Assembly (NCBI RefSeq): GCF_018595675.2
Contig: NZ_CP092333.1
Location: 706,001 to 770,000 of the forward strand
DNA: 64,000 bases
Direction of reading: 5' to 3'
From: Flavihumibacter fluvii
Lineage (GTDB): Bacteria > Bacteroidota > Bacteroidia > Chitinophagales > Chitinophagaceae
The first letter of the stretch is position 1. Each line of letters opens with the position of its first letter. A program made the position numbers and the translations under genes. Shown piece by piece: positions 1-64,000 of this stretch. The notes beneath the pieces were generated by a model. It worked only from the letters and a program-made list of their open reading frames with translations. It ran no database searches and was not told the DNA's origin.

Positions 1-1288
1 GGTCCCAACGCATCAGGTCCTGGTGGCGCTCGTTCTCACCGGCCAGTTCTACGCGCCTTTCATGGATAAGATCTGCCATGGTTGCATTGGAAACATCGGC
101 TAGTCCATTGCGGCTTCTCACTGCATTGATCTCATTGTCACCATTGGCGCCAGACCTGATCTTTGCTTCAGCTACCAGCAGGTAAACATCAGCTGCACGA
201 AGCATGACAATATTCATGTTGTTATCCAATCCGCCATCGGGCCTCCAGTTTACATACTTCAGGAAAAAATAACCGGTGTTGGTGAGTCCGGCCGGAACAG
301 CCTGTAAACCACCATTTGAAGCACCCGGATCGATCATGTCGCCCACTTTACCCATGGTGTAAGTAAGGCGCTCATCATTGGGTTCAAATTCATCAGCCAG
401 GTCCTTGATAGGCTCATTGAATCCCCAGCCGCCCCAGGGCCTTGGAGCAGAATAGATGGATGTTACGTTTTCTGTCCAGCCATCTGTGCACTGTATAGAA
501 AACAACACTTCCGGGTTATTTTTTGTCAAAGCTTTGAAGTTATCGCCAAAGCTTGGTGCCAGCGCATAGGGCCCGGTAATTACTTTATTACCAGTCTCGA
601 TAGCTTTTGCCCAGTCTTCATGGTATACATAAAATTTGGTAAGATAACCCCAGGCAGCACCTTTGGTAGCCCGGCCGAGATTGTCAGCATCATTTTGCAG
701 TAACAGGTTTTCTGCCGCAATGGTGAAATCAGATTCAATGATGGCTTTCATTTCATCAATGCTGGCTTTCGGTACATTATATGTGCCGGCGATTACCTGC
801 TCTTCTGTAATAATGGGCACCTGGCCATAAATACGGTAGAACTGCCAGTACATCAGGCCGCGCATGAAATGGGCCTCACCGAGGATCCTGTTTTTCAAAG
901 TCTGGTCCATATCGATGTTCGGAACATTGATCAGCACAGCATTTGCACGGGAGATTACTTCATATTTCCTTGACCAGCTATCGTTTAACTGCACGTTACT
1001 AGGCTCGTAAGTGAATTCTTCAATAGCCTGGTCTTCAGGGTGGTCACCTGCCCGCCATTGGTCATCGGAGCAGATATCCCAGGTTTGTTCAGTATGGGCA
1101 AACATGTATTCATCCCCAATGAATGAATACAGGGCATTTGATGCTGCAATGGCATCATCAGCATTGCGGTAAAAGTCGGCGGAGGTTGATTGTCCGTATG
1201 GGGTTGAGATCAGTAAGTCTTTTTTACATCCAACTATTGAAACGACTGTCAACAGGATCAATCCACTTTTTACAACTGTATGTTTCAT
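1..1288 (-). CDS. SusD/RagB-family outer-membrane glycan-binding lipoprotein (partial, C-terminus beyond window)
   Basis: Reading leftwards from the ATG at 1286-1288 the frame stays open for 429 codons to the window edge, so the C-terminus is missing. The N-terminus is a lipoprotein signal: a KHTVVK n-region, a hydrophobic stretch and a lipobox ending IVGC at about residue 21. The following sequence has the TPR-like SusD pattern, including ADFYRNADDAIAA near the N-terminus, an FMRGLMYWQFYRIYG helix, and VYLLVAEAK and ERRVELAGEN late in the frame. SusD proteins sit on the cell surface as the lid of a SusC channel and bind glycans. It starts 18 bp after susC stops, so the two are one transcript. 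The glycan cannot be told from sequence. Confidence 0.93.
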   Translation of the reverse strand, partial: MKHTVVKSGLILLTVVSIVGCKKDLLISTPYGQSTSADFYRNADDAIAASNALYSFIGDEYMFAHTEQTWDICSDDQWRAGDHPEDQAIEEFTYEPSNVQLNDSWSRKYEVISRANAVLINVPNIDMDQTLKNRILGEAHFMRGLMYWQFYRIYGQVPIITEEQVIAGTYNVPKASIDEMKAIIESDFTIAAENLLLQNDADNLGRATKGAAWGYLTKFYVYHEDWAKAIETGNKVITGPYALAPSFGDNFKALTKNNPEVLFSIQCTDGWTENVTSIYSAPRPWGGWGFNEPIKDLADEFEPNDERLTYTMGKVGDMIDPGASNGGLQAVPAGLTNTGYFFLKYVNWRPDGGLDNNMNIVMLRAADVYLLVAEAKIRSGANGDNEINAVRSRNGLADVSNATMADLIHERRVELAGENERHQDLMRWD

Positions 1289-1306
1289 GTTACTTTCTTT
1301 AATCTT

Positions 1307-4300
1307 TTAAAATGTAATGTTGGCTCCAAAAATCCAGGTACGGGATTGAGGGTATTGTGCATAATCCACGTTAATCTGTTTGTTACCATCGGTGTAACCA
1401 AGTTCAGGGTCAAGACCGGAATAATTTGTGAAAGTAAATACGTTTTGACCGGTGATATAAAACCTTGTGCGGCCGATACCTATTTTATTGGTCAGGTCTT
1501 CTTTAAGTGTATAGCCAATCACAACATTTTTCAGCCTGAGGAAACTTCCGTCCTCAATGAACATATCAGAAGTGCGGTAGTTCCTGTTATCCCTTTTTGT
1601 AGTCATGCGGGGAATGGAATTGCTGGTATTAGGTCCGTTCCAGCGGTTTACAGTTTCTGCATACATATTGAATGAATAAGTGGGATCGATACCCTGCATC
1701 CGGTCTGCATTATAGATTTTCACACCAGCGCTACCCAGGAAGAAAAGGGAGAGGTCAAATCCTTTGTAACCGAAATCTGCGTTCAATCCATATACAATGG
1801 AAGGATGCGGGCTACCCAGGTTTCCGCGGTCTTTATCATCGATCATGCCGTCGCCATTGGTATCTATAAAACGAACATCACCTGGTTGAATCAGGCCACC
1901 GGTGCGGCGGGAATCATTCGCGATATTGGGATCCTTATTAATATCCTCTGCTGTCTGGTATAATCCGTCTGTTTTCCAGCCCCAGAAAACACCGAGCGGT
2001 AATCCTTCATAGGTGCGGGAAATTTCTTCGTTGGGACGACCATAGGTCTGGGAAGCGATGAAATTGCCATCATATAATTTGACCACTTCGTTCTTGATGA
2101 AAGATGCGTTTGCGTTAATACTATACGTGAATTCGCCAGCCTTGTTATGGTAACCCAGGTCAACTTCAAGTCCGCTGTTCTTCAGCACACCAACGTTCTG
2201 GTCAGGAATTGAAAGCGTACCAACGGTTCCGATAGTTGGCGGCGAAAGTAGCATGTCGCGTGTAGTTTTGTCGAAATAGTTAAGTCCTACTGAAAGTCTC
2301 CTGTTGAATAATTCGGCATTCAATCCAATATTGGTCATCTCGGCAGTTTCCCAGGAGATATTATAGTTCGGCAAACGGGTTTGTGTTAAGCCCACAACGG
2401 TATTATTATTGTAAGAATACCTTCCGCCGTTTCCAATCAATGCCAGGTATTGTAAACCGGCAACATTCTGGTTACCCAGCTGGCCCCAGCCTGCAGTTAA
2501 TTTTAATTCATCGATGAAGGCTACGTCAAAAAACTTTTCCTGGGAAATGCGCCAGCCTGCAGAGAAGGCCGGGAACGAACCCCATTTATTTCCTTCAGCA
2601 AATTTTGATGATCCGTCAGCACGGAAGGTAGCCGTGAACAGGTAGCGCCTGTCGTAATCATAGTTCAGGCGGGCGAAGCCAGACTGCAGGGCATCATAGT
2701 AACGGTTCCCGGAAATGCCACCCAATGACTGGCCTGCATCGAGATACCGTTGGTTGGGATCCTCATTCAGGAAGTCGCGTTTGCTGGCAGAAAAATAATC
2801 ACCATCAAAAGTCTGGGCTGTATAACCTGCCACCACATCCAATTTGTGTTTTTCTGCGAAAATATTACTGTAGGAAAGGAAGTACTCACCCAGTAATGAA
2901 TAAGACTCACTGAAACTTTTATTCAGGGAGTTGTTATTGGTAGTACGGGTTTGGTCGGTAACAATGATGTTGAAATTTCGGCCTGAGTAATGGTTCCCGT
3001 CGATACCCAGGTTTACTTTGAACTTCAGCCCTTTCATGATCTGGTATTCCGCATTCAGGTTGCCAAGCAGGCGGGTGTTTATGTTGTTGGCATCGTTTGT
3101 ATTCGCCGTAAAGATCGGGTTGTTGATATCACCATATTCATTTGAAGCTTTTGATGTACCCCAGCTGCCATCCTCATATTTTACAGGGATAAATGGCATG
3201 AAGCGGATAGCGCTCCAGATCAAACCATCCTGCGCTGAAGTGGTATTCAGGGCATTGTCATCTGAACGGGTCAGTTGCAGGCTCTGCCCGATTTTCAGGC
3301 GTTTGCCAACTTTATGGTCTGAGTTCAGGCGCATGCTGAACCTTTTAAAATAGGAGTTGGTGATGATTCCTTTTTCATCATAGTAACCTGCGGATAACAT
3401 AAAAGAAGATTTTGCTGATCCGCCTGCCAGGGATACATCCACATTATTTACTTTACCATCCTGGAACAATTCATCTTGCCAGTTGGTTCTCTGAACCGTA
3501 TTTGAGGGATCGTTCCAAACCGGATTAACAGTTAGGCCATCATTGGTATAACGCTCTTTCTTCAGTTCCACCAATGTGTTTGCATCCAGCATATCGATGG
3601 TCTTCCTCGCCTGGGAAAAACCAGTGTATGCATTTACAGTGATTGTGGAGGGCAGTTCAAAACCACCGCGTTTTGTGGTAACGATCACAACGCCATTTGC
3701 CGCACGCGTACCATAGATCGCGGAGGCCGATGCGTCTTTCAATACCTCAATTGATGCGATATCATTTGGGTTAACAGAGTTCAGGTTTCCGGCTGGAACA
3801 CCATCAATGACGATCAACGGATCGGCGTTGTTGATGGTTCCGGTACCACGGATGCGGATGGAACCGGTGTTGCCCGGACTGCCACCATTCCTTACAACGT
3901 TAACACCCGCAGTTCTTCCCTGCAATGACTGTACGGCACTTGAAGTAGGCAGGTTTTTAATTTCATCCCCTTTGATAGAAGCTACAGCACCGGTAACATC
4001 GCGCTTAGCCTGGGTGCCATAACCAACTACAACCACTTCGGCCAGCCTTGTGGAACTGGTTGCCAGCGATACATCGATAGTGGAACGGCCATCAATTGAA
4101 ACTTCGGTGGTTTTGTACCCTGAACTTGAAAACTCCAGGATGGCATCTCCTGCATTCAGGGCAATTGTATAAACCCCTTGTGCATTTGCTATCGCCCCCC
4201 GGTTTGTTCCCTTCACTGTAATGTTTACGTTTGGAACTGGGCCTCCTGTCGCTGAGTCAGTTACTTTACCAGTAACTGAGGATTGTGCCATTGCTATCGC

Positions 4301-4360
4301 ACTGATAGCAAGGGTGGTTAATAATGCTAATGAAAACCTTAGCAGGTAAGTGAATTTCAT
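1307..4360 (-). CDS. SusC/RagA-family TonB-linked outer-membrane receptor
   Basis: Imports oligosaccharides (rarely peptides) across the outer membrane using TonB energy, in complex with the SusD protein encoded just downstream. The 1017-residue protein has a Sec signal ending near AMA-QSS, a carboxypeptidase-like regulatory domain at about 27-105 (VTGKVTDSATGGPVPNVNI), the family's VVVVGYGTQ segment near 110, a plug domain with LIVIDGVP and IEVLKDASASAIYGTRAANGV around 180-230, and then the beta-barrel to a terminal aromatic (FGANITF). Length and motifs are normal for the family. No anti-sigma or sigma gene lies beside it; control is more likely by the XylR-like protein encoded across the divergent promoter. 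Confidence 0.96.
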   Translation of the reverse strand: MKFTYLLRFSLALLTTLAISAIAMAQSSVTGKVTDSATGGPVPNVNITVKGTNRGAIANAQGVYTIALNAGDAILEFSSSGYKTTEVSIDGRSTIDVSLATSSTRLAEVVVVGYGTQAKRDVTGAVASIKGDEIKNLPTSSAVQSLQGRTAGVNVVRNGGSPGNTGSIRIRGTGTINNADPLIVIDGVPAGNLNSVNPNDIASIEVLKDASASAIYGTRAANGVVIVTTKRGGFELPSTITVNAYTGFSQARKTIDMLDANTLVELKKERYTNDGLTVNPVWNDPSNTVQRTNWQDELFQDGKVNNVDVSLAGGSAKSSFMLSAGYYDEKGIITNSYFKRFSMRLNSDHKVGKRLKIGQSLQLTRSDDNALNTTSAQDGLIWSAIRFMPFIPVKYEDGSWGTSKASNEYGDINNPIFTANTNDANNINTRLLGNLNAEYQIMKGLKFKVNLGIDGNHYSGRNFNIIVTDQTRTTNNNSLNKSFSESYSLLGEYFLSYSNIFAEKHKLDVVAGYTAQTFDGDYFSASKRDFLNEDPNQRYLDAGQSLGGISGNRYYDALQSGFARLNYDYDRRYLFTATFRADGSSKFAEGNKWGSFPAFSAGWRISQEKFFDVAFIDELKLTAGWGQLGNQNVAGLQYLALIGNGGRYSYNNNTVVGLTQTRLPNYNISWETAEMTNIGLNAELFNRRLSVGLNYFDKTTRDMLLSPPTIGTVGTLSIPDQNVGVLKNSGLEVDLGYHNKAGEFTYSINANASFIKNEVVKLYDGNFIASQTYGRPNEEISRTYEGLPLGVFWGWKTDGLYQTAEDINKDPNIANDSRRTGGLIQPGDVRFIDTNGDGMIDDKDRGNLGSPHPSIVYGLNADFGYKGFDLSLFFLGSAGVKIYNADRMQGIDPTYSFNMYAETVNRWNGPNTSNSIPRMTTKRDNRNYRTSDMFIEDGSFLRLKNVVIGYTLKEDLTNKIGIGRTRFYITGQNVFTFTNYSGLDPELGYTDGNKQINVDYAQYPQSRTWIFGANITF

Positions 4361-4678
4361 AATTTTCTCGAATTAGTTCAGTTAAATGTTTGACGTGCAA
4401 TAAAAAAAAGCAATGCAGTTTAAATAGTGTTTGTGATTATTAAGCAGTGGCATAAAGGTAGCTTCCAATTTTTTCTGTATTCTGCGTAAATGCGTTTATT
4501 AATCCTCTATTTGCGCAGCATTATTGGGTTCGGTTTTAGCTGGAAGGGGTGGATAATTGTGCGCAATTAGATGTAATTACTGCGCATTAAGAGGTATTTA
4601 TTTGCGTGTCTGGAATTAGTTTTGTTTCAATGAAGGAATGGAAATTCCTTTTACACTTCCATCAATTTAAATCTTATC
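4361..4678. promoter_or_regulatory. Divergent intergenic region with TGCG operator-like repeats between susC and the ROK gene
   Basis: This 318-bp gap has no gene. Rightwards, TAGTTTTG (4617-4624) is a good Bacteroidota -7 box; leftwards, TACCTTTA (4453-4460 on the minus strand) is a near match. Neither has a clear -33 TTTG. At those places sit related elements: TGCGTAAATGCG at 4483-4494, and an inverted pair sharing TGCGCA plus GAGG at 4498-4517 (reverse) and 4581-4600 (forward); TATTTGCG also recurs at 4508 and 4599. This is the layout expected for activator-dependent divergent promoters, with the adjacent XylR-like protein as the obvious candidate activator (inference). Confidence 0.5.
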
Positions 4679-5506
4679 ATGTTAATCGGTGTTGATCTGG
4701 GCGGCACAAATGCAAGGGCTGCACTGGTAGATAAAGGGCGGATCATTGAAACCTACCAGCAAAAACTTTCTGATAAATATTCCCTTGAGGGCACGCTTGA
4801 GCAACTGTTTTCCATTATTGCTCCGCTTACACAATATAATATAAAGGGTATTGGTGTGGGGGTCCCTTCAGTGGTTGACGCAGAAAGAGGGATTGTGTAC
4901 GATGTTGTCAATATTCCGTCATGGATAAAGGTTGAATTAAAACAGATCCTTCAGGATAAGTTTAACCTGCCTGTATTTATTAATAACGATGTCAATTGCC
5001 TTGCCCTTGGCGAGCAGCAGTATGGCCAGGCGTCACCTTACGAAAATTTTGTTGCGATCGGAATAGGTACCGGACTGGGTGCGGCCATCGTTATTGACCG
5101 CAAGCTCTATTCCGGCATGCTTTGCGGTTCGGGTGAAATCGGTTATATCCCTTACCTGGATAAGAACCTTGAGTTTTATTCCAGCGGTATGTATTTTGAA
5201 ACTTTTTCAACTTCAGCCCAGGCGGCTTACCTGGCTGCATTATCCGGCGACGCAGTTGCATTGGGTATTTGGAATCAATATGGGTACCATCTCGGCCAGG
5301 TGATGAAAGTGATAATGTATACCTACGCCCCTGAAGCCATCCTGGTTGGCGGCGGTATTTCCAATGCCTTTCCTTTTTTTGAATCGTCCATGCACCAGAG
5401 TCTGGCGGATTTTGTTTTCCCAAAAATGCTGAAGAAGGTGAAAATACTCCGGTCAAATCTTGAAAATATTGCCATACTTGGCGCCGCTGCATTGGTACCC
5501 CTTTAG
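4679..5506 (+). CDS. ROK-family sugar kinase-like protein lacking the zinc motif
   Basis: ROK proteins phosphorylate glucose, fructose, N-acetylmannosamine or similar sugars using ATP, or act as repressors. This 275-residue protein has no DNA-binding domain, so it is of the kinase type. It shows the phosphate-binding GVDLGGTNARAALVD at the N-terminus, VGVPSVVD, a catalytic-region NNDVNCLALGEQ and the GIGTGLGAA loop. Odd point: where most ROK proteins have GEIGH followed by a CxCG...GC zinc site, this one has G152-E-I-G-Y156 and then no cysteines (FYSSGMYFE). A role in phosphorylating the sugar released by the neighbouring Sus locus is inferred from context only. It starts 54 bp after the -7 box and is followed 48 bp later by the regulator. 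Confidence 0.85.
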   Translation: MLIGVDLGGTNARAALVDKGRIIETYQQKLSDKYSLEGTLEQLFSIIAPLTQYNIKGIGVGVPSVVDAERGIVYDVVNIPSWIKVELKQILQDKFNLPVFINNDVNCLALGEQQYGQASPYENFVAIGIGTGLGAAIVIDRKLYSGMLCGSGEIGYIPYLDKNLEFYSSGMYFETFSTSAQAAYLAALSGDAVALGIWNQYGYHLGQVMKVIMYTYAPEAILVGGGISNAFPFFESSMHQSLADFVFPKMLKKVKILRSNLENIAILGAAALVPL

Positions 5507-5554
5507 AAGTCTGCAAATATCTTTAAGTTTGGGTTAAAGGGTTGAGGTACTTCT

Positions 5555-6718
5555 ATGCATAAGATTATTTTATTGTTTGATATTTCTGAGCAATATGGAC
5601 AGAGCCTGCTGTTGGGTATTGTAAAGTATTTCAAGGAAAACAGTTCTGCCTTGTTTTGCAGGATGCCCCTCTATTATCGTGAAACGCTTGGAATCAATGG
5701 GATTGTAAAATTTGCCAGGGAATGGGGCGCGCAGGGTATTGTTGCACAACTGGATAATACAAAACAGGTAAAAAAAATTGCCGACTCCGGTATTCATCTT
5801 ATCCTGGAGGACTTCCGGGAAAGGTTTGATGACTTTCCTAATATAACCGGTGGTTATTTTGAAGCCGGGCAAATGGGGGCAGAATATTTTGTAAAGAAAG
5901 GGTTTAAGAATTTCGCTTTTTACGGGTTTAAAAACATTGTATGGTCGCGCGAAAGGTCCGAGGGGTATGAATCTTACCTGCATAACCTTGGTTTTGATGT
6001 CTATCATTTTGAACATGAAGAATTGCATACCACCAACCTTTGGTATTATAAACCATCGGCATTGAGTAAGTGGTTGCAATCATTGCCTAAGCCGATTGCG
6101 ATCATGGCCTGCGATGATGCCCGCGGACAGCATATCACCGAAGCCTGTAAACATGCTGATATCAGGATTCCTGATGATGTTATTGTGCTGGGTGTGGACA
6201 ATGATGAAATGACCTGTAACCTTTCTGACCCACCTTTGTCGAGTGTTAACCTTGATACTGAAAAAGGAGGCTATGAAGCGGCAAGGCTGATGGACTTGAT
6301 GATCCAGGGGAAAATAAAAAAGCCGCAGAACGTAATGGTGATGCCGACGTATATCGTCACCAGGCAATCTACTGATATCGCAGCAGCTAGTGATGAGCAT
6401 ATTTCACTGGCGCTGAATTACATCCATAAAAACCTGGAGAATGAAATCCACGTGAGTGATGTATTGGGCCAGGTTCCGATTTCCAGGCGCTCCCTGGAGA
6501 AGAGATTCCTGGAAGTTACCGGCACCAGTGTATATAAATACATATTCAAATTAAGGATGCAGCGGTTTTCGCAGCGCTTGCTGGAAACAGATAAAAGGAT
6601 CTCTGAAATTGCCCTTGATGCCGGGTTTACCTTAACAAATAATATTTCGCGACAGTTCAAGCAGATCCATGGATGTACACCCGGGGAATACAGGAAGAAA
6701 CACCTGCCCCGCAAATAG
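5555..6718 (+). CDS. XylR-like transcriptional regulator (LacI-type sugar-sensing domain plus AraC HTH)
   Basis: 387 residues. Residues 1 to about 270 form a periplasmic-binding-protein-like sensor (IILLFDISEQYGQSLLLGIVKYF at the start; VIVLGVDNDEMTCNLSDPPLSSV later). About 285-385 is an AraC/XylS DNA-binding domain with two helix-turn-helices, ending with the signature ISEIALDAGFTLTNNISRQFKQIHGCTPGEYRKK. This order is that of E. coli XylR, which binds xylose and activates divergent operons. Here the gene is the second of an operon with the ROK kinase and lies beside susCD, so it probably senses the mono- or disaccharide product of the locus and binds the repeats at 4483-4600. Xylose is not demonstrated as the effector. 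Confidence 0.9.
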   Translation: MHKIILLFDISEQYGQSLLLGIVKYFKENSSALFCRMPLYYRETLGINGIVKFAREWGAQGIVAQLDNTKQVKKIADSGIHLILEDFRERFDDFPNITGGYFEAGQMGAEYFVKKGFKNFAFYGFKNIVWSRERSEGYESYLHNLGFDVYHFEHEELHTTNLWYYKPSALSKWLQSLPKPIAIMACDDARGQHITEACKHADIRIPDDVIVLGVDNDEMTCNLSDPPLSSVNLDTEKGGYEAARLMDLMIQGKIKKPQNVMVMPTYIVTRQSTDIAAASDEHISLALNYIHKNLENEIHVSDVLGQVPISRRSLEKRFLEVTGTSVYKYIFKLRMQRFSQRLLETDKRISEIALDAGFTLTNNISRQFKQIHGCTPGEYRKKHLPRK

Positions 6719-6745
6719 GTGGTGAATAGGTGAATAGGTGAAATG
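6719..6745. repeat. Short tandem 8-bp repeat after the xylR-like gene
   Basis: About three copies of GGTGAATA directly follow the stop codon at 6716-6718. It belongs to the same class of 7-8 bp G-rich repeats seen at the arginine operon junctions. Here there is no inverted partner. Confidence 0.7.
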
Positions 6746-6746
6746 T

Positions 6747-7577
6747 TTAGTTTTGGTATTCGTATACCACTTTGCCCATCAATTGTTGTGATTTGTCGTA
6801 ACATAGTTCCATGCGCTTCATTCCGCCTTCCCCATACTGGTAATACCAGTTCTGGTATTCGTTGGTGCCTTCGGGTATAATCACCATTTTCTTCAACTGA
6901 TCATTATCGTTATATTCAAACATATAGTCAGGTAAAAGTCTTTTGGCTTTTGCATTGTATCGTACGATATCGGTCAGGCGATTCTTTGCATCATAATAAT
7001 AATAGACCGTTGAACCCGGCAGGTTGGAGCGGGTTATTTTTTCTTCCCCGACATTTCCTTTTTCATCCAGGATAAACTGCACGATGGTGGTGTCGGAATT
7101 GTTCCTGATGCGCAGCATACCAGCCGGTTTTCCATTGGCATCATACTTGTAATGGTGGGTTTCAACCGTACTGATGTTATCAGAACTGTTGCTGGTGGAA
7201 ATGTCAGAAAGTCTTCCGGCAGCATCGTATGAATAAATGGTGGTATTGGTCGCATTCTGGGCACTATCGGTGGTCCGGATCAGTTGTCCGGATGTACTAT
7301 AACTGGTCAACAGGTATGAATCACCCACTACGGCGGTGCGGGTGATGGTGGTGATTGTCCTGTTTCTGGCATCGATCTGTTGTTCAGCTGTGAATCCGCC
7401 GGTTTCAGTGGAATTGCCGCTATAACTGGTGAGGGTAACCTTTTTAATGCCGCGCTGGCTATATAGGCTAAATTGCTGGCTGGTTTGCGAAGTGGTCACC
7501 AGGTCCTTATAATAATATTGGGCAAAGGTTGTTTGTATCGTACTGATAAAGAGGAGTGTGGATAGGATTTTTTTCAT
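6747..7577 (-). CDS. Secreted YD-repeat-like protein of unknown function
   Basis: 276 residues with a Sec signal peptide (hydrophobic core, cleavage near TTFA-QYYY). The mature part is beta-rich with repeated YD-type strands such as YSYDAAGRLSDI, YKYDANGKPAGM, YYYDAKNRLTDI and FEYNDNDQLKKM, as in Rhs/YD proteins, but it is far too short for an Rhs toxin shell and has no toxin tail. Small secreted YD-like proteins are frequent in Chitinophagaceae; no function is established. The gene is divergent from mazG with a 78-bp gap. Convergent neighbour: the XylR-like gene. Confidence 0.75.
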   Translation of the reverse strand: MKKILSTLLFISTIQTTFAQYYYKDLVTTSQTSQQFSLYSQRGIKKVTLTSYSGNSTETGGFTAEQQIDARNRTITTITRTAVVGDSYLLTSYSTSGQLIRTTDSAQNATNTTIYSYDAAGRLSDISTSNSSDNISTVETHHYKYDANGKPAGMLRIRNNSDTTIVQFILDEKGNVGEEKITRSNLPGSTVYYYYDAKNRLTDIVRYNAKAKRLLPDYMFEYNDNDQLKKMVIIPEGTNEYQNWYYQYGEGGMKRMELCYDKSQQLMGKVVYEYQN

Positions 7578-7655
7578 AACTGGTGCTGCTTATTACCTGC
7601 GATAATATCTATTTTTATTCAAATTTCAAGAATCTGTCCCATTAATATGTAATGT

Positions 7656-8438
7656 ATGAGTACTGAAAAAGCCGCCGTGCAGTTTGTTCGTTTGCAGGAA
7701 ATTATGGATGAGTTGCGCGAAAAATGCCCCTGGGATAGAAAACAGACCATCCAAACCCTTAGACAACAATCCATTGAAGAATTGTATGAACTTACCGATG
7801 CTATTTCAGCGGAAGACTGGAAAGGCATTAAAGAGGAGTTGGGTGACCTTTTCCTGCATCTCGTATTTTATGCAAAAATTGGTGCGGAGCAGCAGCAATT
7901 TACGTTGGAAGATGTACTGGCCGGGATCAATGAAAAGCTGATCAGCCGGCATCCGCATATTTATGGCGATGTTGTGGTAAAGGATGAAGATGACGTGAAA
8001 AGGAACTGGGAACAGCTTAAATTGAAAGAAGGCAAAAAATCGGTACTCAGTGGGGTGCCCAAATCGTTACCTGCCATAGTAAAAGCTATGCGTTTACAGG
8101 AAAAGGCCAGGCAGGTGGGATTTGAATGGGATAATGCCACCCAGGTCTGGGATAAAGTCCAGGAAGAGATGGCGGAATTGCAGGAAGCAGTTGCCGCTGG
8201 GAATGCAGACAGTATGGAAGATGAGTTTGGTGACCTGGTCTTTTCCCTGATCAATTATGCACGGTTTTTGCAGTTGGATGCGGAACATTCCCTTGAACGG
8301 ACCAATAAAAAATTTATCTGGCGTTTTACCCAGATGGAAGCCCGCGCAACAGCCAAAGGCCTGCAACTGCAGGATATGAGTCTCGCTGAAATGGATGCCC
8401 TATGGAATGAAATAAAAGCCGAAAAGTCAGCACATTGA
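7656..8438 (+). CDS. mazG: Nucleoside triphosphate pyrophosphohydrolase MazG
   Basis: Hydrolyses (d)NTPs to the monophosphate and pyrophosphate, cleaning aberrant nucleotides and lowering ppGpp-linked stress in E. coli. 260 residues with the tandem MazG arrangement: the N-terminal domain has CPWDRKQT, EEL.EL and EELGDLFLHLVFYAKI (metal-binding EExxE and ExxxD), and the C-terminal domain repeats these with EEMAELQEAV and DEFGDLVFSLINYAR. Length matches the E. coli enzyme. Its TGA stop overlaps the ATG of the next gene (TGATG), so a histidine kinase is translationally coupled to it. Confidence 0.95.
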   Translation: MSTEKAAVQFVRLQEIMDELREKCPWDRKQTIQTLRQQSIEELYELTDAISAEDWKGIKEELGDLFLHLVFYAKIGAEQQQFTLEDVLAGINEKLISRHPHIYGDVVVKDEDDVKRNWEQLKLKEGKKSVLSGVPKSLPAIVKAMRLQEKARQVGFEWDNATQVWDKVQEEMAELQEAVAAGNADSMEDEFGDLVFSLINYARFLQLDAEHSLERTNKKFIWRFTQMEARATAKGLQLQDMSLAEMDALWNEIKAEKSAH

Positions 8439-11400
8439 TGAATTTTATCCTTTTTGTACTTAAAAGAAATGCCTACTTCCTGCTGGCAGCAGCATGGTTA
8501 TTTACTATTGGGTTTATTCTTAATAATTATTTTTCCGGCGGCTCCTCAACGCCTTACCTGCAAAACGGGATGGAAAACCGGATCAGGAAACTGGAGAGAA
8601 AGTTCAGTGATATCGTTGCGGATACTGTATTACTCAAAGTGCTGGCTGAAGGCAGCTATCGGGAACAGCAGCTTGATGATCTCACAAAACTTGATATAAG
8701 CCTTTTTGTCTATAAGCCGGCTGCGCATGATAGCTGGAACCTTGCATTCTGGAGCAACCAACAGGCAGAGCCCAACAGCGACATCATTTATTCCCATGAT
8801 AACCACCAGCTGATCAAGCTCAGCAATGGTCAGTATGAATACATCCGGAAACTGGTGCCGCTTGCCAGGGAAACCCTGTTGGTGGTGGCATTGGTGCCTA
8901 TCCGCAAGGAATATTTTATCCAGAATAATAACCTGAAAACCCAGTTTGTGGGTTTCCCGAATGCAGAGAATAGTGTTAATCTTACGGAAGTTGAAACGGA
9001 ATTCCCTGTTCGGTGCATCAGCGGAAAAAACCTGTTTTACCTGCAGCCTAAAAATATCTATACCAGCCATACTGCCAATGAATGGGCGATCATGGTTAGT
9101 GTTTTTGGACTGGCATTATTACTGATCGTTATACATAATATGGCGAATAGTATCGGCGAGAGATACGGTTTCATCAAAGGGCTGCTATTCCTGACAGGTA
9201 CGATTGTTTTACTCAGGTCAATGACCTATATATTCAAGGAAGCGCTTTCATGGCGTGCCTATGAATTATTTGATCCCTCCATTTACAGTTCAAATGCCTT
9301 TCTGCCAACCCTTGGCGACCTGCTGATCAATGTATTCCTGTTCTGCTGGATACTTTTATTTATTTATAGGAAAAGTGATGCGGTTAACCTGCGGCCTTTA
9401 CGGAACAAATTCTTCCATTGGCCCCTGGTGGCTTTCGGCGCATTTTTAATGGTCGTCATCACTTTTTCATTTGCCGTGGTGATCAAGAGCCTGATTGCTG
9501 ATGCGCGTATTTCTTTCAATGTGACCAATGTGTTCAGCCTGAATATCTACAGTGTTTTAGGTTTTGTGGTACTGGCTACCCTGGCATTGAGTTATTTCCT
9601 GGCATCGTCTATCATACTTCGCTGGCTGAAACCCCTGCTTGAGCAAAATGTTGTTGTATTTTATGCATTGCTCTCCGGCATTGGCCTGCTGGTCATTACT
9701 TTTATCCGCACCAATAACCTGGTAGAGCTTAATATATTTGTGTTGTTGTGGTTGCTGGTATATGTATGGTTGATGCGGCAATCTATTGTGCGGTCCATGG
9801 ATACCCGCTGGTCGGTATCGCTGCTGTTGTTGTGGATATTCCTGTACTCAGTATCCATTTCACTCATTATTATCGGCGAGAACAGCCGTATTGAAATGGA
9901 GCAGCGTAAGCGCACAGCTGAAAAACTTTCCTTACAGGCTGATCCGACAAGTGACAGGTTGCTCAGTATTGCACTGGCTTACTTCGACAATGATTTTTTG
10001 TATAATAATTTTGACCGCTTCCGGTTCGCTTCCTCCAATAAATATTTAAAGGATAGCCTGATTAATAAGAATTTCAGCGCCTACCTCAATAAGTACGATA
10101 CCCGTTTGTATACTTTTGATGCCACAGAAAAGCCCCTGTATAATGAGGACCCGGTATCCTATGACACACTTAATACGATTTTCCGTATTGAAGGGAAGCC
10201 CACGAATGTAACCGATATGCGGTACTATGAAAAAGGGTTTGACCGCTTCTCCTATATCTCCCGCAAGATGGTGACAGATTCCACGGGAGTGGGCGTTGGA
10301 TATATCTTCATTTTGTCGGATCCTAAGAAATACAAAAGTGATGCTTTGGTACCGGAACTCTTCAGGGCAAGGAAGGATTTCCTGCCGGATGAATATTCCC
10401 CCATTTACAGTTATGCGATCTATAATAACAATGAACTGGTGGATTATTATAATAATTATCCTTTCCCTACACGCTTGAGCGCCAGCCAGGTTCCCCGAAA
10501 TAATTTTACCCAGCGGCAATCTTCCAACTATGATGAATTATGGTACCGTGATAACAATAAGGTAGTGGTCATTGCCCGACGCGATAATCTCTGGCTGGAA
10601 TCCATCACACTGGTCGCCTACCTGTTCAGTACCTTTTTATTGTTACTGGGTTTGTTCCGGCTCACCAGCATGCTGGTAAGGTCGCGCCTCAGGCTCGACA
10701 ACCTGAAACAGGAATTGCAGATGAACCTGCGCACGCAAATCCATGGAACGATCATTTTCATCAGCCTGTTTTCTTTCCTGGTTATCGGTGGCGCTATTAT
10801 ATTCTTCTTCATCAACAGGTATAATAAGAACAAGCAGGACCAGCTGAGTAAGGCCATCCAGATCATGACCAATGAGGTTCAAACCAAGATCGACAGCCGG
10901 TCTTTCCTGGATTATATGATCAAATTGTATGAAGAAGGGTACAATGAATTGCTGGAGAACCTGGTGCAGGAAGTGTCTGAGATCCATGGAACAGACATCA
11001 ATATTTATGACCTTAACGGTGAGTTGCGTTTGTCCTCTAACCCCTTTATTTATGACAAGGGGATATTGAGCGTTCGGATGAATCCGCAGGCCTATTATAA
11101 GTTGCACCGGCAAAGGTTTATTCAATGCACAGAAGAAGAAAGGATGGGCAGCATTACGTACCAGAGCATCTATTCCCCGGTGCGTGATGAGAAGGGGAAC
11201 GCGTATGCCTACCTGAATATGCCGTCTTTTGATTCACAGGATGAACTTAAAAAGGAGATCTCCAATTTTTTAATGACCATCATCAACCTCAACGTTTTCA
11301 TTTTCCTGATCGCCGGAGTGATCGCCCTGTTCATTACGAACCGGATTACCTCGTCATTCTCGCTCATCAGTGAAAAGATGCGTGCAGTGAGCCTTGGCCA

Positions 11401-12193
11401 GCATAATGATGCGATCGACTGGCACCGGGAAGATGAGATAGGGGAACTGGTGAAAGAATACAATAAGATGGTGCTGAAACTGGAAGAGAGTGCTGCCGCG
11501 CTGGCGAAAAGCGAAAGGGAAGGGGCCTGGCGTGAAATGGCACGGCAGGTGGCCCATGAGATCAAGAATCCGCTCACACCCATGAAACTGAGCATTCAAT
11601 ACCTGGAGAAAGCCATTGATAATAATACGGTCGATGTGAAGCAACTCACCAGGAATGTTGCACATACCCTTGTAGAGCAGATTGATCACTTATCGAAGAT
11701 AGCTTCTGAGTTTTCGCAGTTTGCCAATATCAGTAATGTGCATAATGAAGTGTTCGACCTGCATGAAATATTGTACTCATTATCGCATTTGTATGAATCC
11801 AGCGAGCAGGTAAATTTCAGCTGGAAACCGGTATCGCGTAAAGTAATGGTGGATGCAGACAGGACGCAATTGAACCGGCTTTTCACCAACCTGCTGCAGA
11901 ATGCGGTTGAAGCCACCATGAACAATGCAGATCCCATGGTGAGCATGGAAGAGCACGTAGAAAATAATATGATTATTGTTCGCGTCAAAGACAATGGCCA
12001 GGGTATTCCCGAAGCCATGCAGTCCAAAATCTTTACGCCTAACTTTACTACAAAGACTTCCGGCACCGGGCTGGGACTGGCAATGAGCAAGGGTATTGTG
12101 GAACAGGCCAAAGGCCGTATATGGTTTGAAACCCGTGAAAATGCCGGCACGGTGTTTTTTGTGGAACTCCCTCTTGAGGGTGAACTGGCCTGA
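8438..12193 (+). CDS. Very large multi-TM NtrY-like sensor histidine kinase
   Basis: 1251 residues counted from the ATG at 8438; a TTG one codon earlier is possible but the ATG overlapping the mazG stop is the natural coupled start. One TM helix near residue 10-30, a first extracytoplasmic segment, then about eight TM helices between 215 and 465, a second sensor segment, two more helices near 725-790, a third sensor segment and a last helix near 945. A HAMP linker, HisKA (AHEIKNPLTP, phosphorylated H1040) and HATPase_c (NLLQNAVEA, DNGQGIPE, GTGLGLAM) follow. The kinase end is NtrY-like. Three extracytoplasmic regions in one chain is unusual. No response regulator lies next to it, so the partner is unknown. 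Confidence 0.92.
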   Translation: MNFILFVLKRNAYFLLAAAWLFTIGFILNNYFSGGSSTPYLQNGMENRIRKLERKFSDIVADTVLLKVLAEGSYREQQLDDLTKLDISLFVYKPAAHDSWNLAFWSNQQAEPNSDIIYSHDNHQLIKLSNGQYEYIRKLVPLARETLLVVALVPIRKEYFIQNNNLKTQFVGFPNAENSVNLTEVETEFPVRCISGKNLFYLQPKNIYTSHTANEWAIMVSVFGLALLLIVIHNMANSIGERYGFIKGLLFLTGTIVLLRSMTYIFKEALSWRAYELFDPSIYSSNAFLPTLGDLLINVFLFCWILLFIYRKSDAVNLRPLRNKFFHWPLVAFGAFLMVVITFSFAVVIKSLIADARISFNVTNVFSLNIYSVLGFVVLATLALSYFLASSIILRWLKPLLEQNVVVFYALLSGIGLLVITFIRTNNLVELNIFVLLWLLVYVWLMRQSIVRSMDTRWSVSLLLLWIFLYSVSISLIIIGENSRIEMEQRKRTAEKLSLQADPTSDRLLSIALAYFDNDFLYNNFDRFRFASSNKYLKDSLINKNFSAYLNKYDTRLYTFDATEKPLYNEDPVSYDTLNTIFRIEGKPTNVTDMRYYEKGFDRFSYISRKMVTDSTGVGVGYIFILSDPKKYKSDALVPELFRARKDFLPDEYSPIYSYAIYNNNELVDYYNNYPFPTRLSASQVPRNNFTQRQSSNYDELWYRDNNKVVVIARRDNLWLESITLVAYLFSTFLLLLGLFRLTSMLVRSRLRLDNLKQELQMNLRTQIHGTIIFISLFSFLVIGGAIIFFFINRYNKNKQDQLSKAIQIMTNEVQTKIDSRSFLDYMIKLYEEGYNELLENLVQEVSEIHGTDINIYDLNGELRLSSNPFIYDKGILSVRMNPQAYYKLHRQRFIQCTEEERMGSITYQSIYSPVRDEKGNAYAYLNMPSFDSQDELKKEISNFLMTIINLNVFIFLIAGVIALFITNRITSSFSLISEKMRAVSLGQHNDAIDWHREDEIGELVKEYNKMVLKLEESAAALAKSEREGAWREMARQVAHEIKNPLTPMKLSIQYLEKAIDNNTVDVKQLTRNVAHTLVEQIDHLSKIASEFSQFANISNVHNEVFDLHEILYSLSHLYESSEQVNFSWKPVSRKVMVDADRTQLNRLFTNLLQNAVEATMNNADPMVSMEEHVENNMIIVRVKDNGQGIPEAMQSKIFTPNFTTKTSGTGLGLAMSKGIVEQAKGRIWFETRENAGTVFFVELPLEGELA

Positions 12194-12195
12194 GT

Positions 12196-13872
12196 CTATT
12201 TTCTTTTTGTGGCTTGCTGTTGCAGGAAAGTTTCCAGTTCAGTACGACTAAAACTGCTTAGGTTATTGCTGGCCGTTAGTCCGCCTTTCTGCGCGCTGAT
12301 CACTCCAAACCGCACATCATCAAAACCCTCCACCTGGTGGGCATCGGGATCGATGGACAGGAGGCAACCTTTTTCCATCGCATACGGAATCCAGCTCCAG
12401 TCAATATCTAATCTTCTCGGGTGGGCGTTGATTTCGATCACTACCCGGTGGGCTGCACAGGCATCAATGATCAAACGGTGGTCTACCGGGTAACCTGGCC
12501 GGCTTAGTAACAGCCTGCCGGTCATATGGCCAAGGATGGTCGTGGCTGGATGCTGAATGGCTTTAAGGAGGCGTTGCATGGCCTTCTCTTCTGTCATTTT
12601 CAGGTTGCTGTGTACTGATGTAATCACGAGGTCAAAGCTGTTTAGCACGTCATCTTCATAATCGAGGCTGCCATCTGTAAGGATATCGCACTCGATACTT
12701 TTAAAGATGCGGAAGGGCGCCAGTTTTTTATTGAGCTCATTAATCAGGGCATGCTGTTCCCGGATCCGTTCTGCCGATAAGCCGTTGGCATAAAATGCAG
12801 AGCGGCTGTGGTCACTGATCACCAGGTATTCATAGCCCTTTGTGATACAGGCATTAGCCATTACCTCAAGTGTGTGGAGTCCATCGCTCCAATTGCTGTG
12901 CGAATGGATGATGCCTTTAATATCACTAACCTGGATAGTGGCTGGCAACGAATGCTGTTTGGCCAACAGGATATTGGCCGGCAGTTCTCTTTGGTTAAAC
13001 GGGATGTATTGCAGGCCGTATTTTGAAAAAATAGCTGCTTCTGTATCATAAACCTGGTCTTCGTTGAAATCTGTGTTTTGTTTGAAGGCTTGCAGAAAGG
13101 GCTCATTGCAGGAGGATACAAACAACTGGCTAACGAATTGGTCTTTACCGGCCGGTATAAAACCAAGGCTGATGCCTTCTGGTCCGGTTGCAGTAATATG
13201 GGGATCGGAACTTGTTATGTTGAAATGCTGGTCCTGCAGGAACTTAATTAAGGTATCCGTTGGAATCGTTGTGAGCAATTGCAGGTGGGTTATGATATCA
13301 TTTTGCCTGAGGATTTCCCCGGCCAGTGCAGTTTGCTGCACCGGGAAATTTTCCTGCAACACTTTTACAATCTGTTGGGCATAGGGTTCGATTTCTGCAT
13401 AAAGGAAATGCCCCTGGTGCTGGAAATAAAACTGGATGGCCTGTTTTACGCTTTCCTGTGTTTTTTCACCGAAGCCTTTATACATCAGCAGGCGGTTTTC
13501 ATTGCAGGCATATAATAATTCACCTAGGGATTCGAGTCCCATTTCCTTCCAGATGGTGGCGATTTTTTTTGGACCAAGTCCTTTGATCTGCATCATTTCC
13601 AAAATTCCCGGCGGGGTTTTGGCGACCAGTTCGTTGAGGGTAGAGAGTTGTCCGGTCTGCAGAAGCTCGGTGATTTTTTTTGCGGCACTGTCGCCTATAC
13701 CTTTAAAGGAGGCGATTTTTTCAGTGGGCGTTCCGGATAACTGGACGGGCAGTTTTTCTATAGCAAAGGCTGCGGCAGAATAGGATTTGGCCTTGAAGGG
13801 ATTGTCACCATGGATATCCATCAGTTTGGCCAGGAGGCTGAATTGGTCGGCGATCGCATAATTGTCCATCAT
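12196..13872 (-). CDS. PolX-type protein with intact PHP domain and decayed polymerase site
   Basis: 558 residues in PolX order: N-terminal HhH/8-kDa-like region (1-90, with FKGIGDSAAKKI and IKGLGPKKIATIW hairpins), pol-beta-like middle and C-terminal PHP domain from about 318. The PHP metal ligands are present (H323-S-H325, D330, SIECDIL, TSVHSN, SIDPDAH), so 3'-5' exonuclease or phosphoesterase activity is plausible. The polymerase motif, normally GS...DxD, reads AGEILRQNDIITHLQLL at 183-200, so both metal-binding aspartates are gone (H196, Q198), and the later dNTP-binding TGS segment is also unrecognisable. DNA polymerisation is therefore unlikely. Two adjacent ATG codons open the frame. 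It ends 2 bp from the convergent histidine kinase. Confidence 0.85.
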   Translation of the reverse strand: MMDNYAIADQFSLLAKLMDIHGDNPFKAKSYSAAAFAIEKLPVQLSGTPTEKIASFKGIGDSAAKKITELLQTGQLSTLNELVAKTPPGILEMMQIKGLGPKKIATIWKEMGLESLGELLYACNENRLLMYKGFGEKTQESVKQAIQFYFQHQGHFLYAEIEPYAQQIVKVLQENFPVQQTALAGEILRQNDIITHLQLLTTIPTDTLIKFLQDQHFNITSSDPHITATGPEGISLGFIPAGKDQFVSQLFVSSCNEPFLQAFKQNTDFNEDQVYDTEAAIFSKYGLQYIPFNQRELPANILLAKQHSLPATIQVSDIKGIIHSHSNWSDGLHTLEVMANACITKGYEYLVISDHSRSAFYANGLSAERIREQHALINELNKKLAPFRIFKSIECDILTDGSLDYEDDVLNSFDLVITSVHSNLKMTEEKAMQRLLKAIQHPATTILGHMTGRLLLSRPGYPVDHRLIIDACAAHRVVIEINAHPRRLDIDWSWIPYAMEKGCLLSIDPDAHQVEGFDDVRFGVISAQKGGLTASNNLSSFSRTELETFLQQQATKRK

Positions 13873-13900
13873 GCGGGCAAAGGTAGGGGGAATATAAAAT

Positions 13901-13928
13901 AAAAAGTCCCGGACGAACCGGGACCTTT
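13901..13928 (-). terminator. Rho-independent terminator of the H1-like gene
   Basis: Perfect 7-bp stem GTCCCGG/CCGGGAC (13906-13912 with 13918-13924), 5-nt loop, and on the minus strand a following TTTTT run. It lies between the stop of the H1-like gene (13949) and the start of the PolX-type gene. Confidence 0.85.
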
Positions 13929-13948
13929 AGTATCATTTGCTTTAGCGA

Positions 13949-14191
13949 TTAAGCTTTTTTAGCGGCGATAGCTTTCTTTACGGCGCCTTTTACAACAGCC
14001 TTTTTGATCGCTTTTTTAACGATGGCTTTCTTGATAGCCTTTTTAACTACAGCTTTCTTGATAGCCTTTTTAACTACAGCCTTCTTAACTGCTTTTTTAA
14101 CTACAGCTTTCTTAACTGCTTTTTTAACTACAGCTTTCTTAACTGCTTTTTTTGCTACAGCTTTTTTAACTGCTTTTTTTGCGGTTGCCAT
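13949..14191 (-). CDS. Lysine/alanine-rich histone H1-like DNA-binding protein
   Basis: 80 residues made almost entirely of eight 9-residue units of KKAVKKAVV type between MATA and AKKA. This is the composition of bacterial H1-like proteins (Hc1, AlgP C-terminal tail), which bind DNA non-specifically and compact the nucleoid. There is no folded domain. The DNA carries a matching 27-bp tandem repeat, so copy number can be expected to vary by slippage. It has its own terminator downstream and a perfect 9-bp inverted repeat just upstream of the ATG. The opposite strand is also open here, but only as a consequence of the repeat. Confidence 0.8.
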   Translation of the reverse strand: MATAKKAVKKAVAKKAVKKAVVKKAVKKAVVKKAVKKAVVKKAIKKAVVKKAIKKAIVKKAIKKAVVKGAVKKAIAAKKA

Positions 14192-14207
14192 TTTTTTAGA
14201 ATTTAAT

Positions 14208-14230
14208 GTTTAGTAATTGGGTTACTAAAC
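14208..14230. promoter_or_regulatory. Inverted repeat in the 5' leader of the H1-like gene
   Basis: GTTTAGTAA (14208-14216) and TTACTAAAC (14222-14230) form a perfect 9-bp inverted repeat with a 5-nt loop, ending 17 nt before the H1-like ATG on the minus strand. It could be an operator or an mRNA hairpin; no T-run follows, so it is not a terminator. Confidence 0.5.
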
Positions 14231-14290
14231 GTAAAAATATAAACAAATTGCATATTGCAAAATTTTTTTTTGTTGTTTAACCCGAAATGA

Positions 14291-14557
14291 TTAAGCAACA
14301 ACTTCAACAGCTGCAACAGAAACGATAGTTTTATCGCCTTTGGTTTTCCTGAATTCTACAACTCCATCAGTTAATGCAAACAGTGTGAAATCCCTTCCCA
14401 CGCTTACATTTTTACCAGGATGATATTCTGTTCCGCGTTGACGAACGATGATATTGCCAGCGATTGCAGGTTGACCACCAAAGATTTTTACACCGAGGCG
14501 CTTGCTTTGCGAGTCGCGACCGTTCTTAACACTACCTTCACCTTTTTTGTGTGCCAT
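14291..14557 (-). CDS. rpmA: Large ribosomal subunit protein bL27
   Basis: 88 residues: [20 protein letters not shown] at the start, then [13 protein letters not shown] and [10 protein letters not shown], the bL27 signature. Its N-terminal tail reaches the peptidyl-transferase centre. There is no N-terminal extension of the kind that needs Prp protease in Firmicutes. It follows rplU by 12 bp, the standard pair. Confidence 0.98.
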
Positions 14558-14569
14558 GACGTATAAGTT

Positions 14570-14872
14570 TTATGCGATTTCGTTGATCTTGATTTTGGTA
14601 AAATGCTTTCTGTGACCTAGTTTTTTGCGAAAGCCTTTTCTTCTTTTCATTTTGAAGGCGATCACTTTGTCACCCTGGAGGTGGTCAACGATCTCAGCTT
14701 TTACAACAGCTTTAACCGCGTCACCTGCACTGAGGCTTCCATTGTTATCTACCAGCAATACTTCAGCAAATTCTACTTTATCGCCGGCGTTTCCTGACAA
14801 TTGAGGAACGTACAAGGTTTGGTCTTTTTCCACCTTGAATTGCTGTCCGGCTATTTTAACTACTGCAAACAT
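14570..14872 (-). CDS. rplU: Large ribosomal subunit protein bL21
   Basis: 100 residues with the usual MFAVVKIAGQQFKVEKD start, VLLVDNNG in the middle and KMKRRKGFRKKLGHRKHFTKIKI at the end, which contacts 23S rRNA. First gene of the rplU-rpmA operon, driven by the promoter at 14894-14924. Confidence 0.98.
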   Translation of the reverse strand: MFAVVKIAGQQFKVEKDQTLYVPQLSGNAGDKVEFAEVLLVDNNGSLSAGDAVKAVVKAEIVDHLQGDKVIAFKMKRRKGFRKKLGHRKHFTKIKINEIA

Positions 14873-14893
14873 AATTTACCAAAATTAGGAGTG

Positions 14894-14924
14894 CAAAGGT
14901 AAGGGGAAAAACCTAACCTGCCAA
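14894..14924 (-). promoter_or_regulatory. Promoter of rplU-rpmA
   Basis: On the minus strand a perfect -7 box TACCTTTG (14894-14901) is preceded by TTGG (14921-14924) with a 19-bp spacer, fitting the Bacteroidota TTTG-N19-21-TAnnTTTG consensus. The leader to the rplU ATG is about 20 nt. Confidence 0.7.
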
Positions 14925-15011
14925 TAGATACAAAGAAATATTTACCGCAAATTTAAAGGGCCGGATGCAAATACCCCCCTAAATTTGTTGGCATTCATCC
15001 AGCTAAGCACT

Positions 15012-16505
15012 ATGAAATTCAAGTCTTTTTTGGCAAAACCCTTTGCAGCCTATGTAGTGAAACAGGTTAAAAGGTCCATGCAGAACGCGGTTGCCGACCA
15101 GGATGCGATCTTTCGCGACCTGTTAAAAGTAGGAGTGACCACCCAATTTGGTAAGGATCATCACTTTAGCGATATAAAAACAATTGCCGACTACCGGCAG
15201 GCCGTTCCTGTGCGGGATTATGAGGCCTTCAAGCCTTATATAGACCAGGTGAAGGAAGGCAAACACAACGTCCTTTGGAAGGGGCAGCCCCTGTATTTTG
15301 CCAAAACCTCGGGAACCACAAGTGGCGTAAAGTATATCCCTATTTCAAAGGATTCCATGCCCAATCATTTTAATACCGGCCGGAATGCTGTGCTGTGTAA
15401 CCTCGCCGAAATCGGCAATCCCAGGGTATTTGACGGTAAAATGATCTTTTTATCTGGTTCGCCAGAGCTGGAGAGAGTAGGCGGGGTACCAACCGGACGG
15501 TTAAGTGGCATCATCAATCACCAGATACCTTCTTACCTGCGCACCAACCAGTTGCCTTCCTATGAAACGAATTGTATTGAGGACTGGGAATCCAAGCTGG
15601 ACAAAATTGTGGAAGAGACCATTAACCGGAATATGACCCTCATCAGCGGTATTCCACCCTGGATGCAAATGTATTTTGATCGCCTAATAGAGGTAAGTGG
15701 TAAAAAAGTAGGCACCCTGTTCCCTGATTTTTCCGTGTTGGTGCATGGGGGTGTGAATTTTGAGCCCTACAAAGCCAAATTATTTGACAGCATTGGCCGG
15801 AAAGTAGCGGCGATCGAAACCTTTCCGGCATCCGAAGGATTTTTTGCTTTCCAGGACTCCCAGCATACCGAAGGTTTGTTATTGAATACAAATAGCGGGA
15901 TATTTTTCGAGTTTGTGCCAATTGCTGAAGTGTTCTCTGAAAAACCCACGCGGCTGAACCTGAATGAGGTGAAAACCGGGGAGAATTATGCCTTGATTAT
16001 TAATAGTAATGCCGGACTATGGAGTTATAATATTGGCGATACCGTGAAATTTGTATCAACTGACCCTTACCGGATTGTAGTTTCGGGCCGTATCAAACAT
16101 TTTATCTCAGCCTTTGGCGAACACGTGATCGGTGAAGAAGTGGAGTTTAGCCTTATGAAGGCCGCGGCTGAGTCAGGAGTAAAGATTACTGAATTCACAG
16201 TGGCACCAATGATAGCCGGCGGTAAAGGAAAATCCTACCATGAATGGCTGATCGAATTTGACCAGCAGCCGGAGAATATGGATCATTTTGCCGGGTTGGT
16301 GGACCAGAATCTCAGGCAGAAGAATATTTATTATGATGACCTCATAACCGGTAATATTTTATTGCCGCTGAAGATCAGGTCCATCAAAAAGAATGGTTTT
16401 ATAGATTATATGAAAAGTGTGGGCAGGTTGGGTGGACAAAATAAAGTGCCGCGATTAAGCAATGACCGGAGCCTCGCGGGGGCCTTGGAGCCCTGGGTAG
16501 AGTGA
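15012..16505 (+). CDS. GH3-family acyl-adenylate-forming (acyl acid amido synthetase-like) enzyme
   Basis: 497 residues from the ATG at 15012; a TTG nine codons upstream is less likely. The ATP/AMP-binding loop AKTSGTTSGVKYIPIS near residue 95 and the later EGFFAFQD and GRIKHFISAFGEHVIGEEVE segments define the GH3 family of the adenylate-forming superfamily. Plant GH3 enzymes conjugate amino acids to auxin or jasmonate; bacterial members are common in Bacteroidota and their substrates are not known. It is divergent from rplU. Its stop codon lies inside a short tandem repeat block. Confidence 0.88.
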   Translation: MKFKSFLAKPFAAYVVKQVKRSMQNAVADQDAIFRDLLKVGVTTQFGKDHHFSDIKTIADYRQAVPVRDYEAFKPYIDQVKEGKHNVLWKGQPLYFAKTSGTTSGVKYIPISKDSMPNHFNTGRNAVLCNLAEIGNPRVFDGKMIFLSGSPELERVGGVPTGRLSGIINHQIPSYLRTNQLPSYETNCIEDWESKLDKIVEETINRNMTLISGIPPWMQMYFDRLIEVSGKKVGTLFPDFSVLVHGGVNFEPYKAKLFDSIGRKVAAIETFPASEGFFAFQDSQHTEGLLLNTNSGIFFEFVPIAEVFSEKPTRLNLNEVKTGENYALIINSNAGLWSYNIGDTVKFVSTDPYRIVVSGRIKHFISAFGEHVIGEEVEFSLMKAAAESGVKITEFTVAPMIAGGKGKSYHEWLIEFDQQPENMDHFAGLVDQNLRQKNIYYDDLITGNILLPLKIRSIKKNGFIDYMKSVGRLGGQNKVPRLSNDRSLAGALEPWVE

Positions 16506-16653
16506 GCAGGGAGCAGGAAGCAGTGAGCAGGGATACCCAACGGGTGGTTCAGCAGAATATTTTTGGACATTAATGTGCCGTTAATAAAATTTAAGCGGGG
16601 CATGACATGGAACTGCTCCCTGCTCACTTCTTCCTGCTAACTGCTCCCTCCTC
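16500..16653. repeat. Inverted pair of heptamer repeat blocks after the GH3 gene
   Basis: Block one (16500-16533) is built of GAGCAGG-type 7-bp units and contains the GH3 stop codon. Block two (16612-16653) is the reverse complement type (CTGCTCC, CTGCTCA units). They are separated by about 78 bp, which holds no gene. The arms could pair into a long hairpin acting as a terminator before the arginine promoter. Confidence 0.7.
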
Positions 16654-16662
16654 CATATTTTT

Positions 16663-16696
16663 TTTGGGATATTTCAACAAAAAACGTATAATTTTG
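16663..16696 (+). promoter_or_regulatory. Promoter of the arginine operon
   Basis: TAATTTTG (16689-16696) is a perfect TAnnTTTG -7 box. TTTG at 16663-16666 lies 22 bp upstream, one or two bases longer than usual. A start near 16703 would leave about 25 nt before the leader peptide ATG at 16728. Confidence 0.6.
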
Positions 16697-16727
16697 CCTC
16701 GCAAATCAAAAACAAGGTAAAACGATC

Positions 16728-16835
16728 ATGAAAGCAACCCAACAACATAGCCTTCCTGTTCAACTGGATTGCCCCGTTGTTGCTTCCCCGGAAGCTTCCT
16801 CTGCTATTGCGCCACGATTGCGACGTGGATGCTGA
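16728..16835 (+). CDS. Putative arginine leader peptide (35 aa)
   Basis: A 35-codon frame with an ATG start about 32 nt after the -7 box, ending in PRLRRGC-stop. Three of the last six sense codons are arginine (R30 CGA, R32 CGA, R33 CGT; 16815-16826), placed just before the stop at 16833-16835. The next gene is the first of the arginine operon. The stop codon is also the first three bases of a helix (see next entry). There is no homologous protein I recognise, and the peptide is far too short to be an enzyme, so a ribosome-stalling sensor is the best reading. The final cysteine codon leaves open a cysteine-sensing role. Not proven to be translated. Confidence 0.6.
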   Translation: MKATQQHSLPVQLDCPVVASPEASSAIAPRLRRGC

Positions 16836-16928
16836 TAGGACGAGCCCTTTGCACCGGCCCCTATCAGTGAAAAAAGCCCAATGGATCTTATTCTTACACG
16901 ACCAGTGTTCGCTAAAATTTTTACTGAT
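16831..16928 (+). promoter_or_regulatory. Candidate arginine attenuator: two mutually exclusive helices
   Basis: Helix A pairs TGATAGG (16833-16839, starting at the leader stop) with CCTATCA (16860-16866) and extends outward with a C-G and G-T pairs. Helix B pairs ATCAGT-AAAAA (16863-16874, one bulged G) with TTTTTACTGAT (16918-16928). They share 16863-16866, so only one can form. A small ACAC/GTGT hairpin lies within helix B's loop. There is no strong GC-rich terminator with a T-run, so control may act on the weak TTG start of the next gene (16946) rather than on transcription. Folding energies were not calculated. Confidence 0.5.
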
Positions 16929-16945
16929 TCTTAATTTATTGTCAG

Positions 16946-17677
16946 TTGGAAACACCATCAATTATTGTGAGGGTAGCCACTCCCGATGATATTCATTTTG
17001 CAGCAACTATTACCGAAGAAATGGAATCCTCGGCAAAAGCCAGGGGAACAGGTATCGCCAAAAGATCACCGGAATATATTGCCGAAAAGATGCGGGAAGG
17101 AAAGGCCGTTGTTGCCTATGCCGATAATGGCGAATGGGTTGGGTTTTGTTATATCGAAACCTGGAGCCATGGCGAATATGTTGCGAATTCCGGACTCATT
17201 GTTGCGCCCCCCTTCAGGAAAAGTGGTGTGGCCAAACGTATCAAGGAATGCACCTTTAAACTTTCCCGCCAGAAATATCCTGATGCGAAATTGTTTGGGC
17301 TCACCACCGGCCTGGCTGTGATGAAAATTAATTCCGACCTGGGCTATGAACCGGTCACCTATTCTGAATTAACGCAGGATGAGGCTTTCTGGGCAGGTTG
17401 CAAAAGCTGTGTGAACTATGATATCCTGATGTCTAAGGACCGCAAGAACTGTATGTGTACGGCAATGTTGTATGATCCCAGGGATCATTACAAGCCGGAA
17501 GAGACTGCAGAAGATTTTAAACAGCATTCCAAAGCCTATGAAAGGCTGTTGCGTTTAAAGCAATCCCTGTTCCTGAAAGTGTTCGGCAAAAAAGCAGGCG
17601 CGGAAGGCAGCCCTGGTGGCAGCAGTTCCACAAAAAAGAAATTGTTTGCCCCGCTGAGTTTTCTCTTTAACCTCTAA
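16946..17677 (+). CDS. GNAT-family N-acyltransferase, probable N-acylglutamate synthase of the arginine operon
   Basis: 243 residues. The acetyl-CoA-binding GNAT core covers about 7-140: VRVATPDDI, SGLIVAPPFRKSGVAKRIKE (the Q/RxxGxG/A-type pyrophosphate loop) and LTTGLAVMKINSDLGYEP. The C-terminal part has a cysteine-rich stretch (GCKSC, KNCMC) that may bind metal. As the first enzyme gene of the operon, and because the operon otherwise lacks the first step, it most likely acylates glutamate with acetyl- or succinyl-CoA. The only start available in frame after the stop at 16925 is TTG at 16946 (or GTG at 16964), a weak start that fits translational control by the leader. Confidence 0.75.
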   Translation: METPSIIVRVATPDDIHFAATITEEMESSAKARGTGIAKRSPEYIAEKMREGKAVVAYADNGEWVGFCYIETWSHGEYVANSGLIVAPPFRKSGVAKRIKECTFKLSRQKYPDAKLFGLTTGLAVMKINSDLGYEPVTYSELTQDEAFWAGCKSCVNYDILMSKDRKNCMCTAMLYDPRDHYKPEETAEDFKQHSKAYERLLRLKQSLFLKVFGKKAGAEGSPGGSSSTKKKLFAPLSFLFNL

Positions 17678-17695
17678 TTACCATAACAAAATACC

Positions 17696-18889
17696 ATGGC
17701 CCAGAAAGTTGTACTTGGATTCAGTGGTGGATTGGATACCACATTTTGTGTAAAATACCTGAGCGAAGACAAGGGATATGAAGTCCATTCCATCATCGTA
17801 AATACTGGTGGTTTCACTGCTGATGAATTACAGAAAATTGAATCCCATGCCTATGCGCTTGGCGTAAAATCACATACGACCATCGATGCTGTAAAAGGGT
17901 ATTATGACCGGATCATCCGTTACCTGATTTATGGCAATGTGCTGAAAAATAACACCTATCCCTTAAGTGTAAGTGCGGAGCGCCTGAGCCAGGCCTTGCA
18001 TATCGCTGATCACGTTAAAAAACTTGGCGCTACAGCTGTGGCCCACGGGAGTACCGGTGCGGGAAACGACCAGGTTCGATTTGATATGGTGTTCCATATC
18101 ATGATCCCTGGCGTCGAAATTCTCACCCCCATCCGCGACCTGCGGTTAAGCAGGGAAGAAGAGATCGCTTACCTGAAAGAAAAAGGGGTTGAAATGAATG
18201 CAGCAAAAGCCATGTATTCGATCAATAAAGGACTTTGGGGAACCAGTGTCGGCGGCAAAGAAACCCTGTCCTCAAAAGGGATGCTGCCGGAAGAAGCCTG
18301 GCCAACCCAGGTGACCAAATCAACCGCAGAGGAAGTGAAACTGCATTTCGAGAAAGGGGAACTAACGGAGATCAATGATCGCAAATTTGATCATCCTTCT
18401 GAAGCCATACAATATTTGCAAACCATTGCCGGACCTTTTGGTATTGGCCGGGATATCCATATCGGTGATACCATTATCGGTATCAAGGGAAGGGTAGGCT
18501 TTGAAGCAGCTGCACCCATGGTCATTATAAAAGCACACCATACCCTGGAGAAACATATCCTTACCAAATGGCAACTGACCTGGAAAGACCAGCTTTCACA
18601 GTTTTATGGCAACTGGCTGCATGAGGGCCAAATCCTGGACCCTGTGATGCGCGATATCGAAGCCTTCCTGGAAAGGTCACAGCAAAACGTTACCGGCGAT
18701 GTTTTTGTACAACTGATGCCTTACCGTTTCCAGGTGATCGGCATAGCATCGAAATACGACCTGATGTCTTCTAAATTCGGCAAATATGGGGAAATGAACA
18801 GTGGCTGGAGTGGCGAGGATGTGCGGGGATTCAGCAAGATTTTTGGCAACCAGGTAGCAATCTGGAATTCTGTGAACGGTGAACAGTGA
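17696..18889 (+). CDS. argG: Argininosuccinate synthase
   Basis: Joins citrulline and aspartate with ATP. 397 residues beginning with the ATP-pyrophosphatase loop VLGFSGGLDTT, then HGSTGAGNDQVRFD, NKGLWG and GRVGFEAAAP. Bacterial argG proteins are about 400 residues, so it is full length. The last five codons (VNGEQ) are encoded by the start of a tandem repeat block, suggesting the natural C-terminus was altered by repeat invasion. Placed second in the operon, 18 bp after the GNAT gene. Confidence 0.97.
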   Translation: MAQKVVLGFSGGLDTTFCVKYLSEDKGYEVHSIIVNTGGFTADELQKIESHAYALGVKSHTTIDAVKGYYDRIIRYLIYGNVLKNNTYPLSVSAERLSQALHIADHVKKLGATAVAHGSTGAGNDQVRFDMVFHIMIPGVEILTPIRDLRLSREEEIAYLKEKGVEMNAAKAMYSINKGLWGTSVGGKETLSSKGMLPEEAWPTQVTKSTAEEVKLHFEKGELTEINDRKFDHPSEAIQYLQTIAGPFGIGRDIHIGDTIIGIKGRVGFEAAAPMVIIKAHHTLEKHILTKWQLTWKDQLSQFYGNWLHEGQILDPVMRDIEAFLERSQQNVTGDVFVQLMPYRFQVIGIASKYDLMSSKFGKYGEMNSGWSGEDVRGFSKIFGNQVAIWNSVNGEQ

Positions 18890-18947
18890 GCAGGAAGCAG
18901 TGAGCAGGGATACACCACTGCTTCCTGCTCACTGCTTTCTGCTTCCT
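18871..18947. repeat. Heptamer repeat hairpin at the argG-argC junction
   Basis: CAGTGAGCAGGAAGCAGTG (18884-18902) and its exact reverse complement (18916-18934) give a 19-bp perfect stem with a 13-nt loop, flanked by further GTGAACG units on the left and GCTTTCT units on the right. It begins inside the argG frame and ends 12 bp before argC. Confidence 0.85.
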
Positions 18948-18958
18948 AAATAATAATT

Positions 18959-19933
18959 ATGATCAAAATAGGCATCATCGGAGGCGCCGGATACACCGGC
19001 GGGGAACTGATCAGGCTACTGGTCAACCATCCCCAGGCGGAACTGGTTTTCGTGCATAGCAAAAGCAGTGCCGGCAAACCATTGTATGCTGTTCACCAGG
19101 ACCTGCTGGGACAGACTGAACTGCTGTTTTCGGGTGAGCTGCACCGTGATGTAGATGTGTTATTCCTGTGCACAGGGCATGGCGAGGCCAGGAAATTCCT
19201 GGAAGCACATCCGCCGGCTGAACATACCCGGGTCATTGATTTGTCCAACGATTTCAGGCTGCAGCCCCAGTCGACCATATTCGACCTGCAATTCGTATAT
19301 GGATTGCCGGAACTCAATCGTGAAAAAATCCGTACTGCAAAAGCCATTGCTAATCCAGGTTGTTTTGCAACTGCCATTCAACTGGGATTATTACCACTGG
19401 CCCAACGCGGATTGTTACAGGACATTTATACCACCGGGATCACCGGATCTACCGGTGCCGGTCAAGCGCTTTCAGCAACTTCCCATTTTAGCTGGCGGGC
19501 AAATAATATCCAGGCCTATAAGACTTTAACACACCAGCACCTGGGTGAAATCGGGCAATCGATTACACAACTGCAACAGGAGCCTGGTGTGGACCTGAGT
19601 TTCGTTCCCTGGCGGGGTGATTTCACCCGTGGTATTTTTATCAGCTCCACCGTCAGGGTTGACCTCAGCCAGCGGGAGTTGACCCAGCTCTTTACCTCAT
19701 TTTACCAGGGACATCCTTTCACCCATATCTCCGAAGAACCCATTTTCCTGAAACAGGTGGTGAATACCAACCAGGCGGTGATCCAGCTGGAAAAGGTGGG
19801 TGATAAAACGGTGATCCATTCCGCCATTGATAATTTGCTGAAAGGCGCGAGCGGACAGGCTGTTCAGAATATGAACCTGATGTTTGGACTGGATGAGGCA
19901 ATGGGTTTGAATTTGAAGGCGGGGTATTTTTAG
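18959..19933 (+). CDS. argC: N-acyl-gamma-glutamyl-phosphate reductase
   Basis: Reduces N-acylglutamyl phosphate to the semialdehyde with NADPH. 324 residues: Rossmann start IGIIGGAGYTGGELIRLL, then DLSNDFRL and ANPGCFATAIQLGLLPL with catalytic C135, and GSTGAGQALS. Length and motifs match the ArgC type 1 family. Whether the acyl group is acetyl or succinyl depends on the neighbouring argF' and deacylase. Confidence 0.97.
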   Translation: MIKIGIIGGAGYTGGELIRLLVNHPQAELVFVHSKSSAGKPLYAVHQDLLGQTELLFSGELHRDVDVLFLCTGHGEARKFLEAHPPAEHTRVIDLSNDFRLQPQSTIFDLQFVYGLPELNREKIRTAKAIANPGCFATAIQLGLLPLAQRGLLQDIYTTGITGSTGAGQALSATSHFSWRANNIQAYKTLTHQHLGEIGQSITQLQQEPGVDLSFVPWRGDFTRGIFISSTVRVDLSQRELTQLFTSFYQGHPFTHISEEPIFLKQVVNTNQAVIQLEKVGDKTVIHSAIDNLLKGASGQAVQNMNLMFGLDEAMGLNLKAGYF

Positions 19934-19970
19934 GTAAACAGGGAACGGTAAACGGGGAACAGGGAAACTG
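19934..19970. repeat. Heptamer repeat block at the argC-argD junction
   Basis: About five units of GTAAACG/GGGAACG/GGGAACA type directly follow the argC stop (19931-19933). No inverted arm is present here. Confidence 0.75.
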
Positions 19971-19995
19971 ATAGTTAACAAGAACTAGTAAGAAC

Positions 19996-21129
19996 ATGAA
20001 ACTATTTGACGTATATCCACTCAATGATATTACCATAACCAGGGCCAAAGGTGCCCAGGTATGGGATGATAAGGGTAATGCTTACCTTGATATGTATGGC
20101 GGGCATGCAGTGATCTCTATTGGTCATACCCACCCGCATTGGGTGAAAAGGATCGAAGACCAGCTGGAGCAGATCGCGTTCTATTCCAATTCGGTCCAGA
20201 TTCCCCAACAGCGCGAACTTGCCGGGAAACTGGGCAAGCTGTCGGGCAAAGAGGAGTACCAGTTATTCCTCTGCAATTCAGGGGCTGAAGCCAATGAAAA
20301 TGCGTTGAAACTGGCATCCTTCCATACCGGAAGGAAGAAAATCATTGCCTTTAAAAAATCCTTTCATGGCCGCACTTCCCTTGCCGTAGCAGCTACTGAC
20401 AATCCAGCTATTGTTGCACCGGTGAACCAGACCCCCAATATTATTTTCCTGCCATTCAACGATGTAGCATCCTTAACAGCCTGCTTCAATGCACAAGGCA
20501 AGGAGATCGCCGCTGTGATCGTGGAAGGCATCCAGGGAGTAGGTGGCATTAATGTGGCATCTTCGGGTTTCCTGCAAGCGATCAGGCAATTGTGTGACCA
20601 GTCTGGTGCGGTGTATATCGCAGATGCGGTGCAGTGTGGCTATGGCCGTAGCGGAAAATTTTATGCGCACGATCATGCCGGCGTAAATGCTGATATTTAT
20701 AGTATGGCCAAAGGCATGGGTAACGGATTTCCGGTCGCGGGCATTTCTATCGCGCCACACCTGCAACCCAGGCATGGTATGCTGGGCACTACTTTTGGTG
20801 GCAATCACCTGGCCTGTGCTGCAGCACTGGGTGTGCTTGAAGTGATGGAGCAGGAAGACCTGATGCAAAAAGCGCAGGCGATGGGGAATTACCTGATGGC
20901 TGCCATCAGGGAAATGCCAGTCCTGGAAAATGTGAGAGGTGTTGGATTGATGATCGGCTTCGATGTTCCCGAAACGCATAAGGACCTTCGGAAGAATCTG
21001 CTTTGGAAACACCGTATTTTCACTGGAGAGGCCAAACCAAATGTGATCAGGCTGTTGCCTTCACTGGCACTAACAAAAACTGAAGCTGATGTTTTTTTGG
21101 AAGCGATAAAAAAGGAGTTGAATGGTTGA
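19996..21129 (+). CDS. argD: N-acylornithine aminotransferase
   Basis: Class III PLP aminotransferase converting N-acylglutamate semialdehyde to N-acylornithine with glutamate. 377 residues: GGHAVISIGHTHP, FCNSGAEANENALKLA, FHGRTSLAV, IVEGIQGVGGIN, ADAVQCGYGRSGKFYA and SMAKGMGNGFPVAG with the PLP lysine K239. Full length. The last two codons and stop lie in the next repeat block. Confidence 0.95.
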   Translation: MKLFDVYPLNDITITRAKGAQVWDDKGNAYLDMYGGHAVISIGHTHPHWVKRIEDQLEQIAFYSNSVQIPQQRELAGKLGKLSGKEEYQLFLCNSGAEANENALKLASFHTGRKKIIAFKKSFHGRTSLAVAATDNPAIVAPVNQTPNIIFLPFNDVASLTACFNAQGKEIAAVIVEGIQGVGGINVASSGFLQAIRQLCDQSGAVYIADAVQCGYGRSGKFYAHDHAGVNADIYSMAKGMGNGFPVAGISIAPHLQPRHGMLGTTFGGNHLACAAALGVLEVMEQEDLMQKAQAMGNYLMAAIREMPVLENVRGVGLMIGFDVPETHKDLRKNLLWKHRIFTGEAKPNVIRLLPSLALTKTEADVFLEAIKKELNG

Positions 21130-21182
21130 ATAGGTTAACCCATTCAAACATTCATCTATTGACCTATTCACTTTTTCACTTT
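21118..21182. repeat. Inverted short repeats at the argD-argF' junction
   Basis: TTGAATGG/TTGAATAG-type units (21118-21137) are followed by reverse-type units (CATTCAA, CATTCATC, CCTATTCAC, 21140-21182). They can form an imperfect hairpin between the argD stop (21127-21129) and the argF' ATG (21189). The frame through this block encodes a low-complexity stretch and is not part of argF'. Confidence 0.7.
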
Positions 21183-21188
21183 TCTTCT

Positions 21189-22166
21189 ATGCAAAATTTT
21201 ATCTCGGTTCATGATGTAACAAATATTCCTGCTCTTGTGCAGTCTGCATTGGCCTATAAAGCCGATCCTTACAAGGATATTACCCTTGGCGCAAGGAAAA
21301 GAATCGGGCTGCTTTTCCTGAATCCCAGTATGCGGACCCGCCTGAGTACACAGATTGCAGCCCAGCAACTGGGCATGGAGGCCGTGGTATTTAATGTGGG
21401 CAGTGAAGGCTGGGCGCTGGAATTTGAGGAGGAAGCGATCATGAGCGGAAATACGGTTGAACATGTGAAAGATGCTGCGCCTATCATGGGGAAATATTTT
21501 GATATCCTGTGCCTGCGCACTTTCCCATCCCTGAAAAACCGGGAAGATGATTACAGTGAATTATATATCAACCAATTTATAAAATATGCAGGCATCCCGG
21601 TGGTTAGCCTGGAGAGTGCTACCCTGCATCCGCTGCAAAGCCTTACTGATATCGTTACTATCACAGAAGAACTTGCCCGCACAGCAGGTAGCCGGCAACC
21701 GAAAAAGAAACCGAAAGTTGTCCTCACCTGGGGGCCGCATGTGAAGCCTTTACCACAATGTGTGGCCAATAGTTTTGCCCAATGGGTGAATGCCTGGGGG
21801 GAAGCAGAATTTGTGATCACACATCCGGAAGACTATGAACTGGATGAAAAGTTTACCAAAGGCGCAACCATCATCCAAAACCAGCAGGCTGCGCTGCATG
21901 ATGCTGATTTTGTGTATGTAAAAAACTGGAGCACCTACCACGATTACGGCAAGATTTATAACAATGATCCCGCCTGGATGCTGACCAAAGATAAAATGGC
22001 GGTAACCAATTGGGCCAAAGTATTGCATTGCCTGCCCGTAAGGCGCAATGTGGAATTGAGCGATGAAATCCTGGATGGTCCGGATAGCCTGGTAACCACC
22101 CAGGCGGGGAACAGGGTCTGGGCGGCGCAGGCGGTATTGGCGGAGATATTAAGGAGTAAGCATTGA
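21189..22166 (+). CDS. argF': N-acylornithine carbamoyltransferase (succinyl- or acetylornithine)
   Basis: 325 residues from the ATG at 21189; the frame is open further upstream only through repeat sequence. It has the carbamoyl-phosphate motif FLNPSMRTRLSTQ (family STRTR varies in this way in N-acylornithine enzymes), HPLQSLTD, and the C-terminal HCLPVRRN. It resembles the Bacteroides fragilis succinylornithine enzyme in the MRTRLSTQ..A..LGM segment. The residue reported to set acyl specificity (Glu92 in the Xanthomonas acetyl enzyme, Pro90 in the Bacteroides succinyl enzyme) is V90 here, in GNTVEH. Loss of Glu favours succinylornithine, but Val is not the usual residue. Product: N-acylcitrulline. 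Confidence 0.92.
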   Translation: MQNFISVHDVTNIPALVQSALAYKADPYKDITLGARKRIGLLFLNPSMRTRLSTQIAAQQLGMEAVVFNVGSEGWALEFEEEAIMSGNTVEHVKDAAPIMGKYFDILCLRTFPSLKNREDDYSELYINQFIKYAGIPVVSLESATLHPLQSLTDIVTITEELARTAGSRQPKKKPKVVLTWGPHVKPLPQCVANSFAQWVNAWGEAEFVITHPEDYELDEKFTKGATIIQNQQAALHDADFVYVKNWSTYHDYGKIYNNDPAWMLTKDKMAVTNWAKVLHCLPVRRNVELSDEILDGPDSLVTTQAGNRVWAAQAVLAEILRSKH

Positions 22167-22197
22167 GCAGGTGAATGGTGAATGGTGAATGGTGGGG
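22164..22197. repeat. Heptamer repeat block at the argF'-argB junction
   Basis: A GAGCAGG unit and three to four GTGAATG units directly follow (and overlap) the argF' stop at 22164-22166. It lies 20 bp before the argB ATG. Confidence 0.75.
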
Positions 22198-22217
22198 TTG
22201 CAAACAGAAAGATAATT

Positions 22218-23009
22218 ATGGAGCAGGTTTTTGTTATAAAGATCGGGGGAAATGTCATTGATGATCCTATTGCACTGGAACGTTTCCTGGCAGACTTTTC
22301 GGCGATCAGCGGCAGGAAGATCCTGGTGCATGGCGGCGGAAAGATTGCCACGCGGATCGGCGACCAGCTGGGGATTGTATCTAAATATGTTGACGGCCGC
22401 AGAATAACAGATGATGCTACGATCGACCTGGTGACGATGGTATACGGCGGACTGGTAAACAAAAAGATCGTGGCCCGTTTGCAGGCCTTGAATTGTAATG
22501 CCCTGGGTATTACGGGCGCTGACGGGAACCTGTTGCCGGCAGTTAAACGTCCGGTTAAAGAGATCGATTTTGGTTGGGTAGGTGATGTTACAGCCAGTGA
22601 GATACCCGTTGAACGTTGGCAGGCCCTCCTTGATAATGGGTTCATTCCCGTGCTGGCCCCGTTGACCCATGACGGAGCGGCACATATCCTCAATACCAAT
22701 GCCGATACCATGGCTTCCACTATCGCTGTCGCATTGTCAAATAAGTACAGGGTCCGCTTGTTGTATTGCTTTGAAAAGAAAGGTGTGCTTGAATCAGTGA
22801 GCGATGATAACTCCGTGATCCGTACGATCAACAGGAATGACTATGCGCAATTGAAAGCCGGGCAAAAATTATTTGCCGGCATACTTCCCAAGATCGACAA
22901 TGCTTTTGCCGCCATCGAGGCCGGTGTGGCCGAAGTACTGATCGGGCATGCAGATGACCTTATCCAGAATACAACGGCATCTACCACCGGCACATTAATC
23001 ACAGCATAA
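22218..23009 (+). CDS. argB: N-acylglutamate kinase
   Basis: Phosphorylates N-acylglutamate with ATP. 263 residues from the ATG at 22218 (upstream in-frame codons are repeat sequence). Amino-acid-kinase fold: VIKIGGNVIDD, ILVHGGGKIATRIGDQLG, GRRITD, ADGNLLP and DGAAHILNTNADTMAS. It begins right at the core, without the N-terminal helix that makes hexameric ArgB proteins sensitive to arginine, so feedback inhibition at this enzyme is not expected; this fits control at the leader instead. The stop TAA overlaps the next ATG by one base. Confidence 0.95.
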   Translation: MEQVFVIKIGGNVIDDPIALERFLADFSAISGRKILVHGGGKIATRIGDQLGIVSKYVDGRRITDDATIDLVTMVYGGLVNKKIVARLQALNCNALGITGADGNLLPAVKRPVKEIDFGWVGDVTASEIPVERWQALLDNGFIPVLAPLTHDGAAHILNTNADTMASTIAVALSNKYRVRLLYCFEKKGVLESVSDDNSVIRTINRNDYAQLKAGQKLFAGILPKIDNAFAAIEAGVAEVLIGHADDLIQNTTASTTGTLITA

Positions 23010-24130
23010 TGGCATCAAACCTATATACGAAGGCAGTTGATTTATTGCAATCATTAATTGCCACACCATCATTTAGTAAGGAAGAAAACCAGACGGCTGC
23101 ATTACTGCTTACCTTCCTGCAAAAGGAAGGCGTGGTGGCGCATCGTTATTTGAATAACATATGGGCACTCAATGCTGCTTTCGATCCTGCTAAGCCCACG
23201 CTGCTGCTGAATTCACACCATGATACCGTAAAACCGAATCCGCAATACAGCCTGGATCCATTTGAGCCTGTCGTAATTGATGGAAAATTATTCGGACTGG
23301 GCAGCAACGATGCTGGTGGCCCGCTCGTTTCCCTGATCGCCACATTCCTGTTGTTTGACAAGGCCAGGGATCTCCCCTGGAATATTGTGCTGGCGGCCAC
23401 TGCTGAAGAAGAGATCTCGGGCGTCAATGGCATTGAAGCGTTATTGCAATCACCGGAATTTATTGCTGCTACCCAACTGCCTGGAGAAAAGCCTTTTGCC
23501 CGGTGGTCGGCAATTGTCGGCGAGCCTACTAAAATGCAACTGGCTATTGCCGAAAAAGGGTTGCTGGTATTGGACGGGATAGCCCATGGAAAGGCCGGAC
23601 ATGCTGCAAGGGAAGAGGGTGTGAATGCGATCTATATGGCACTCGATGATCTCCAATGGTTCCGTACCCACCATTTTTCGAAAGTTTCCCCGACTTTGGG
23701 TCCGGTTAAAATGAGTGTGACCGTAATTCAAACTGAAAACAAGGCGCATAATATGGTGCCGGCTACCTGCCAGTTTACGGTGGATATAAGGGTGACAGAT
23801 GTGTACACACATGAAGAGATCCTGGCGGAAGTGCAGGACCGCGTACGCAGTGAAATCAGGCCGCGTAGTATGCGGATGCGCGCCACCGGCATAGCCGAAT
23901 CGCATCCCCTGGTGGCAGCAGGAATCGCCCTTGGCAGGCAGCCGTATGGCTCACCCACCTGTTCCGATAAGGCCCTGATGCCCTTTCCTGCATTAAAATG
24001 CGGTCCGGGTGACAGTGCCCGAAGCCATACCGCCGATGAATATATTTACCTTAGGGAAATAGAAGAAGGAATAGAAGGGTATATCAAATTAATTGAAACA
24101 ACTTTTAAAATAGTAAACGGTGAACGGTAA
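23009..24130 (+). CDS. M20 metallopeptidase-family N-acylcitrulline/ornithine deacylase
   Basis: 373 residues of the M20/ArgE type. Metal and catalytic motifs: SHHDTVKP, GLGSNDAGGP, AATAEEEISG and VGEPTKMQLAIAEKG; the dimerisation domain lies near 175-285. In pathways that use N-acylornithine carbamoyltransferase the deacylase acts on N-acylcitrulline, so that is the likely substrate here (context). Translationally coupled to argB (TAATG). The final codons (VNGER) are encoded by the next repeat hairpin. Confidence 0.88.
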   Translation: MASNLYTKAVDLLQSLIATPSFSKEENQTAALLLTFLQKEGVVAHRYLNNIWALNAAFDPAKPTLLLNSHHDTVKPNPQYSLDPFEPVVIDGKLFGLGSNDAGGPLVSLIATFLLFDKARDLPWNIVLAATAEEEISGVNGIEALLQSPEFIAATQLPGEKPFARWSAIVGEPTKMQLAIAEKGLLVLDGIAHGKAGHAAREEGVNAIYMALDDLQWFRTHHFSKVSPTLGPVKMSVTVIQTENKAHNMVPATCQFTVDIRVTDVYTHEEILAEVQDRVRSEIRPRSMRMRATGIAESHPLVAAGIALGRQPYGSPTCSDKALMPFPALKCGPGDSARSHTADEYIYLREIEEGIEGYIKLIETTFKIVNGER

Positions 24131-24177
24131 ACGGTGAACAGAAGGCCCCCGTTTACCGTTCACCGTTTACCGTTCAC
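24113..24177. repeat. Heptamer repeat hairpin at the deacylase-argH junction
   Basis: GTGAACGGTAAACGGTGAAC (24120-24139) and its exact reverse complement (24158-24177) form a 20-bp perfect stem with an 18-nt loop. The left arm starts within the deacylase frame and contains its stop (24128-24130); the right arm ends 11 bp before argH. Confidence 0.88.
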
Positions 24178-24188
24178 CACTCACTACC

Positions 24189-25520
24189 ATGAAACTCTGG
24201 CAAAAAAATATCAGCTCCCTTAAAGAAGTAGAACAATTTACGGTTGGACGTGATCGTGAGTTTGATATCATGATGGCGAAACAGGATGTATTGGGTAACA
24301 TGGCCCATGCGATCATGTTATCGGAGATCGGGTTATTGACCCTGTCTGAGAAAAACGAACTGGTGGCCGAGCTAAAGAAAATATTCGCCCACATTGAAGC
24401 CGGTGAATTCCAGATCGAAACCGGCGTGGAAGATGTGCATTCACAGGTGGAGTTCCTGCTCACCAGGGCACTGGGGGATACCGGGAAAAAGATCCATAGT
24501 GCACGCAGCAGGAATGACCAGGTGCTGGTGGACCTGAAACTTTTCCTGCGCGATGAACTGCAGGTGCTGGCTGAATCGATCCTGCCATTTTTCCGGTTAC
24601 TGCAACAACAAAGTGAAACTTTTAAAGATGACCTGTTGCCGGGTTATACCCACCTTCAACTGGCTATGCCTTCTTCTTTCGGGCTGTGGTTCGGTGCTTA
24701 TGCCGAGAGCCTGGTGGATGATATGATCACTCTGCAGGCTGCCTATGAGGTAGTGAATAAAAACCCATTGGGTTCTGCTGCCGGGTATGGCTCTTCTTTC
24801 CCGATCAGCCGTACACGTACCACCGAACTGCTGGGATTTGCAGACCTTAACTACAATGTCGTATATGCGCAGATGGGCAGGGGGAAGGCGGAAAGGATCG
24901 TGGCCATGGCATTGGCAAACCTCGCTGATACCTTGTCGAAGTTATCGATGGATGCCTGTTTGTTCCTGAACCAGAATTTCGGCTTCATCAGTTTCCCTGC
25001 AGAGTTAACTACCGGCAGCAGCATCATGCCACATAAGAAAAATCCTGATGTTTTTGAACTTATCCGCTCGCATTGCAACCGTATCAAGGCATTGCCCAAT
25101 GAGATCATGCTGATGACCACCAACCTGCCATCGGGCTACCATCGCGACCTTCAATTGCTGAAGGAACATTTGTTTCCTGCTTTTGGCACATTGAAAGATT
25201 GTATCCGGATGGCATCACTTATGCTGGAACATATCCAGGTACAAAAGAATATCCTGGCTGATGAGAAATACCGTTATCTCTTTAGTGTGGAAGAAGTGAA
25301 TAAGCGGGTACTTGCTGGTATGCCGTTTAGGGATGCGTATAAAGAGGTTGGTATAGCCATTGAGGAAGGCCGGTATACCTATGATACCCGGGTGCACCAT
25401 ACACATGAAGGAAGTATTGGCCAGCTCTGCAATGCCGCTATTGCCGGGGCTATGGAGCAGGTCAGTGCCCGCTTCAATTTTAATCAAACAAAAACAGCAT
25501 TGGAGCAATTATTCCGTTAA
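24189..25520 (+). CDS. argH: Argininosuccinate lyase
   Basis: Last step: argininosuccinate to arginine and fumarate. 443 residues with EDVHSQVEFLLT, HSARSRNDQVLVDLKL, the flexible-loop signature GSSIMPHKKNPDVFELIR and the N-terminal tract typical of the family. Full length. Last gene of the arginine operon; dxr follows after 26 bp and may be read through from it. Confidence 0.97.
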   Translation: MKLWQKNISSLKEVEQFTVGRDREFDIMMAKQDVLGNMAHAIMLSEIGLLTLSEKNELVAELKKIFAHIEAGEFQIETGVEDVHSQVEFLLTRALGDTGKKIHSARSRNDQVLVDLKLFLRDELQVLAESILPFFRLLQQQSETFKDDLLPGYTHLQLAMPSSFGLWFGAYAESLVDDMITLQAAYEVVNKNPLGSAAGYGSSFPISRTRTTELLGFADLNYNVVYAQMGRGKAERIVAMALANLADTLSKLSMDACLFLNQNFGFISFPAELTTGSSIMPHKKNPDVFELIRSHCNRIKALPNEIMLMTTNLPSGYHRDLQLLKEHLFPAFGTLKDCIRMASLMLEHIQVQKNILADEKYRYLFSVEEVNKRVLAGMPFRDAYKEVGIAIEEGRYTYDTRVHHTHEGSIGQLCNAAIAGAMEQVSARFNFNQTKTALEQLFR

Positions 25521-25546
25521 TTTGCCATTTCCGACGTTAAAAAGAT

Positions 25547-26704
25547 ATGATGCAAAAACGTATTGCGATTTTCGGTTCAACCGGCTCCATTGGAACACAG
25601 GCCCTTGAAGTTATTGCTGCCAACCCGGCTTTATTTACGGCGGAAGTACTCACTGCCCAGCAAAATGATGAATTATTGGTGAAACAGGCTTTGGCATTCA
25701 ATCCGAATATCGTGGTGATTGGCGATGAAAGCCGCTACCAGAAGGTGAAAGACGCGCTTGCCGGGACCGATATCAAGGTTTTTGCCGGGGAGAAATCCAT
25801 CGAAGACGTTGCAGGAATGGATTGTTATGACCTGATGCTGGCGGGGATTGTAGGATTTGCGGGACTGAAACCTACATTACAGGCGGTGGAACAGGGTAAA
25901 CCCGTGGCGCTGGCCAATAAAGAAACACTGGTAGTGGCCGGCGATATCGTAATGCGTAAGGCCATCGAGAAAAGAGTGCCGATCATCCCGGTCGACAGCG
26001 AACATTCTGCCATTTTCCAGTGCCTTGTAGGAGAGAACCTCAATCCGATCGATAAAATCATCTTAACGGCATCCGGCGGACCCTTCCTGGGGAAAAAACC
26101 CAATTTCCTGGTGAATGTGAAACGTGACCATGCACTGCAGCATCCCAACTGGAGCATGGGGGCCAAGATATCTATTGATTCGGCGACCTTAATGAATAAG
26201 GGGTTGGAAATGATTGAAGCAAAATGGCTCTTCAACCTTAAACCCGAGCAGGTGCAGGTAATGGTGCACCCACAGAGTATAATCCATAGTATGGTACAGT
26301 TCCAGGATGGAAGTATCAAGGCGCAATTGGGCCTGCCCGATATGAAATTACCCATCCAGTATGCGCTGGCTTTTCCGCAGCGCCTGAATAATGCATTCCC
26401 CCGCTATGATTTTCGCCGGCCCAATACTTTAACATTTGAAGAGCCTGATGTAAAGACCTTCCGCAATTTATCACTCGCTACTGAAGCGCTTTTTAAAGGC
26501 GGAAACCTGCCCTGTGTATTAAATGCGGCCAACGAGATCGCAGTATTTGCGTTTTTACGCAACCGCGTGGGCTTTCTCGATATGACAGATGTGATTGAGC
26601 GAACCATGCAGAAAGTTCCATTTATCGCCCAACCTACCCTGGAAGAATATTTTGATAGTGATGCAGAAGCCAGGGAGTTCGCTGCAACCCTGATCCACAT
26701 GTAA
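25547..26704 (+). CDS. dxr: 1-deoxy-D-xylulose-5-phosphate reductoisomerase
   Basis: Second step of the MEP isoprenoid pathway, NADPH- and metal-dependent. 385 residues: IAIFGSTGSIGTQALEVI (NADPH), ANKETLVVAGD, PVDSEHSAIFQCL (metal ligands), SGGPF and MHPQSIIHSMVQF (written MVHPQSIIHSMVQF). Standard length. ATG codons at 25547 and 25550 are both possible starts. Convergent with the lipoprotein gene, 2 bp apart. Confidence 0.97.
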   Translation: MMQKRIAIFGSTGSIGTQALEVIAANPALFTAEVLTAQQNDELLVKQALAFNPNIVVIGDESRYQKVKDALAGTDIKVFAGEKSIEDVAGMDCYDLMLAGIVGFAGLKPTLQAVEQGKPVALANKETLVVAGDIVMRKAIEKRVPIIPVDSEHSAIFQCLVGENLNPIDKIILTASGGPFLGKKPNFLVNVKRDHALQHPNWSMGAKISIDSATLMNKGLEMIEAKWLFNLKPEQVQVMVHPQSIIHSMVQFQDGSIKAQLGLPDMKLPIQYALAFPQRLNNAFPRYDFRRPNTLTFEEPDVKTFRNLSLATEALFKGGNLPCVLNAANEIAVFAFLRNRVGFLDMTDVIERTMQKVPFIAQPTLEEYFDSDAEAREFAATLIHM

Positions 26705-26706
26705 AC

Positions 26707-27132
26707 TTATTGTGTAACTAATACAGTATCTGCACGATATAGGGTGGTATTGTTGTAAAACCTGAATACCTGTTTGCCTTCTGCCCTTGGTGTAAAACGT
26801 ATCGTGGTATCTTTTACATATGGTGCACCAATACAGGATGCTGTATCTCCTAATGCAGGGTTTGGATAACTTCCGATTGCACGCAGGTCATATTGTTTGT
26901 CTGCCGAAGCTTGTCCTTCATAACCTTCCAAACGATAACAGGCCTTTGATCCGGTTAACCTTACCTGGAAGGTAATGGTATCCCTTACCGTTGCTGTAGC
27001 CGGCCCCTGAACATGTGCAAAGTTAAGGTAATCATAAAGGCGCTCTGGCACTGGTGGTGTTGTATCTTTTAAACAGGCAGTAAAAAACATCACGGTAACT
27101 AATAAAAAACCCAGCATTTTCATGTTATTCAT
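26707..27132 (-). CDS. Small lipoprotein of unknown function
   Basis: 141 residues with a lipoprotein signal (MKMLGFLLVTVMFFTAC, lipobox FTAC) followed by about 120 residues of predicted beta structure. An internal cysteine pair (ACYRLEGYEG and SCIGAPY) could form a disulphide. No family recognised. Divergent from rseP across a 120-bp gap. Confidence 0.7.
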   Translation of the reverse strand: MNNMKMLGFLLVTVMFFTACLKDTTPPVPERLYDYLNFAHVQGPATATVRDTITFQVRLTGSKACYRLEGYEGQASADKQYDLRAIGSYPNPALGDTASCIGAPYVKDTTIRFTPRAEGKQVFRFYNNTTLYRADTVLVTQ

Positions 27133-27252
27133 TTTTATGATGACAAACGCAATTTATATTACGTTGTCCGTTAATAAAATTTTATATCCCCGATAGGCTT
27201 TTTTCCCGGATATTTGCCACTATTCAAAAATTGAATTTCACTGAATCAAAAT

Positions 27253-28602
27253 ATGAGTTTGTTAGCAATAAACTGGGCAGAAGCGGGTGTAAAGGCAGGG
27301 CAATTTATCCTATCCTTCTCTATCATCGTCATACTACATGAATTAGGCCATTTCTTGCCAGCGCGCTGGTTTAAATGCAGGGTAGAAAAGTTTTATCTTT
27401 TTTTTAATCCATATTTTTCCCTTTTCAAGAAAAAAATTGGTGAAACGGAATACGGCCTGGGCTGGATTCCGTTTGGCGGCTATGTGAAGATTGCCGGAAT
27501 GATTGACGAGAGTATGGATAAGGAGCAGATGAAATTGCCTCCCCAACCTTTCGAATTCCGGAGCAAGCCCGCCTGGCAAAGGCTGGTCATCATGCTGGGT
27601 GGCGTAACGGTGAACCTCGTCCTCGGTTTTCTTATTTATGCCTGCATGTTATGGTATTGGGGTGAATCCTATGTGCCGACCAATAAATTTACCTATGGTA
27701 TCGCGACAGATTCGCTGGCACAAAGTATTGGCCTGAAAGACGGTGATAAAGTGTTGCGGGTGGATGGCGAATATTTCGACCGCTTCAATAAGATTCCGCT
27801 TAAAGTGGTGCTGGGTGGCGCTAAAACGATAGAAGTGGAAAGAAATGGCCAGCCGGTTACTATCACGATCCCTGAAGACTTTGCAGCCAAGTTGATCCAT
27901 TTTAAAACGATCAACTTTATAGATATGCGGATGCCTTTCCTGGCCATCGATTCTGTAGTTGATACTGCTGCAGCCGGCCGCGCAGGGTTACGTAAAAATG
28001 ACCGCATATTGAGCGTGAATGGAACACCGGTACCATTTTACCATGAATTCAGGAAACAGATCCAGGCAAGTAAAAACAAAGACGTTCAGCTGGTCGTTGC
28101 CCGTGATAATGATACTTTGAATCTGACCGCAAAAATCGGCGCCGCCGGAACAATCGGGTTGTACCCTGTTTCTGCCAAGGATAAATTTGAAATAAAGGAA
28201 ATCAATTATGGTTTCTTTGAAGCGATACCGGCCGGATTGAAAAAAAGTGTAGAGACGCTGGAAGGATATTGGTTACAATTGAAACTGATCTTCAGTGGCA
28301 AAGTGAATACCAATGAATCGTTGGGCAGTGTGATCAGTATCGGGAAAATGTTTGCCCCGGTGTGGGACTGGCAGCAGTTCTGGAGCCTGACCGCGTTTTT
28401 CTCGCTGGTGCTGGCCCTGATGAATATCCTGCCAATTCCCGGACTGGATGGCGGCCATGCCTTATTTACGGTAATAGAGATGGTGTCCGGCCGCAAACCC
28501 AGTGAGAAGTTCCTGGAGTATGCACAAATGGCGGGTATGGTGCTGTTGCTTGGTCTGATGGCATATGCACTCGGCCTGGATATATTCCGGTTGTTTAAGT
28601 AG
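27253..28602 (+). CDS. rseP: Site-2 intramembrane metalloprotease RseP
   Basis: Cuts membrane-embedded anti-sigma factors and remnant signal peptides. 449 residues: first TM with HELGH (H29, E30, H33), GWIPFGGYVKIAGM, PDZ domains at about 140-215 and 230-300, and the C-terminal TM motif NILPIPGLDGGH. The order and length are normal. Bacteroidota often carry dxr next to rseP, as here. Confidence 0.96.
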   Translation: MSLLAINWAEAGVKAGQFILSFSIIVILHELGHFLPARWFKCRVEKFYLFFNPYFSLFKKKIGETEYGLGWIPFGGYVKIAGMIDESMDKEQMKLPPQPFEFRSKPAWQRLVIMLGGVTVNLVLGFLIYACMLWYWGESYVPTNKFTYGIATDSLAQSIGLKDGDKVLRVDGEYFDRFNKIPLKVVLGGAKTIEVERNGQPVTITIPEDFAAKLIHFKTINFIDMRMPFLAIDSVVDTAAAGRAGLRKNDRILSVNGTPVPFYHEFRKQIQASKNKDVQLVVARDNDTLNLTAKIGAAGTIGLYPVSAKDKFEIKEINYGFFEAIPAGLKKSVETLEGYWLQLKLIFSGKVNTNESLGSVISIGKMFAPVWDWQQFWSLTAFFSLVLALMNILPIPGLDGGHALFTVIEMVSGRKPSEKFLEYAQMAGMVLLLGLMAYALGLDIFRLFK

Positions 28603-28695
28603 GTTGAAGTTTTACGCAATGCCGCTTAGGAGCAAAGCCGCAAAGGTTTATTTAAAGCCTGCGAAAGGGTAGAGACACTTTCAGATAGTTGAATA

Positions 28696-28735
28696 AAGAG
28701 ACGCAATGGTGTATGCACTGTTGCGTCTCTTTTTG
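28696..28735 (+). terminator. Rho-independent terminator after rseP
   Basis: AAGAGACGCAA (28696-28706) pairs with TTGCGTCTCTT (28721-28731), with an inner GTG/CAC in the loop, followed by TTTTG. It lies about 95 bp after the rseP stop; the stretch between (28603-28695) shows no gene. Confidence 0.85.
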
Positions 28736-28766
28736 TATGGCGCATTTCCTGGTTGCCCCTTCAATG

Positions 28767-28799
28767 TTTGCCATTATTTACAGAAATAGTATAAAATTG
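28767..28799 (+). promoter_or_regulatory. Promoter of the aldo/keto reductase gene
   Basis: TTTG (28767-28770), a 21-bp spacer and TAAAATTG (28792-28799, one mismatch to TAnnTTTG). The ATG follows only 5 bp later, so the transcript would be nearly leaderless or start a little downstream. Confidence 0.5.
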
Positions 28800-28803
28800 C
28801 AGC

Positions 28804-29706
28804 ATGGAAAAGATTTATTTAAGTGATGCCGGCCCAAAAGTTTCTCCTGCGATTTATGGATTCTGGCGCTGGGAAGATACTGCTGCCCATAACGAGGAAG
28901 AAATGGAGCGGATCGTTAATCTTTGCCTGGAATTGGGCATCAATACATTTGACCATGCCGATTATTACGGCGGCTACCAGGCAGAGAAACTGTTTGGTAA
29001 AATCATAGCAAAGCGGTCATTCAAAAGGGAGGATATCGTATTGTTTTCGAAATGCGGCCTGATGATGCCGCATCAGGGCAAACCTTCGATCAGGATTGCC
29101 CACGTCAACAGTTCGGCTGAACATATCCGTGAAAGTGTGGAACAATCCCTCCGGAACCTGAAAACGGATCACCTCGATATTTTCCTGCTCGATCACCTGG
29201 ACCAATTATCCAATGTGGAAGAAACTGCATTGGCCTTGCAGCAATTAAAGTCTTCAGGCAAAATAAAGAATATTGGTGTCGCTAACTTTTCTGTTTTCCA
29301 GCACCAGTTGTTAACAGCCTGCCTGCAGGTCCCGATCGTGACCAATCATGTTGAACTGAACCTGCTGAATACCCGGGCTATTGAGAACGGGCAGCTGGAT
29401 TATATTAAACAGAAATATATGCGGCCACTGGCTGCAGCGCCATTGGCAGATGGACGAATTGAAAATGGTACTGATGCAAAAGCGGTAAGGGTAAGGGCTA
29501 AGCTGGTTGAAATTGGTGCAAAGTATGGCATCAATGCTGAGACGACCGCCGTGGCCTGGTTGATTAAACTGGGTGCACTGCCATTAGTGGGTACCCGCAA
29601 GGAACAACGCATCCGGAATATTGTGGCTGCCTGTTCAATTGATATAGAGCACCAGGATTGGTATGACCTGTATAATACGTCAATCGGAGCGGGTCAGAAC
29701 GAATAG
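28804..29706 (+). CDS. Aldo/keto reductase (YdhF-like)
   Basis: NADPH-dependent reductase of carbonyl compounds. 300 residues, TIM-barrel with the catalytic tetrad in FDHADYYGGYQAEKLFG (Asp, Tyr), LFSKCG (Lys) and LDIFLLDHLD (His). The N-terminal SPAIYGFWRW and the VELNLLNTRAIENGQLDY segment resemble YdhF. Substrate unknown. Its last 13 bp overlap the end of the convergent gene. Confidence 0.88.
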   Translation: MEKIYLSDAGPKVSPAIYGFWRWEDTAAHNEEEMERIVNLCLELGINTFDHADYYGGYQAEKLFGKIIAKRSFKREDIVLFSKCGLMMPHQGKPSIRIAHVNSSAEHIRESVEQSLRNLKTDHLDIFLLDHLDQLSNVEETALALQQLKSSGKIKNIGVANFSVFQHQLLTACLQVPIVTNHVELNLLNTRAIENGQLDYIKQKYMRPLAAAPLADGRIENGTDAKAVRVRAKLVEIGAKYGINAETTAVAWLIKLGALPLVGTRKEQRIRNIVAACSIDIEHQDWYDLYNTSIGAGQNE

Positions 29707-30329
29707 TTTAGCCCGATGATGAAGAACCGCCGGGATGGATCGAAAGGATCAAAGAAGTAGGCCGATGCAGTGGCTTTGGGCAAAAAGACGGCATTCAGCA
29801 TCAGTCCCCGGTCTACTTCACGTCCGCTTTTATACAATTTTGACCGTTGTACAACGATCCCGGGTTCCAGCCAGGGTAGAATGGTATAGGTGAATTCCGA
29901 CCAGGTATAAAAAAAGTTGTCTGTTTTATTTTCCAGGTTAACGGCATATTCGGTTTGTGTAGTAAAGTTGAACCGTTTATACTGCAGGGTGGCTTCCATT
30001 CCCGGTAAAAATGCTTTTGTGTTACCCATCGCGAATCCTGCCATGGGAATCAGTTCCCATTCCACCGCATGCCGGTCATTTGAAAAGGAATAGCCGGCGA
30101 ACAGTGAAAAGGTTTGCAGGTCTTCATAATTGTACCTCGCCTCAGCATAGATATTGTGGTAATAGCCACCGGTAATGCCCATGCCATAGATGGAACCATC
30201 ATTGAGGTAATTAAAAAAACCATTTACATACCCGTCATGAAACGCGCTGGTCTTTATAAGACTATCCTGTGCTACGCCGGACCTGGTAAGCAGCAGGCAG
30301 GTTATAATACAGAAGACAGTCCGGGTCAT
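29694..30329 (-). CDS. Predicted outer-membrane beta-barrel protein of unknown function
   Basis: About 211 residues from the ATG at 30329 (an upstream ATG at 30350 would add seven residues before the signal peptide). Signal ends near GVAQDSL. Alternating aromatic strands (YHNIYAEARYNYEDLQTFSLFAGYSF, split across several strands) and a terminal Phe (FIIGLNYSF) suggest a small barrel. It starts 10 bp after the MutS-like gene and is probably co-transcribed with it. Confidence 0.65.
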   Translation of the reverse strand: MTRTVFCIITCLLLTRSGVAQDSLIKTSAFHDGYVNGFFNYLNDGSIYGMGITGGYYHNIYAEARYNYEDLQTFSLFAGYSFSNDRHAVEWELIPMAGFAMGNTKAFLPGMEATLQYKRFNFTTQTEYAVNLENKTDNFFYTWSEFTYTILPWLEPGIVVQRSKLYKSGREVDRGLMLNAVFLPKATASAYFFDPFDPSRRFFIIGLNYSF

Positions 30330-30339
30330 GTACAAGAAA

Positions 30340-32139
30340 TTACAGGTCAATCCCTATTTTTTTCATGAGGATGGAAGCGTTCATACTTTGGCAGATCCCG
30401 GGTTTCAGGGTATAATCGAAATACAATTCTTCACCTTTCACCGATACATCGAAATGGTAATTGCTGATGGCATCAGGATATTGGTTGGATAATTCAGTAA
30501 GAGAGAGGTCGTGGGTAGCGAGCATGCCGCAGGCATGTTGCCTGCACAGTTGCTGCAACAGGGCCTTTGAACCCGTTTGCCGGTCCTGCGAATTAGTGCC
30601 GCGCAAAATCTCATCCAGCAATAAAAAAACGGGCAGGTGCTGGTTGACCGCTTCGATGATGGATTTTAGTTTTCGCAATTCCGCATAAAAAGTTGAGGTA
30701 TTTTCTTCAAGGTTATCGGCGATCCGCATGCTGCTCATGATGCGCATATTAGCCACCGTTAGTTCCCTGGCGCAGACAACAGAACCCGCCATGGCCAGTA
30801 CCTGGTTGATGCCAATGCTGCGCAGGAAAGTACTTTTTCCGGCCATATTGGAACCGGTGATCAAGGCGATTGCCGGCAAACCTGTACTGGAAAAATCATT
30901 GCATACCCGTTTCTGTGGTGCGATCAATGGGTGGCCAATATCAATGCCCCTGAATTCACCGGCGATGTCAGAAAGGGCAGGATAGGCGAATTGCGGGTGG
31001 TTGAAAGCGAAGCGTCCAAAGCTGTTCAAGGCTTCGATCTCACCGAGTATGCCGAACCACCTGTTGATTTTATCTGTGCGGGCCAGCTTCCATTTTTCCA
31101 GCGCAAGCACCTGTTGGAGGTCCCACAGCAGGAAGGTATTGAGTGGAAGGAATACGATCGGGTTAAGGCGGTAATCAAAACGATCCAGGATTTTGCGGAG
31201 CAGGCGGATTGATTTTCCTGCACTGGGCTGGTGGTCCGGATGAAGGGTGGATTGTGCTTCTTTCAGTACAGTCGTTTTGAAGGGTGCCGTTTCAATACAT
31301 TGCAAAGCATCTGACAAAGTGGATAATTGTGATACGATTTTATCGAGCCTGCGGTATTGCGGCATTACCAGCCGGGTAAGTAAAAATGCAAAGACCATAA
31401 AGACCAGTACCAGCAGGTAGAAGGTAGGGGTGGGGATAATATCCACCAGGTAAAGCAGCAGGGCGCTTAAGGAAAGCATGGGAAAAATGAGCGCGAGTAA
31501 GCGCCAATAAGGCTGCTGGAATGTAGCGGGCTGCTGCATCCATTCTGCCAGCTTTTCTTCTGTGCGGTGGCTGATGGGTTGCAGTTGTCCGGTAGCTTCA
31601 AACCCGATGCTCCATTCAGGAAGGGCTGCCAGTTCTTTTACGGCCTCCTGCCTTTGGGAGAGTGTTTCGTTGCCGGCTGGCTGTAGCAGCCAGGCTGCAA
31701 GGGTCTGGTGGCCTTTGTCGCTGGTGGTACGGTGCAGGTATTGAAAGAGGGAGGCCTGGCCAAAGATATCGAGGTCGGTGCTGTAATCGTGCCCCTTAGG
31801 TTCCAGGGTGGCGCCGGTAAACCGATGGGTAAACTGGTGTTGGGCAAACTGGATTTCCTGGTGGTGGAGGGTGATTTTTTGTTCGAGCAGGGCAATTTTC
31901 CGTGCCAGTTCCAGGCTGCGGGCCAGCAGCCATAAGAAAATGCCCAGCGTAAGGGCTGCAATGGTGAATCCACCGGCGATCGAATTGGACCAGGTCTGGA
32001 TGACACCCCAGCTGCCGAGCAGTACTATAGCCAACCGCGCCCAGGCGATGGTGTTTTTTTGCTTTTGCAGGGTGGTTTTTTCGATGCTGAATTGTTGGGC
32101 CTGGCGGGCATGCCAGTCCGTCGGAATAAGGGCATTCAT
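30340..32139 (-). CDS. Membrane-associated MutS-family ATPase (no mismatch-recognition domain)
   Basis: 599 residues. Two TM helices near 30-70, another pair near 215-260, then a MutS core and the MutS ATPase: Walker A ITGSNMAGKSTFLRSIG near 425, STFYAELRKLKSIIE, Walker B FLLLDEILRGTNSQDRQ and ATHDLSLTEL. The N-terminal mismatch-binding and connector domains of MutS and the C-terminal nuclease of MutS2 are both absent. Proteins of this shape are found across Bacteroidota; the function is not established and mismatch repair is unlikely for a membrane-tethered form. Confidence 0.85.
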   Translation of the reverse strand: MNALIPTDWHARQAQQFSIEKTTLQKQKNTIAWARLAIVLLGSWGVIQTWSNSIAGGFTIAALTLGIFLWLLARSLELARKIALLEQKITLHHQEIQFAQHQFTHRFTGATLEPKGHDYSTDLDIFGQASLFQYLHRTTSDKGHQTLAAWLLQPAGNETLSQRQEAVKELAALPEWSIGFEATGQLQPISHRTEEKLAEWMQQPATFQQPYWRLLALIFPMLSLSALLLYLVDIIPTPTFYLLVLVFMVFAFLLTRLVMPQYRRLDKIVSQLSTLSDALQCIETAPFKTTVLKEAQSTLHPDHQPSAGKSIRLLRKILDRFDYRLNPIVFLPLNTFLLWDLQQVLALEKWKLARTDKINRWFGILGEIEALNSFGRFAFNHPQFAYPALSDIAGEFRGIDIGHPLIAPQKRVCNDFSSTGLPAIALITGSNMAGKSTFLRSIGINQVLAMAGSVVCARELTVANMRIMSSMRIADNLEENTSTFYAELRKLKSIIEAVNQHLPVFLLLDEILRGTNSQDRQTGSKALLQQLCRQHACGMLATHDLSLTELSNQYPDAISNYHFDVSVKGEELYFDYTLKPGICQSMNASILMKKIGIDL

Positions 32140-32195
32140 GCCATGAAACTAGTACTTTTTGCTATCCCTTAACCTGGTGGTCGGGTGATTTGTGC

Positions 32196-32268
32196 TATAT
32201 TTGTCGTCCGGTAGAAAGTTTTCAGCAATCGATGGGCCACTGCTCACTGCTTCCTGCTCACTGTTTAC
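32196..32268 (+). promoter_or_regulatory. tmRNA promoter box and repeat-bearing precursor leader
   Basis: TATATTTG (32196-32203) is a perfect -7 box; no clear -33 TTTG lies 19-21 bp before it. Between it and the mature tmRNA 5' end (32274) is a block of CTGCTCA/CTTCCTG heptamer-type units (32228-32268), the same repeat class as in the arginine operon. It would be removed by RNase P. Confidence 0.5.
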
Positions 32269-32273
32269 CATAT

Positions 32274-32644
32274 GGGGCTGTATTGGCTTCGACAGCGTAG
32301 GTCTTTGAAAGTATAAGCATGTCGTGCGTTGGATAATTAGCACGTAAATCTGAATACCCAAAACTCAAATGGCAATACACAGTATGCCATGGCTGCCTAA
32401 TCAGTGATTAAGTAGTCATTAGGGCCGCGTGAGCAGGTTGGTCTGTTACCAAGCTTCGCCGCCGACTCAAAACAAATACAGAATGCTGCAAGTGAAGGCT
32501 GTGCCACTTGCTTAAGACCATCCAGCTAAGGAATGAATCGGTTTGTTGGTTTCCTGCTCATTCCCGACAAATAATAATCAAATAAACATGTAGAAAGCTT
32601 TTGGAGGATATGTTTGGACGGGGGTTCGACTCCCCCCAGCTCCA
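32274..32644 (+). ncRNA. ssrA: tmRNA (ssrA), tag GNTQYAMAA
   Basis: Rescues stalled ribosomes. The 5' end GGGGCTG and 3' end CAGCTCC plus discriminator A form the tRNA-like acceptor stem; the 3' part also has the T-arm GGGGGTTCGACTCCCC. The early TTGGCTTCGAC segment is diagnostic. The tag frame (32371-32400) starts at a GGC resume codon and reads G-N-T-Q-Y-A-M-A-A-stop, ending in the AMAA type degradation signal of Bacteroidota. CCA is not encoded. Length 371 nt, one-piece form. Confidence 0.95.
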
Positions 32645-32666
32645 CTTGAAACTCCACCTTCACAAG

Positions 32667-32700
32667 GGCCCGCAGAGCAGTATGTTTTGCGGGCCTTTTT
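32667..32700 (+). terminator. Rho-independent terminator of tmRNA
   Basis: GGCCCGCA (32667-32674) pairs with TGCGGGCC (32688-32695), followed by TTTTT. Confidence 0.88.
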
Positions 32701-32933
32701 AGTAACCAATTTCTTCAAGGTTAAAATCAGGGTTTAATTTCACCAACTTCGGGAGTGCGGTACCAAGCCTTGCATCGCCTGGCAAATGCGTTATGGTAGC
32801 TGGTGTAATTTTTTTTGCTTTCGGGCAGACAGATTTTTGCGGCTGGAAAAGATTTCTCAATTTCATTTGTGTATGCAAAACCGGATTTTGATATAAATAA
32901 TACAACCATTGAAAAGGAAAAAAATATTTTCAC
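32699..32933 (-). pseudogene. Possible small secreted protein split by a frameshift at an A8 run
   Basis: On the minus strand one frame from 32933 gives a signal-peptide-like start (FFSFSMVVLFISKSGFA) and a mature part ending at SKK; the next frame continues ITPATITHLPGD...NLEEIGY to a stop at 32699. The switch lies at an eight-base A run (plus-strand T8, 32809-32816). Removing one A would join the halves into a 77-78 residue secreted protein. Its 5' end overlaps the start of the divergent esterase-like gene, which is a point against it. It may be a pseudogene, a sequencing error or chance. Confidence 0.3.
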
Positions 32934-35014
32934 CGGTGATGTTGTGCCTGTTGTTATGGATAACAGGTACGGGCCCTCTATTTGGCCAGGTCAGGGCAGC
33001 CCAGGACACCATGTTTAATGCTCCTTATATTGATATAGACGAATGGCGGGATAAACCTGTGCGTCATCATTATATTCATGGAGGATTTAAAGGCACAGAT
33101 ACCCGTTTTTCTTTCTACTTTCCACCCAAAGAAAAATATGAAGGCCGTTTTTTCCAATACATAACACCCGTGCCTGATAATGAAAACTTATCACAGGGAT
33201 TTGCGGGAGAGGGCGATAAGATCGGTTTTTCCGTTGCGAGCGGCGCCTACTTCATAGAAAGCAATGGTGGCGGAAAAGATGGTGCAGGGATGCCCGGTTC
33301 AGGAATTGATCCAAAAATTGGCGCTTACCGGGCAAATGCTGCATGTGCGCAATATTCCCGTATTGTAGCCGCACAACTATATGGACCTCACCGTACCTAT
33401 GGTTATGCTTTCGGGGGCAGCGGTGGCGCATACAGGACCATCGGCGGCCTGGAAAATACAGACGGTGTTTGGGATGGTGCAGTGCCATATGTACTTGGCT
33501 CACCAATGGCTATACCAAATGTTTTCACCGTAAGGATACATGCCATGCGTATACTGCACGATAAATTTCCGCAAATAGTTGATGCACTTGAACCGGGCGG
33601 TAGTGGTGACATGTTTGCCGGACTAAATGATGAAGAAAGGCAGGCCCTGAACGAGGTTACCCGTATGGGTTTTCCACCCCGGGCATGGTTTGCTTACAAA
33701 ACCATGGGCTTGCATGCTTTCCCGGTGCTGTACCCTGGTGTAGCTATGGCAGATTCGAAATATTTCAAGGATTTCTGGACTTTGCCCGGGTACCTTGGTG
33801 CAGATCCTGCAACTTCCGTGCACAAAGCACGCATTGTGCAGCGCAGCAAAATAACGATGAGCATTACTGCTGAACTTGCAACTAAATTTGGATTACTGCC
33901 TGCTGAAACAGCAGGCCAGGCACGTGGCACTGCTGATGCTGCATGGAAAAGTATTGGTGGGGCAGAAGGGGGTATGCCTGTTGGCTTTCAACTGGATGAT
34001 ACATTACCTGGTATTGATTTTCTTGGCGGCGACCTATTCATTAAGAGTGGTGCGGCTGCCGGGAAAAAATTGTTTGTATCACATATCGCCGGTAATAAAA
34101 TAATCCTTGGAAACAGTGACGCAAAAGTGCTTGCACAAATAAAACCGGGTGATGAAGTAATTCTCGACAATTCAGATTTTCTTGCTGCACAAACTTATCA
34201 CAGGCACCAGGTGCCTGGTAAAGAATACAAGGTATGGGACCAGTTTAGGGATTCAACCGGTAAACCAATTTATCCCCAACGTCCAATGTTACTGGGTCCA
34301 TTATTCACCCAGGCAGCTTCCGGGGTATTGCCAAATGGTAAATTCAAGGGCAAGGTGATCCTGCTTGGATCATTGTTGGACAGCGAAGCGTTTCCCTGGC
34401 AGCAAGACTGGTATCGATTAAAAGTGAAGGAAAACTTTGGTGACAGCACGGATGATCACTTCAGGATATGGTTCACCGACCATGCCAACCATGGTGACTA
34501 TGTGCTTCCGGGAGACCCGAATTACCTTGTAAGCTATCTCGGCGTGTTACAGCAGGCACTAAGGGACCTGAGTGCTTGGGTTGAAAAAGGCATAGCGCCA
34601 CCTGCAAATACCAATTACAAAATAATCGACGGCCAGGTTGTGGTGCCTTCAAATGCTGCGGACCGAAAAGGTATTCAACCCACTGTAATTGTAAAAGCTA
34701 ATGGCAGTGCGTCAACAGAAGCTTTAATAAATCGACCGGTACAATTTACTGCAGTAATCGACCTGCCGGCAAACACCGGCAAGATAGTAAGTGCCACCTG
34801 GGATTTTGAAGGTTCGGGTACATTTCCGGTTGCGGTGAATCTGACAACTGGTGATTTTACGCCGTCGGGTGTAACGCTGAAAACAACCTACACTTTTACT
34901 AAACCGGGCATTTATTTTCCTGTACTACGGGTAGCCTCTCAACGGCAGGGGGATAAGAAAACGCCATACACACTGATAAAAAATTTAGGTCGTATGAGGG
35001 TAGTCGTTAAATAA
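32909..35014 (+). CDS. Secreted alpha/beta-hydrolase-like protein with C-terminal PKD domain
   Basis: 701 residues from a TTG start at 32909, chosen because it supplies the basic KRKK n-region of a good signal peptide (cleavage near LFG-QVRA); an ATG at 32939 would leave a poor one. A nucleophile elbow GGSGGAYR (S171) and a C-terminal-half histidine in DHANHGDYVLPGD suggest an esterase of tannase/feruloyl-esterase-like or related fold (inference; the overall family is not certain). Residues about 605-701 form a PKD-type beta-sandwich (VSATWDFEGSGTFP, TYTFTKPGIYFPVLRV). Stands alone between tmRNA and a terminator. Confidence 0.6.
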   Translation: MKRKKIFSPVMLCLLLWITGTGPLFGQVRAAQDTMFNAPYIDIDEWRDKPVRHHYIHGGFKGTDTRFSFYFPPKEKYEGRFFQYITPVPDNENLSQGFAGEGDKIGFSVASGAYFIESNGGGKDGAGMPGSGIDPKIGAYRANAACAQYSRIVAAQLYGPHRTYGYAFGGSGGAYRTIGGLENTDGVWDGAVPYVLGSPMAIPNVFTVRIHAMRILHDKFPQIVDALEPGGSGDMFAGLNDEERQALNEVTRMGFPPRAWFAYKTMGLHAFPVLYPGVAMADSKYFKDFWTLPGYLGADPATSVHKARIVQRSKITMSITAELATKFGLLPAETAGQARGTADAAWKSIGGAEGGMPVGFQLDDTLPGIDFLGGDLFIKSGAAAGKKLFVSHIAGNKIILGNSDAKVLAQIKPGDEVILDNSDFLAAQTYHRHQVPGKEYKVWDQFRDSTGKPIYPQRPMLLGPLFTQAASGVLPNGKFKGKVILLGSLLDSEAFPWQQDWYRLKVKENFGDSTDDHFRIWFTDHANHGDYVLPGDPNYLVSYLGVLQQALRDLSAWVEKGIAPPANTNYKIIDGQVVVPSNAADRKGIQPTVIVKANGSASTEALINRPVQFTAVIDLPANTGKIVSATWDFEGSGTFPVAVNLTTGDFTPSGVTLKTTYTFTKPGIYFPVLRVASQRQGDKKTPYTLIKNLGRMRVVVK

Positions 35015-35093
35015 GAAAACTTGTTTTCTCACGATGACAGTATGATGTGACACACTATCCCTGCCAGGCTATGCTTTTCTCCATATAACAAAA

Positions 35094-35123
35094 GGAAGGT
35101 GTATCAATACTGATACACCTTCC
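35094..35123. terminator. Hairpin between convergent genes, terminator mainly for the minus-strand gene
   Basis: GGAAGGTGTATCA (35094-35106) and TGATACACCTTCC (35111-35123) form a perfect 13-bp stem with a 4-nt loop. The minus strand continues TTTTGTT, giving a terminator for the gene ending at 35135; the plus-strand tail is weak. Confidence 0.8.
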
Positions 35124-35134
35124 GGTTTACTCCA

Positions 35135-35698
35135 TTACAAGCTTATTTCCAGGGTGCCTTCATTGCCCGGAACATCGATTGCGATGGCTTTGATGGTACT
35201 TCCCGCCAGTGATGGGTTTGCCTGCCTGGCCGTGTAGGTGTAATCAACACCATTGGTGTTTTGTATACCATCTCCCTGCTCTACTAGGGTGCCGTCGGCG
35301 GCATAGATCTCTACCAGTACTTTGACCACGCGGAAATCATCCTTGGCGCGGATCGTGAGGGTATCGCCCACAGCACCGGTGTAGCCACGGGTGGTGATAC
35401 TCACTACAGTCGGTGGGTTAATGAAATCTTCCAATGCCCTGCTGTATACGTTCTGCCTCGGCCTTAAGGTAGCGGCATAGCCCGCTACCATTGCCGGGTC
35501 ATTGACGATGAATTTTGCATAACGTGCAGCCAGCAGGAAATTCTCCTGGGTTTTAGCCTGGGCCTCTGTAGGGGCCCCGGAACGGGCTTTGGGCGCTTTG
35601 GCCACGACTGTTTTGCCAGCCCACTCGCGGAATACAAGTTCTTTACCGAGGGATCCTTTGAATTTTCCGGTTATTACGGAATTGTTAGAATAAGCCAT
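35135..35698 (-). CDS. Conserved-looking protein of unknown function with an Ig-like C-terminal half
   Basis: 187 residues, no signal peptide. N-terminal part: SVITGKFKGSLGKELVFREWAGKT followed by an alanine-rich helical region (PTEAQAKTQENFLLAARYAKF). The C-terminal half (about 100-187) is beta-rich and looks like an Ig/cadherin-type sandwich (TLTIRAKDDFRVVKVLVEIYAADG). I do not recognise a function. It is monocistronic: terminator downstream, and a 419-bp gap upstream that contains an 11-bp-periodic cruciform. Confidence 0.6.
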   Translation of the reverse strand: MAYSNNSVITGKFKGSLGKELVFREWAGKTVVAKAPKARSGAPTEAQAKTQENFLLAARYAKFIVNDPAMVAGYAATLRPRQNVYSRALEDFINPPTVVSITTRGYTGAVGDTLTIRAKDDFRVVKVLVEIYAADGTLVEQGDGIQNTNGVDYTYTARQANPSLAGSTIKAIAIDVPGNEGTLEISL

Positions 35699-35920
35699 TT
35701 GAATTAGGTTTAAAATAAAAAAATTGGGTTTTAAATTTTCCGGCCGCTGCCTGGGAGAAGGTTATTGGGTGCGTTCCAATTCGCCTTACGCAACACTCCA
35801 TCGGCAGCCACCAGAGAAACAAACCTAAAAACTCATCCTGGCTTTTTTTTCAAATTTGTGACGGTCTGTACTCATTTTGGGGATGAGCATTTACGATTCC
35901 TGGGTTGAATGGTAATTTTA

Positions 35921-36012
35921 CCTCGGAATCACCTCTTTGCCTCCTCTTTGGGTCCTCTTTGGTACCTCGGAATAACCTCCCCTGCCGAGGAGCCAAAGAG
36001 GACCCAAAGAGG
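35921..36012. repeat. 11-bp periodic CCTC repeat forming a nested cruciform
   Basis: Six consecutive 11-bp units, all beginning CCTC, run from 35921 to 35986 (CCTCGGAATCA, CCTCTTTGCCT, CCTCTTTGGGT, CCTCTTTGGTA, CCTCGGAATAA, CCTCCCCTGCC), then two reverse-type units. CCTCTTTGGGTCCTCTTTGG (35943-35962) has its perfect reverse complement at 35993-36012, and CCTCGG/CCGAGG (35965-35970 with 35985-35990) nests inside. Apart from this the 35699-36117 gap shows no gene. The 11-bp period is about one helical turn. Confidence 0.85.
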
Positions 36013-36117
36013 CAGGATCGGGGAAGCAAAGCGAACATAGGGAGAACTTTGCTTAATGGGTAATTGCGATATTTTATTTTAAATTAGGTAACTGATCAAC
36101 CTAAATCCTTTTTAAGC

Positions 36118-36438
36118 ATGATGAAACCCATTTTCGTTTTGCAAGACAAAACCCTTAAAAAAATTGATCCGCTCGAAGTAGCCTTTTTGATGACAGATAA
36201 AAATTATACCAGGATATGCTTCTTAGATAAAACCTGTTTCATGGTCAGGACAACCCTGATTGGCATCATGAAGAAACTTCCGCCTGATATCTTTATTCAA
36301 ACCCACCGCGCCTATGCCGTGTCTGTATTTTTTATTGATAATATCGCCAAAGATCACCTGATCATTGGCGATATTGCTATCCCCATTGCCAGGCAATATT
36401 ATGAGCATGTAATTGAGCAACTGCAGATTATTCGCTGA
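36118..36438 (+). CDS. Short LytTR-family DNA-binding protein
   Basis: 106 residues consisting of one LytTR domain: EVAFLMTDKNYTRICFLDKTCFMVRTTLIGIMKKLPPDIFIQTHRAYAVS is in register with the beta-rich DNA-binding fold, with the usual H-R-A/S-Y/F signature (THRAYAV). No receiver domain precedes it, so it is not a conventional response regulator. Its target is unknown; the large cruciform at 35921-36012 lies about 110 bp upstream and could be one (speculation). The last 11 bp overlap the convergent transporter gene. Confidence 0.8.
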   Translation: MMKPIFVLQDKTLKKIDPLEVAFLMTDKNYTRICFLDKTCFMVRTTLIGIMKKLPPDIFIQTHRAYAVSVFFIDNIAKDHLIIGDIAIPIARQYYEHVIEQLQIIR

Positions 36439-37420
36439 TGTTATAGTCCTGTTCGTATGATTTCGTATGCAATTTTCCGGCTATTATACTCACGATCATT
36501 AATTGAATGGCATGGAATAACATCACCGGTAATAATATCAGTCCGGTATTGGCGGCATTTGCAAATAAAACCTTTGCCATAACTGAACCATGTACCAATG
36601 ACTTTTTTGAACCGCAGAAGGTTGCTGTAATGCGGTCCTGCCTGTTGAAATGTAAGCGCACGGCAACAAGGGTCATAATGCCGTAAACGAGGAAAAATAA
36701 TGCAGTGACCATGAATAACAGTAAAAGCAGGGATGAAATGGAATAGTTTTTAAATGCACCCGTGTAAAATGATTCGCTGAAAGCGCAATATACAATCAGT
36801 AAAATGATGGCCTGGTCAAATAGCTTTATTTGTTTTTTGTTGCGGGCTGCAAATGGCCAGCATCTTTTATGTAATACTAATCCAATTGCTACAGGTAGCA
36901 GGACCTGCAATAATAATTTGCCAATTACATAACTAATACCCGGATCGCCGGCATTTGAATGTATAAAAAGACCCATCCATACCGGCGTTATAAAAATGCC
37001 CAGTAAACTTGATATACTGGCATTGAATATGGCTGCCGGTATATTCCCGCCTGCAATGGAAACCATTACGACAGAAGATGAAACGGTAGATGGCAGTGCA
37101 GCAAGAAAGAAGAAGGGCAACCAGGCCTGTGCTAAAAACGCCGTTGCAAATAAGGGTTTCAACAAGATGATTATAGCCGGGAACAGTATAAAGGTGGAAG
37201 CCTGGATAACCAGGTGCAACCGGGTATTATGTAACCCTGCTTTTAGTTTTTCCGGGCCTAACTGCAGGCCGTAAAAAAGAAAAATTACTGATACGCCGAT
37301 GTCTGCTATTGTATGCAGGTGAAAGGGGCTTTCTTTTGTACCCGGATAGGGAAAGAAACAGGCTAATGCGACGGCCGCTACTAATGCAATGATAAATGGA
37401 TCAATTAAATTTCGCTTCAT
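36428..37420 (-). CDS. Bile acid:sodium symporter-like transporter (YfeH type)
   Basis: 330 residues, about nine to ten TM helices. LIDPFIIALVAAVALACFFPYPGT at the start, GLQLGPEKLKAGLHNTRLHLVIQ, PSTVSSSVVMVSIAGGN and TATFCGSKKSLVHGSVMAKVLF match the SBF-like YfeH group of the BASS/CPA superfamily. These are sodium-coupled carriers of organic anions; the substrate of this subgroup is unknown. Confidence 0.85.
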   Translation of the reverse strand: MKRNLIDPFIIALVAAVALACFFPYPGTKESPFHLHTIADIGVSVIFLFYGLQLGPEKLKAGLHNTRLHLVIQASTFILFPAIIILLKPLFATAFLAQAWLPFFFLAALPSTVSSSVVMVSIAGGNIPAAIFNASISSLLGIFITPVWMGLFIHSNAGDPGISYVIGKLLLQVLLPVAIGLVLHKRCWPFAARNKKQIKLFDQAIILLIVYCAFSESFYTGAFKNYSISSLLLLLFMVTALFFLVYGIMTLVAVRLHFNRQDRITATFCGSKKSLVHGSVMAKVLFANAANTGLILLPVMLFHAIQLMIVSIIAGKLHTKSYEQDYNISE

Positions 37421-37529
37421 AGCCGCACCCGTTTAAAATCATGGTTAGCCCATAAATTTAGGTCTTGTGCGCATCCTGACCGCAAAAGATGTTTCAGTCA
37501 TTTACCTGCAGCCTGCGTAGGATTGCCTT

Positions 37530-37994
37530 TTACTGGAATATCGCACCAATCAGCAAAAGTAAAAATCCGGTGATATTCAGCACCTGGCGTTTCCGGAAAA
37601 CCTGTAACCATTTTTCCCGGTGCATCTCCCAGTTATCGGGGTAATTTTCTGTCGTCCAGGTATTCACCAGCCGGTTGATGGGCATATTCCCTTTCAATGT
37701 CAGCAGGATCTCAACGACCAGGGCAACCCATGCCAGCGCTGCTGTAATAAACAACAAACCCGTGGTATAATTACTGGTCATCACCACCAGTAATGTATTG
37801 GTTGCAATGGTGCCATATACCACCTTGCTGAATTTTTTCAGAAAGTTTTTATCTGTTTGTTTCCTGAAGGTGATATAGGTTGCTGCATCCATTTTTCTTT
37901 GGACATCTTCGAGCGAAATGATGTAGGAAAATGATTGTGATACAATGATACTATACAGCAAAAGGTTCAGGAAGATGATGATATTTATTTCCAT
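37530..37994 (-). CDS. Four-TM membrane protein of unknown function
   Basis: 154 residues with four hydrophobic helices (LLLYSIIVSQSFSYIIS, IATNTLLVVMTSNYTTGLLFITAALAWVALVVEILL and a C-terminal GFLLLLIGAIFQ). A short cytoplasmic-looking loop carries WTTENYPDNWEMHREKWLQVFRKRQ (split motif). Start overlaps the end of the cytochrome c gene by 10 bp, so the two are one operon and the protein may help dock or reduce that cytochrome (inference). Confidence 0.65.
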   Translation of the reverse strand: MEINIIIFLNLLLYSIIVSQSFSYIISLEDVQRKMDAATYITFRKQTDKNFLKKFSKVVYGTIATNTLLVVMTSNYTTGLLFITAALAWVALVVEILLTLKGNMPINRLVNTWTTENYPDNWEMHREKWLQVFRKRQVLNITGFLLLLIGAIFQ

Positions 37995-38908
37995 GTCCTT
38001 ACCGGTTTTACTGTTTGAAGGTAATTATATATTGCTTTCAATTCCAGGTCGCTCATTTTCTGGAAAGAACTCCAGGGCATTTCACTGTATGGAATTAATT
38101 TTCCTGTCCTGAACCTTTTGATGAACTTTTCCTGTGACCACCCAAAAATCCGGCCACTGCTGTCTGGGGTGATGTTTGGTGTGACCATTCCATTCGGCAT
38201 TTCATTTCCACCTGCCAGTAGTTCCCCAATAACTTCGCCGCTCAGGGTACGCTTAGTATGGCAGCCGTTGCAGTTGCCAACACTATGCACCAGGTATTTA
38301 CCATAGGCTGCAGAGCTGTCTTCCTTCACCGCCGGCACTATCTTTTCAGATGGTCCAACAGGCTTGATCAAAAATGCTTTTACAAGGTTCCCCATTACAT
38401 TAAGCTGGTTTTGGGGTTTTTGGATGGGGGCTGGTTTTTGGGTCCTCAAAAAGGAGATTACAGCTGTAAGGTCGGAGTCGCTAAGATTATGAAAGGGCAT
38501 GAAATCATATACGACCGTACCATCCGGATGTACGCCATAACGCAGGGCCCGGGCAATTTCACCATCAGAGTATTTACCAATGCCATGTTCGGGATCGGAA
38601 GTGATATTGGCGGAGTAGATAGTGCCTACAGGCAGTTTAAATGCAATGCCACCGCTAAGGATGGGATCCTGGCCCAGGCTCAGGATAGAATCTGTATTGG
38701 CTTTATTGTGGCAGTCTGTGCAATGTGCAATACTTATAGCGAGGTGCCGGCCCCTTGCAATTACTGCACTGTCTTTTGAGGCGGTTATTTTTGGATATGG
38801 CGCCTTATATTTTATGTTTTGGCGGGAAGCCGTAATGGTACCAATTCCTACAATGATGATGGCCAGCACAAGGCTGGTCCACTTTACTATTTTTTTGATT
38901 TTTTTCAT
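37985..38908 (-). CDS. Membrane-anchored dihaem cytochrome c
   Basis: 307 residues: N-terminal TM anchor (VKWTSLVLAIIIVGIGTITA), then two class I cytochrome c domains with CTDCH near residue 60 and CNGCH near 215. Likely distal methionines lie in VVYDFMPFHNLSD and IPYSEMPWSSFQKMSD. The layout resembles the cytochrome subunits of membrane alcohol/aldehyde dehydrogenases but no dehydrogenase gene is adjacent. Periplasmic electron carrier. Confidence 0.88.
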   Translation of the reverse strand: MKKIKKIVKWTSLVLAIIIVGIGTITASRQNIKYKAPYPKITASKDSAVIARGRHLAISIAHCTDCHNKANTDSILSLGQDPILSGGIAFKLPVGTIYSANITSDPEHGIGKYSDGEIARALRYGVHPDGTVVYDFMPFHNLSDSDLTAVISFLRTQKPAPIQKPQNQLNVMGNLVKAFLIKPVGPSEKIVPAVKEDSSAAYGKYLVHSVGNCNGCHTKRTLSGEVIGELLAGGNEMPNGMVTPNITPDSSGRIFGWSQEKFIKRFRTGKLIPYSEMPWSSFQKMSDLELKAIYNYLQTVKPVRTWK

Positions 38909-39057
38909 GACCCAATGAATTATGTTGGGTCAAAAATGAATTAAACCAGCGCCCTTAAAAAGCGGCTTTTGAATGAGCTGTTATTATTACCGGATGAATT
39001 GCTGCCATGAACAATGATGGTCCCGAAAACAACTACCTAGTATTTACCGTACAATTA

Positions 39058-39531
39058 TTATTGCTTCTGGTACCTGCGCAGGGTCCAGCTGATGGTTTCA
39101 TGCTGGCGCGCCAGGTCAGTGAGGAAGTCGGCAGTGAGTGCATCATTGTGCTGCTCATCACTTGATTTGATAGCTGCCCTTAAGGTGGCGATCACTTTCT
39201 CATGGTCATCCTGTAGTTCGCGGATCATGGCAATTTGGTCGGGGTATTTTCCCGGTGCTTCTTTCAGGCTGCCAAATTGTAAGAACTCCGCCATTGTTCC
39301 CGGTGTATTGAACCCCATTTTATTGATTTTTTCAGCAATCTCATCTATGGCGGTTTCCAACTGCCCATACTGGTCTTCGAACAGTTTGTGCAGTTCCATA
39401 AAACTGGGCCCGGATACATTCCAATGGAATTTCCGGGTCTTGGTATACAGGATCACTGCGTCTGATAAAATGCCCACCAGCATGTCACTGATTGCTTTTT
39501 TATCTTTTTGGGGAAGCGTTGCTTTTGCCAT
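39058..39531 (-). CDS. dps: Dps-family DNA-protecting ferritin-like protein
   Basis: Stores iron with H2O2 and coats DNA in stress. 157 residues from the ATG at 39531; the upstream in-frame stretch would add a non-conserved tail. Ferroxidase ligands of the Dps type are visible in TRKFHWNVSGPSFMELHKLFEDQYGQLETAIDEIAEKI (His, His, Asp, Glu). Follows a lone receiver-domain gene by 14 bp. First gene (from the left) of the stress island, although no TGA-N6-TCA site was found upstream of this sub-operon. Confidence 0.93.
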   Translation of the reverse strand: MAKATLPQKDKKAISDMLVGILSDAVILYTKTRKFHWNVSGPSFMELHKLFEDQYGQLETAIDEIAEKINKMGFNTPGTMAEFLQFGSLKEAPGKYPDQIAMIRELQDDHEKVIATLRAAIKSSDEQHNDALTADFLTDLARQHETISWTLRRYQKQ

Positions 39532-39545
39532 AGTATAATAATTTT

Positions 39546-39893
39546 TTACCCCGTTCCCAGGTACATGAAGTAATTGTCCAGCTGTTCTTTTGTAATGGGT
39601 TTTTCCCATATGGATTGGCTGAAATTGTTCGTTCGCAAGAAACTTTTATCCGCTGCCGAAATCAGGTTGATGCGCGCTTCCGGATACTTTTTCTGGATTT
39701 GGCCGGCCTGTAGCCAACCTTCCCCGTCTGGCAGGAAATTGTCGATAAAAATCACTTCCGGCTTTATGTTATCAATAACTGTGAGTCCGCCTATCAGCGT
39801 ATATTCACAATGAACGTCATGACCATCCTTTTCCAGCAGCAGTTGAAGAAGCCGGCAGAAATCAGGGTCATCATCAATGATAATTATTTTCAT
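39546..39893 (-). CDS. Single-domain response regulator
   Basis: 115 residues from the ATG at 39893 (IIIIDDDPDF). Receiver only: acidic pocket DDD, phosphoacceptor D51 in VIFIDNFLPDGEG, and the KP pair in IWEKPITKEQ. No output domain, so it works by protein contact or as a phosphate sink. Between the Lmo0937-type gene and dps, same strand. Confidence 0.9.
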   Translation of the reverse strand: MKIIIIDDDPDFCRLLQLLLEKDGHDVHCEYTLIGGLTVIDNIKPEVIFIDNFLPDGEGWLQAGQIQKKYPEARINLISAADKSFLRTNNFSQSIWEKPITKEQLDNYFMYLGTG

Positions 39894-39931
39894 AGTTTCG
39901 AATTTTACAATTAGGCCGGGTTTCGCGAAGG

Positions 39932-40081
39932 TCAAACACCTCTTCGGATGAGGGAAAGCAGGATGGACACAACTGCCAAAACCAACAGAATATGGATCAG
40001 GCCGGTGGCGCTGTATACAAATACACCCAGGAGCCAGCCAATGATTAATACTACGGCTACGATATACAGTAAGTTTCTCAT
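39932..40081 (-). CDS. Lmo0937-family small membrane protein
   Basis: 49 residues, ATG at 40081, stop at 39932-39934. The whole chain is two hydrophobic helices: NLLYIVAVVLIIGWLLGVF and LIHILLVLAVVSILLSLI, with a short polar turn and an RRGV end. This is the Lmo0937 family of tiny membrane proteins, commonly next to stress genes; function unknown. 38 bp upstream of the receiver gene. Confidence 0.85.
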   Translation of the reverse strand: MRNLLYIVAVVLIIGWLLGVFVYSATGLIHILLVLAVVSILLSLIRRGV

Positions 40082-40125
40082 GATTGTTAATTAAGATGGT
40101 GAAGAGAATTGTTTAGGTGTTTATT

Positions 40126-40153
40126 AAAACCACATGCCTGAAAAAACATGTGG
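40126..40153 (-). terminator. Terminator of the baeRF3-containing operon
   Basis: CCACATG (40130-40136) pairs with CATGTGG (40147-40153); on the minus strand TTTT follows. It lies 60 bp after the baeRF3 gene stop and before the Lmo0937-type gene. Confidence 0.7.
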
Positions 40154-40212
40154 AAATATGACTGAAAATGGATAAAGGGGCTAATTAATGTGGAATAATT
40201 TCCCCAACCAGG

Positions 40213-41307
40213 TTAGTAATACTGGATCAGCGCAATGTGTTCGAAGTTGTCCAGTATCCCGTTTCCTACAAACTCAACATCTCCGCCGTTGGCCAAAACT
40301 TTTTCAATTACATCATCCACGGCATCTTTAATAAAAAACGCATTGGCAGGCTGGTTTGCGGCGGTTATGGTCCCTTCTTCCCCGGTCTTCCGGGCCTGGT
40401 ACATATAGTTCTTTTCTACCACCAGCAGGTGTCCTTTTTTATGGTCAGCTTCCGTCCAGACTTTATCGATACCGATAGCTAGTTTTCCTGCACTCCGGGC
40501 CGCATCCAATCGTTGTAACAATTCAGTTTCCTTAACATGCTTCCAGTCCGTGATATATGGCTCGAGCTTTTCCTTCAGCTCAGTTTCTGTTAATTCTTCA
40601 TAATTGCCGTGGATATACTGAATGATCTTCTCACCATTATGGGTAATTTTTTTGAATAGGCCGGCTACAGTCACATCGCCCATGATCAGGACCGGCAAGG
40701 GGTAGGCGTTAAGTAATAGACCAAGACCGGTATCTATATGCCGGAGGAATTTTTCCAGGACAATATGGTGTCTTTCATGTTCATCGGTAAAGTTGGCCAC
40801 TTTCCCGGGAATTTCATTTACATAGGCCGCAACATGATCGGGGGTGTTGATCACCAGTTTGATGAAACTTTTTGAATTGCCCAAATAAGTATGGGCTGCT
40901 TTTTTTGAAAGTACCAGGACCAGGTATTTGTGTATTTCCTTCTTGCTGTAAATAAGGTCCCTGATTTCAAAGGAATCGTCGATGATGATCTTTTCCTCCA
41001 CCGGGATATCCAGGTAATAAATTTTTTCCACGACTGGTGATACAAAGATGGCTATGCTTTTTTTGTGTGTGGTGTAATTCAGGTTTTTTACCAATTCCCT
41101 GATCTTCAGTATAACGGGCATCGCCTTCTCTTCGGGATAGTTTTTCAATAATTCACCTTCCACTTTTCCCGACAAGATTTTCAACTTGTAGGTCAGTTCA
41201 TCCTTTGCATTCATTTTTGGTTCAAAGGGAAAAATGATGGATACGCATGGCAGGTATTTCACGCCCTGTAGCACTTCTTCAAACTCTTTGTATTTCTTAT
41301 TCGGCAT
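40213..41307 (-). CDS. baeRF3-domain protein (bacterial-archaeal eRF1-like family)
   Basis: 364 residues resembling the baeRF families described from comparative genomics, which share the eRF1/Pelota core and are thought to act on ribosomes. Recognisable segments: CVSIIFPFEPK at the start, KKSIAIFVSP, LVLVLSKKAAHTYLGN, LPVLIMGDVTVAGLFKKIT and the C-terminal AVDDVIEKVLANGGDVEFVGNG, the L7Ae-like end. No GGQ motif is seen. Last gene of the five-gene stress operon starting at 43693. Family assignment is by pattern memory, so moderately sure. Confidence 0.7.
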   Translation of the reverse strand: MPNKKYKEFEEVLQGVKYLPCVSIIFPFEPKMNAKDELTYKLKILSGKVEGELLKNYPEEKAMPVILKIRELVKNLNYTTHKKSIAIFVSPVVEKIYYLDIPVEEKIIIDDSFEIRDLIYSKKEIHKYLVLVLSKKAAHTYLGNSKSFIKLVINTPDHVAAYVNEIPGKVANFTDEHERHHIVLEKFLRHIDTGLGLLLNAYPLPVLIMGDVTVAGLFKKITHNGEKIIQYIHGNYEELTETELKEKLEPYITDWKHVKETELLQRLDAARSAGKLAIGIDKVWTEADHKKGHLLVVEKNYMYQARKTGEEGTITAANQPANAFFIKDAVDDVIEKVLANGGDVEFVGNGILDNFEHIALIQYY

Positions 41308-41332
41308 GTCCGCTAAATTTTAGTTTTTTATT

Positions 41333-41719
41333 TTACACCAGCCATTTTCCTTTTAACTGGTAGGCAATCAGAATGGTGAGGATTCCCAATAAGACATAGA
41401 TAATTTGCACCCAAAAAACCGTATGGATAATATACACCTGGCAAATAATCCATCCGCAGGTAATGACACCTGCCAGGATGCTTCGGTTGCAGCTGTTGGG
41501 CCGGTTCAGGATATTTTGTCCAAGTGCCAGCAGGTTGGTACCGCCCACTGCCACAGCGAGGATTATCCCGGGAATAAGGAAGTTGTTGAATGGTGACCCA
41601 TCCAGCAGTGTGGTGTCAAGTTGAAACAATCGGCCACCTGGCTGGATCATTAATACGATGCCGGATATAGTGGCAGTAAGGCCAACAAACGCATGAATTA
41701 TGTTCAGGATTGTTTTCAT
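41333..41719 (-). CDS. Four-TM membrane protein of unknown function
   Basis: 128 residues with four helices (IIHAFVGLTATISGIVLMI, FLIPGIILAVAVGGTNLLALG, SILAGVITCGWIICQVYII, IIYVLLGILTILIAYQL). No family recognised. Its ATG overlaps the stop of the PEBP-like gene by four bases (ATGA), so it is translationally coupled to it. Confidence 0.7.
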   Translation of the reverse strand: MKTILNIIHAFVGLTATISGIVLMIQPGGRLFQLDTTLLDGSPFNNFLIPGIILAVAVGGTNLLALGQNILNRPNSCNRSILAGVITCGWIICQVYIIHTVFWVQIIYVLLGILTILIAYQLKGKWLV

Positions 41720-42189
41720 GATCTTTTATATAATCCGATGATTTCACCAAATCCGATGATATGTCCGTTCATTGCTTTTTCCAGCTCCGGTTTTCCGGCA
41801 GATGTGGGGATATCCAATAAGTCATCCAGGGCATATACCTTAAAATGGTAATGATGGGTTCCTGATGGCGGGCAAGGGCCACCATACCCGCTTTGCCTGA
41901 AGTCGTTCATGCCTTCAATACCATGGCATTCGTTTTCTTTCAGGTGGTGTGTCACCGGGATGTTCCAGGCGACCCAATGCACCCATGTGCCACCTGGCGC
42001 ATCCGGGTCATCTGTGATCAGTGCAAGGCATTTCGTTGCCGGTGGAAAACTTTTGACAGCCAGGGGCGGACTGCTGTTTTTTCCATCGCAGGTATGCTTT
42101 GCGGGAATTGATCCACCGGGTATAAAAGCCGCGGAACTCAATTCCAAAGTGGCAATATCAGGGGCCTTCGCCCGGTTCGGGAATTTCAT
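41716..42189 (-). CDS. YbhB/YbcL-family (PEBP, Raf-kinase-inhibitor-like) protein
   Basis: 157 residues from the ATG at 42189. Family motifs: SSAAFIPGGSIPAKHTCDGKNSSPPL, ITDDPDAPGGTWVHWVAWNIP (the ligand-binding DPDAP and HW), YGGPCPPSGTHHYHFKVYALD. Bacterial members bind small anionic ligands; no clear physiological role. A start further upstream (42243) would run into the preceding proline-rich gene, which this gene already overlaps by 32 bp. Confidence 0.9.
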   Translation of the reverse strand: MKFPNRAKAPDIATLELSSAAFIPGGSIPAKHTCDGKNSSPPLAVKSFPPATKCLALITDDPDAPGGTWVHWVAWNIPVTHHLKENECHGIEGMNDFRQSGYGGPCPPSGTHHYHFKVYALDDLLDIPTSAGKPELEKAMNGHIIGFGEIIGLYKRS

Positions 42190-42346
42190 ATGGCGGTGGG
42201 TTTTCGAATGGATCTTCCTCGGGAATAATATCCGGGTCATCATCCGGGATAACCGGCTCCTCGGGTTCTATCCGCGGATGTGTTTCCGGTATTTTTTCCG
42301 GTGAAGGAATTTCAGCCGGCTGGCCGGGTATTTTTTTCTTTATCAT
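42158..42346 (-). CDS. Small proline- and acid-rich protein
   Basis: 62 residues, about one third proline and one quarter Asp/Glu: PAEIPSPEKIPE, EEPVIPDDDPDIIPEEDP, ending EIPEPGEGP. No fold expected. Similar short PDP/EIP-rich proteins accompany stress genes in Bacteroidota as far as I recall; no function known. The frame starts 9 bp after the erythromycin-esterase-like gene stop and overlaps the start of the PEBP-like gene in another frame. Confidence 0.6.
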   Translation of the reverse strand: MIKKKIPGQPAEIPSPEKIPETHPRIEPEEPVIPDDDPDIIPEEDPFENPPPYEIPEPGEGP

Positions 42347-42355
42347 TTTTTCTGT

Positions 42356-43693
42356 TTAAACACCAAAGGGATAGGTTTCCGGAACCTGGGATCCATCGGG
42401 TGAAATATGAATAGGGTGAAGGGCATGGGTTTCATCCAGGTAAATAAAGGCGTCGTAGCGCAAGGGCAAAATGGTGGGCACATAGTTGCCGTATTGCTCA
42501 TAGGCAGGATTATACACCACGCCAACGGCCCGGTGGCCAATATGGTTTTCCATCAGGGTATCATTACCAATAAAATCCTGCATCAACAGGAGCTTGTTGG
42601 TATTACCGGCTTTGTGCAGGAGGTCTTCCCAGCTGGATGGCCTTGCTTCCGGCAAATGCATGGACTGCATGTCAGCGCCCCATTTCCTGCCGGCCATAAC
42701 CGTTCCGGTGTAGGACCCGAAGCCAACCAGCACAACACCTTTGTCCTGGTGTTTTATCCGCGCTATTTCACCGATGTTGAACATGCCTTCATCAACCATA
42801 TCTGTGGCCCTGGCATCGCCAATATGTGTGTTATGTGCCCATACGATGATCTTCGAATTTTCACCATGAAAATTCAGCAGCCTGTCCAGCGTGTCGGCCA
42901 TGTGCCGGTCACGCACATTCCAGCTGTGGGGGCCGCCCTGGATCATGGTACGGTAGTATTTTTCTGCATTCACGGTGATCAGCGCATTTTGTTCCGTGCT
43001 GAATACATTCTCCACATCAGAATTATAATTAATGGCCTTTTTCTGGATCTCTTTTAAAAGGTGCAATACCTCAGTTTCGCATAATTCCGGCACATACCGG
43101 CTGGCTTCTGCATAGGACCGGCCTTCATCTTTCTGGAAAGGTTCGAAACAGCGGAATGCTTCCTGTGCTAACACTAATGCGGCTTTATCTGTTTTTTCCA
43201 GGTAATGCATAATGCTTTCCATGCTTTCCCAGAGGCTGTATACATCCAGGCCATAGAAGCCGGCTTTTTTATTGGCGGGCCGCCCGGTATTAAACTGTAC
43301 CATCCAGTCCGCCAATGCAACGATTTCCCAGTTGGCCCACATCCAGGTAGGCCACCTGTCGAAAGTTTCCAATACTTTAAAAGCACTTTTATTAGCAGGG
43401 TCAAGCCCTTTTACAAAACGGTTCAGTCGATAGCAATCCGGCCAGTCACCTTCAACAGCAATACAATTGAATCCTTTTTCTTCTATCAGTTTTTTGGAAA
43501 TATGGGCACGCCAGGTATAATACTCATGTGTGCCATGACTAGCTTCACCAAGCATCACGATCCTTGCATCACCAATTTTTTCAAAAAGCGGCTGCAGGTC
43601 TGCTTTACTTTTCAGCGGGTAAGCCCATTGCCTGATGGCACTTATGGTTTCATTCTCATCCAAAGCGGTGGCTTTGGTAAAATAGTGTCCCAT
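42356..43693 (-). CDS. Erythromycin esterase homologue
   Basis: 445 residues from the ATG at 43693. EreA/B-family motifs: ARIVMLGEASHGTHEYYTWRA near residue 50 (catalytic histidine), IAVEGDWPDCYRLN, and IVWAHNTHIGDARATDM. Family members in stress-gene clusters are distinct from the plasmid macrolide esterases, so macrolide resistance should not be assumed. First gene of the minus-strand operon Ere, proline-rich, PEBP, membrane protein, baeRF3, with shared regulatory sites at 43821-43858. Confidence 0.87.
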   Translation of the reverse strand: MGHYFTKATALDENETISAIRQWAYPLKSKADLQPLFEKIGDARIVMLGEASHGTHEYYTWRAHISKKLIEEKGFNCIAVEGDWPDCYRLNRFVKGLDPANKSAFKVLETFDRWPTWMWANWEIVALADWMVQFNTGRPANKKAGFYGLDVYSLWESMESIMHYLEKTDKAALVLAQEAFRCFEPFQKDEGRSYAEASRYVPELCETEVLHLLKEIQKKAINYNSDVENVFSTEQNALITVNAEKYYRTMIQGGPHSWNVRDRHMADTLDRLLNFHGENSKIIVWAHNTHIGDARATDMVDEGMFNIGEIARIKHQDKGVVLVGFGSYTGTVMAGRKWGADMQSMHLPEARPSSWEDLLHKAGNTNKLLLMQDFIGNDTLMENHIGHRAVGVVYNPAYEQYGNYVPTILPLRYDAFIYLDETHALHPIHISPDGSQVPETYPFGV

Positions 43694-43820
43694 AATTAAT
43701 CGTTGATTTATATACGCTCTCCAAAGCAACAATTTTACAGCATCTTATCGCCTGCTTTTCGTCAAGCGGTTTATTGATTCTTATCAGTATATACAAAAGA
43801 TTGATCATACCCGAATTGAG

Positions 43821-43887
43821 TTTGATGACTGTCATTATATGTTGTGATACCAGTCATTGCTGCGGAATCCAGGTAAGCATAATTTTA
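43821..43887. promoter_or_regulatory. Two Crp/Fnr-like palindromes and -7 box in the divergent stress promoter
   Basis: Site A is TTTGA-N6-TCATT (43821-43836), site B TGTGA-N6-TCATT (43843-43858); their centres are 22 bp apart. The -7-like box TAATTTTA (43880-43887) is centred 33 bp from B and 55 bp from A, that is near -41.5 and -63.5 relative to the expected start. This is the geometry of class II and class I Crp activation. A minus-strand box (ATCTTTTG, 43794-43801) at about 31 and 53 bp could serve the erythromycin-esterase-like operon. Confidence 0.65.
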
Positions 43888-43908
43888 TTGGAATAAAATC
43901 TGATTGCG

Positions 43909-44433
43909 ATGACAACAGAACAACAAACGGTGTGTACACTGCATAACCTGCTGGACTATGATGCCAAGAAATTCACCAGTGCTGAGATTTTGCTCCAGCG
44001 CCATTTGCCGGATTGGATCCTGCATGCAGATTCCCTGAAGTTAAAAACGGTATTACAGAAATACCTTGGTTTTGTGGAGCAGCATGTTAAAATGCTGGAG
44101 GGTTTTTTTGAATCGGAGCAGATCAGTTCGATCAGTACCAGTAACCGGGTCATGCAGGCTTTTATTGATGAAGCCGCTGCGAAAATGGCGGTGTGTGCAG
44201 ATGCTGCGATTAAGGATGCCTGCCTGCTGGCTTCCATTCAGGCCATCAATCATTTTAAGATCAGCATGTATGGTACAGCTGCAGCCTTTGCCAAAGCATT
44301 GGGCATGGAAGAGCAGGCTGCCATCTTTTACAAGGCCGAGGTAGAGGAGAAGCAGATCGATGACCGGTTGTCGCAGCTAGCAGAACATGAAGTGAATATT
44401 CACGCTAAAACTCCCGTAGTGTTGCCGGGCTAA
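43909..44433 (+). CDS. DUF892 ferritin-like protein (YciE/YciF type)
   Basis: 174 residues, all helical. Pattern of DUF892: an N-terminal LLDYDAKKFTSAEILLQRHLPDWI, VEQHVKMLEGFFE, KDACLLASIQAINHFKISMYGTAAAFAKALG and EVEEKQIDDRLSQLAE. The spaced Glu/His residues give a potential di-metal site, but the classic YciF carboxylates are only partly kept. YciE/F proteins respond to osmotic and stationary-phase stress. First of a three-gene operon. Confidence 0.78.
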   Translation: MTTEQQTVCTLHNLLDYDAKKFTSAEILLQRHLPDWILHADSLKLKTVLQKYLGFVEQHVKMLEGFFESEQISSISTSNRVMQAFIDEAAAKMAVCADAAIKDACLLASIQAINHFKISMYGTAAAFAKALGMEEQAAIFYKAEVEEKQIDDRLSQLAEHEVNIHAKTPVVLPG

Positions 44434-44444
44434 AAACATCAAGT

Positions 44445-45101
44445 ATGGAATTCAGGGCCTACGAGGAAGTGGAAATACCCAGCGGGAAAGTAACCTTGAA
44501 GGGAGACCTGGTCATTCCCGAAACTGCCCGTGCCATTGTGGTTTTTTCGCATGGCAGTGGAAGCAGCCGGTTCAGTACAAGGAACCAGGCAGTTGCGCGG
44601 TACCTGATCCAAAAAAATTTCGGCACTTTATTGTTCGATTTATTAACGCCGGAAGAAGATGTGCAATACCAAAATCGTTTTGATATAGACCTGCTTACCA
44701 CCAGGCTGGCTGATGCCACCAGGTGGCTCGCTAAACTGCCGGCGGCTAAAGATTGCGCTATCGGCTATTTTGGTGCCAGTACAGGGGCAGCTTCAGCTTT
44801 GAAGGCGGCGGCCCTGATTCCGTCCGTTTGCGCAGTAGTATCCAGGGGTGGCAGGCCCGACCTGGCTGCGGACAGCCTGCCAAAGGTGAAGGCCCCGGTT
44901 TTATTGATCGTGGGCAGCCTGGATGAAGAAGTGATCGTCCTGAACCGCATGGCCTACGAAGAATTGGGTGGTGAAAAAAAACTGGAGATCGTTGCAGGGG
45001 CCACCCATCTTTTTGAAGAGCCGGGAAAATTAGACATTGTTGCCGCGCTGGCGGCGAAATGGTTTGAAAAATATACACAACCTGAGTATGTTCCGGGATA
45101 G
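44445..45101 (+). CDS. Dienelactone-hydrolase-like alpha/beta hydrolase
   Basis: 218 residues. VVFSHGSGSSRFSTRN (oxyanion region), nucleophile elbow IGYFGASTGAASAL (Ser), VLLIVGSLDEEVI (Asp) and GATHLFEEPG (His) complete the triad. Proteins of this type are often neighbours of phosphoribosyltransferases in bacterial stress clusters, as here, where the two genes overlap by 14 bp. Substrate unknown. Confidence 0.87.
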   Translation: MEFRAYEEVEIPSGKVTLKGDLVIPETARAIVVFSHGSGSSRFSTRNQAVARYLIQKNFGTLLFDLLTPEEDVQYQNRFDIDLLTTRLADATRWLAKLPAAKDCAIGYFGASTGAASALKAAALIPSVCAVVSRGGRPDLAADSLPKVKAPVLLIVGSLDEEVIVLNRMAYEELGGEKKLEIVAGATHLFEEPGKLDIVAALAAKWFEKYTQPEYVPG

Positions 45102-45723
45102 AAAAGCTGCCGGCATTGATCTGGCGAAGAAGTTAACTGAATACAGGCATGATCCGGGCATTGTATTAGCAGTACCCCGGGGTGGTGTTCCTGTTGCCTA
45201 TGCGGTGGCGAAGGAACTGGATTTCCCGATGGACCTGGTACTGACCAAAAAGATCGGCCATCCTTTGAACAGGGAATATGCCATTGGGGCCGCCAGCCTT
45301 ACGGATTATTTTGTGGTGCCGCATGATGATGTTTCTGATGAATATATTGAAAAGGAATTACTCAGGGTCAGGACGCGGCTGAAAGAAATGCAGGTTAGGT
45401 TCAGGGGTGACCGGGCGCCGGAAAAGCTGGAAGGCAAAACAGTGATCATCGTAGACGATGGTATTGCAACGGGAAATACTATACTGGGGACAGTCCGGCT
45501 TTTAAAAAAAAGCCATCCGGCCAAGATTATAATTGCGGTGCCTGTGGCATCACGGAGCGCCATTCATAAGTTATCCAAAGAAGCAGATGCAGTTATTTCT
45601 TTACTTGTTCCCACAGAATTCTTTGGTGTGGGGGCATTTTATGAAAATTTTGAGCAGGTAAGTGATGAGGAAGTGGACGAATACCTGGATAAGTTCCGGC
45701 AATGGCGGAAAATGGCGACCTGA
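45088..45723 (+). CDS. Phosphoribosyltransferase-family protein
   Basis: 211 residues from the ATG at 45088, within the end of the hydrolase gene. PRPP-binding loop VIIVDDGIATGNTI and N-terminal LAVPRGGVPVAYAVAKEL define the type I PRTase fold. The group is the one found next to dienelactone hydrolases and erythromycin esterases; no nucleobase specificity can be assigned. Its TGA stop (45721-45723) is also the left half of a regulatory palindrome for the next operon. Confidence 0.88.
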   Translation: MFRDRKAAGIDLAKKLTEYRHDPGIVLAVPRGGVPVAYAVAKELDFPMDLVLTKKIGHPLNREYAIGAASLTDYFVVPHDDVSDEYIEKELLRVRTRLKEMQVRFRGDRAPEKLEGKTVIIVDDGIATGNTILGTVRLLKKSHPAKIIIAVPVASRSAIHKLSKEADAVISLLVPTEFFGVGAFYENFEQVSDEEVDEYLDKFRQWRKMAT

Positions 45724-45785
45724 TGAAAATCATGGTTTTCCATTATACAGGTCAATTCCCCGGTTTTATCCAATCGGTAACTTAG
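45719..45785 (+). promoter_or_regulatory. Crp/Fnr-like palindrome and -7 box upstream of the sHSP-glucan phosphorylase operon
   Basis: CCTGA-N6-TCATG (45719-45734) is centred exactly 55 bp before TAACTTAG (45778-45785, one mismatch to TAnnTTTG). The site overlaps the stop codon of the preceding gene. Confidence 0.5.
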
Positions 45786-45804
45786 TAGTCTAAAATAAAT
45801 ATCC

Positions 45805-46251
45805 ATGGATACTAGCTTGTTTGCCGAAAAAGATTACACGGTTTATCCGGGGGAATATGTTCCCATGCCAGAAACTGAAATGCTGTTTGATGCTTTGCGT
45901 CACGGGGCAGTGCCGGTTATCTCCTCATTACCACTAAATATGGATGAGTATGAGGATTGTTACAAAGTAGAAGTGTCGTTACCTGGTGTGCGGCGCGATG
46001 AAATTTTGATCCAGTTGAATGAAGATCGTTTGTCCATTGCCGTCATGCAAAAAAATGAACAGGTGGGCGACCCCAGGAAGATACAGATGCATGAATTTAT
46101 GCCTGGCCCGGTAGAACGAAAACTGGTTTTGCCTGAAATAGTTGACGTTGAATTTGTAAGTGCATCCTACAGGGAGGGTATCTTGTACATTCACTTGCCC
46201 AAGACATCCACACCATCCGGTTCCAGTAATCATTTGGTAGTGGTATATTAA
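45805..46251 (+). CDS. Small heat-shock (Hsp20/alpha-crystallin) family protein, divergent
   Basis: 148 residues. The alpha-crystallin core runs about 47-135: YKVEVSLPGVRRDEILIQLNEDRLSIAV, then a strand with FMPGPVERKLVLPEIVD and the closing YREGILYIHLPK. It lacks the strict GxLxxxxP seen in typical sHSPs (GILYIHLP is close). Holdase chaperone. It is followed by the glucan phosphorylase after 9 bp, a fixed pair worth noting. Confidence 0.82.
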   Translation: MDTSLFAEKDYTVYPGEYVPMPETEMLFDALRHGAVPVISSLPLNMDEYEDCYKVEVSLPGVRRDEILIQLNEDRLSIAVMQKNEQVGDPRKIQMHEFMPGPVERKLVLPEIVDVEFVSASYREGILYIHLPKTSTPSGSSNHLVVVY

Positions 46252-46260
46252 AGTACGCCA

Positions 46261-47907
46261 ATGCAGATACCTTTTACGTTCCCGTACACAGCAGCTCCGG
46301 CATATCAAAAAAAAGTGGCCTATTTCTGTATGGAATACGGCATTCACCAGCCCCTCAAAATATATGCAGGCGGATTGGGTTTCCTGGCCGGTTCATACCT
46401 GCGGAGCGCGTATGAATTGCAACAGAATATGGTGGGCATCGGCATTTTATGGAAGTATGGGTATTATGATCAGGTAAGGAAACAGGACCAGTCGATGGAT
46501 GTACTGTTTGCAGAAAAAAATTACGGGTTCCTGGAACCAACTGGCATCAAGTTTACGATCAGGGTTTCCCGCCATGATGTTTGGGTTACGGCATTTTACC
46601 TACCACCTGATATCTTCAATACGGCCCCTTTATTTTTACTCAGTACAGACCTGGAAGAGAATGATTACCTCGCCAAAACTATTTCCCATAAATTGTATGA
46701 TTCCAATCCGGAAACAAGGATAGCATCGGCCATCCTTCTCGGGGCCGGCGGCGCGCGGTTGCTGGAGGAATTAGGCTGGGTGCCAGATACCTATCACCTG
46801 AATGAATCGCACGCATTGCCACTGGCTTTTTATTTGTACGCCAAATACAAGAATACCGATGCAATAAAAAAGCAATTGGTCTTTACCAATCACACACCTG
46901 AACCTTCCGGGAACCAGCGTACCAACCTGGGATTCCTCGAAAAAATGGGTTTTTTCTGTGAGGTGCCCCTTACTGAAATTAGCGCCATTGCCGCGGTAGC
47001 GGGGCAGGACCTCGACCATACGGCCACTGCTTTGCGGTTGAGCGGGAAGGCCAACGGGGTTTCTAAAATGCACCATGGAACCTTATCGCGCTTGTGGACA
47101 AAACAGGAAGGTGCCTGTAAGATCGGGTCCATCACCAATGCGCAAAATTTCACCTACTGGCATAATAAGGAAATGTACCGTGCATTACATGACAATGATG
47201 ATCGCGGATTGGTGCAGGAAAAATTGAAAGGGAAGTCGCTGTTGTTTGAAGAGGTAGCCGACCAGAATGGCGAGATCTATGATGAAAGAATTTGTACGAT
47301 CGTTTTTGCCAAGCGGTTTGCCGGCTATAAGCGGGCCGATTTGTTTTTCCAGGATATGGACCGGTTTCATCGCCTGGTCACCAATAAGGAGCGGCCTGTT
47401 CAAATTATCTGGGCGGGAAAACCTTATCCCGTAGATTATGCTGCAATAGGCGTGTTTGATAAGGTGGTTAATATTTGCAAGACCTATACAAATTGTTCGA
47501 TCCTGGTGGGGTATGAATTGAAGCTATCGAAAATATTAAAACAGGGTGCCGATGTGTGGCTGAATGTGCCCCGGTTAACCCATGAGGCATCTGGTACCAG
47601 TGGCATGACCGCGGCTATGAATGGTTCAGTGAATGTTGGACTTCCTGACGGATGGCTTCCTGAATTTGCACGGGATAAAATAAACTCATTTGTAGTGCCA
47701 CCCTGTGATCCTGGACTTCCAGATCATGAACAGGATGACCTGGACGCAGCCAGCCTGTACAAATTGCTGGAAACTGAAGTGCTGCCCATGTTTTATGATT
47801 ATCCCGACCGCTGGCTTGGAATTATGAAAAACAGCATGACAGATATTATTCCGCAATTTGACAGTAACCGGATGGCCCGGGAATATTATGATCAGATATA
47901 TACCTGA
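46261..47907 (+). CDS. GT35 alpha-glucan (glycogen) phosphorylase-like protein with altered PLP site
   Basis: 548 residues, the short bacterial form. MEYGIHQPLKIYAGGLGFLAGSYLRSAYEL, HLNESHALPLAF, FTNHTPEPSGNQ, FAKRFAGYKRADL and IIWAGKPYP follow the family. Glycogen phosphorylases need pyridoxal phosphate bound by the Lys of EASGTSGMK; here the stretch reads EASGTSGMTAAMNG with T450 in that place, confirmed by the codon ACC (47608-47610). So either it does not use PLP or it acts as another kind of GT-B enzyme. The context (stress, glycogen use) fits starvation metabolism. Confidence 0.82.
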   Translation: MQIPFTFPYTAAPAYQKKVAYFCMEYGIHQPLKIYAGGLGFLAGSYLRSAYELQQNMVGIGILWKYGYYDQVRKQDQSMDVLFAEKNYGFLEPTGIKFTIRVSRHDVWVTAFYLPPDIFNTAPLFLLSTDLEENDYLAKTISHKLYDSNPETRIASAILLGAGGARLLEELGWVPDTYHLNESHALPLAFYLYAKYKNTDAIKKQLVFTNHTPEPSGNQRTNLGFLEKMGFFCEVPLTEISAIAAVAGQDLDHTATALRLSGKANGVSKMHHGTLSRLWTKQEGACKIGSITNAQNFTYWHNKEMYRALHDNDDRGLVQEKLKGKSLLFEEVADQNGEIYDERICTIVFAKRFAGYKRADLFFQDMDRFHRLVTNKERPVQIIWAGKPYPVDYAAIGVFDKVVNICKTYTNCSILVGYELKLSKILKQGADVWLNVPRLTHEASGTSGMTAAMNGSVNVGLPDGWLPEFARDKINSFVVPPCDPGLPDHEQDDLDAASLYKLLETEVLPMFYDYPDRWLGIMKNSMTDIIPQFDSNRMAREYYDQIYT

Positions 47908-47924
47908 CCACGTTCAGAGGACAC

Positions 47925-47998
47925 AATGATGATGGTCATTGGTTGTTTTTTTTGGGGTGATTACCTTTATGTGGTAAATAAAAAATTAAAAAAGGAGG
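47925..47998 (+). promoter_or_regulatory. Crp/Fnr-like palindrome, -7 box and strong Shine-Dalgarno of the Hsp20 gene
   Basis: AATGA-N6-TCATT (47925-47940), a perfect palindrome, is centred 33 bp before TACCTTTA (47962-47969). AAGGAGG (47992-47998) lies 5 nt before the ATG at 48004, an unusually strong ribosome-binding site for this phylum. Confidence 0.65.
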
Positions 47999-48003
47999 AT
48001 ATT

Positions 48004-48447
48004 ATGGCAACACAATCAATGGTAAAAAACCCAACCCGGGTGCCATCTGTTTTTAATGATTTTTTTAAGCCCTGGAATGATTGGTTCGATAGTGGGGTAT
48101 GGGGTCGTGAAATGAACCTGCCTGCTGTAAATATTGAAGAACAGAAAGATGATTTCCTGGTTTCACTTGCTGCACCCGGATTAAAAAAAGAAGATTTCAA
48201 CATCAGCCTCGATGGCAATATGCTGACCATCAGTTGTGAAAAAGAGGAGCGTAAGGAAGAGAAAGATAAAAAGTATAACCGGAAAGAATATAACTATTCT
48301 TCCTTCTCGCGCAGCTTTACTTTGCCAGACCAGGTTAACACAGATAAGATCGATGCAAAATATGAGGACGGTTTGTTAAAAGTGGTATTACCTAAAAAGG
48401 AGGAAGCTAAAAAAATGGCTACAAGCAAGCATATTGATGTTAAATAA
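48004..48447 (+). CDS. Small heat-shock protein Hsp20
   Basis: 147 residues from the ATG at 48004, fixed by the adjacent AAGGAGG. Canonical: VPSVFNDFFKPWNDWFD, NIEEQKDDFLVSLAAPGLKKEDFNISLDGNMLTISCEKE, SSFSRSFTLPDQVNTDKIDAKYEDGLLKVVLPKKEE (alpha-crystallin domain about 37-140 with GLLKVVLP). ATP-independent holdase. Monocistronic, with a terminator 22 bp after the stop. Confidence 0.95.
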   Translation: MATQSMVKNPTRVPSVFNDFFKPWNDWFDSGVWGREMNLPAVNIEEQKDDFLVSLAAPGLKKEDFNISLDGNMLTISCEKEERKEEKDKKYNRKEYNYSSFSRSFTLPDQVNTDKIDAKYEDGLLKVVLPKKEEAKKMATSKHIDVK

Positions 48448-48468
48448 TGCGCACCTCAAAACCCTATG

Positions 48469-48497
48469 CCCGCCTTACAAAAAGGCGGGTTTTTTTT
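48469..48497 (+). terminator. Rho-independent terminator of the Hsp20 gene
   Basis: CCCGCCTT (48469-48476) and AAGGCGGG (48482-48489) followed by T8. Confidence 0.92.
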
Positions 48498-48504
48498 GTC
48501 TGGT

Positions 48505-48571
48505 ATTGATAACTGTCATTTTTTACACTGACCATCATTCTTCTCCTGGTGTGCTTGTTATAATATATTTG
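48505..48571 (+). promoter_or_regulatory. Crp/Fnr-like palindrome and -7 box upstream of the coiled-coil gene
   Basis: ATTGA-N6-TCATT (48505-48520) is centred exactly 55 bp before the perfect box TATATTTG (48564-48571). It differs from site A (43821) at only a few positions. Confidence 0.65.
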
Positions 48572-48589
48572 AAGGGATAAAAGTATTGT

Positions 48590-48967
48590 ATGTCAGCTAT
48601 GAAAATAAAGCAGTTGCAATATGAAAGCGAAACCTGGAAGCGACTGCTTCGTTTTATGACAGACGAGAATATTTGCCTTAAAACCAGGGTTTCAGAGGTC
48701 TTGAAAAATGGATTCGACAGGCGATTGTTGGTGCAGATAGAAGATTTTAATTCCCGGTTTATAAAGGAAGATGAGCTCATAGGGTTTTTACGGAACCAGG
48801 TAGCCGAACTGGATAAATTGTTGTTACAGGAATCTTCAGGAGACCTGGAAAGTATACAAAAAGTCGAGAGCCAGTTAAAAAAAATAAGGGGCAATATCCG
48901 TGCAACAGAGAAGCAGTTCGGTAAGTTGAAACTGGAGTTTAATAATTACCTTTTAGCCAATGTATAA
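48590..48967 (+). CDS. Coiled-coil protein of unknown function
   Basis: 125 residues, wholly helical with heptad patterns (FLRNQVAELDKLLLQ, IQKVESQLKKIRGNIRATEKQFGKLKLEF). No signal or TM. Start could also be the ATG at 48599. Its promoter carries the island's regulatory palindrome, so it belongs with the stress genes. It ends 8 bp from the convergent regulator gene. Confidence 0.7.
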   Translation: MSAMKIKQLQYESETWKRLLRFMTDENICLKTRVSEVLKNGFDRRLLVQIEDFNSRFIKEDELIGFLRNQVAELDKLLLQESSGDLESIQKVESQLKKIRGNIRATEKQFGKLKLEFNNYLLANV

Positions 48968-48974
48968 TCGGGCA

Positions 48975-50033
48975 TTAATTGGCCAGTGTTTCCAGCTTTT
49001 TTTGATTAAGGATAATTATCCCGCCTTCCACCATGTCTACCAACTTCTCATTCCTGAAATCGCTTAAGGTTCGGATGAGTGACTCTGTTGCTGTTCCGGC
49101 AATGGTAGCCAGGCTTTCCCGGTTGATATCGATGATGAAATTGTCCTCGCTCGGTTTCCCGAATTTATGTAACATGGTCAGGAGTGCGTCGGCCACTTTC
49201 TTACGTAAGGAATTATAAGCCAGGCTGAGCAGCTGCTTCTCTTTTTCAGATACATTGCTGGCGAGCAGGCGGATGAATTTGTTGGCCACCTCCGGGTTTT
49301 TGTGGATGAGTTCATCAAATTCTTCTTTCGGGATAATCGTCAGTTCGCTGTCTTCCAGCACTTCTGCCGTATCCTTGTAGGGGGTGCCTTCAAGTAAGGC
49401 TACATGCCCCAGGAAATCACCGGAACTATATAGTTCGGTTACTAATCCCTTTCCTTCATCATTGTAACGGCAGGCCTTCACTTTCCCTTTGATCAGGTAG
49501 TACAACCGGTTTGGATGGTTTCCTTCAGAATAAATCAGTTGTTTCTTTTTATACTTATTGACATTGCGGCCTTGTATCAGTTCTTCCAGCGCATTTAACC
49601 CACCACCCGGCTGCAAGGTTGGGTTGGTTCCGGTTATTCCGGATGAAAGCTCCTGTTTCAGCTGCTCATGTTTTTTTAGCCGGCTCTCCACAGCGGTGAG
49701 CAATTCTGCACCTGTAAAAGGTTTTGTGATATAGTCATCCGCACCCAATTCCATGCCTTTCCGGAAATCTGAACGTTCGGTTTTAGCGGTTAAAAAGATG
49801 AATGGCGTATTCTTGATCGCGTCATTTTTTTGGACGGCATGTAATACGCCATAACCGTCGAGTATAGGCATCATGATATCACAAATGATCAGGTCGGGCT
49901 TTTGGTCCAATGCTTTTTGCACCCCGATCTTTCCATCTTCTGCAGTTATTACGGTATAACCGGATAGTTCAAGGATCTCCGCTGTGTTGTCCCGGATGTT
50001 TTCGTTGTCTTCAATCAATAGAATTTTTTTCAT
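48975..50033 (-). CDS. Hybrid response regulator: receiver, cNMP-binding fold and Crp/Fnr HTH
   Basis: 352 residues from the ATG at 50033. Receiver 1-120 (IEDNE, phosphoacceptor D52 in LIICDIMMP, T82, K104). Crp-like beta-barrel about 145-265 (YYLIKGKVKACRYNDEGKGLVTELYSSGDFLGHVALLEGTPY); the cAMP-binding Arg-Ser pair is not evident. Crp-type winged HTH 270-352, whose recognition helix TATESLIRTL keeps E317 and R321, the two residues that read TGA half-sites in Crp and Fnr. Translated 7 bp after its partner kinase. It is the best candidate for the protein that binds TGA-N6-TCA in this island. Confidence 0.92.
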   Translation of the reverse strand: MKKILLIEDNENIRDNTAEILELSGYTVITAEDGKIGVQKALDQKPDLIICDIMMPILDGYGVLHAVQKNDAIKNTPFIFLTAKTERSDFRKGMELGADDYITKPFTGAELLTAVESRLKKHEQLKQELSSGITGTNPTLQPGGGLNALEELIQGRNVNKYKKKQLIYSEGNHPNRLYYLIKGKVKACRYNDEGKGLVTELYSSGDFLGHVALLEGTPYKDTAEVLEDSELTIIPKEEFDELIHKNPEVANKFIRLLASNVSEKEKQLLSLAYNSLRKKVADALLTMLHKFGKPSEDNFIIDINRESLATIAGTATESLIRTLSDFRNEKLVDMVEGGIIILNQKKLETLAN

Positions 50034-50040
50034 GGCGCTT

Positions 50041-52626
50041 TTATTGCGGTTTAAAGGAAATGATGAATTCAGTCCCCTTGTCCAATTCACTGGTACATTC
50101 CACGGTTCCATTCATCAGTTCGGCATATTTGGAAACGATGTGGAGACCCAGTCCGGTTCCCTGGATATTGCCTGCATTAGCACCCCTGAAAAACCGTTCC
50201 ATCAGGTGCTTCTGGTCTTCCTCGGAAATTCCCATGCCGAAATCCCTTACGGCCAGCATGATCTGCTGGTTTTTCTGTGTGGTCCTTATTTCAATAGAAC
50301 TGTTCTCGGGTGAAAACTTGCTGGCATTGGAAATCAGGTTCATGATAATATGCTTGAGTAACGAAGGGTCCAGCGTAACTAACAGGTTGCCTTTATGATC
50401 GTATATGATCTGTTGCCCCTTTTTCAGGTTGTTTTTAATTTCCCTGGTCAGTTTATTCACCAGGTCGCTGATATTAAATTCAACTGGACGAACATGGATT
50501 TTCCCTTCTTCTATCTGGCCCAGGCTCAGGAAGTCCTGCAATATCTCAGTCAGCATATCAACTGAAGACACGATGCGTTGCAGGTGTTTCTGGCGGTTCG
50601 GCTGGTCCTCTGTTGTGGTATATTTTTCAATGAGGTAAGCAGAGGAAAGAACAGTACTGAGTGGTGTACGGAATTCGTGGGAAGCCATGGAAACAAAGCG
50701 GGTCTTCATTTCCCCCAGATCTTTTTCTTTCTGTAGGGTTTCCAACAGGTCCTTTTCCGTTTTTTTACGCAGGGTAATATTTTGGAGGACAACCAGGACC
50801 AGGAGGTCTTCCTTTCCGCCAACATGCACTGGGACCGCGTTGACAGAATACGTCTGCTCCTTCATGTCGATATCAAAAAGCACACTGTCCCCTTTAAGTG
50901 CCCTTAGTAAAAAAGGCCGGGCGTCATGGTTGCTTTTGTCAGAAAGGTGGTCGAATATATTCATCCCAACCAGGCCTTCAGGCGGTATGCCCAGCCTTTT
51001 AATTTCAGCCCCGCCGGCAAAAACATAGTGAAGATTTTTATCTAGCAGTCCAATGATGCCATCCGGGAAATTATTTGCAATTGCATTGAATAGTCTTTGC
51101 TGTTGCTGGAGGGTACTTTTTATTTTTTGTTCTTCCCTGGCCTTGATGATATCAGTGATATCTACACCGATGGCAATGAAGTTTAAAACATTACTGTCTT
51201 TATAAACCGGTGTAATGTCTATGTTTAACCAGATGGGGGTTCCGTCTTTTTTGTTCATTTTAATGGCCGATGAGACGGGTAGCCTTTTCATGAGTATTTT
51301 GCTGATCTCTTTTACCGTCGTTTTATCTGCTTCTATTTCCTGCAGCATTTGTATGGCAGACTTTCCCAGCAATTCTTCTTTTGAATACCCTGTGAGTTTT
51401 TTCACGCTTTCATTCACCCAGATCGTCTTCCCGTTTTTGTCTGCAATGAATACTGCATTATTGGTTTTACTGGCCACCAGTGATAACCTTTCCAATTGCA
51501 GGGCACTTTCTTTCCTTGCAGTAGTGTCCTGGGCAGTGCCCCTTAACCAGGTCGTCTGGGATTTAAGGCGAATCGGTGTGCAGGTGATGGTCAGCCATTT
51601 GTTTTTCTGGCGGCTGGTTATCAGGGGTATTTCAATGGTAAAAGGTTTGCCCTTCTTTATCGTATCATCCAATGCCTGCTGTACTACTGAACGGGTTTTT
51701 TTATCAAGGAACCTTTCCAGCAATTCTGGATAGGAAAGTTTTTGAAATTCTTCTTCGGCAATTTCAAGGATATTATACATCTCGGCTGTACAGGATATTT
51801 TCCTGGTGGCTACATCCATTTCCCAACCGGCCAGGTGGGAAGCCTTTTCCGTATTTTGCAGGAGTTGCTGGAATTTCCTGGTTTCAGAAATGTCCCTCGC
51901 AGTTATTACCAGGTATTTGGTTTGGTCTGCGTTGTTCAGGAGGGTTGCCGTTCGGAATACATTAATCTGCTCACCATTTTTTTTAATGGCTATTCTTTCT
52001 TCATCGATACAATTGCCGGAGAAAAATTCCTGTAATTTTTGCAGGGATTCTTTCCTGTTCCCAGGAGGAATAGTAATAGTATATTTTTTCCCTTCCAGTT
52101 CGCCGTTCTCATAGCCAAACAATTTGTTGTAGCCAGTATTGGTCTTTACGAATCGGTTGTTGTAATCAACAATAGCTATGCCGATATCAGAAGTATGAAA
52201 GATGGAATCGATCAGCTGTTGTGCATTGTCCAGCGCCATCCCGGACATTTTCTCTTCGGTGATATTGCGCAGGGCCAGGGAGATTGCCAGCACATTATCG
52301 TTTCTATCAAGTGCAGGCGAACAATTGATGTTATAATAATAAACCTTTCCATTTACGGCAATGCATTCTATTTCACTGGTGGTGGTTTTTCCTTTCATCG
52401 CCAGGCGCACAGCATCCCCAAAAGGATGTGCTGCTTCATTTTCAGCTGAGCCGGGGAAGGGTTTGCCGATCAATAACGTGGTTCCATATAGCTTTTTAAA
52501 GGTTGGCTGCGCATTAGGATCCATGGCCTGAATATTCCCCCGGGCATCCAGTAATACCATAGCCTGCAGGTCATTACCGGCAGGCAGAAATTTTATGCGG
52601 GAAATTGATTTTATCGAATCGGCCAT
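50041..52626 (-). CDS. Multi-PAS hybrid-free sensor histidine kinase
   Basis: 861 residues, no TM helix, so cytoplasmic. Five PAS-type domains in a row: about 20-130, 135-255, 260-375, 380-500 (SLVASKTNNAVFIADKNGKTIWVNESVKKLTG) and 515-625, some with PAC ends. HisKA at 640-705 (SMASHEFRTPLSTVLSS, H650) and HATPase_c to the end (NLISNASKFSPE, DFGMGISEED, GTGLGLHIVSKYAEL). Partner of the regulator immediately downstream. Ligand unknown; no haem or flavin motif could be confirmed. A perfect hairpin ends 2 nt before its ATG. Confidence 0.92.
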   Translation of the reverse strand: MADSIKSISRIKFLPAGNDLQAMVLLDARGNIQAMDPNAQPTFKKLYGTTLLIGKPFPGSAENEAAHPFGDAVRLAMKGKTTTSEIECIAVNGKVYYYNINCSPALDRNDNVLAISLALRNITEEKMSGMALDNAQQLIDSIFHTSDIGIAIVDYNNRFVKTNTGYNKLFGYENGELEGKKYTITIPPGNRKESLQKLQEFFSGNCIDEERIAIKKNGEQINVFRTATLLNNADQTKYLVITARDISETRKFQQLLQNTEKASHLAGWEMDVATRKISCTAEMYNILEIAEEEFQKLSYPELLERFLDKKTRSVVQQALDDTIKKGKPFTIEIPLITSRQKNKWLTITCTPIRLKSQTTWLRGTAQDTTARKESALQLERLSLVASKTNNAVFIADKNGKTIWVNESVKKLTGYSKEELLGKSAIQMLQEIEADKTTVKEISKILMKRLPVSSAIKMNKKDGTPIWLNIDITPVYKDSNVLNFIAIGVDITDIIKAREEQKIKSTLQQQQRLFNAIANNFPDGIIGLLDKNLHYVFAGGAEIKRLGIPPEGLVGMNIFDHLSDKSNHDARPFLLRALKGDSVLFDIDMKEQTYSVNAVPVHVGGKEDLLVLVVLQNITLRKKTEKDLLETLQKEKDLGEMKTRFVSMASHEFRTPLSTVLSSAYLIEKYTTTEDQPNRQKHLQRIVSSVDMLTEILQDFLSLGQIEEGKIHVRPVEFNISDLVNKLTREIKNNLKKGQQIIYDHKGNLLVTLDPSLLKHIIMNLISNASKFSPENSSIEIRTTQKNQQIMLAVRDFGMGISEEDQKHLMERFFRGANAGNIQGTGLGLHIVSKYAELMNGTVECTSELDKGTEFIISFKPQ

Positions 52627-52628
52627 AG

Positions 52629-52654
52629 CATCATTAAGGTAATCCTTAATGATG
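52629..52654 (-). promoter_or_regulatory. Perfect inverted repeat directly before the histidine kinase ATG
   Basis: CATCATTAAGG (52629-52639) and CCTTAATGATG (52644-52654), 11 bp, 4-nt loop. In the mRNA this hairpin ends two bases before the start codon (52624-52626), so it would cover the ribosome-binding region. It may instead be an operator. Confidence 0.6.
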
Positions 52655-52719
52655 AAATTAACTGTTAGGGTGGTTGAACCGGATGACTACCCTCAACTGT
52701 TCAATTGATTACCGTCATG
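52653..52719 (-). promoter_or_regulatory. Crp/Fnr-like palindrome upstream of the kinase-regulator operon
   Basis: ATTGA-N6-TCATG (plus-strand reading, 52704-52719) is centred 55 bp from TAATTTCA (minus strand, 52653-52660), a weak -7 box. Presence here would make the regulator autoregulatory. Confidence 0.45.
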
Positions 52720-52728
52720 ACTGCAGGT

Positions 52729-53337
52729 TCAGTAGTCCATACTTTTTTCAAACCAGAGTTGTTTTGCATCATCTGTGGTCAGTAAGCTGTATTGCAGCTG
52801 GCGGGTCTTGCCGGTACGTTTGCTGCCCTTAAATAAGGGGAAGCGGTACATTAACACATTATTGCCGATCTGGTATTCATCATTACCCATACGGCCATCT
52901 GTTAAACCATCCTGCATGTTGAGGGAAGTGGTATTAAATGCTGTAAAGGATAATCCATTATTCACGGTGTAACCATGGATCAGGCTGGGAGATTTGTCGG
53001 AGCTGGTTTCCCACAGGACCATTTCGGGCCAGCTATCCCCATCAATATCGCCCAGGAGGACGTCGTGAAGTTTGCCGGTGATGGACAGCGTGATCGATTT
53101 GTTCTCCAGCTTTAACCCTTTTGGTGTGATGGTAATGGTATTGCCGGAATCCAGTCCGGGTGAGCTGATGGTAAAATTCAGGGCATTATAGATAAGGTTT
53201 TTCTGGAAGGGAACAGGTTTTTTCGGCAGTTCTTTTTTGCGGCCTGTTGACTTTTCCTGTGCTATTGCCGTACTAATACTAAAAACAGTCACGAGAGCCA
53301 CCAGGAGCAGGGAATAAACAGGTCTAATAAGGCGCAT
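52729..53337 (-). CDS. PliI-like periplasmic protein (possible lysozyme inhibitor)
   Basis: 202 residues with a Sec signal (cleavage near AIA-QEK). GDIDGDSWPEMVLWETSSDKS and the C-terminal GNDEYQIGNNVLMYRFPLFK with TGKTRQLQYSL follow the pattern of PliI, inhibitor of i-type lysozyme in Gram-negatives. The FG-GAP-like DIDGDSWPE may bind calcium. Assignment by pattern only; i-type inhibition is not shown. Divergent from the sialidase gene. Confidence 0.55.
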   Translation of the reverse strand: MRLIRPVYSLLLVALVTVFSISTAIAQEKSTGRKKELPKKPVPFQKNLIYNALNFTISSPGLDSGNTITITPKGLKLENKSITLSITGKLHDVLLGDIDGDSWPEMVLWETSSDKSPSLIHGYTVNNGLSFTAFNTTSLNMQDGLTDGRMGNDEYQIGNNVLMYRFPLFKGSKRTGKTRQLQYSLLTTDDAKQLWFEKSMDY

Positions 53338-53460
53338 GACGTAAAATTTTATGTAAAACGCTGGAACCGGCAGTATTTGTATATCACTGGAGTTTTTTTG
53401 CGGAGGTCGCAGATATACCTATCTTTTATTTAATTTTTAATTGTGTTTCAATCAATACAT

Positions 53461-54498
53461 ATGCAATACCTGGCCATAAGGTTGTTTGGTTTTTTGTTGT
53501 TTTGCTCTTTTACCAGCAATAATGCACCTATTAAGGAATTTATTTTTGGCAAGGACCCAGGTTTTGAGCAATGCCATGCGTCTACTGTGGTACACCTGAA
53601 AAATGGCCCCTTCCTGGCAGCCTGGTTCGGCGGTAAAGAAGAAAAAGCTGATGATGTGGGTATCTGGCTCTCCCGGCGGGTAAATGGCCATTGGGATGCG
53701 CCAAAGCGGGTGGCGAAATTGCGCAACAATGCCCATTGGAACCCCGTATTATTCCAATCCCCATCGGGCCGGATATTTTTATATTTCAAGGTAGGCAAGG
53801 AGATCCCCCAATGGGAAACCTGGGTGCAGACATCAGATGATGATGGTAAAACCTGGTCTGTTGCCAGGGAACTGGTGGCTGGTGACCATGGCGGCAGGGG
53901 GCCGGTGAAAAACAAGCCTATCGTATTGTCTGATGGCAGCTGGCTGGCCGGAGCTTCCCACGAAGAAAATGGTTTCCATGTTTTCCTGGATCGCAGCAAT
54001 GACCAGGGAAAAACCTGGAAGGCCACGCCCTACCTGGCGCTGGGTGATTCTGCATTGGTAAATGAATTGCTGATACAACCAACCCTGTGGGAGTCAGCAC
54101 CCGGACAGGTGCACATGTTATTGCGCAGCAGCATTGGCGTCATCTGCCGCAGTGATTCGAAAGACGGTGGAAAGACCTGGTCGCCCGTTTACAAAACCAG
54201 TTTACCTAACCCGAATAGTGGCATTGATGTGACAAAGCTTCCGGATGGCCGCCTGGTGCTGGCCTATAATCCGGATAATAAGAACTGGGGTTCCAGGGCG
54301 CCTTTGATCCTGGCGGTATCGGCAGATAACGGTCATACCTGGCCGCACCAACTGGTCATAGAAGAGGGTAAGGGGGAGGATGAATTTTCCTATCCGGCCA
54401 TTATCAGTTATGGCGATTCCATTGCCGTGACCTATACCTGGCAAAGAAGAAATGTCCGCTTTTGGAATGGAACTGTACATGATATCCTGCATAAATGA
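53461..54498 (+). CDS. Sialidase/BNR-repeat family secreted protein
   Basis: 345 residues from the ATG at 53461 (a GTG six codons earlier gives a poorer signal). Short signal LFGFLLFCSFTS, then a six-bladed propeller with four visible Asp-boxes: SDDDGKTWS, SNDQGKTWK, SKDGGKTWS and SADNGHTWP. CHASTVVHLKNGPFLAAWFGG is the BNR_2-type first blade. The family includes exo-alpha-sialidases, but many members act on other glycans; arginine-triad residues cannot be assigned. First of a five-gene run. Confidence 0.83.
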   Translation: MQYLAIRLFGFLLFCSFTSNNAPIKEFIFGKDPGFEQCHASTVVHLKNGPFLAAWFGGKEEKADDVGIWLSRRVNGHWDAPKRVAKLRNNAHWNPVLFQSPSGRIFLYFKVGKEIPQWETWVQTSDDDGKTWSVARELVAGDHGGRGPVKNKPIVLSDGSWLAGASHEENGFHVFLDRSNDQGKTWKATPYLALGDSALVNELLIQPTLWESAPGQVHMLLRSSIGVICRSDSKDGGKTWSPVYKTSLPNPNSGIDVTKLPDGRLVLAYNPDNKNWGSRAPLILAVSADNGHTWPHQLVIEEGKGEDEFSYPAIISYGDSIAVTYTWQRRNVRFWNGTVHDILHK

Positions 54499-54519
54499 TA
54501 TATTGGACAAAAAAGCCAC

Positions 54520-54951
54520 ATGACTGATACAATCGACCGCATTTTTGCTGCCCTGGAGCAGCTCATTCCGGTGTACATGGAAAATCCCCTCGATAGCAGT
54601 AAGGCCAATGGAAATGTGGCCGTGTGTATCATAGACGAAGAGGGCCGGGTGTATGGAAAGATCTTTGGTGATTATAAGCCAAAGGGACGGGAAACATTTG
54701 GTATTGCCTGGACCAAAGCGAGCCAGGTATGGCTGACCGGCATAAAGACCAGGGAATACGAACGCATGATCTTCACCAATGAAATACCTGAAGGTTCACA
54801 TGGGATCAGGACGCCCGAGCTGATCGGTTGGGAGGGTGGCCAGCCGCTGACACTTGCAGATGGCCGGAAATTATCGGTAGGATTCAGCGGGTTCAGGGGA
54901 ATTGTGGATATTGAGATCATGTTGAAAGCGTTAGAGGAAATTCAAAAATAA
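54520..54951 (+). CDS. GlcG/HbpS-type protein
   Basis: 143 residues. NVAVCIIDEEGRVYGKIFGDYKPKG, FGIAWTKASQVWLTGIKT and a glycine-rich C-terminal GFSGFRGIVDIEIMLKALEEI have the outline of the HbpS/GlcG (PF03928) fold. No signal. It follows the sialidase by 21 bp and precedes an aldo/keto reductase by 4 bp. Some members bind haem; binding residues are not visible here. Confidence 0.6.
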   Translation: MTDTIDRIFAALEQLIPVYMENPLDSSKANGNVAVCIIDEEGRVYGKIFGDYKPKGRETFGIAWTKASQVWLTGIKTREYERMIFTNEIPEGSHGIRTPELIGWEGGQPLTLADGRKLSVGFSGFRGIVDIEIMLKALEEIQK

Positions 54952-54955
54952 TGAT

Positions 54956-55954
54956 ATGGCATACAAAGCTGACCCAAACCGTTACCAGGGCATGGAATAC
55001 CGACGTTGTGGTAAAAGCGGATTAAAACTACCTGCAGTATCCCTGGGCCTGTGGCATAATTTCGGACATATTGATAGTTATAAGAATGCCCGTAAAATAT
55101 TGCGACTGGCATTTGACCAGGGCATCACGCATTTTGACCTGGCCAATAATTATGGCCCACCGCCGGGATCAGCCGAAGAAAATTTCGGTAGGATCTACAG
55201 GGATGATTTTAAGCAATTCCGGGATGAGTTGATCATATCGACGAAAGCCGGATGGGGTATGTGGCCTGGTCCCTATGGCGACTGGGGCTCAAAAAAATAT
55301 TTAGTGGCCAGCCTGGACCAGAGCCTGAAAAGGATGGGACTGGATTATGTAGATATCTTTTACCATCACCGGCCCGATCCGGATACGCCATTGGAAGAAA
55401 CCATGGGTACACTTGACCTGATGGTTCGCCAGGGCAAGGCCTTGTATGTGGGGATATCCAGTTACCAACCGGCAGAAGCAGCCAGGGCCATTGAGATTTT
55501 GCGGGGGCTTGGTACGCCCTGCCTGATCCACCAACCGAAGTATTCAATGTTTGACCGGTGGGTGGAGGATGGCCTGCTGGATGTGCTGGGTGAACAGGGT
55601 ATAGGTTGCATACCATTCTCACCGCTGGCGCAGGGAATCCTCACCAACAAATACCTGAATGGAATACCAAAGGAATCAAGGGCGGCAAGTCATCGGGGCA
55701 ATGGCGCCATCGAAGAAGACATGGTGTCAGCAGAAAAGATCGATAAAGTGCGGCAGCTCAATGAACTGGCAAAGGAACGCGGGCAGCAACTCGCACATAT
55801 GGCATTGGCCTGGATCCTGAAAGACCCAAGGATTACCTCTGTGCTTATTGGGGTAAGCCGGCCAGAGCAAGTGACCGATTCATTGGAGTGTTTGAAGAAT
55901 TATCATTTCTCAGAAGAGGAATTAGAGCGGATTGAAAGGATACTGGCGTCATAA
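54956..55954 (+). CDS. Aldo/keto reductase, YghZ/Gpr (L-glyceraldehyde-3-phosphate reductase) type
   Basis: 332 residues. MEYRRCGKSGLKLPAVSLGLWHNFG at the start, HFDLANNYGPPPGSAEENFGRI (Asp, Tyr of the tetrad), IISTKAGWGMWPGPYGDWGSKKYL (Lys), DIFYHHRPDPDTPLEET (His) and ITSVLIGVSRPEQV are the YghZ signature. Detoxifies L-glyceraldehyde-3-phosphate and methylglyoxal in E. coli. Confidence 0.93.
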   Translation: MAYKADPNRYQGMEYRRCGKSGLKLPAVSLGLWHNFGHIDSYKNARKILRLAFDQGITHFDLANNYGPPPGSAEENFGRIYRDDFKQFRDELIISTKAGWGMWPGPYGDWGSKKYLVASLDQSLKRMGLDYVDIFYHHRPDPDTPLEETMGTLDLMVRQGKALYVGISSYQPAEAARAIEILRGLGTPCLIHQPKYSMFDRWVEDGLLDVLGEQGIGCIPFSPLAQGILTNKYLNGIPKESRAASHRGNGAIEEDMVSAEKIDKVRQLNELAKERGQQLAHMALAWILKDPRITSVLIGVSRPEQVTDSLECLKNYHFSEEELERIERILAS

Positions 55955-55957
55955 TGC

Positions 55958-57151
55958 ATGCGTAATACTATATTCATATTGTTTCAGTTGGTGAGTATGC
56001 AATTACCGGCCCAATGGGTACAACGATCGGAATATTTCAATAAGCCATTGGGCTGGATTAAAGTATACAATTGGAAGGGCGCAACAAAGCCTTTACAGAT
56101 TGATCACCGGAATTATTCCATTGCCCAGTTGTCTGTTTGTGATTCATTTGCCAACTGGATACAATTGAGTTACCTGCCAACAGGTGCACTGGGTGATGTA
56201 AGAAAAGCTGCATCAGATAAACTGACCAACTATAACCAGAACACCAAATCACTGCCACAGAGTTATGGGGCTTATGCAAAGATCTATTTAGACCTTAAGA
56301 AAGGTCCGGATGGTAAACTAGTACCTTATGATAATACGGGATACCAGTGGAATATCATGGCCAATGCTAAACTGGGAGATTGTATTAACGTGATCTCCAC
56401 ACCGGAGCAGTATTATTTTTTTATCCCCCGGTATTCGGATGCTGAACTGGCCGGAAATGAATTTGCAATAGCAGCGCAAAAAAAGCTGGACCTGTCACAG
56501 CATCCCATGATCAAAAAATATACCTGGTATTTCCAGCCCAAGGGCATCCTGACGGATAGCAGGATGGTCGTGCTGCTTTGCAGGAACAATGAATTGCCTT
56601 ATGTTCAGATCACTAAAGGTGAATACATTGAACAAATGTCGGCAGCTGTAGAAAGGAAGTTTAACTCGGAGAAGGAGTATGCCTTGAAAGGCTGGCCGGA
56701 GGGAAATGCCCGCAATGTTGCGTTGAAGGCAGCAGATGAAAATTACCGGAAGCGTACGGCCATGCTCAATAAGCAAAGGGAAAAATACAAGGACAGGATG
56801 CAGGAAAAGGCGAGTGTATTTACTGAGCAGCCTTCTGAATTAGTAGAACAATACGAAGATCTTTTTGAAGGGAATAACCAGCGGGACCGGGTAGTGCCGG
56901 TGTATAAATTTGATCCGGTGAAAGTGGCGCTTTGCCAGAAGGACCAGCCGCAATGGATCGCCATTTTCTGGTATATCGTGCCGGGCTATGACCAGGATCC
57001 ATCCAACAATAATTATGAGTATGCTGCAGTAAAAGTTATGCATGAATCCATATTGCAACACTTCAATTTCGATTATGCCTATAATTTTTTCTTTGACCCG
57101 GAAAAGGTAAAAGGGCAAGCGTACAAACCATTGCCTGGTAGTAAATATTAA
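55958..57151 (+). CDS. Secreted protein of unknown function
   Basis: 397 residues with a short signal (TIFILFQLVSMQLPAQ). The mature chain has an N-terminal globular part (STPEQYYFFIPRYSDAELAGNEF), a central charged helix (YRKRTAMLNKQREKYKDRMQEKASVF) and a C-terminal beta region ending near PLPGSKY. No family recognised. Same strand and 3 bp after the aldo/keto reductase, so co-transcribed. Confidence 0.6.
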   Translation: MRNTIFILFQLVSMQLPAQWVQRSEYFNKPLGWIKVYNWKGATKPLQIDHRNYSIAQLSVCDSFANWIQLSYLPTGALGDVRKAASDKLTNYNQNTKSLPQSYGAYAKIYLDLKKGPDGKLVPYDNTGYQWNIMANAKLGDCINVISTPEQYYFFIPRYSDAELAGNEFAIAAQKKLDLSQHPMIKKYTWYFQPKGILTDSRMVVLLCRNNELPYVQITKGEYIEQMSAAVERKFNSEKEYALKGWPEGNARNVALKAADENYRKRTAMLNKQREKYKDRMQEKASVFTEQPSELVEQYEDLFEGNNQRDRVVPVYKFDPVKVALCQKDQPQWIAIFWYIVPGYDQDPSNNNYEYAAVKVMHESILQHFNFDYAYNFFFDPEKVKGQAYKPLPGSKY

Positions 57152-57214
57152 AGTGTATTTTGGTGGCAAGGTTATTGAATATAGCCCTGCAAAACATCCC
57201 TAAAGCCAAACTGC

Positions 57215-58387
57215 ATGGAACCTATCCGACTGCCTTTTTACCTGAAACTGACGGTTATTCTTTTTATGCTGGGGCTCATCATCCTGCTCATCATACTTGG
57301 GCAGGAAATCCTGGTACCGATCTGTTTTTCCATATTGTTGGCTATGCTGATCTTACCAGCTGTGAATTATTTGCAGCGGAAGAAATGCGGCGGCGTTATT
57401 TCTATCGCCATCCCGCTGTTATTGTCCATTATCGGGATCTCGGCGGTAGTGTATTTTTTATCCAACCAGATCGGCGATTTCCTGGATGATATCCCAACCA
57501 TCAAAAAGCAGTTGAGTGAACACTATATCACTTTGCAAAAATGGGTACGGACCAACTTCAATGTGAGTATCCGGGACCAGAATAAATTTGTAACAAAGGC
57601 AACGGAGAAAATGGGTGAATCGGGCATGGCATTGGGACAGACTTTTTTCTCGGCCACTAAAATATTGTTCGTCGCTTTCCTTTTACCCGTTTATACCTTT
57701 CTGATCCTGTACTACCGGGTGATGATCAAGAATTTTTTATTGCATGTATTTGGAAAGGAATATGAAACAAAAGTGTATGGCGTGTTACAGGAATCGAAGA
57801 GCATCGTCCAGCAATATATGGTAGGATTGATGATCGAACTGGCCATTGTTGCAGCGATCAATATGGCGGGCTTTTTTATGATTGGTATCAAGTATGCGAT
57901 ATTCCTGGCCGTGTTTGCGGCGATATTGAATATGATCCCCTATATCGGGATGATCATCGCCACGGTATTTTGTATGGCGGTGACGCTCACCAGTTCGCAT
58001 TTCCTGGCCGACGTATTGTGGGTTGGTGGGATATTGGTACTGGTGCAGTTTATCGATAACAATATCATCATGCCGAAAGTGGTGAGCAATAAAGTAAAGA
58101 TCAATGCCCTGATCTCGATTATAGGGGTGTTGATCGGCGGTACCATCGCAGGTGTTTCCGGCATGTTCCTTTCGATACCGGGCATTGCCATCCTGAAAGC
58201 TATATTTGAAAGGGTAGAAGGACTGGAGCCCTGGGGTATGCTTTTGGGGGATGATATCACTGGTACCAACCAGCAATCTTTACGGGCCAGGTGGATGCAG
58301 TTGTGGAAGAAAGACCCCGCAGCCTTTACCCTGGAAATACCGGAGGACAATGCGGCAGACAATTCTTCCATCGCCCCACCAAGATAA
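57215..58387 (+). CDS. AI-2E family transporter (TqsA/YdiK type)
   Basis: 390 residues, eight TM helices with a long soluble loop between helices 3 and 4 (VRTNFNVSIRDQNKFVTKATEKMG). Family motifs AAILNMIPYIGMIIATVF, VGGILVLVQFIDNNIIMPKVVSNKVKINALISIIGVLIGG (split here over two helices) and GMFLSIPGIAILKAIFE are clear. Members move AI-2 or, in others, sodium/proton; substrate open. Confidence 0.88.
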   Translation: MEPIRLPFYLKLTVILFMLGLIILLIILGQEILVPICFSILLAMLILPAVNYLQRKKCGGVISIAIPLLLSIIGISAVVYFLSNQIGDFLDDIPTIKKQLSEHYITLQKWVRTNFNVSIRDQNKFVTKATEKMGESGMALGQTFFSATKILFVAFLLPVYTFLILYYRVMIKNFLLHVFGKEYETKVYGVLQESKSIVQQYMVGLMIELAIVAAINMAGFFMIGIKYAIFLAVFAAILNMIPYIGMIIATVFCMAVTLTSSHFLADVLWVGGILVLVQFIDNNIIMPKVVSNKVKINALISIIGVLIGGTIAGVSGMFLSIPGIAILKAIFERVEGLEPWGMLLGDDITGTNQQSLRARWMQLWKKDPAAFTLEIPEDNAADNSSIAPPR

Positions 58388-58423
58388 TTTTATGGTGTAC
58401 CTGTATCAAATCCAAACAAATAT

Positions 58424-58508
58424 TGTTCGTTTTCGGACAGTTTAGTCCGGGTGGAAAATCGTAACTAGTTCATAATCAATATACTGAGAATATGGCTTGA
58501 TTCTTATT
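58424..58508 (+). promoter_or_regulatory. Inverted repeat and weak -24/-12-like element before the permease
   Basis: TGTTCG-TTTT-CGGACA (58424-58439, one mismatched pair) followed by a further TAGTCCGG half, and TGGCTTG-N4-TTATT (58493-58508), which keeps the TGGC of a sigma-54 -24 element but not the -12 GC. The predicted start would leave a leader of about five bases, so it is uncertain. Confidence 0.3.
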
Positions 58509-58522
58509 TCTATTCCCGTACT

Positions 58523-60904
58523 ATGCTATTGAACTACATTAAAATTGCCTGGCGCAATATCGTAAAAAGTAAAGCTTACAGTGCGATCAATATAGGCGGA
58601 CTGGCACTTGGAATGGCCGTAACCATCTTAATTGGTTTATGGATCTGGGATGAATTATCCTATGATAAATACCACCAGCATTATGACCGGATTGTACGGG
58701 TGATGCAGCACCAGAGTTTCAATGGGGAAATAGGCAGTCAATTTTCCAATCCGGCTGTACTGGCGCAGGAGATTCGTAATAAGTACCCCAGTGATTTCAG
58801 GTACGTATTACAATCGTCGTGGAATTTCCAGCATACCCTGGCATTAGGACAGAAGAAATTATTGAAATCGGGTTCTTTTATTGAGCCGGAAATTACCGAG
58901 TTATTGTCTTTGAAAATGCTGAAAGGCACGCGGGGCGGATTAAAAGAACCATATTCCATCCTTTTGTCGGAATCGGTGGCCAGGGCCTTTTTCGGTGATG
59001 AGAACCCATTAGACAAGACCCTGAAGTTAGACAATAAGGCAGACCTGAAAGTGACCGGGGTTTATGAAGACCTGCCGTATAATACCAGTTTCAGGGAGCT
59101 CACCTATATTATGCCCTGGGAATTATACCTGGTCCAGAATCCATGGATAAAAGCCATGGAGAATCCATGGGGAAGTAATTTCACACAGACCTTTGCTTTG
59201 ATGGCAGATAATGCTGATATTGACCTGGTGTCCAGGAAAATTCATGATGTGAAATTAAAAGCATCGGGCCCGCGTGAAGCCAGGTTTAAGCCCGTCATCT
59301 TTTTACATCCGATGAAGAAATGGCATTTATATGCTGATTTTAAAAACGGGATCAATACCGGCGGCCGGATACAATATGTTTGGTTGTTTGGTATTATTGG
59401 GATGTTTGTGTTATTGCTGGCCTGCATCAATTTCATGAACCTGAGTACAGCGCGTTCAGAGAAGCGGGCGCGTGAAGTAGGCGTACGAAAGGCGATAGGA
59501 TCTGCGCGCAGCCAATTGATCGCACAGTTTTTCAGCGAATCATTCTTAGTGGTATTCCTGGCTTTTGTTTTCTCGATCATTATTGTATTGTTGTTATTGC
59601 CGGCCTTCAACCAACTGGCTGATAAAAAATTATCGGTATTATGGATGAACCCCATATTCTGGCTGATGGGATTATTGGTTTGTTTGTTTACGGGCCTGAT
59701 CGCGGGAAGCTATCCGGCGTTGTACCTGTCCTCCTTCCAGCCGGTAAAAGTGTTGAAGGGAACCTTCAGGGTGGGCCGTTTTGCAGCAATGCCCAGGAAG
59801 GTTTTGGTGGTGTTACAGTTTTCCGTATCTGTGATATTGATCATCGGGACCATCGTGGTATACCAGCAAATACAGCACGCTAAAAACAGGCCTGTGGGAT
59901 ACAATAAAGAGAGCATGGTATTTACAACAGTGAATGATGAGATCCACAAAAAATTTGATGCCATCAGGAATGAATTGAAAAACAATGGAACGATTATAGA
60001 GATGGCAGAGTCTGGCAGTCCGGCTACCGAAGTCTGGAATTCCAATGGCGGTTTCAACTGGGAAGGCAAGGACCCGAACCAGTCGGTGAATTTCCCCAAC
60101 AATGCGGTGTCTTATGATTTCGGAAAAGTATTGGGTTGGCAGATCAAGGAAGGCCGTGATTTTTCGCGTGATTTTGCAACCGATTCAAGTGCATTTATCC
60201 TGAACGAATCGGCGGTAAAATTCATTGGACTGAAAGATCCGGTAGGTAAGGTTATTCAATGGAATGATAAGCCCTACACCATTATCGGGATTGTAAAAGA
60301 CATGCTGGTAGAGTCGCCGTATGAACCCATCAAGGCTTCGTTATGGCATTTGTCTTCAGAGGTAGAGAATGTCATCACCCTTAAAATAAACCCGAAATTA
60401 TCAGCAGCTGCTGCATTGGCGAAGATTGATAAAACATTTTCAACGTATGATCCGGCAACATCCTTTGAGTTCAATTTTGTAGATGAAGAGTTTGCCAAGA
60501 AATTCGGGGAAGAAGAAAGAATTGGAAAGCTGGCCAGTTGCTTCGCCATTTTGGCTGTATTGATCTCCTGCCTGGGGTTATTTGGGTTAGCTTCTTTTGT
60601 AGCTGAACAACGCACGAAAGAGATCGGTGTGCGCAAGGTATTAGGGGCAAGTGTGGCCAATTTATGGCAGATGTTGTCGAAGGACTTTGTTTTCCTGGTA
60701 CTCATTGCCTGCGTGATTGCTGTGCCTGTTGCCTGGTTTGGTATGCACCAATGGTTACAGAAATACGATTACCAGACGCCCATCCGTTGGTGGGTATTTG
60801 GTTCGGCCATATCCGGTGCATTGCTGATCACTTTGCTGACAGTAAGTTTCCAGGCAGTGAAAGCGGCACTGGCCAATCCGATCAAAAGTTTACGGACGGA
60901 ATAA
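58523..60904 (+). CDS. MacB/FtsX-type ABC transporter permease
   Basis: 793 residues, eight TM helices in two FtsX blocks: first (IKIAWRNIVKSKAYSAINIGGLALGMAVTILIGLW; block near 290-430 with EKRAREVGVRKAIGSARSQLIAQFFSES), second near 430-450 and 670-790 (EQRTKEIGVRKVLGASVANLWQMLSKDFVFL). Two MacB-like periplasmic domains lie between. No ATP-binding gene is adjacent, as is usual for this expanded group in Bacteroidota. Confidence 0.92.
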   Translation: MLLNYIKIAWRNIVKSKAYSAINIGGLALGMAVTILIGLWIWDELSYDKYHQHYDRIVRVMQHQSFNGEIGSQFSNPAVLAQEIRNKYPSDFRYVLQSSWNFQHTLALGQKKLLKSGSFIEPEITELLSLKMLKGTRGGLKEPYSILLSESVARAFFGDENPLDKTLKLDNKADLKVTGVYEDLPYNTSFRELTYIMPWELYLVQNPWIKAMENPWGSNFTQTFALMADNADIDLVSRKIHDVKLKASGPREARFKPVIFLHPMKKWHLYADFKNGINTGGRIQYVWLFGIIGMFVLLLACINFMNLSTARSEKRAREVGVRKAIGSARSQLIAQFFSESFLVVFLAFVFSIIIVLLLLPAFNQLADKKLSVLWMNPIFWLMGLLVCLFTGLIAGSYPALYLSSFQPVKVLKGTFRVGRFAAMPRKVLVVLQFSVSVILIIGTIVVYQQIQHAKNRPVGYNKESMVFTTVNDEIHKKFDAIRNELKNNGTIIEMAESGSPATEVWNSNGGFNWEGKDPNQSVNFPNNAVSYDFGKVLGWQIKEGRDFSRDFATDSSAFILNESAVKFIGLKDPVGKVIQWNDKPYTIIGIVKDMLVESPYEPIKASLWHLSSEVENVITLKINPKLSAAAALAKIDKTFSTYDPATSFEFNFVDEEFAKKFGEEERIGKLASCFAILAVLISCLGLFGLASFVAEQRTKEIGVRKVLGASVANLWQMLSKDFVFLVLIACVIAVPVAWFGMHQWLQKYDYQTPIRWWVFGSAISGALLITLLTVSFQAVKAALANPIKSLRTE

Positions 60905-60936
60905 GATAGTTGATATAGGAAGTATGGTGAAATAAG

Positions 60937-60965
60937 GCGGCCCATCATTTGATGGGCCGCTTTTT
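60937..60965 (+). terminator. Terminator between convergent permease and sulfatase genes
   Basis: GCGGCCCATCA (60937-60947) and TGATGGGCCGC (60950-60960) form an 11-bp stem with a 2-nt loop, followed by TTTTT on the plus strand; the minus-strand tail is poor in T. Confidence 0.88.
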
Positions 60966-60977
60966 GTTTTGAATGAT

Positions 60978-63374
60978 TTATTTATAGGTAACTGTAATTT
61001 TCTGCAGTTCGCCGTTGTATTTGAACGGCACATCATAAGTTTTAAAATCCAGCGGGGTGCCGGTATCTTCCCCGATATCCCAGGTTTCATCCAGGGAGAA
61101 ACGCAAGCCTACGGTTACTGGCATTTTTCCTTCGGCAACTTTCTTCCCATCGACCATTAAAGCTACTGTTGCGCCTTTACCCAAACCGCCACCATCATAA
61201 GCAAAATCAATATTGATGGTATGGTGGCCTTTTGATAATGCCTGTGGGCCCTGGATCATAAACATGTGCTGGGGCTGGTTGGAGACCCTGTATATGAACA
61301 TCGGTTTTCCATTCTTCACCAATAAGGCGAATCCACCGAAATAACCACCTAATGTAGCCAGCACACCATTGTTGCCGCCTTCAACTTCGGCATTGATGGA
61401 CCAGGACTTATTTTTAAAATCAGGTGCTGAGCCTTCGGGAATCCTAATAGAACCCTCATAATATTCAAAATTCTTGCGGCCTTTGGTCAGGCTCGGTCGG
61501 ATGGCCGGGTCGGCGCGTTCGGCGAAAGAAGCGTCAAGCGGAAGCACATTATTCTTTTTTGCTTCTTCATAAAAAAGGGCCTGCAGTTCTTTTAGCTTTT
61601 CCGGATTTTTGGCCGCCAGGTTGTTAGCTTCACTATAGTCTTCGGCAATATTGTATAGCTCCCATTTGTAATCGCGGGTGGGGAAATCGGTGGAACCCCC
61701 GACGGTTTGCCAGGGTAGCCTGTAAGGGGTTGTAGCAGCTACCCAGCCGTCGTGGTAAATAGCGCGGTTACCCACGAGTTCAAAATACTGGGTATTCCTT
61801 TTAGACGGTCCGGTTGCATCGTTGAAGGTATAGGCCATACTTGTTCCATCCATTGGCTTTTGGTCGATGCCGTTGACCCTTTTCGGTTCAGGGAGCCCGG
61901 TGACATCTAATATGGTTGGAACGATATCAATCACATGGTGGAACTGGGAACGGATGGCGCCTTTTTCCTTGATGCCTTTTGGATAACTGATGACCAGGCC
62001 ATTGCGGGTACCGCCGAAATGGGAAGCCACCTGTTTGGTCCACTGGAACGGTGTGTTCATCGCATGGGCCCAACCGTAAGAATAGTGGTTATAGGTTTCT
62101 GGACCGCCAATTTTATCGTAGACCGATAATAGGAAACTGAGGTCTTCCGTTAAACCGTTGGCAGCAGTAGCCACTTCATTTGTTGTTCCCTGGGGCGTGC
62201 CTTCAGCGCTGGCGCCATTGTCGCCCATGATATAAATGATGATGGTGTTATCGAGCTCGCCGGTTTTTTCAACAGCATCGATCACGCGGCCGATATTGTA
62301 ATCTGCATAGGAGAGTGCACCGGCATAGACTTCCATGAACCGGGCATAGACTTTTTTCTGATCGGCAGAAAGGGATTCCCAGGCCGGAATGCCATCGGGC
62401 CTTGTGGTGAGCTGGGTGTTCTTTGGAATCAAGCCCTGGGCTTTTTGCCGCTCCATGGTAGCTGTGCGGGTAGCATCCCAGCCACCATCGAATTTGCCTT
62501 TGTATTTTTCAATCCAGTCCTTTGGCGCATGGTGTGGCGCATGTGCTGTTCCCGTGCAATAATACATGAAGAAAGGTTTGTCGGGCGCCAGCGAATTTTG
62601 TTTACTGATATAATTGATGGCACGGTCGGCAAGGTCTTTGTCGAGGATATAATCTTTTTTACCAATGTACGGATCAATGGGAGTGGTGTTCTCATAGAGG
62701 GCAGGGCGCCACTGGTTGGCATCGCCACCGATGAAGCCATAGAAATATTCGAAACCGAGTCCGGAGGGCCAGAGGTCGAATGGACCGGCTGTGCTGCTCA
62801 TCCAATCGGGCACATTGTGCATCTTACCCCACCAGGAAGTATTGTAGCCGTTTTGTTTCAGGATCTCGCCAACGCTGGCGGCGCTTTTCGGTACCAGGCT
62901 GTTATAGCCGGGAAAGCCGGTAGCCATTTCTGTGATCACCCCGCTGGCCACATTGTGGTGGTTGCGGCCCGAGATAAGTGCAGCGCGGGTAGGCGAGCAC
63001 AAGGCGGTGGTATGGAACTGGTTGTACCGGAGGCCGTTGGCAGCCAGTTTATCGAAGGTTGGGGTCGCAATCGGACCGCCGAATGTGCTGGATGCGCCAT
63101 AGCCAACATCGTCGGTCATAATGATGATCACGTTAGGGGCACCTTTGGGTGCGGAAGGCATTACCGGAAAATCGGGTTTGGAGGCTACAGCATTGCTGTC
63201 GATCGTTCCGCTGAAACCAGGATCAGGAAATGGCAGGATAGTACGATCCGGTTCACCGGCGGAAGTCATTGCGGCAGCGCCAGGTTCAGATTTTTGTTCA
63301 GCAGGCTGGCATCCGGTGATGGTCAGTGCCAGTATTACACATAAGCAACAGGTAAAAATTTTGCGCTGGTTCAT
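60978..63374 (-). CDS. Lipoprotein arylsulfatase
   Basis: 798 residues. Lipoprotein signal with LTITGC (Cys22), then a type I sulfatase: NVIIIMTDDVGYGASSTFGG (metal ligands), C126-S-P-T-R with ALISGRNHH (formylglycine site, needs FGE maturation), IYIMGDNGASAEG and a C-terminal beta-sandwich region from about 650. A stretch with DASFAERADPAIRPS is typical of large bacterial arylsulfatases. Not linked to a Sus pair here. Periplasmic or outer-membrane facing. Confidence 0.94.
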   Translation of the reverse strand: MNQRKIFTCCLCVILALTITGCQPAEQKSEPGAAAMTSAGEPDRTILPFPDPGFSGTIDSNAVASKPDFPVMPSAPKGAPNVIIIMTDDVGYGASSTFGGPIATPTFDKLAANGLRYNQFHTTALCSPTRAALISGRNHHNVASGVITEMATGFPGYNSLVPKSAASVGEILKQNGYNTSWWGKMHNVPDWMSSTAGPFDLWPSGLGFEYFYGFIGGDANQWRPALYENTTPIDPYIGKKDYILDKDLADRAINYISKQNSLAPDKPFFMYYCTGTAHAPHHAPKDWIEKYKGKFDGGWDATRTATMERQKAQGLIPKNTQLTTRPDGIPAWESLSADQKKVYARFMEVYAGALSYADYNIGRVIDAVEKTGELDNTIIIYIMGDNGASAEGTPQGTTNEVATAANGLTEDLSFLLSVYDKIGGPETYNHYSYGWAHAMNTPFQWTKQVASHFGGTRNGLVISYPKGIKEKGAIRSQFHHVIDIVPTILDVTGLPEPKRVNGIDQKPMDGTSMAYTFNDATGPSKRNTQYFELVGNRAIYHDGWVAATTPYRLPWQTVGGSTDFPTRDYKWELYNIAEDYSEANNLAAKNPEKLKELQALFYEEAKKNNVLPLDASFAERADPAIRPSLTKGRKNFEYYEGSIRIPEGSAPDFKNKSWSINAEVEGGNNGVLATLGGYFGGFALLVKNGKPMFIYRVSNQPQHMFMIQGPQALSKGHHTINIDFAYDGGGLGKGATVALMVDGKKVAEGKMPVTVGLRFSLDETWDIGEDTGTPLDFKTYDVPFKYNGELQKITVTYK

Positions 63375-63495
63375 GTACTCATTTTTTTGTTTGACTTTTG
63401 AATCAGCTGCATTTTACCATAATCATTTGCGCAAAGAAAATGGGGCTTGTACCGAATTCCTGAAATTTTAGAAATTCAGCACATATAAGAGTCTG

Positions 63496-64000
63496 TTACA
63501 CCTCCTGCAGGTATTTCCGGACAAACCGGATCGCCATGGCACCTTCCCCAACGGCAGAAGAGATGCCGGTAAGTGCGCCATACCGCACATCGCCGGAGGC
63601 GAAAATTCCGGGAACGCTGGTTTCCGGAAGGAAGGGTTCACGGTTCAGTTTCCACAGCATCGGATATGCCTGGTCTTTGGTAACATCGCTGCCACTCAGG
63701 ATAAAACCCTTTTCATCCTTGAGCACGATATCGTTGAGCCAGCCGGTACCGGGTTTGGTTCCAATATAAATGAACAGCGCTTTTGCAGGCACCGTTTTTT
63801 CTTCACCAGTTTCTGAATTTTTGAGGGTGATGGTTTCCAGGATAGTTGAGCCTGAGCAGGCGATAACATCGGTATGGGGAATCACCTGGATGTTTGGGGT
63901 TTTGCTGATATTTTCCACCAGGTAATTGGCAGCTACCTGTGAAAGGGCATCCCGGCGGATAAGGATATTGACTGACCTGGCGAACTTACTCATATACATG
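63496..64000 (-). CDS. Thioredoxin-reductase-like flavoprotein (partial, N-terminus beyond window)
   Basis: The C-terminal 168 codons, still open at the right edge: ARSVNILIRR (NADPH-binding region), ALFIYIGTKPGT, and the FAD-binding ending PGIFASGDVRYGALTGISSAVGEGAMA. This is the TrxB fold. The redox CxxC, which lies further upstream, is outside the window, so a true thioredoxin reductase versus another pyridine nucleotide-disulphide oxidoreductase cannot be decided. The methionine at 63999 is internal, not the start. Confidence 0.88.
   Translation of the reverse strand, partial: MYMSKFARSVNILIRRDALSQVAANYLVENISKTPNIQVIPHTDVIACSGSTILETITLKNSETGEEKTVPAKALFIYIGTKPGTGWLNDIVLKDEKGFILSGSDVTKDQAYPMLWKLNREPFLPETSVPGIFASGDVRYGALTGISSAVGEGAMAIRFVRKYLQEV

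Follow-up and report, generated by a model that had tools for sequence, protein, structure and literature searches.

In a stretch of 64,000 nt from Flavihumibacter fluvii (Chitinophagaceae; GCF_018595675.2, contig NZ_CP092333.1, positions 706,001–770,000, forward strand; hereafter the window), six promoters each carry two FNR-type palindromes whose centres are exactly 22 bp, or two helix turns, apart. Measured to the centre of a Bacteroidota −7 box, the centre of the nearer palindrome lies 33 bp and that of the farther one 55 bp upstream. Genes with this layout are probably targets of an FNR-like regulator under phosphorylation control. Judged by their recognition helices, likely binders are P0001, a receiver–Crp-type (REC-Crp) protein encoded among these promoters, its paralogue, identical over that helix, and a REC-less relative whose helix is almost identical. 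The segment first described spans window positions 43821–52719, with the Ere promoter and gene just left of 43821; the parts of the island are as follows:

42356–43693 (−): erythromycin-esterase-family protein (Erythro_esteras, PF05139)
43722–43729 (−): Ere promoter, −7-like box, TTGCTTTG
43753–43764 (−): Ere promoter, proximal site, 5/6 core bases, centre 33 bp from −7
43775–43786 (−): Ere promoter, distal site, TGATTCTTATCA, 6/6, centre 55 bp upstream of −7; promoter score 22.1
43823–43834 (+): DUF892 operon promoter, distal site, TGATGACTGTCA; promoter score 36.9
43845–43856 (+): DUF892 operon promoter, proximal site, TGATACCAGTCA
43880–43887 (+): DUF892 operon promoter, −7-like box, TAATTTTA
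43909–45723 (+): probable operon (inferred from spacing; Pfam) of DUF892 (43909–44433), dienelactone-hydrolase-like (44445–45101) and phosphoribosyltransferase-like (45082–45723) genes
45721–45732 (+): Hsp20/phosphorylase operon promoter, distal site, TGATGAAAATCA; promoter score 31.3
45743–45754 (+): Hsp20/phosphorylase operon promoter, proximal site, TTATACAGGTCA, 5/6
45778–45785 (+): Hsp20/phosphorylase operon promoter, −7-like box, TAACTTAG
45805–47907 (+): probable operon of Hsp20 (45805–46251) and alpha-glucan-family phosphorylase (46261–47907) genes (Pfam/NCBIfam)
47905–47916 (+): Hsp20 promoter, distal site, TGACCACGTTCA; promoter score 33.0
47927–47938 (+): Hsp20 promoter, proximal site, TGATGATGGTCA
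47962–47969 (+): Hsp20 promoter, −7-like box, TACCTTTA
48004–48447 (+): Hsp20 protein (Pfam)
48507–48518 (+): 125-aa protein promoter, distal site, TGATAACTGTCA; promoter score 33.1
48529–48540 (+): 125-aa protein promoter, weak proximal site, TGACCATCATTC, 4/6
48564–48571 (+): 125-aa protein promoter, −7 box, TATATTTG
48590–48967 (+): 125-aa protein assigned to no family in Pfam or NCBIfam; recurs in the neighbourhood of REC-Crp genes
48975–50033 (−): P0001, REC-cNMP_binding-HTH_Crp_2 response regulator, candidate binder; recognition helix GTATESLIRTLSDF
50041–52626 (−): multi-PAS histidine kinase (PAS, HisKA, HATPase_c; Pfam)
52653–52660 (−): kinase/regulator operon promoter, −7-like box, TAATTTCA
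52684–52695 (−): kinase/regulator operon promoter, proximal site, exact core
52706–52717 (−): kinase/regulator operon promoter, distal site; promoter score 24.9

A preliminary description of the island had listed six TGA-N6-TCA cores, all of which are present (43823, 43845, 45721, 47927, 48507 and 52706), and re-measuring its centre-to-centre spacings from the −7 boxes it named gave the same values, 33 or 55 bp. It had taken the two distances for alternative promoter classes (class II and class I), a division that falls away because both sites are present in every promoter: absent from its list were the sites at 47905 and 52684, the Ere promoter, and the weaker partners at 45743 and 48529, each 22 bp from its exact site. 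This brings the total to twelve sites in six promoters, each promoter having one site at 33 bp and another at 55 bp. Where two exact sites lie closer than 60 bp, the separation is 22 bp in three cases (43823 and 43845, 47905 and 47927, 52684 and 52706) and 48 bp in one; when 27 sites were placed at random 20,000 times, three 22-bp pairs never arose. The density of single sites is weak as a sole argument, since the whole window contains 27 where 17.4 are expected, and a count of 27 was also reached in 3 of 100 shuffles.

The same spacing dominates beyond the window. F. fluvii has 21 exact pairs genome-wide, compared with none in the reversed control; a box of at least 4/6 follows 20 of them at a gap of 23, the exception being the pair at 1671640, whereas other gaps averaged 2.4 such matches and never exceeded 6. 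Across 147 genomes of the family, we counted 784 exact pairs versus 19 in the reversed control, with pairs in 123 genomes. In 80 loci surrounding REC-Crp homologues in other genomes, 84 exact pairs had the 22-bp spacing and at most six had any other spacing from 12 to 45. Around 81 exact pairs, both orientations considered, an exact TAnnTTTG stood at gap 23 in 40 cases, and none of the other gaps between 5 and 54 had more than two. A scan of the phylum found an exact pair in 152 of 395 genomes and a reversed-control match in 32 of 395 (by eye); counts of five or more occurred in the own family, in coded families f2, f3, f8, f9 and f10 of the class, once in f5, and outside the class in f47, and most other genomes had 0–3 pairs. 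Among the titles and abstract openings listed by open-access text searches, we found no description of the twin-site layout; the words 'tandem' and 'palindrom' do not occur in the passages of PMC8510549 examined.

A position weight matrix (PWM) was trained on 142 promoters from the 80 loci, own-genome sequence excluded. Its top ranks in the window were the six promoters (22–37 bits), the next independent place scoring 0.7, although its core columns are partly imposed, because the training sequences were chosen for pair and box. The best control score was 9.4 in 20 random sequences (first-order Markov with the window's dinucleotide frequencies, not shuffles) and 7.6 in the reversed window. The earlier proposal that a Crp-type regulon with fixed promoter geometry covers all the operons it named is thus supported, as their promoters rank first, and so is the association with the kinase/REC-Crp operon.

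The layout recurs in other genera. Using a leave-one-locus-out PWM and a score >20 in the 80 loci, we found it before ccoNO, encoding a cbb3 oxidase, in 24 of 25 copies, before DUF892 in 4/4, before Hsp20 genes of the 48004 type in 13/19 and before the gene for the 125-aa protein in 15/27, compared with 50 of 723 other ORFs of the same loci. It preceded ccoI in only 8/14, a PNPOx-like gene in 3/6 and the gene for the small protein 'L128x' in 4/20. The Hsp20–phosphorylase operon promoter offered one conserved case to score (L010, 34 bits), and Ere had no match in the 80 loci. Since the layout precedes ccoNO, Hsp20 and DUF892 across loci, the regulon is wide; the idea that it is dedicated to the island did not survive, the same layout also standing elsewhere in the F. 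fluvii genome before ccoI, ccoNO, baeRF-family, PNPOx-like, PolX-like and other genes. The REC-Crp gene itself was never preceded by it (0/82), and 20 of 71 scored upstream kinases had a pair promoter of their own, with a matrix that included their loci; autoregulation is therefore not general.

P0001 scored above cut-off for PF00027 and PF13545, which places it in the CRP/FNR superfamily, and has a receiver domain (PF00072) whose phospho-acceptor Asp52 is present in 80/80; with a kinase gene beside its own, it qualifies as a two-component response regulator with predicted phosphotransfer. In 75 of the 80 loci a gene of at least 120 codons ends beside the REC-Crp start, and all 75 encode histidine kinases. 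FNR-type recognition of a TGA half site uses Glu and Arg at base-contacting helix positions; the residues named earlier, E317 and R321, were correctly numbered, are invariant in 23/23 aligned proteins and suggest FNR-type DNA recognition by P0001. E. coli FNR has four cluster-binding cysteines. We rejected P0001 as an FNR-type Fe–S oxygen sensor because it has two cysteines in the whole protein, and of these only the receiver residue C51 is shared by all 23 aligned. The stretch matching the CRP phosphate-binding cassette, where the cAMP-contacting residues of CRP are GE...RS, reads GHVALLEGTPYKDTAE in P0001 (by eye). No NCBIfam model reached its cut-off for P0001 (best 25 of 97) or the paralogue (best 25 of 105), and in a PDB sequence search with P0001 the best-matching stretch in the best 60 of 291 rows lay either in the receiver or in the Crp part and in no case spanned the two.

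The paralogue in F. fluvii is identical to P0001 over GTATESLIRTLSDF, as are 44 of the 80 loci, and its gene is divergent from ccoI, with ccoNO next. Two other genomes of the genus (G008 and G108) each have a single REC-Crp, 54 and 53% identical. Within the REC-less group of 13 loci, 12 have GTATE and seven have exactly GTATESTIRLLSEF. Matching helices, local enrichment and co-occurrence make these three forms the candidate binders. The 108 family genomes with a REC-Crp averaged 6.8 exact pairs (three had none) and the 39 without averaged 1.2 (21 had none; Mann–Whitney p = 2e-13, not corrected for relatedness). Among genomes lacking REC-Crp, the mean was 3.25 pairs in the eight with the REC-less GTATE form and 0.71 in the 17 with neither (p = 0.009; G093, with no locus for its helix, was left out), the latter still above the roughly 0.13 of the reversed control.

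These correlations also bear on the strongest competing explanation, namely that another Crp/FNR protein is the binder, for example of the crp429 type (helix GLRVETVIRTI) or the crp3399 type, and that REC-Crp genes are merely targets or neighbours. In F. fluvii, seven proteins of the Crp type pass the family cut-off, including the two REC-Crp, and crp429 combines an FNR-like helix (VETVIR) with a pair ahead of its own gene. Promoter-like places occur within 1.5 kb at 17/30 crp429-type and 7/16 crp3399-type loci, as they do at 12/13 REC-less GTATE and 45/80 REC-Crp loci; per Mb they number 303 in the REC-less group, 228 in the REC-Crp group, and 169 and 118 in the remaining two. A fragment, L176, was left out of the neighbourhood and co-occurrence counts. 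With pairs beside their genes, other Crp proteins may bind them, or may be targets. The three genomes that have REC-Crp and no exact pair also speak against the REC-Crp reading. Against this, pair counts track REC-Crp presence and, where REC-Crp is lacking, the form with nearly the same helix, and crp429-type matches (E 1e-20) were found in 36 of 98 family genomes, at least one match being a REC-Crp (G014), compared with pairs in 123 of 147. We consider another binder unlikely.

Assuming that P0001 and its relatives bind, two adjacent dimers of Crp-type proteins whose recognition helix follows the pattern GTATE-S/T-x-IR could recognise the twin sites jointly, as a single unit. The PAS histidine kinase from the operon of P0001 would phosphorylate the receiver domain, and the phosphorylated regulator would occupy both sites and activate transcription, with the near dimer in a class II-like position, overlapping where the −33 element would lie, and the far dimer in a class I position. 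That overlap, itself deduced from position, would also suit a repressor or roadblock that covers the −33 region and silences the genes until a signal removes it. However, CRP/FNR promoters have activator sites at about −40 and −62, which is where the rigid placement relative to the −7 box puts the two sites, and the profile lacks TTTG at the −33 place, its sole feature there being a preference for T behind the proximal site. Repression therefore seems improbable, somewhat more so than a different binder. Still less credible is a scheme with two promoter classes, the 33-bp site serving in class II and the 55-bp site in class I, with the second site a fortuitous half-match: the degenerate second sites at 45743 and 48529 would agree with it, but the dominance of the 22-bp spacing in the 80 loci and the excess of pairs over the reversed control in the family argue against it, as does the about equal information of both sites in the profile (from a training set selected for pairs). 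Chance or compositional bias, to which the mild enrichment of single sites in the window might point, can be dismissed given the spacing, box-position, cross-genome and PWM controls.

Activation from paired sites thus stays the preferred reading. The signal would most likely be oxygen limitation or a linked redox stress, because the same layout precedes cbb3 oxidase genes in other genera, and the island may form the stress branch of a broader low-oxygen/stress regulon and act back on its own kinase/regulator operon. We are fairly confident of this explanation as a whole, that is, of a paired operator read by kinase-phosphorylated REC-Crp-type proteins that activate a low-oxygen/stress regulon.

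The FNR, ANR and FixK regulons of Proteobacteria use TTGAT-N4-ATCAA sites and include cbb3 oxidase and stress targets. The present system resembles them in its TGA half site, the Glu and Arg of its recognition helix and its cbb3 oxidase and small heat-shock targets, but differs in having two sites at a rigid 22-bp spacing, a Bacteroidota −7 box, a receiver domain and two cysteines. At class III CRP-dependent promoters of E. coli, which have multiple sites, the spacings vary from promoter to promoter. One site in what appears to be the class II position and another upstream would be shared with these, whereas here one spacing and one −7 distance recur genome-wide and across genera. To our knowledge, a two-dimer operator with constant geometry throughout a genome is unusual among CRP/FNR promoters. 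The rhizobial FixL–FixJ–FixK cascade combines a PAS kinase, a receiver, Crp/FNR-type DNA binding and cbb3 oxidase output, all of which have predicted counterparts here; unlike in that cascade, the receiver and Crp-type DNA-binding parts form one protein, so that the FixJ and FixK steps would be fused. We give about even chances to the broader proposal of a two-site code in Bacteroidota of this group. Under it, the functional operator would be an obligate pair at exactly 22 bp and a fixed −7 distance rather than a single palindrome, recognised by a dimer of dimers; the protein would be an FNR substitute controlled by phosphorylation and served by a PAS kinase of its own. This one fused protein would take the roles of both FixJ and FixK for genes of cbb3 respiration, chaperones and energy stores.

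The signature is specific enough to list the probable low-oxygen/stress regulon of many environmental Bacteroidota from DNA alone, it names a regulator and a kinase as candidates, and it opens the question of synergy between class I and class II sites to study in a phylum whose core promoter differs. A loose FixL-like haem-PAS motif (H..x...Y/H/F...P..R.M/LG.G), not seen by eye in the window kinase, is present in 31 of the 75 kinases adjacent to REC-Crp genes.

All six TGA-N6-TCA palindromes of the preliminary description were found where it had placed them in the window, which comes from a complete 5.0-Mb genome (positions 706001–770000). Exact sites lying <60 bp apart were spaced by 22 bp in three cases and by 48 bp in one; three or more 22-bp pairs never arose by chance when 27 sites were placed randomly (0 of 20,000 trials). 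A check at 22 bp from every remaining site further revealed weaker partner sites at 45743 (5/6 core bases) and 48529 (4/6). The promoter of the erythromycin-esterase-family (Ere) gene, absent from the earlier list, comprises sites at 43775 (6/6) and 43753 (5/6) directed at that gene; TTGCTTTG occupies the place expected for its −7 box. The exact pairs, the weaker partners and the Ere pair therefore give six promoters, in all of which one site is 33 bp and the other 55 bp from the −7 centre. The palindrome observation was right, and stronger than claimed, although half of the layout had been missed.

We scored the window with a profile of 142 promoters, own-genome sequence excluded, taken from 80 loci around homologues (REC-Crp; 53–72% identity) of the response regulator P0001.

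Twin-site promoters of the window, with profile scores in bits
43753, minus strand: Ere gene, 22.1
43823: DUF892 operon, 36.9
45721: Hsp20-phosphorylase operon, 31.3
47905: Hsp20 gene, 33.0
48507: gene for a 125-aa protein, 33.1
52684, minus strand: kinase-regulator operon, 24.9

These were the six best-scoring promoters. Below them ranked three of the same pairs read on the opposite strand (17.4, 12.0 and 3.5 bits), and the next independent place reached 0.7, while the best control scores were 9.4 in 20 first-order Markov sequences and 7.6 in the reversed window. In the profile the middle of the distal site is also A-rich, a T follows the proximal site, and A-rich sequence comes after the −7 box. 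The pair and box columns of this profile are partly imposed, because promoters were selected by pair score (≥11/12) and box score (≥5/6).

The geometry recurs beyond the window. The 80 REC-Crp loci held 84 exact pairs spaced by 22 bp, no other spacing from 12 to 45 exceeding 6; the corresponding figures for 60 loci around other Crp-type genes were 17 and at most 2. Both orientations were scanned around the 81 exact pairs whose flanks were long enough: perfect TAnnTTTG matches numbered 40 at gap 23 (a centre distance of 33) and no more than two at each of the other gaps from 5 to 54. Of the 21 exact pairs in the own genome, 20 had a −7 box with at least 4/6 bases at gap 23; other gaps averaged 2.4 such boxes (maximum 6). 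The backwards-read pattern gave no exact pair, and 5 pairs vs 48 when up to one mismatch was allowed. When the gap was left free (TGAT-led pairs, gaps 1–31, counted by eye), 14 of 27 distinct places had the 22-bp spacing, the other 13 being scattered. Exact pairs were present in 123 of 147 genomes of the family (784 pairs, added up by script, vs 19 in the control, counted by eye) and in 152 of 395 genomes of the phylum.

Among the own-genome genes preceded by an exact pair are ccoI, ccoNO, two baeRF-family-3 genes and genes for PNPOx-like, PolX-like, DoxX-like, sulfatase, bestrophin-like, Crp-type regulator and GH63-like proteins, the last with the sole exact pair lacking a good −7 box. A GCV_H-like gene is preceded by a one-mismatch pair.

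Gene copies with a promoter scoring >20 bits, the tested locus being withheld from training
ccoNO: 24 of 25 (the exception is an oxidase match of 29% identity)
DUF892: 4 of 4
baeRF: 2 of 2
Hsp20 (45805 type): 1 of 1
Hsp20 (48004 type): 13 of 19
ccoI: 8 of 14
125-aa protein (48590–48967): 15 of 27 scored copies across the 80 REC-Crp loci
PNPOx: 3 of 6
small protein L128x: 4 of 20
DLH and PRT: 0 of 1 each
REC-Crp itself: 0 of 82
other ORFs of the same loci: 50 of 723

The 125-aa protein, without a match in Pfam or NCBIfam, is a predicted, uncharacterised regulon member. It recurs near REC-Crp genes. Two other small own-genome proteins, L128:4218-4622 (no Pfam match) and L125:3579-4061 (no NCBIfam match), share 34% identity over 110 residues; relatives of the former were scored in 20 of the 80 REC-Crp loci, four having a pair promoter. 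At genome positions 1607500–1627400, several pair promoters lie amid OmpA-like, DcaP-like and DUF4136 proteins, together with a 745-aa protein with weak, below-cut-off matches to decahaem-cytochrome.

The candidate binder is P0001 (48975–50033, minus strand; REC-cNMP_binding-HTH_Crp_2). The recognition helix of this protein, GTATESLIRTLSDF, is shared unchanged by an own-genome paralogue (2765091–2766137) divergent from ccoI and by 44 of 80 homologues. Family genomes with REC-Crp (108 of 147, called at E 1e-60) averaged 6.8 exact pairs vs 1.2 in the 39 without (p 2e-13, ignoring the relatedness of genomes). REC-Crp may not be the only binder. A REC-less Crp group (13 loci, L177–L189) carries GTATE in 12 and exact GTATESTIRLLSEF in seven, and a promoter-like place lies within 1.5 kb in 12 of the 13, including L177 with its different helix. 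Among genomes without REC-Crp, those with the GTATE form (8) averaged 3.25 pairs vs 0.71 in those with neither (17; p 0.009). Promoter-like places also lie near 17 of 30 crp429-type and 7 of 16 crp3399-type genes, as in 45 of 80 REC-Crp loci; these two groups, which may be targets or further binders, count against REC-Crp exclusivity. One own Crp-type gene (L129:3282-4477; helix GTAREHVVRVL) is divergent from the GCV_H-like gene, and a promoter-like place lies near the same gene in 7 of 16 related loci.

The receiver Asp is conserved in all 80 REC-Crp homologues. In 75 of the 80 loci the REC-Crp gene directly follows a same-strand gene of ≥120 codons; no such gene was found in L010, L017, L025, L045 and L054. 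Every one of the 75 encodes a histidine kinase, and 70 of these kinases match PAS_9; 20 of 71 scored have their own pair promoter by a matrix that included those loci. Domain make-up, geometry and cbb3 targets suggest that oxygen limitation would be the signal, that phosphorylation would drive binding of the regulator and that both sites of a pair would be filled. The earlier interpretation, a PAS-kinase/Crp-type regulator controlling operons of the window, was right in kind and too narrow. The twin-site layout would be a previously undescribed form of CRP/FNR-type promoter control, as far as the searched portions of the open-access literature show.

The P0001 lineage (island 42356–52717) may have been lost or horizontally moved. 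Two same-genus genomes, G008 and G108, each show a single REC-Crp, 54 and 53% identical to P0001, and REC-Crp proteins of 71–72% identity occur elsewhere in the family.
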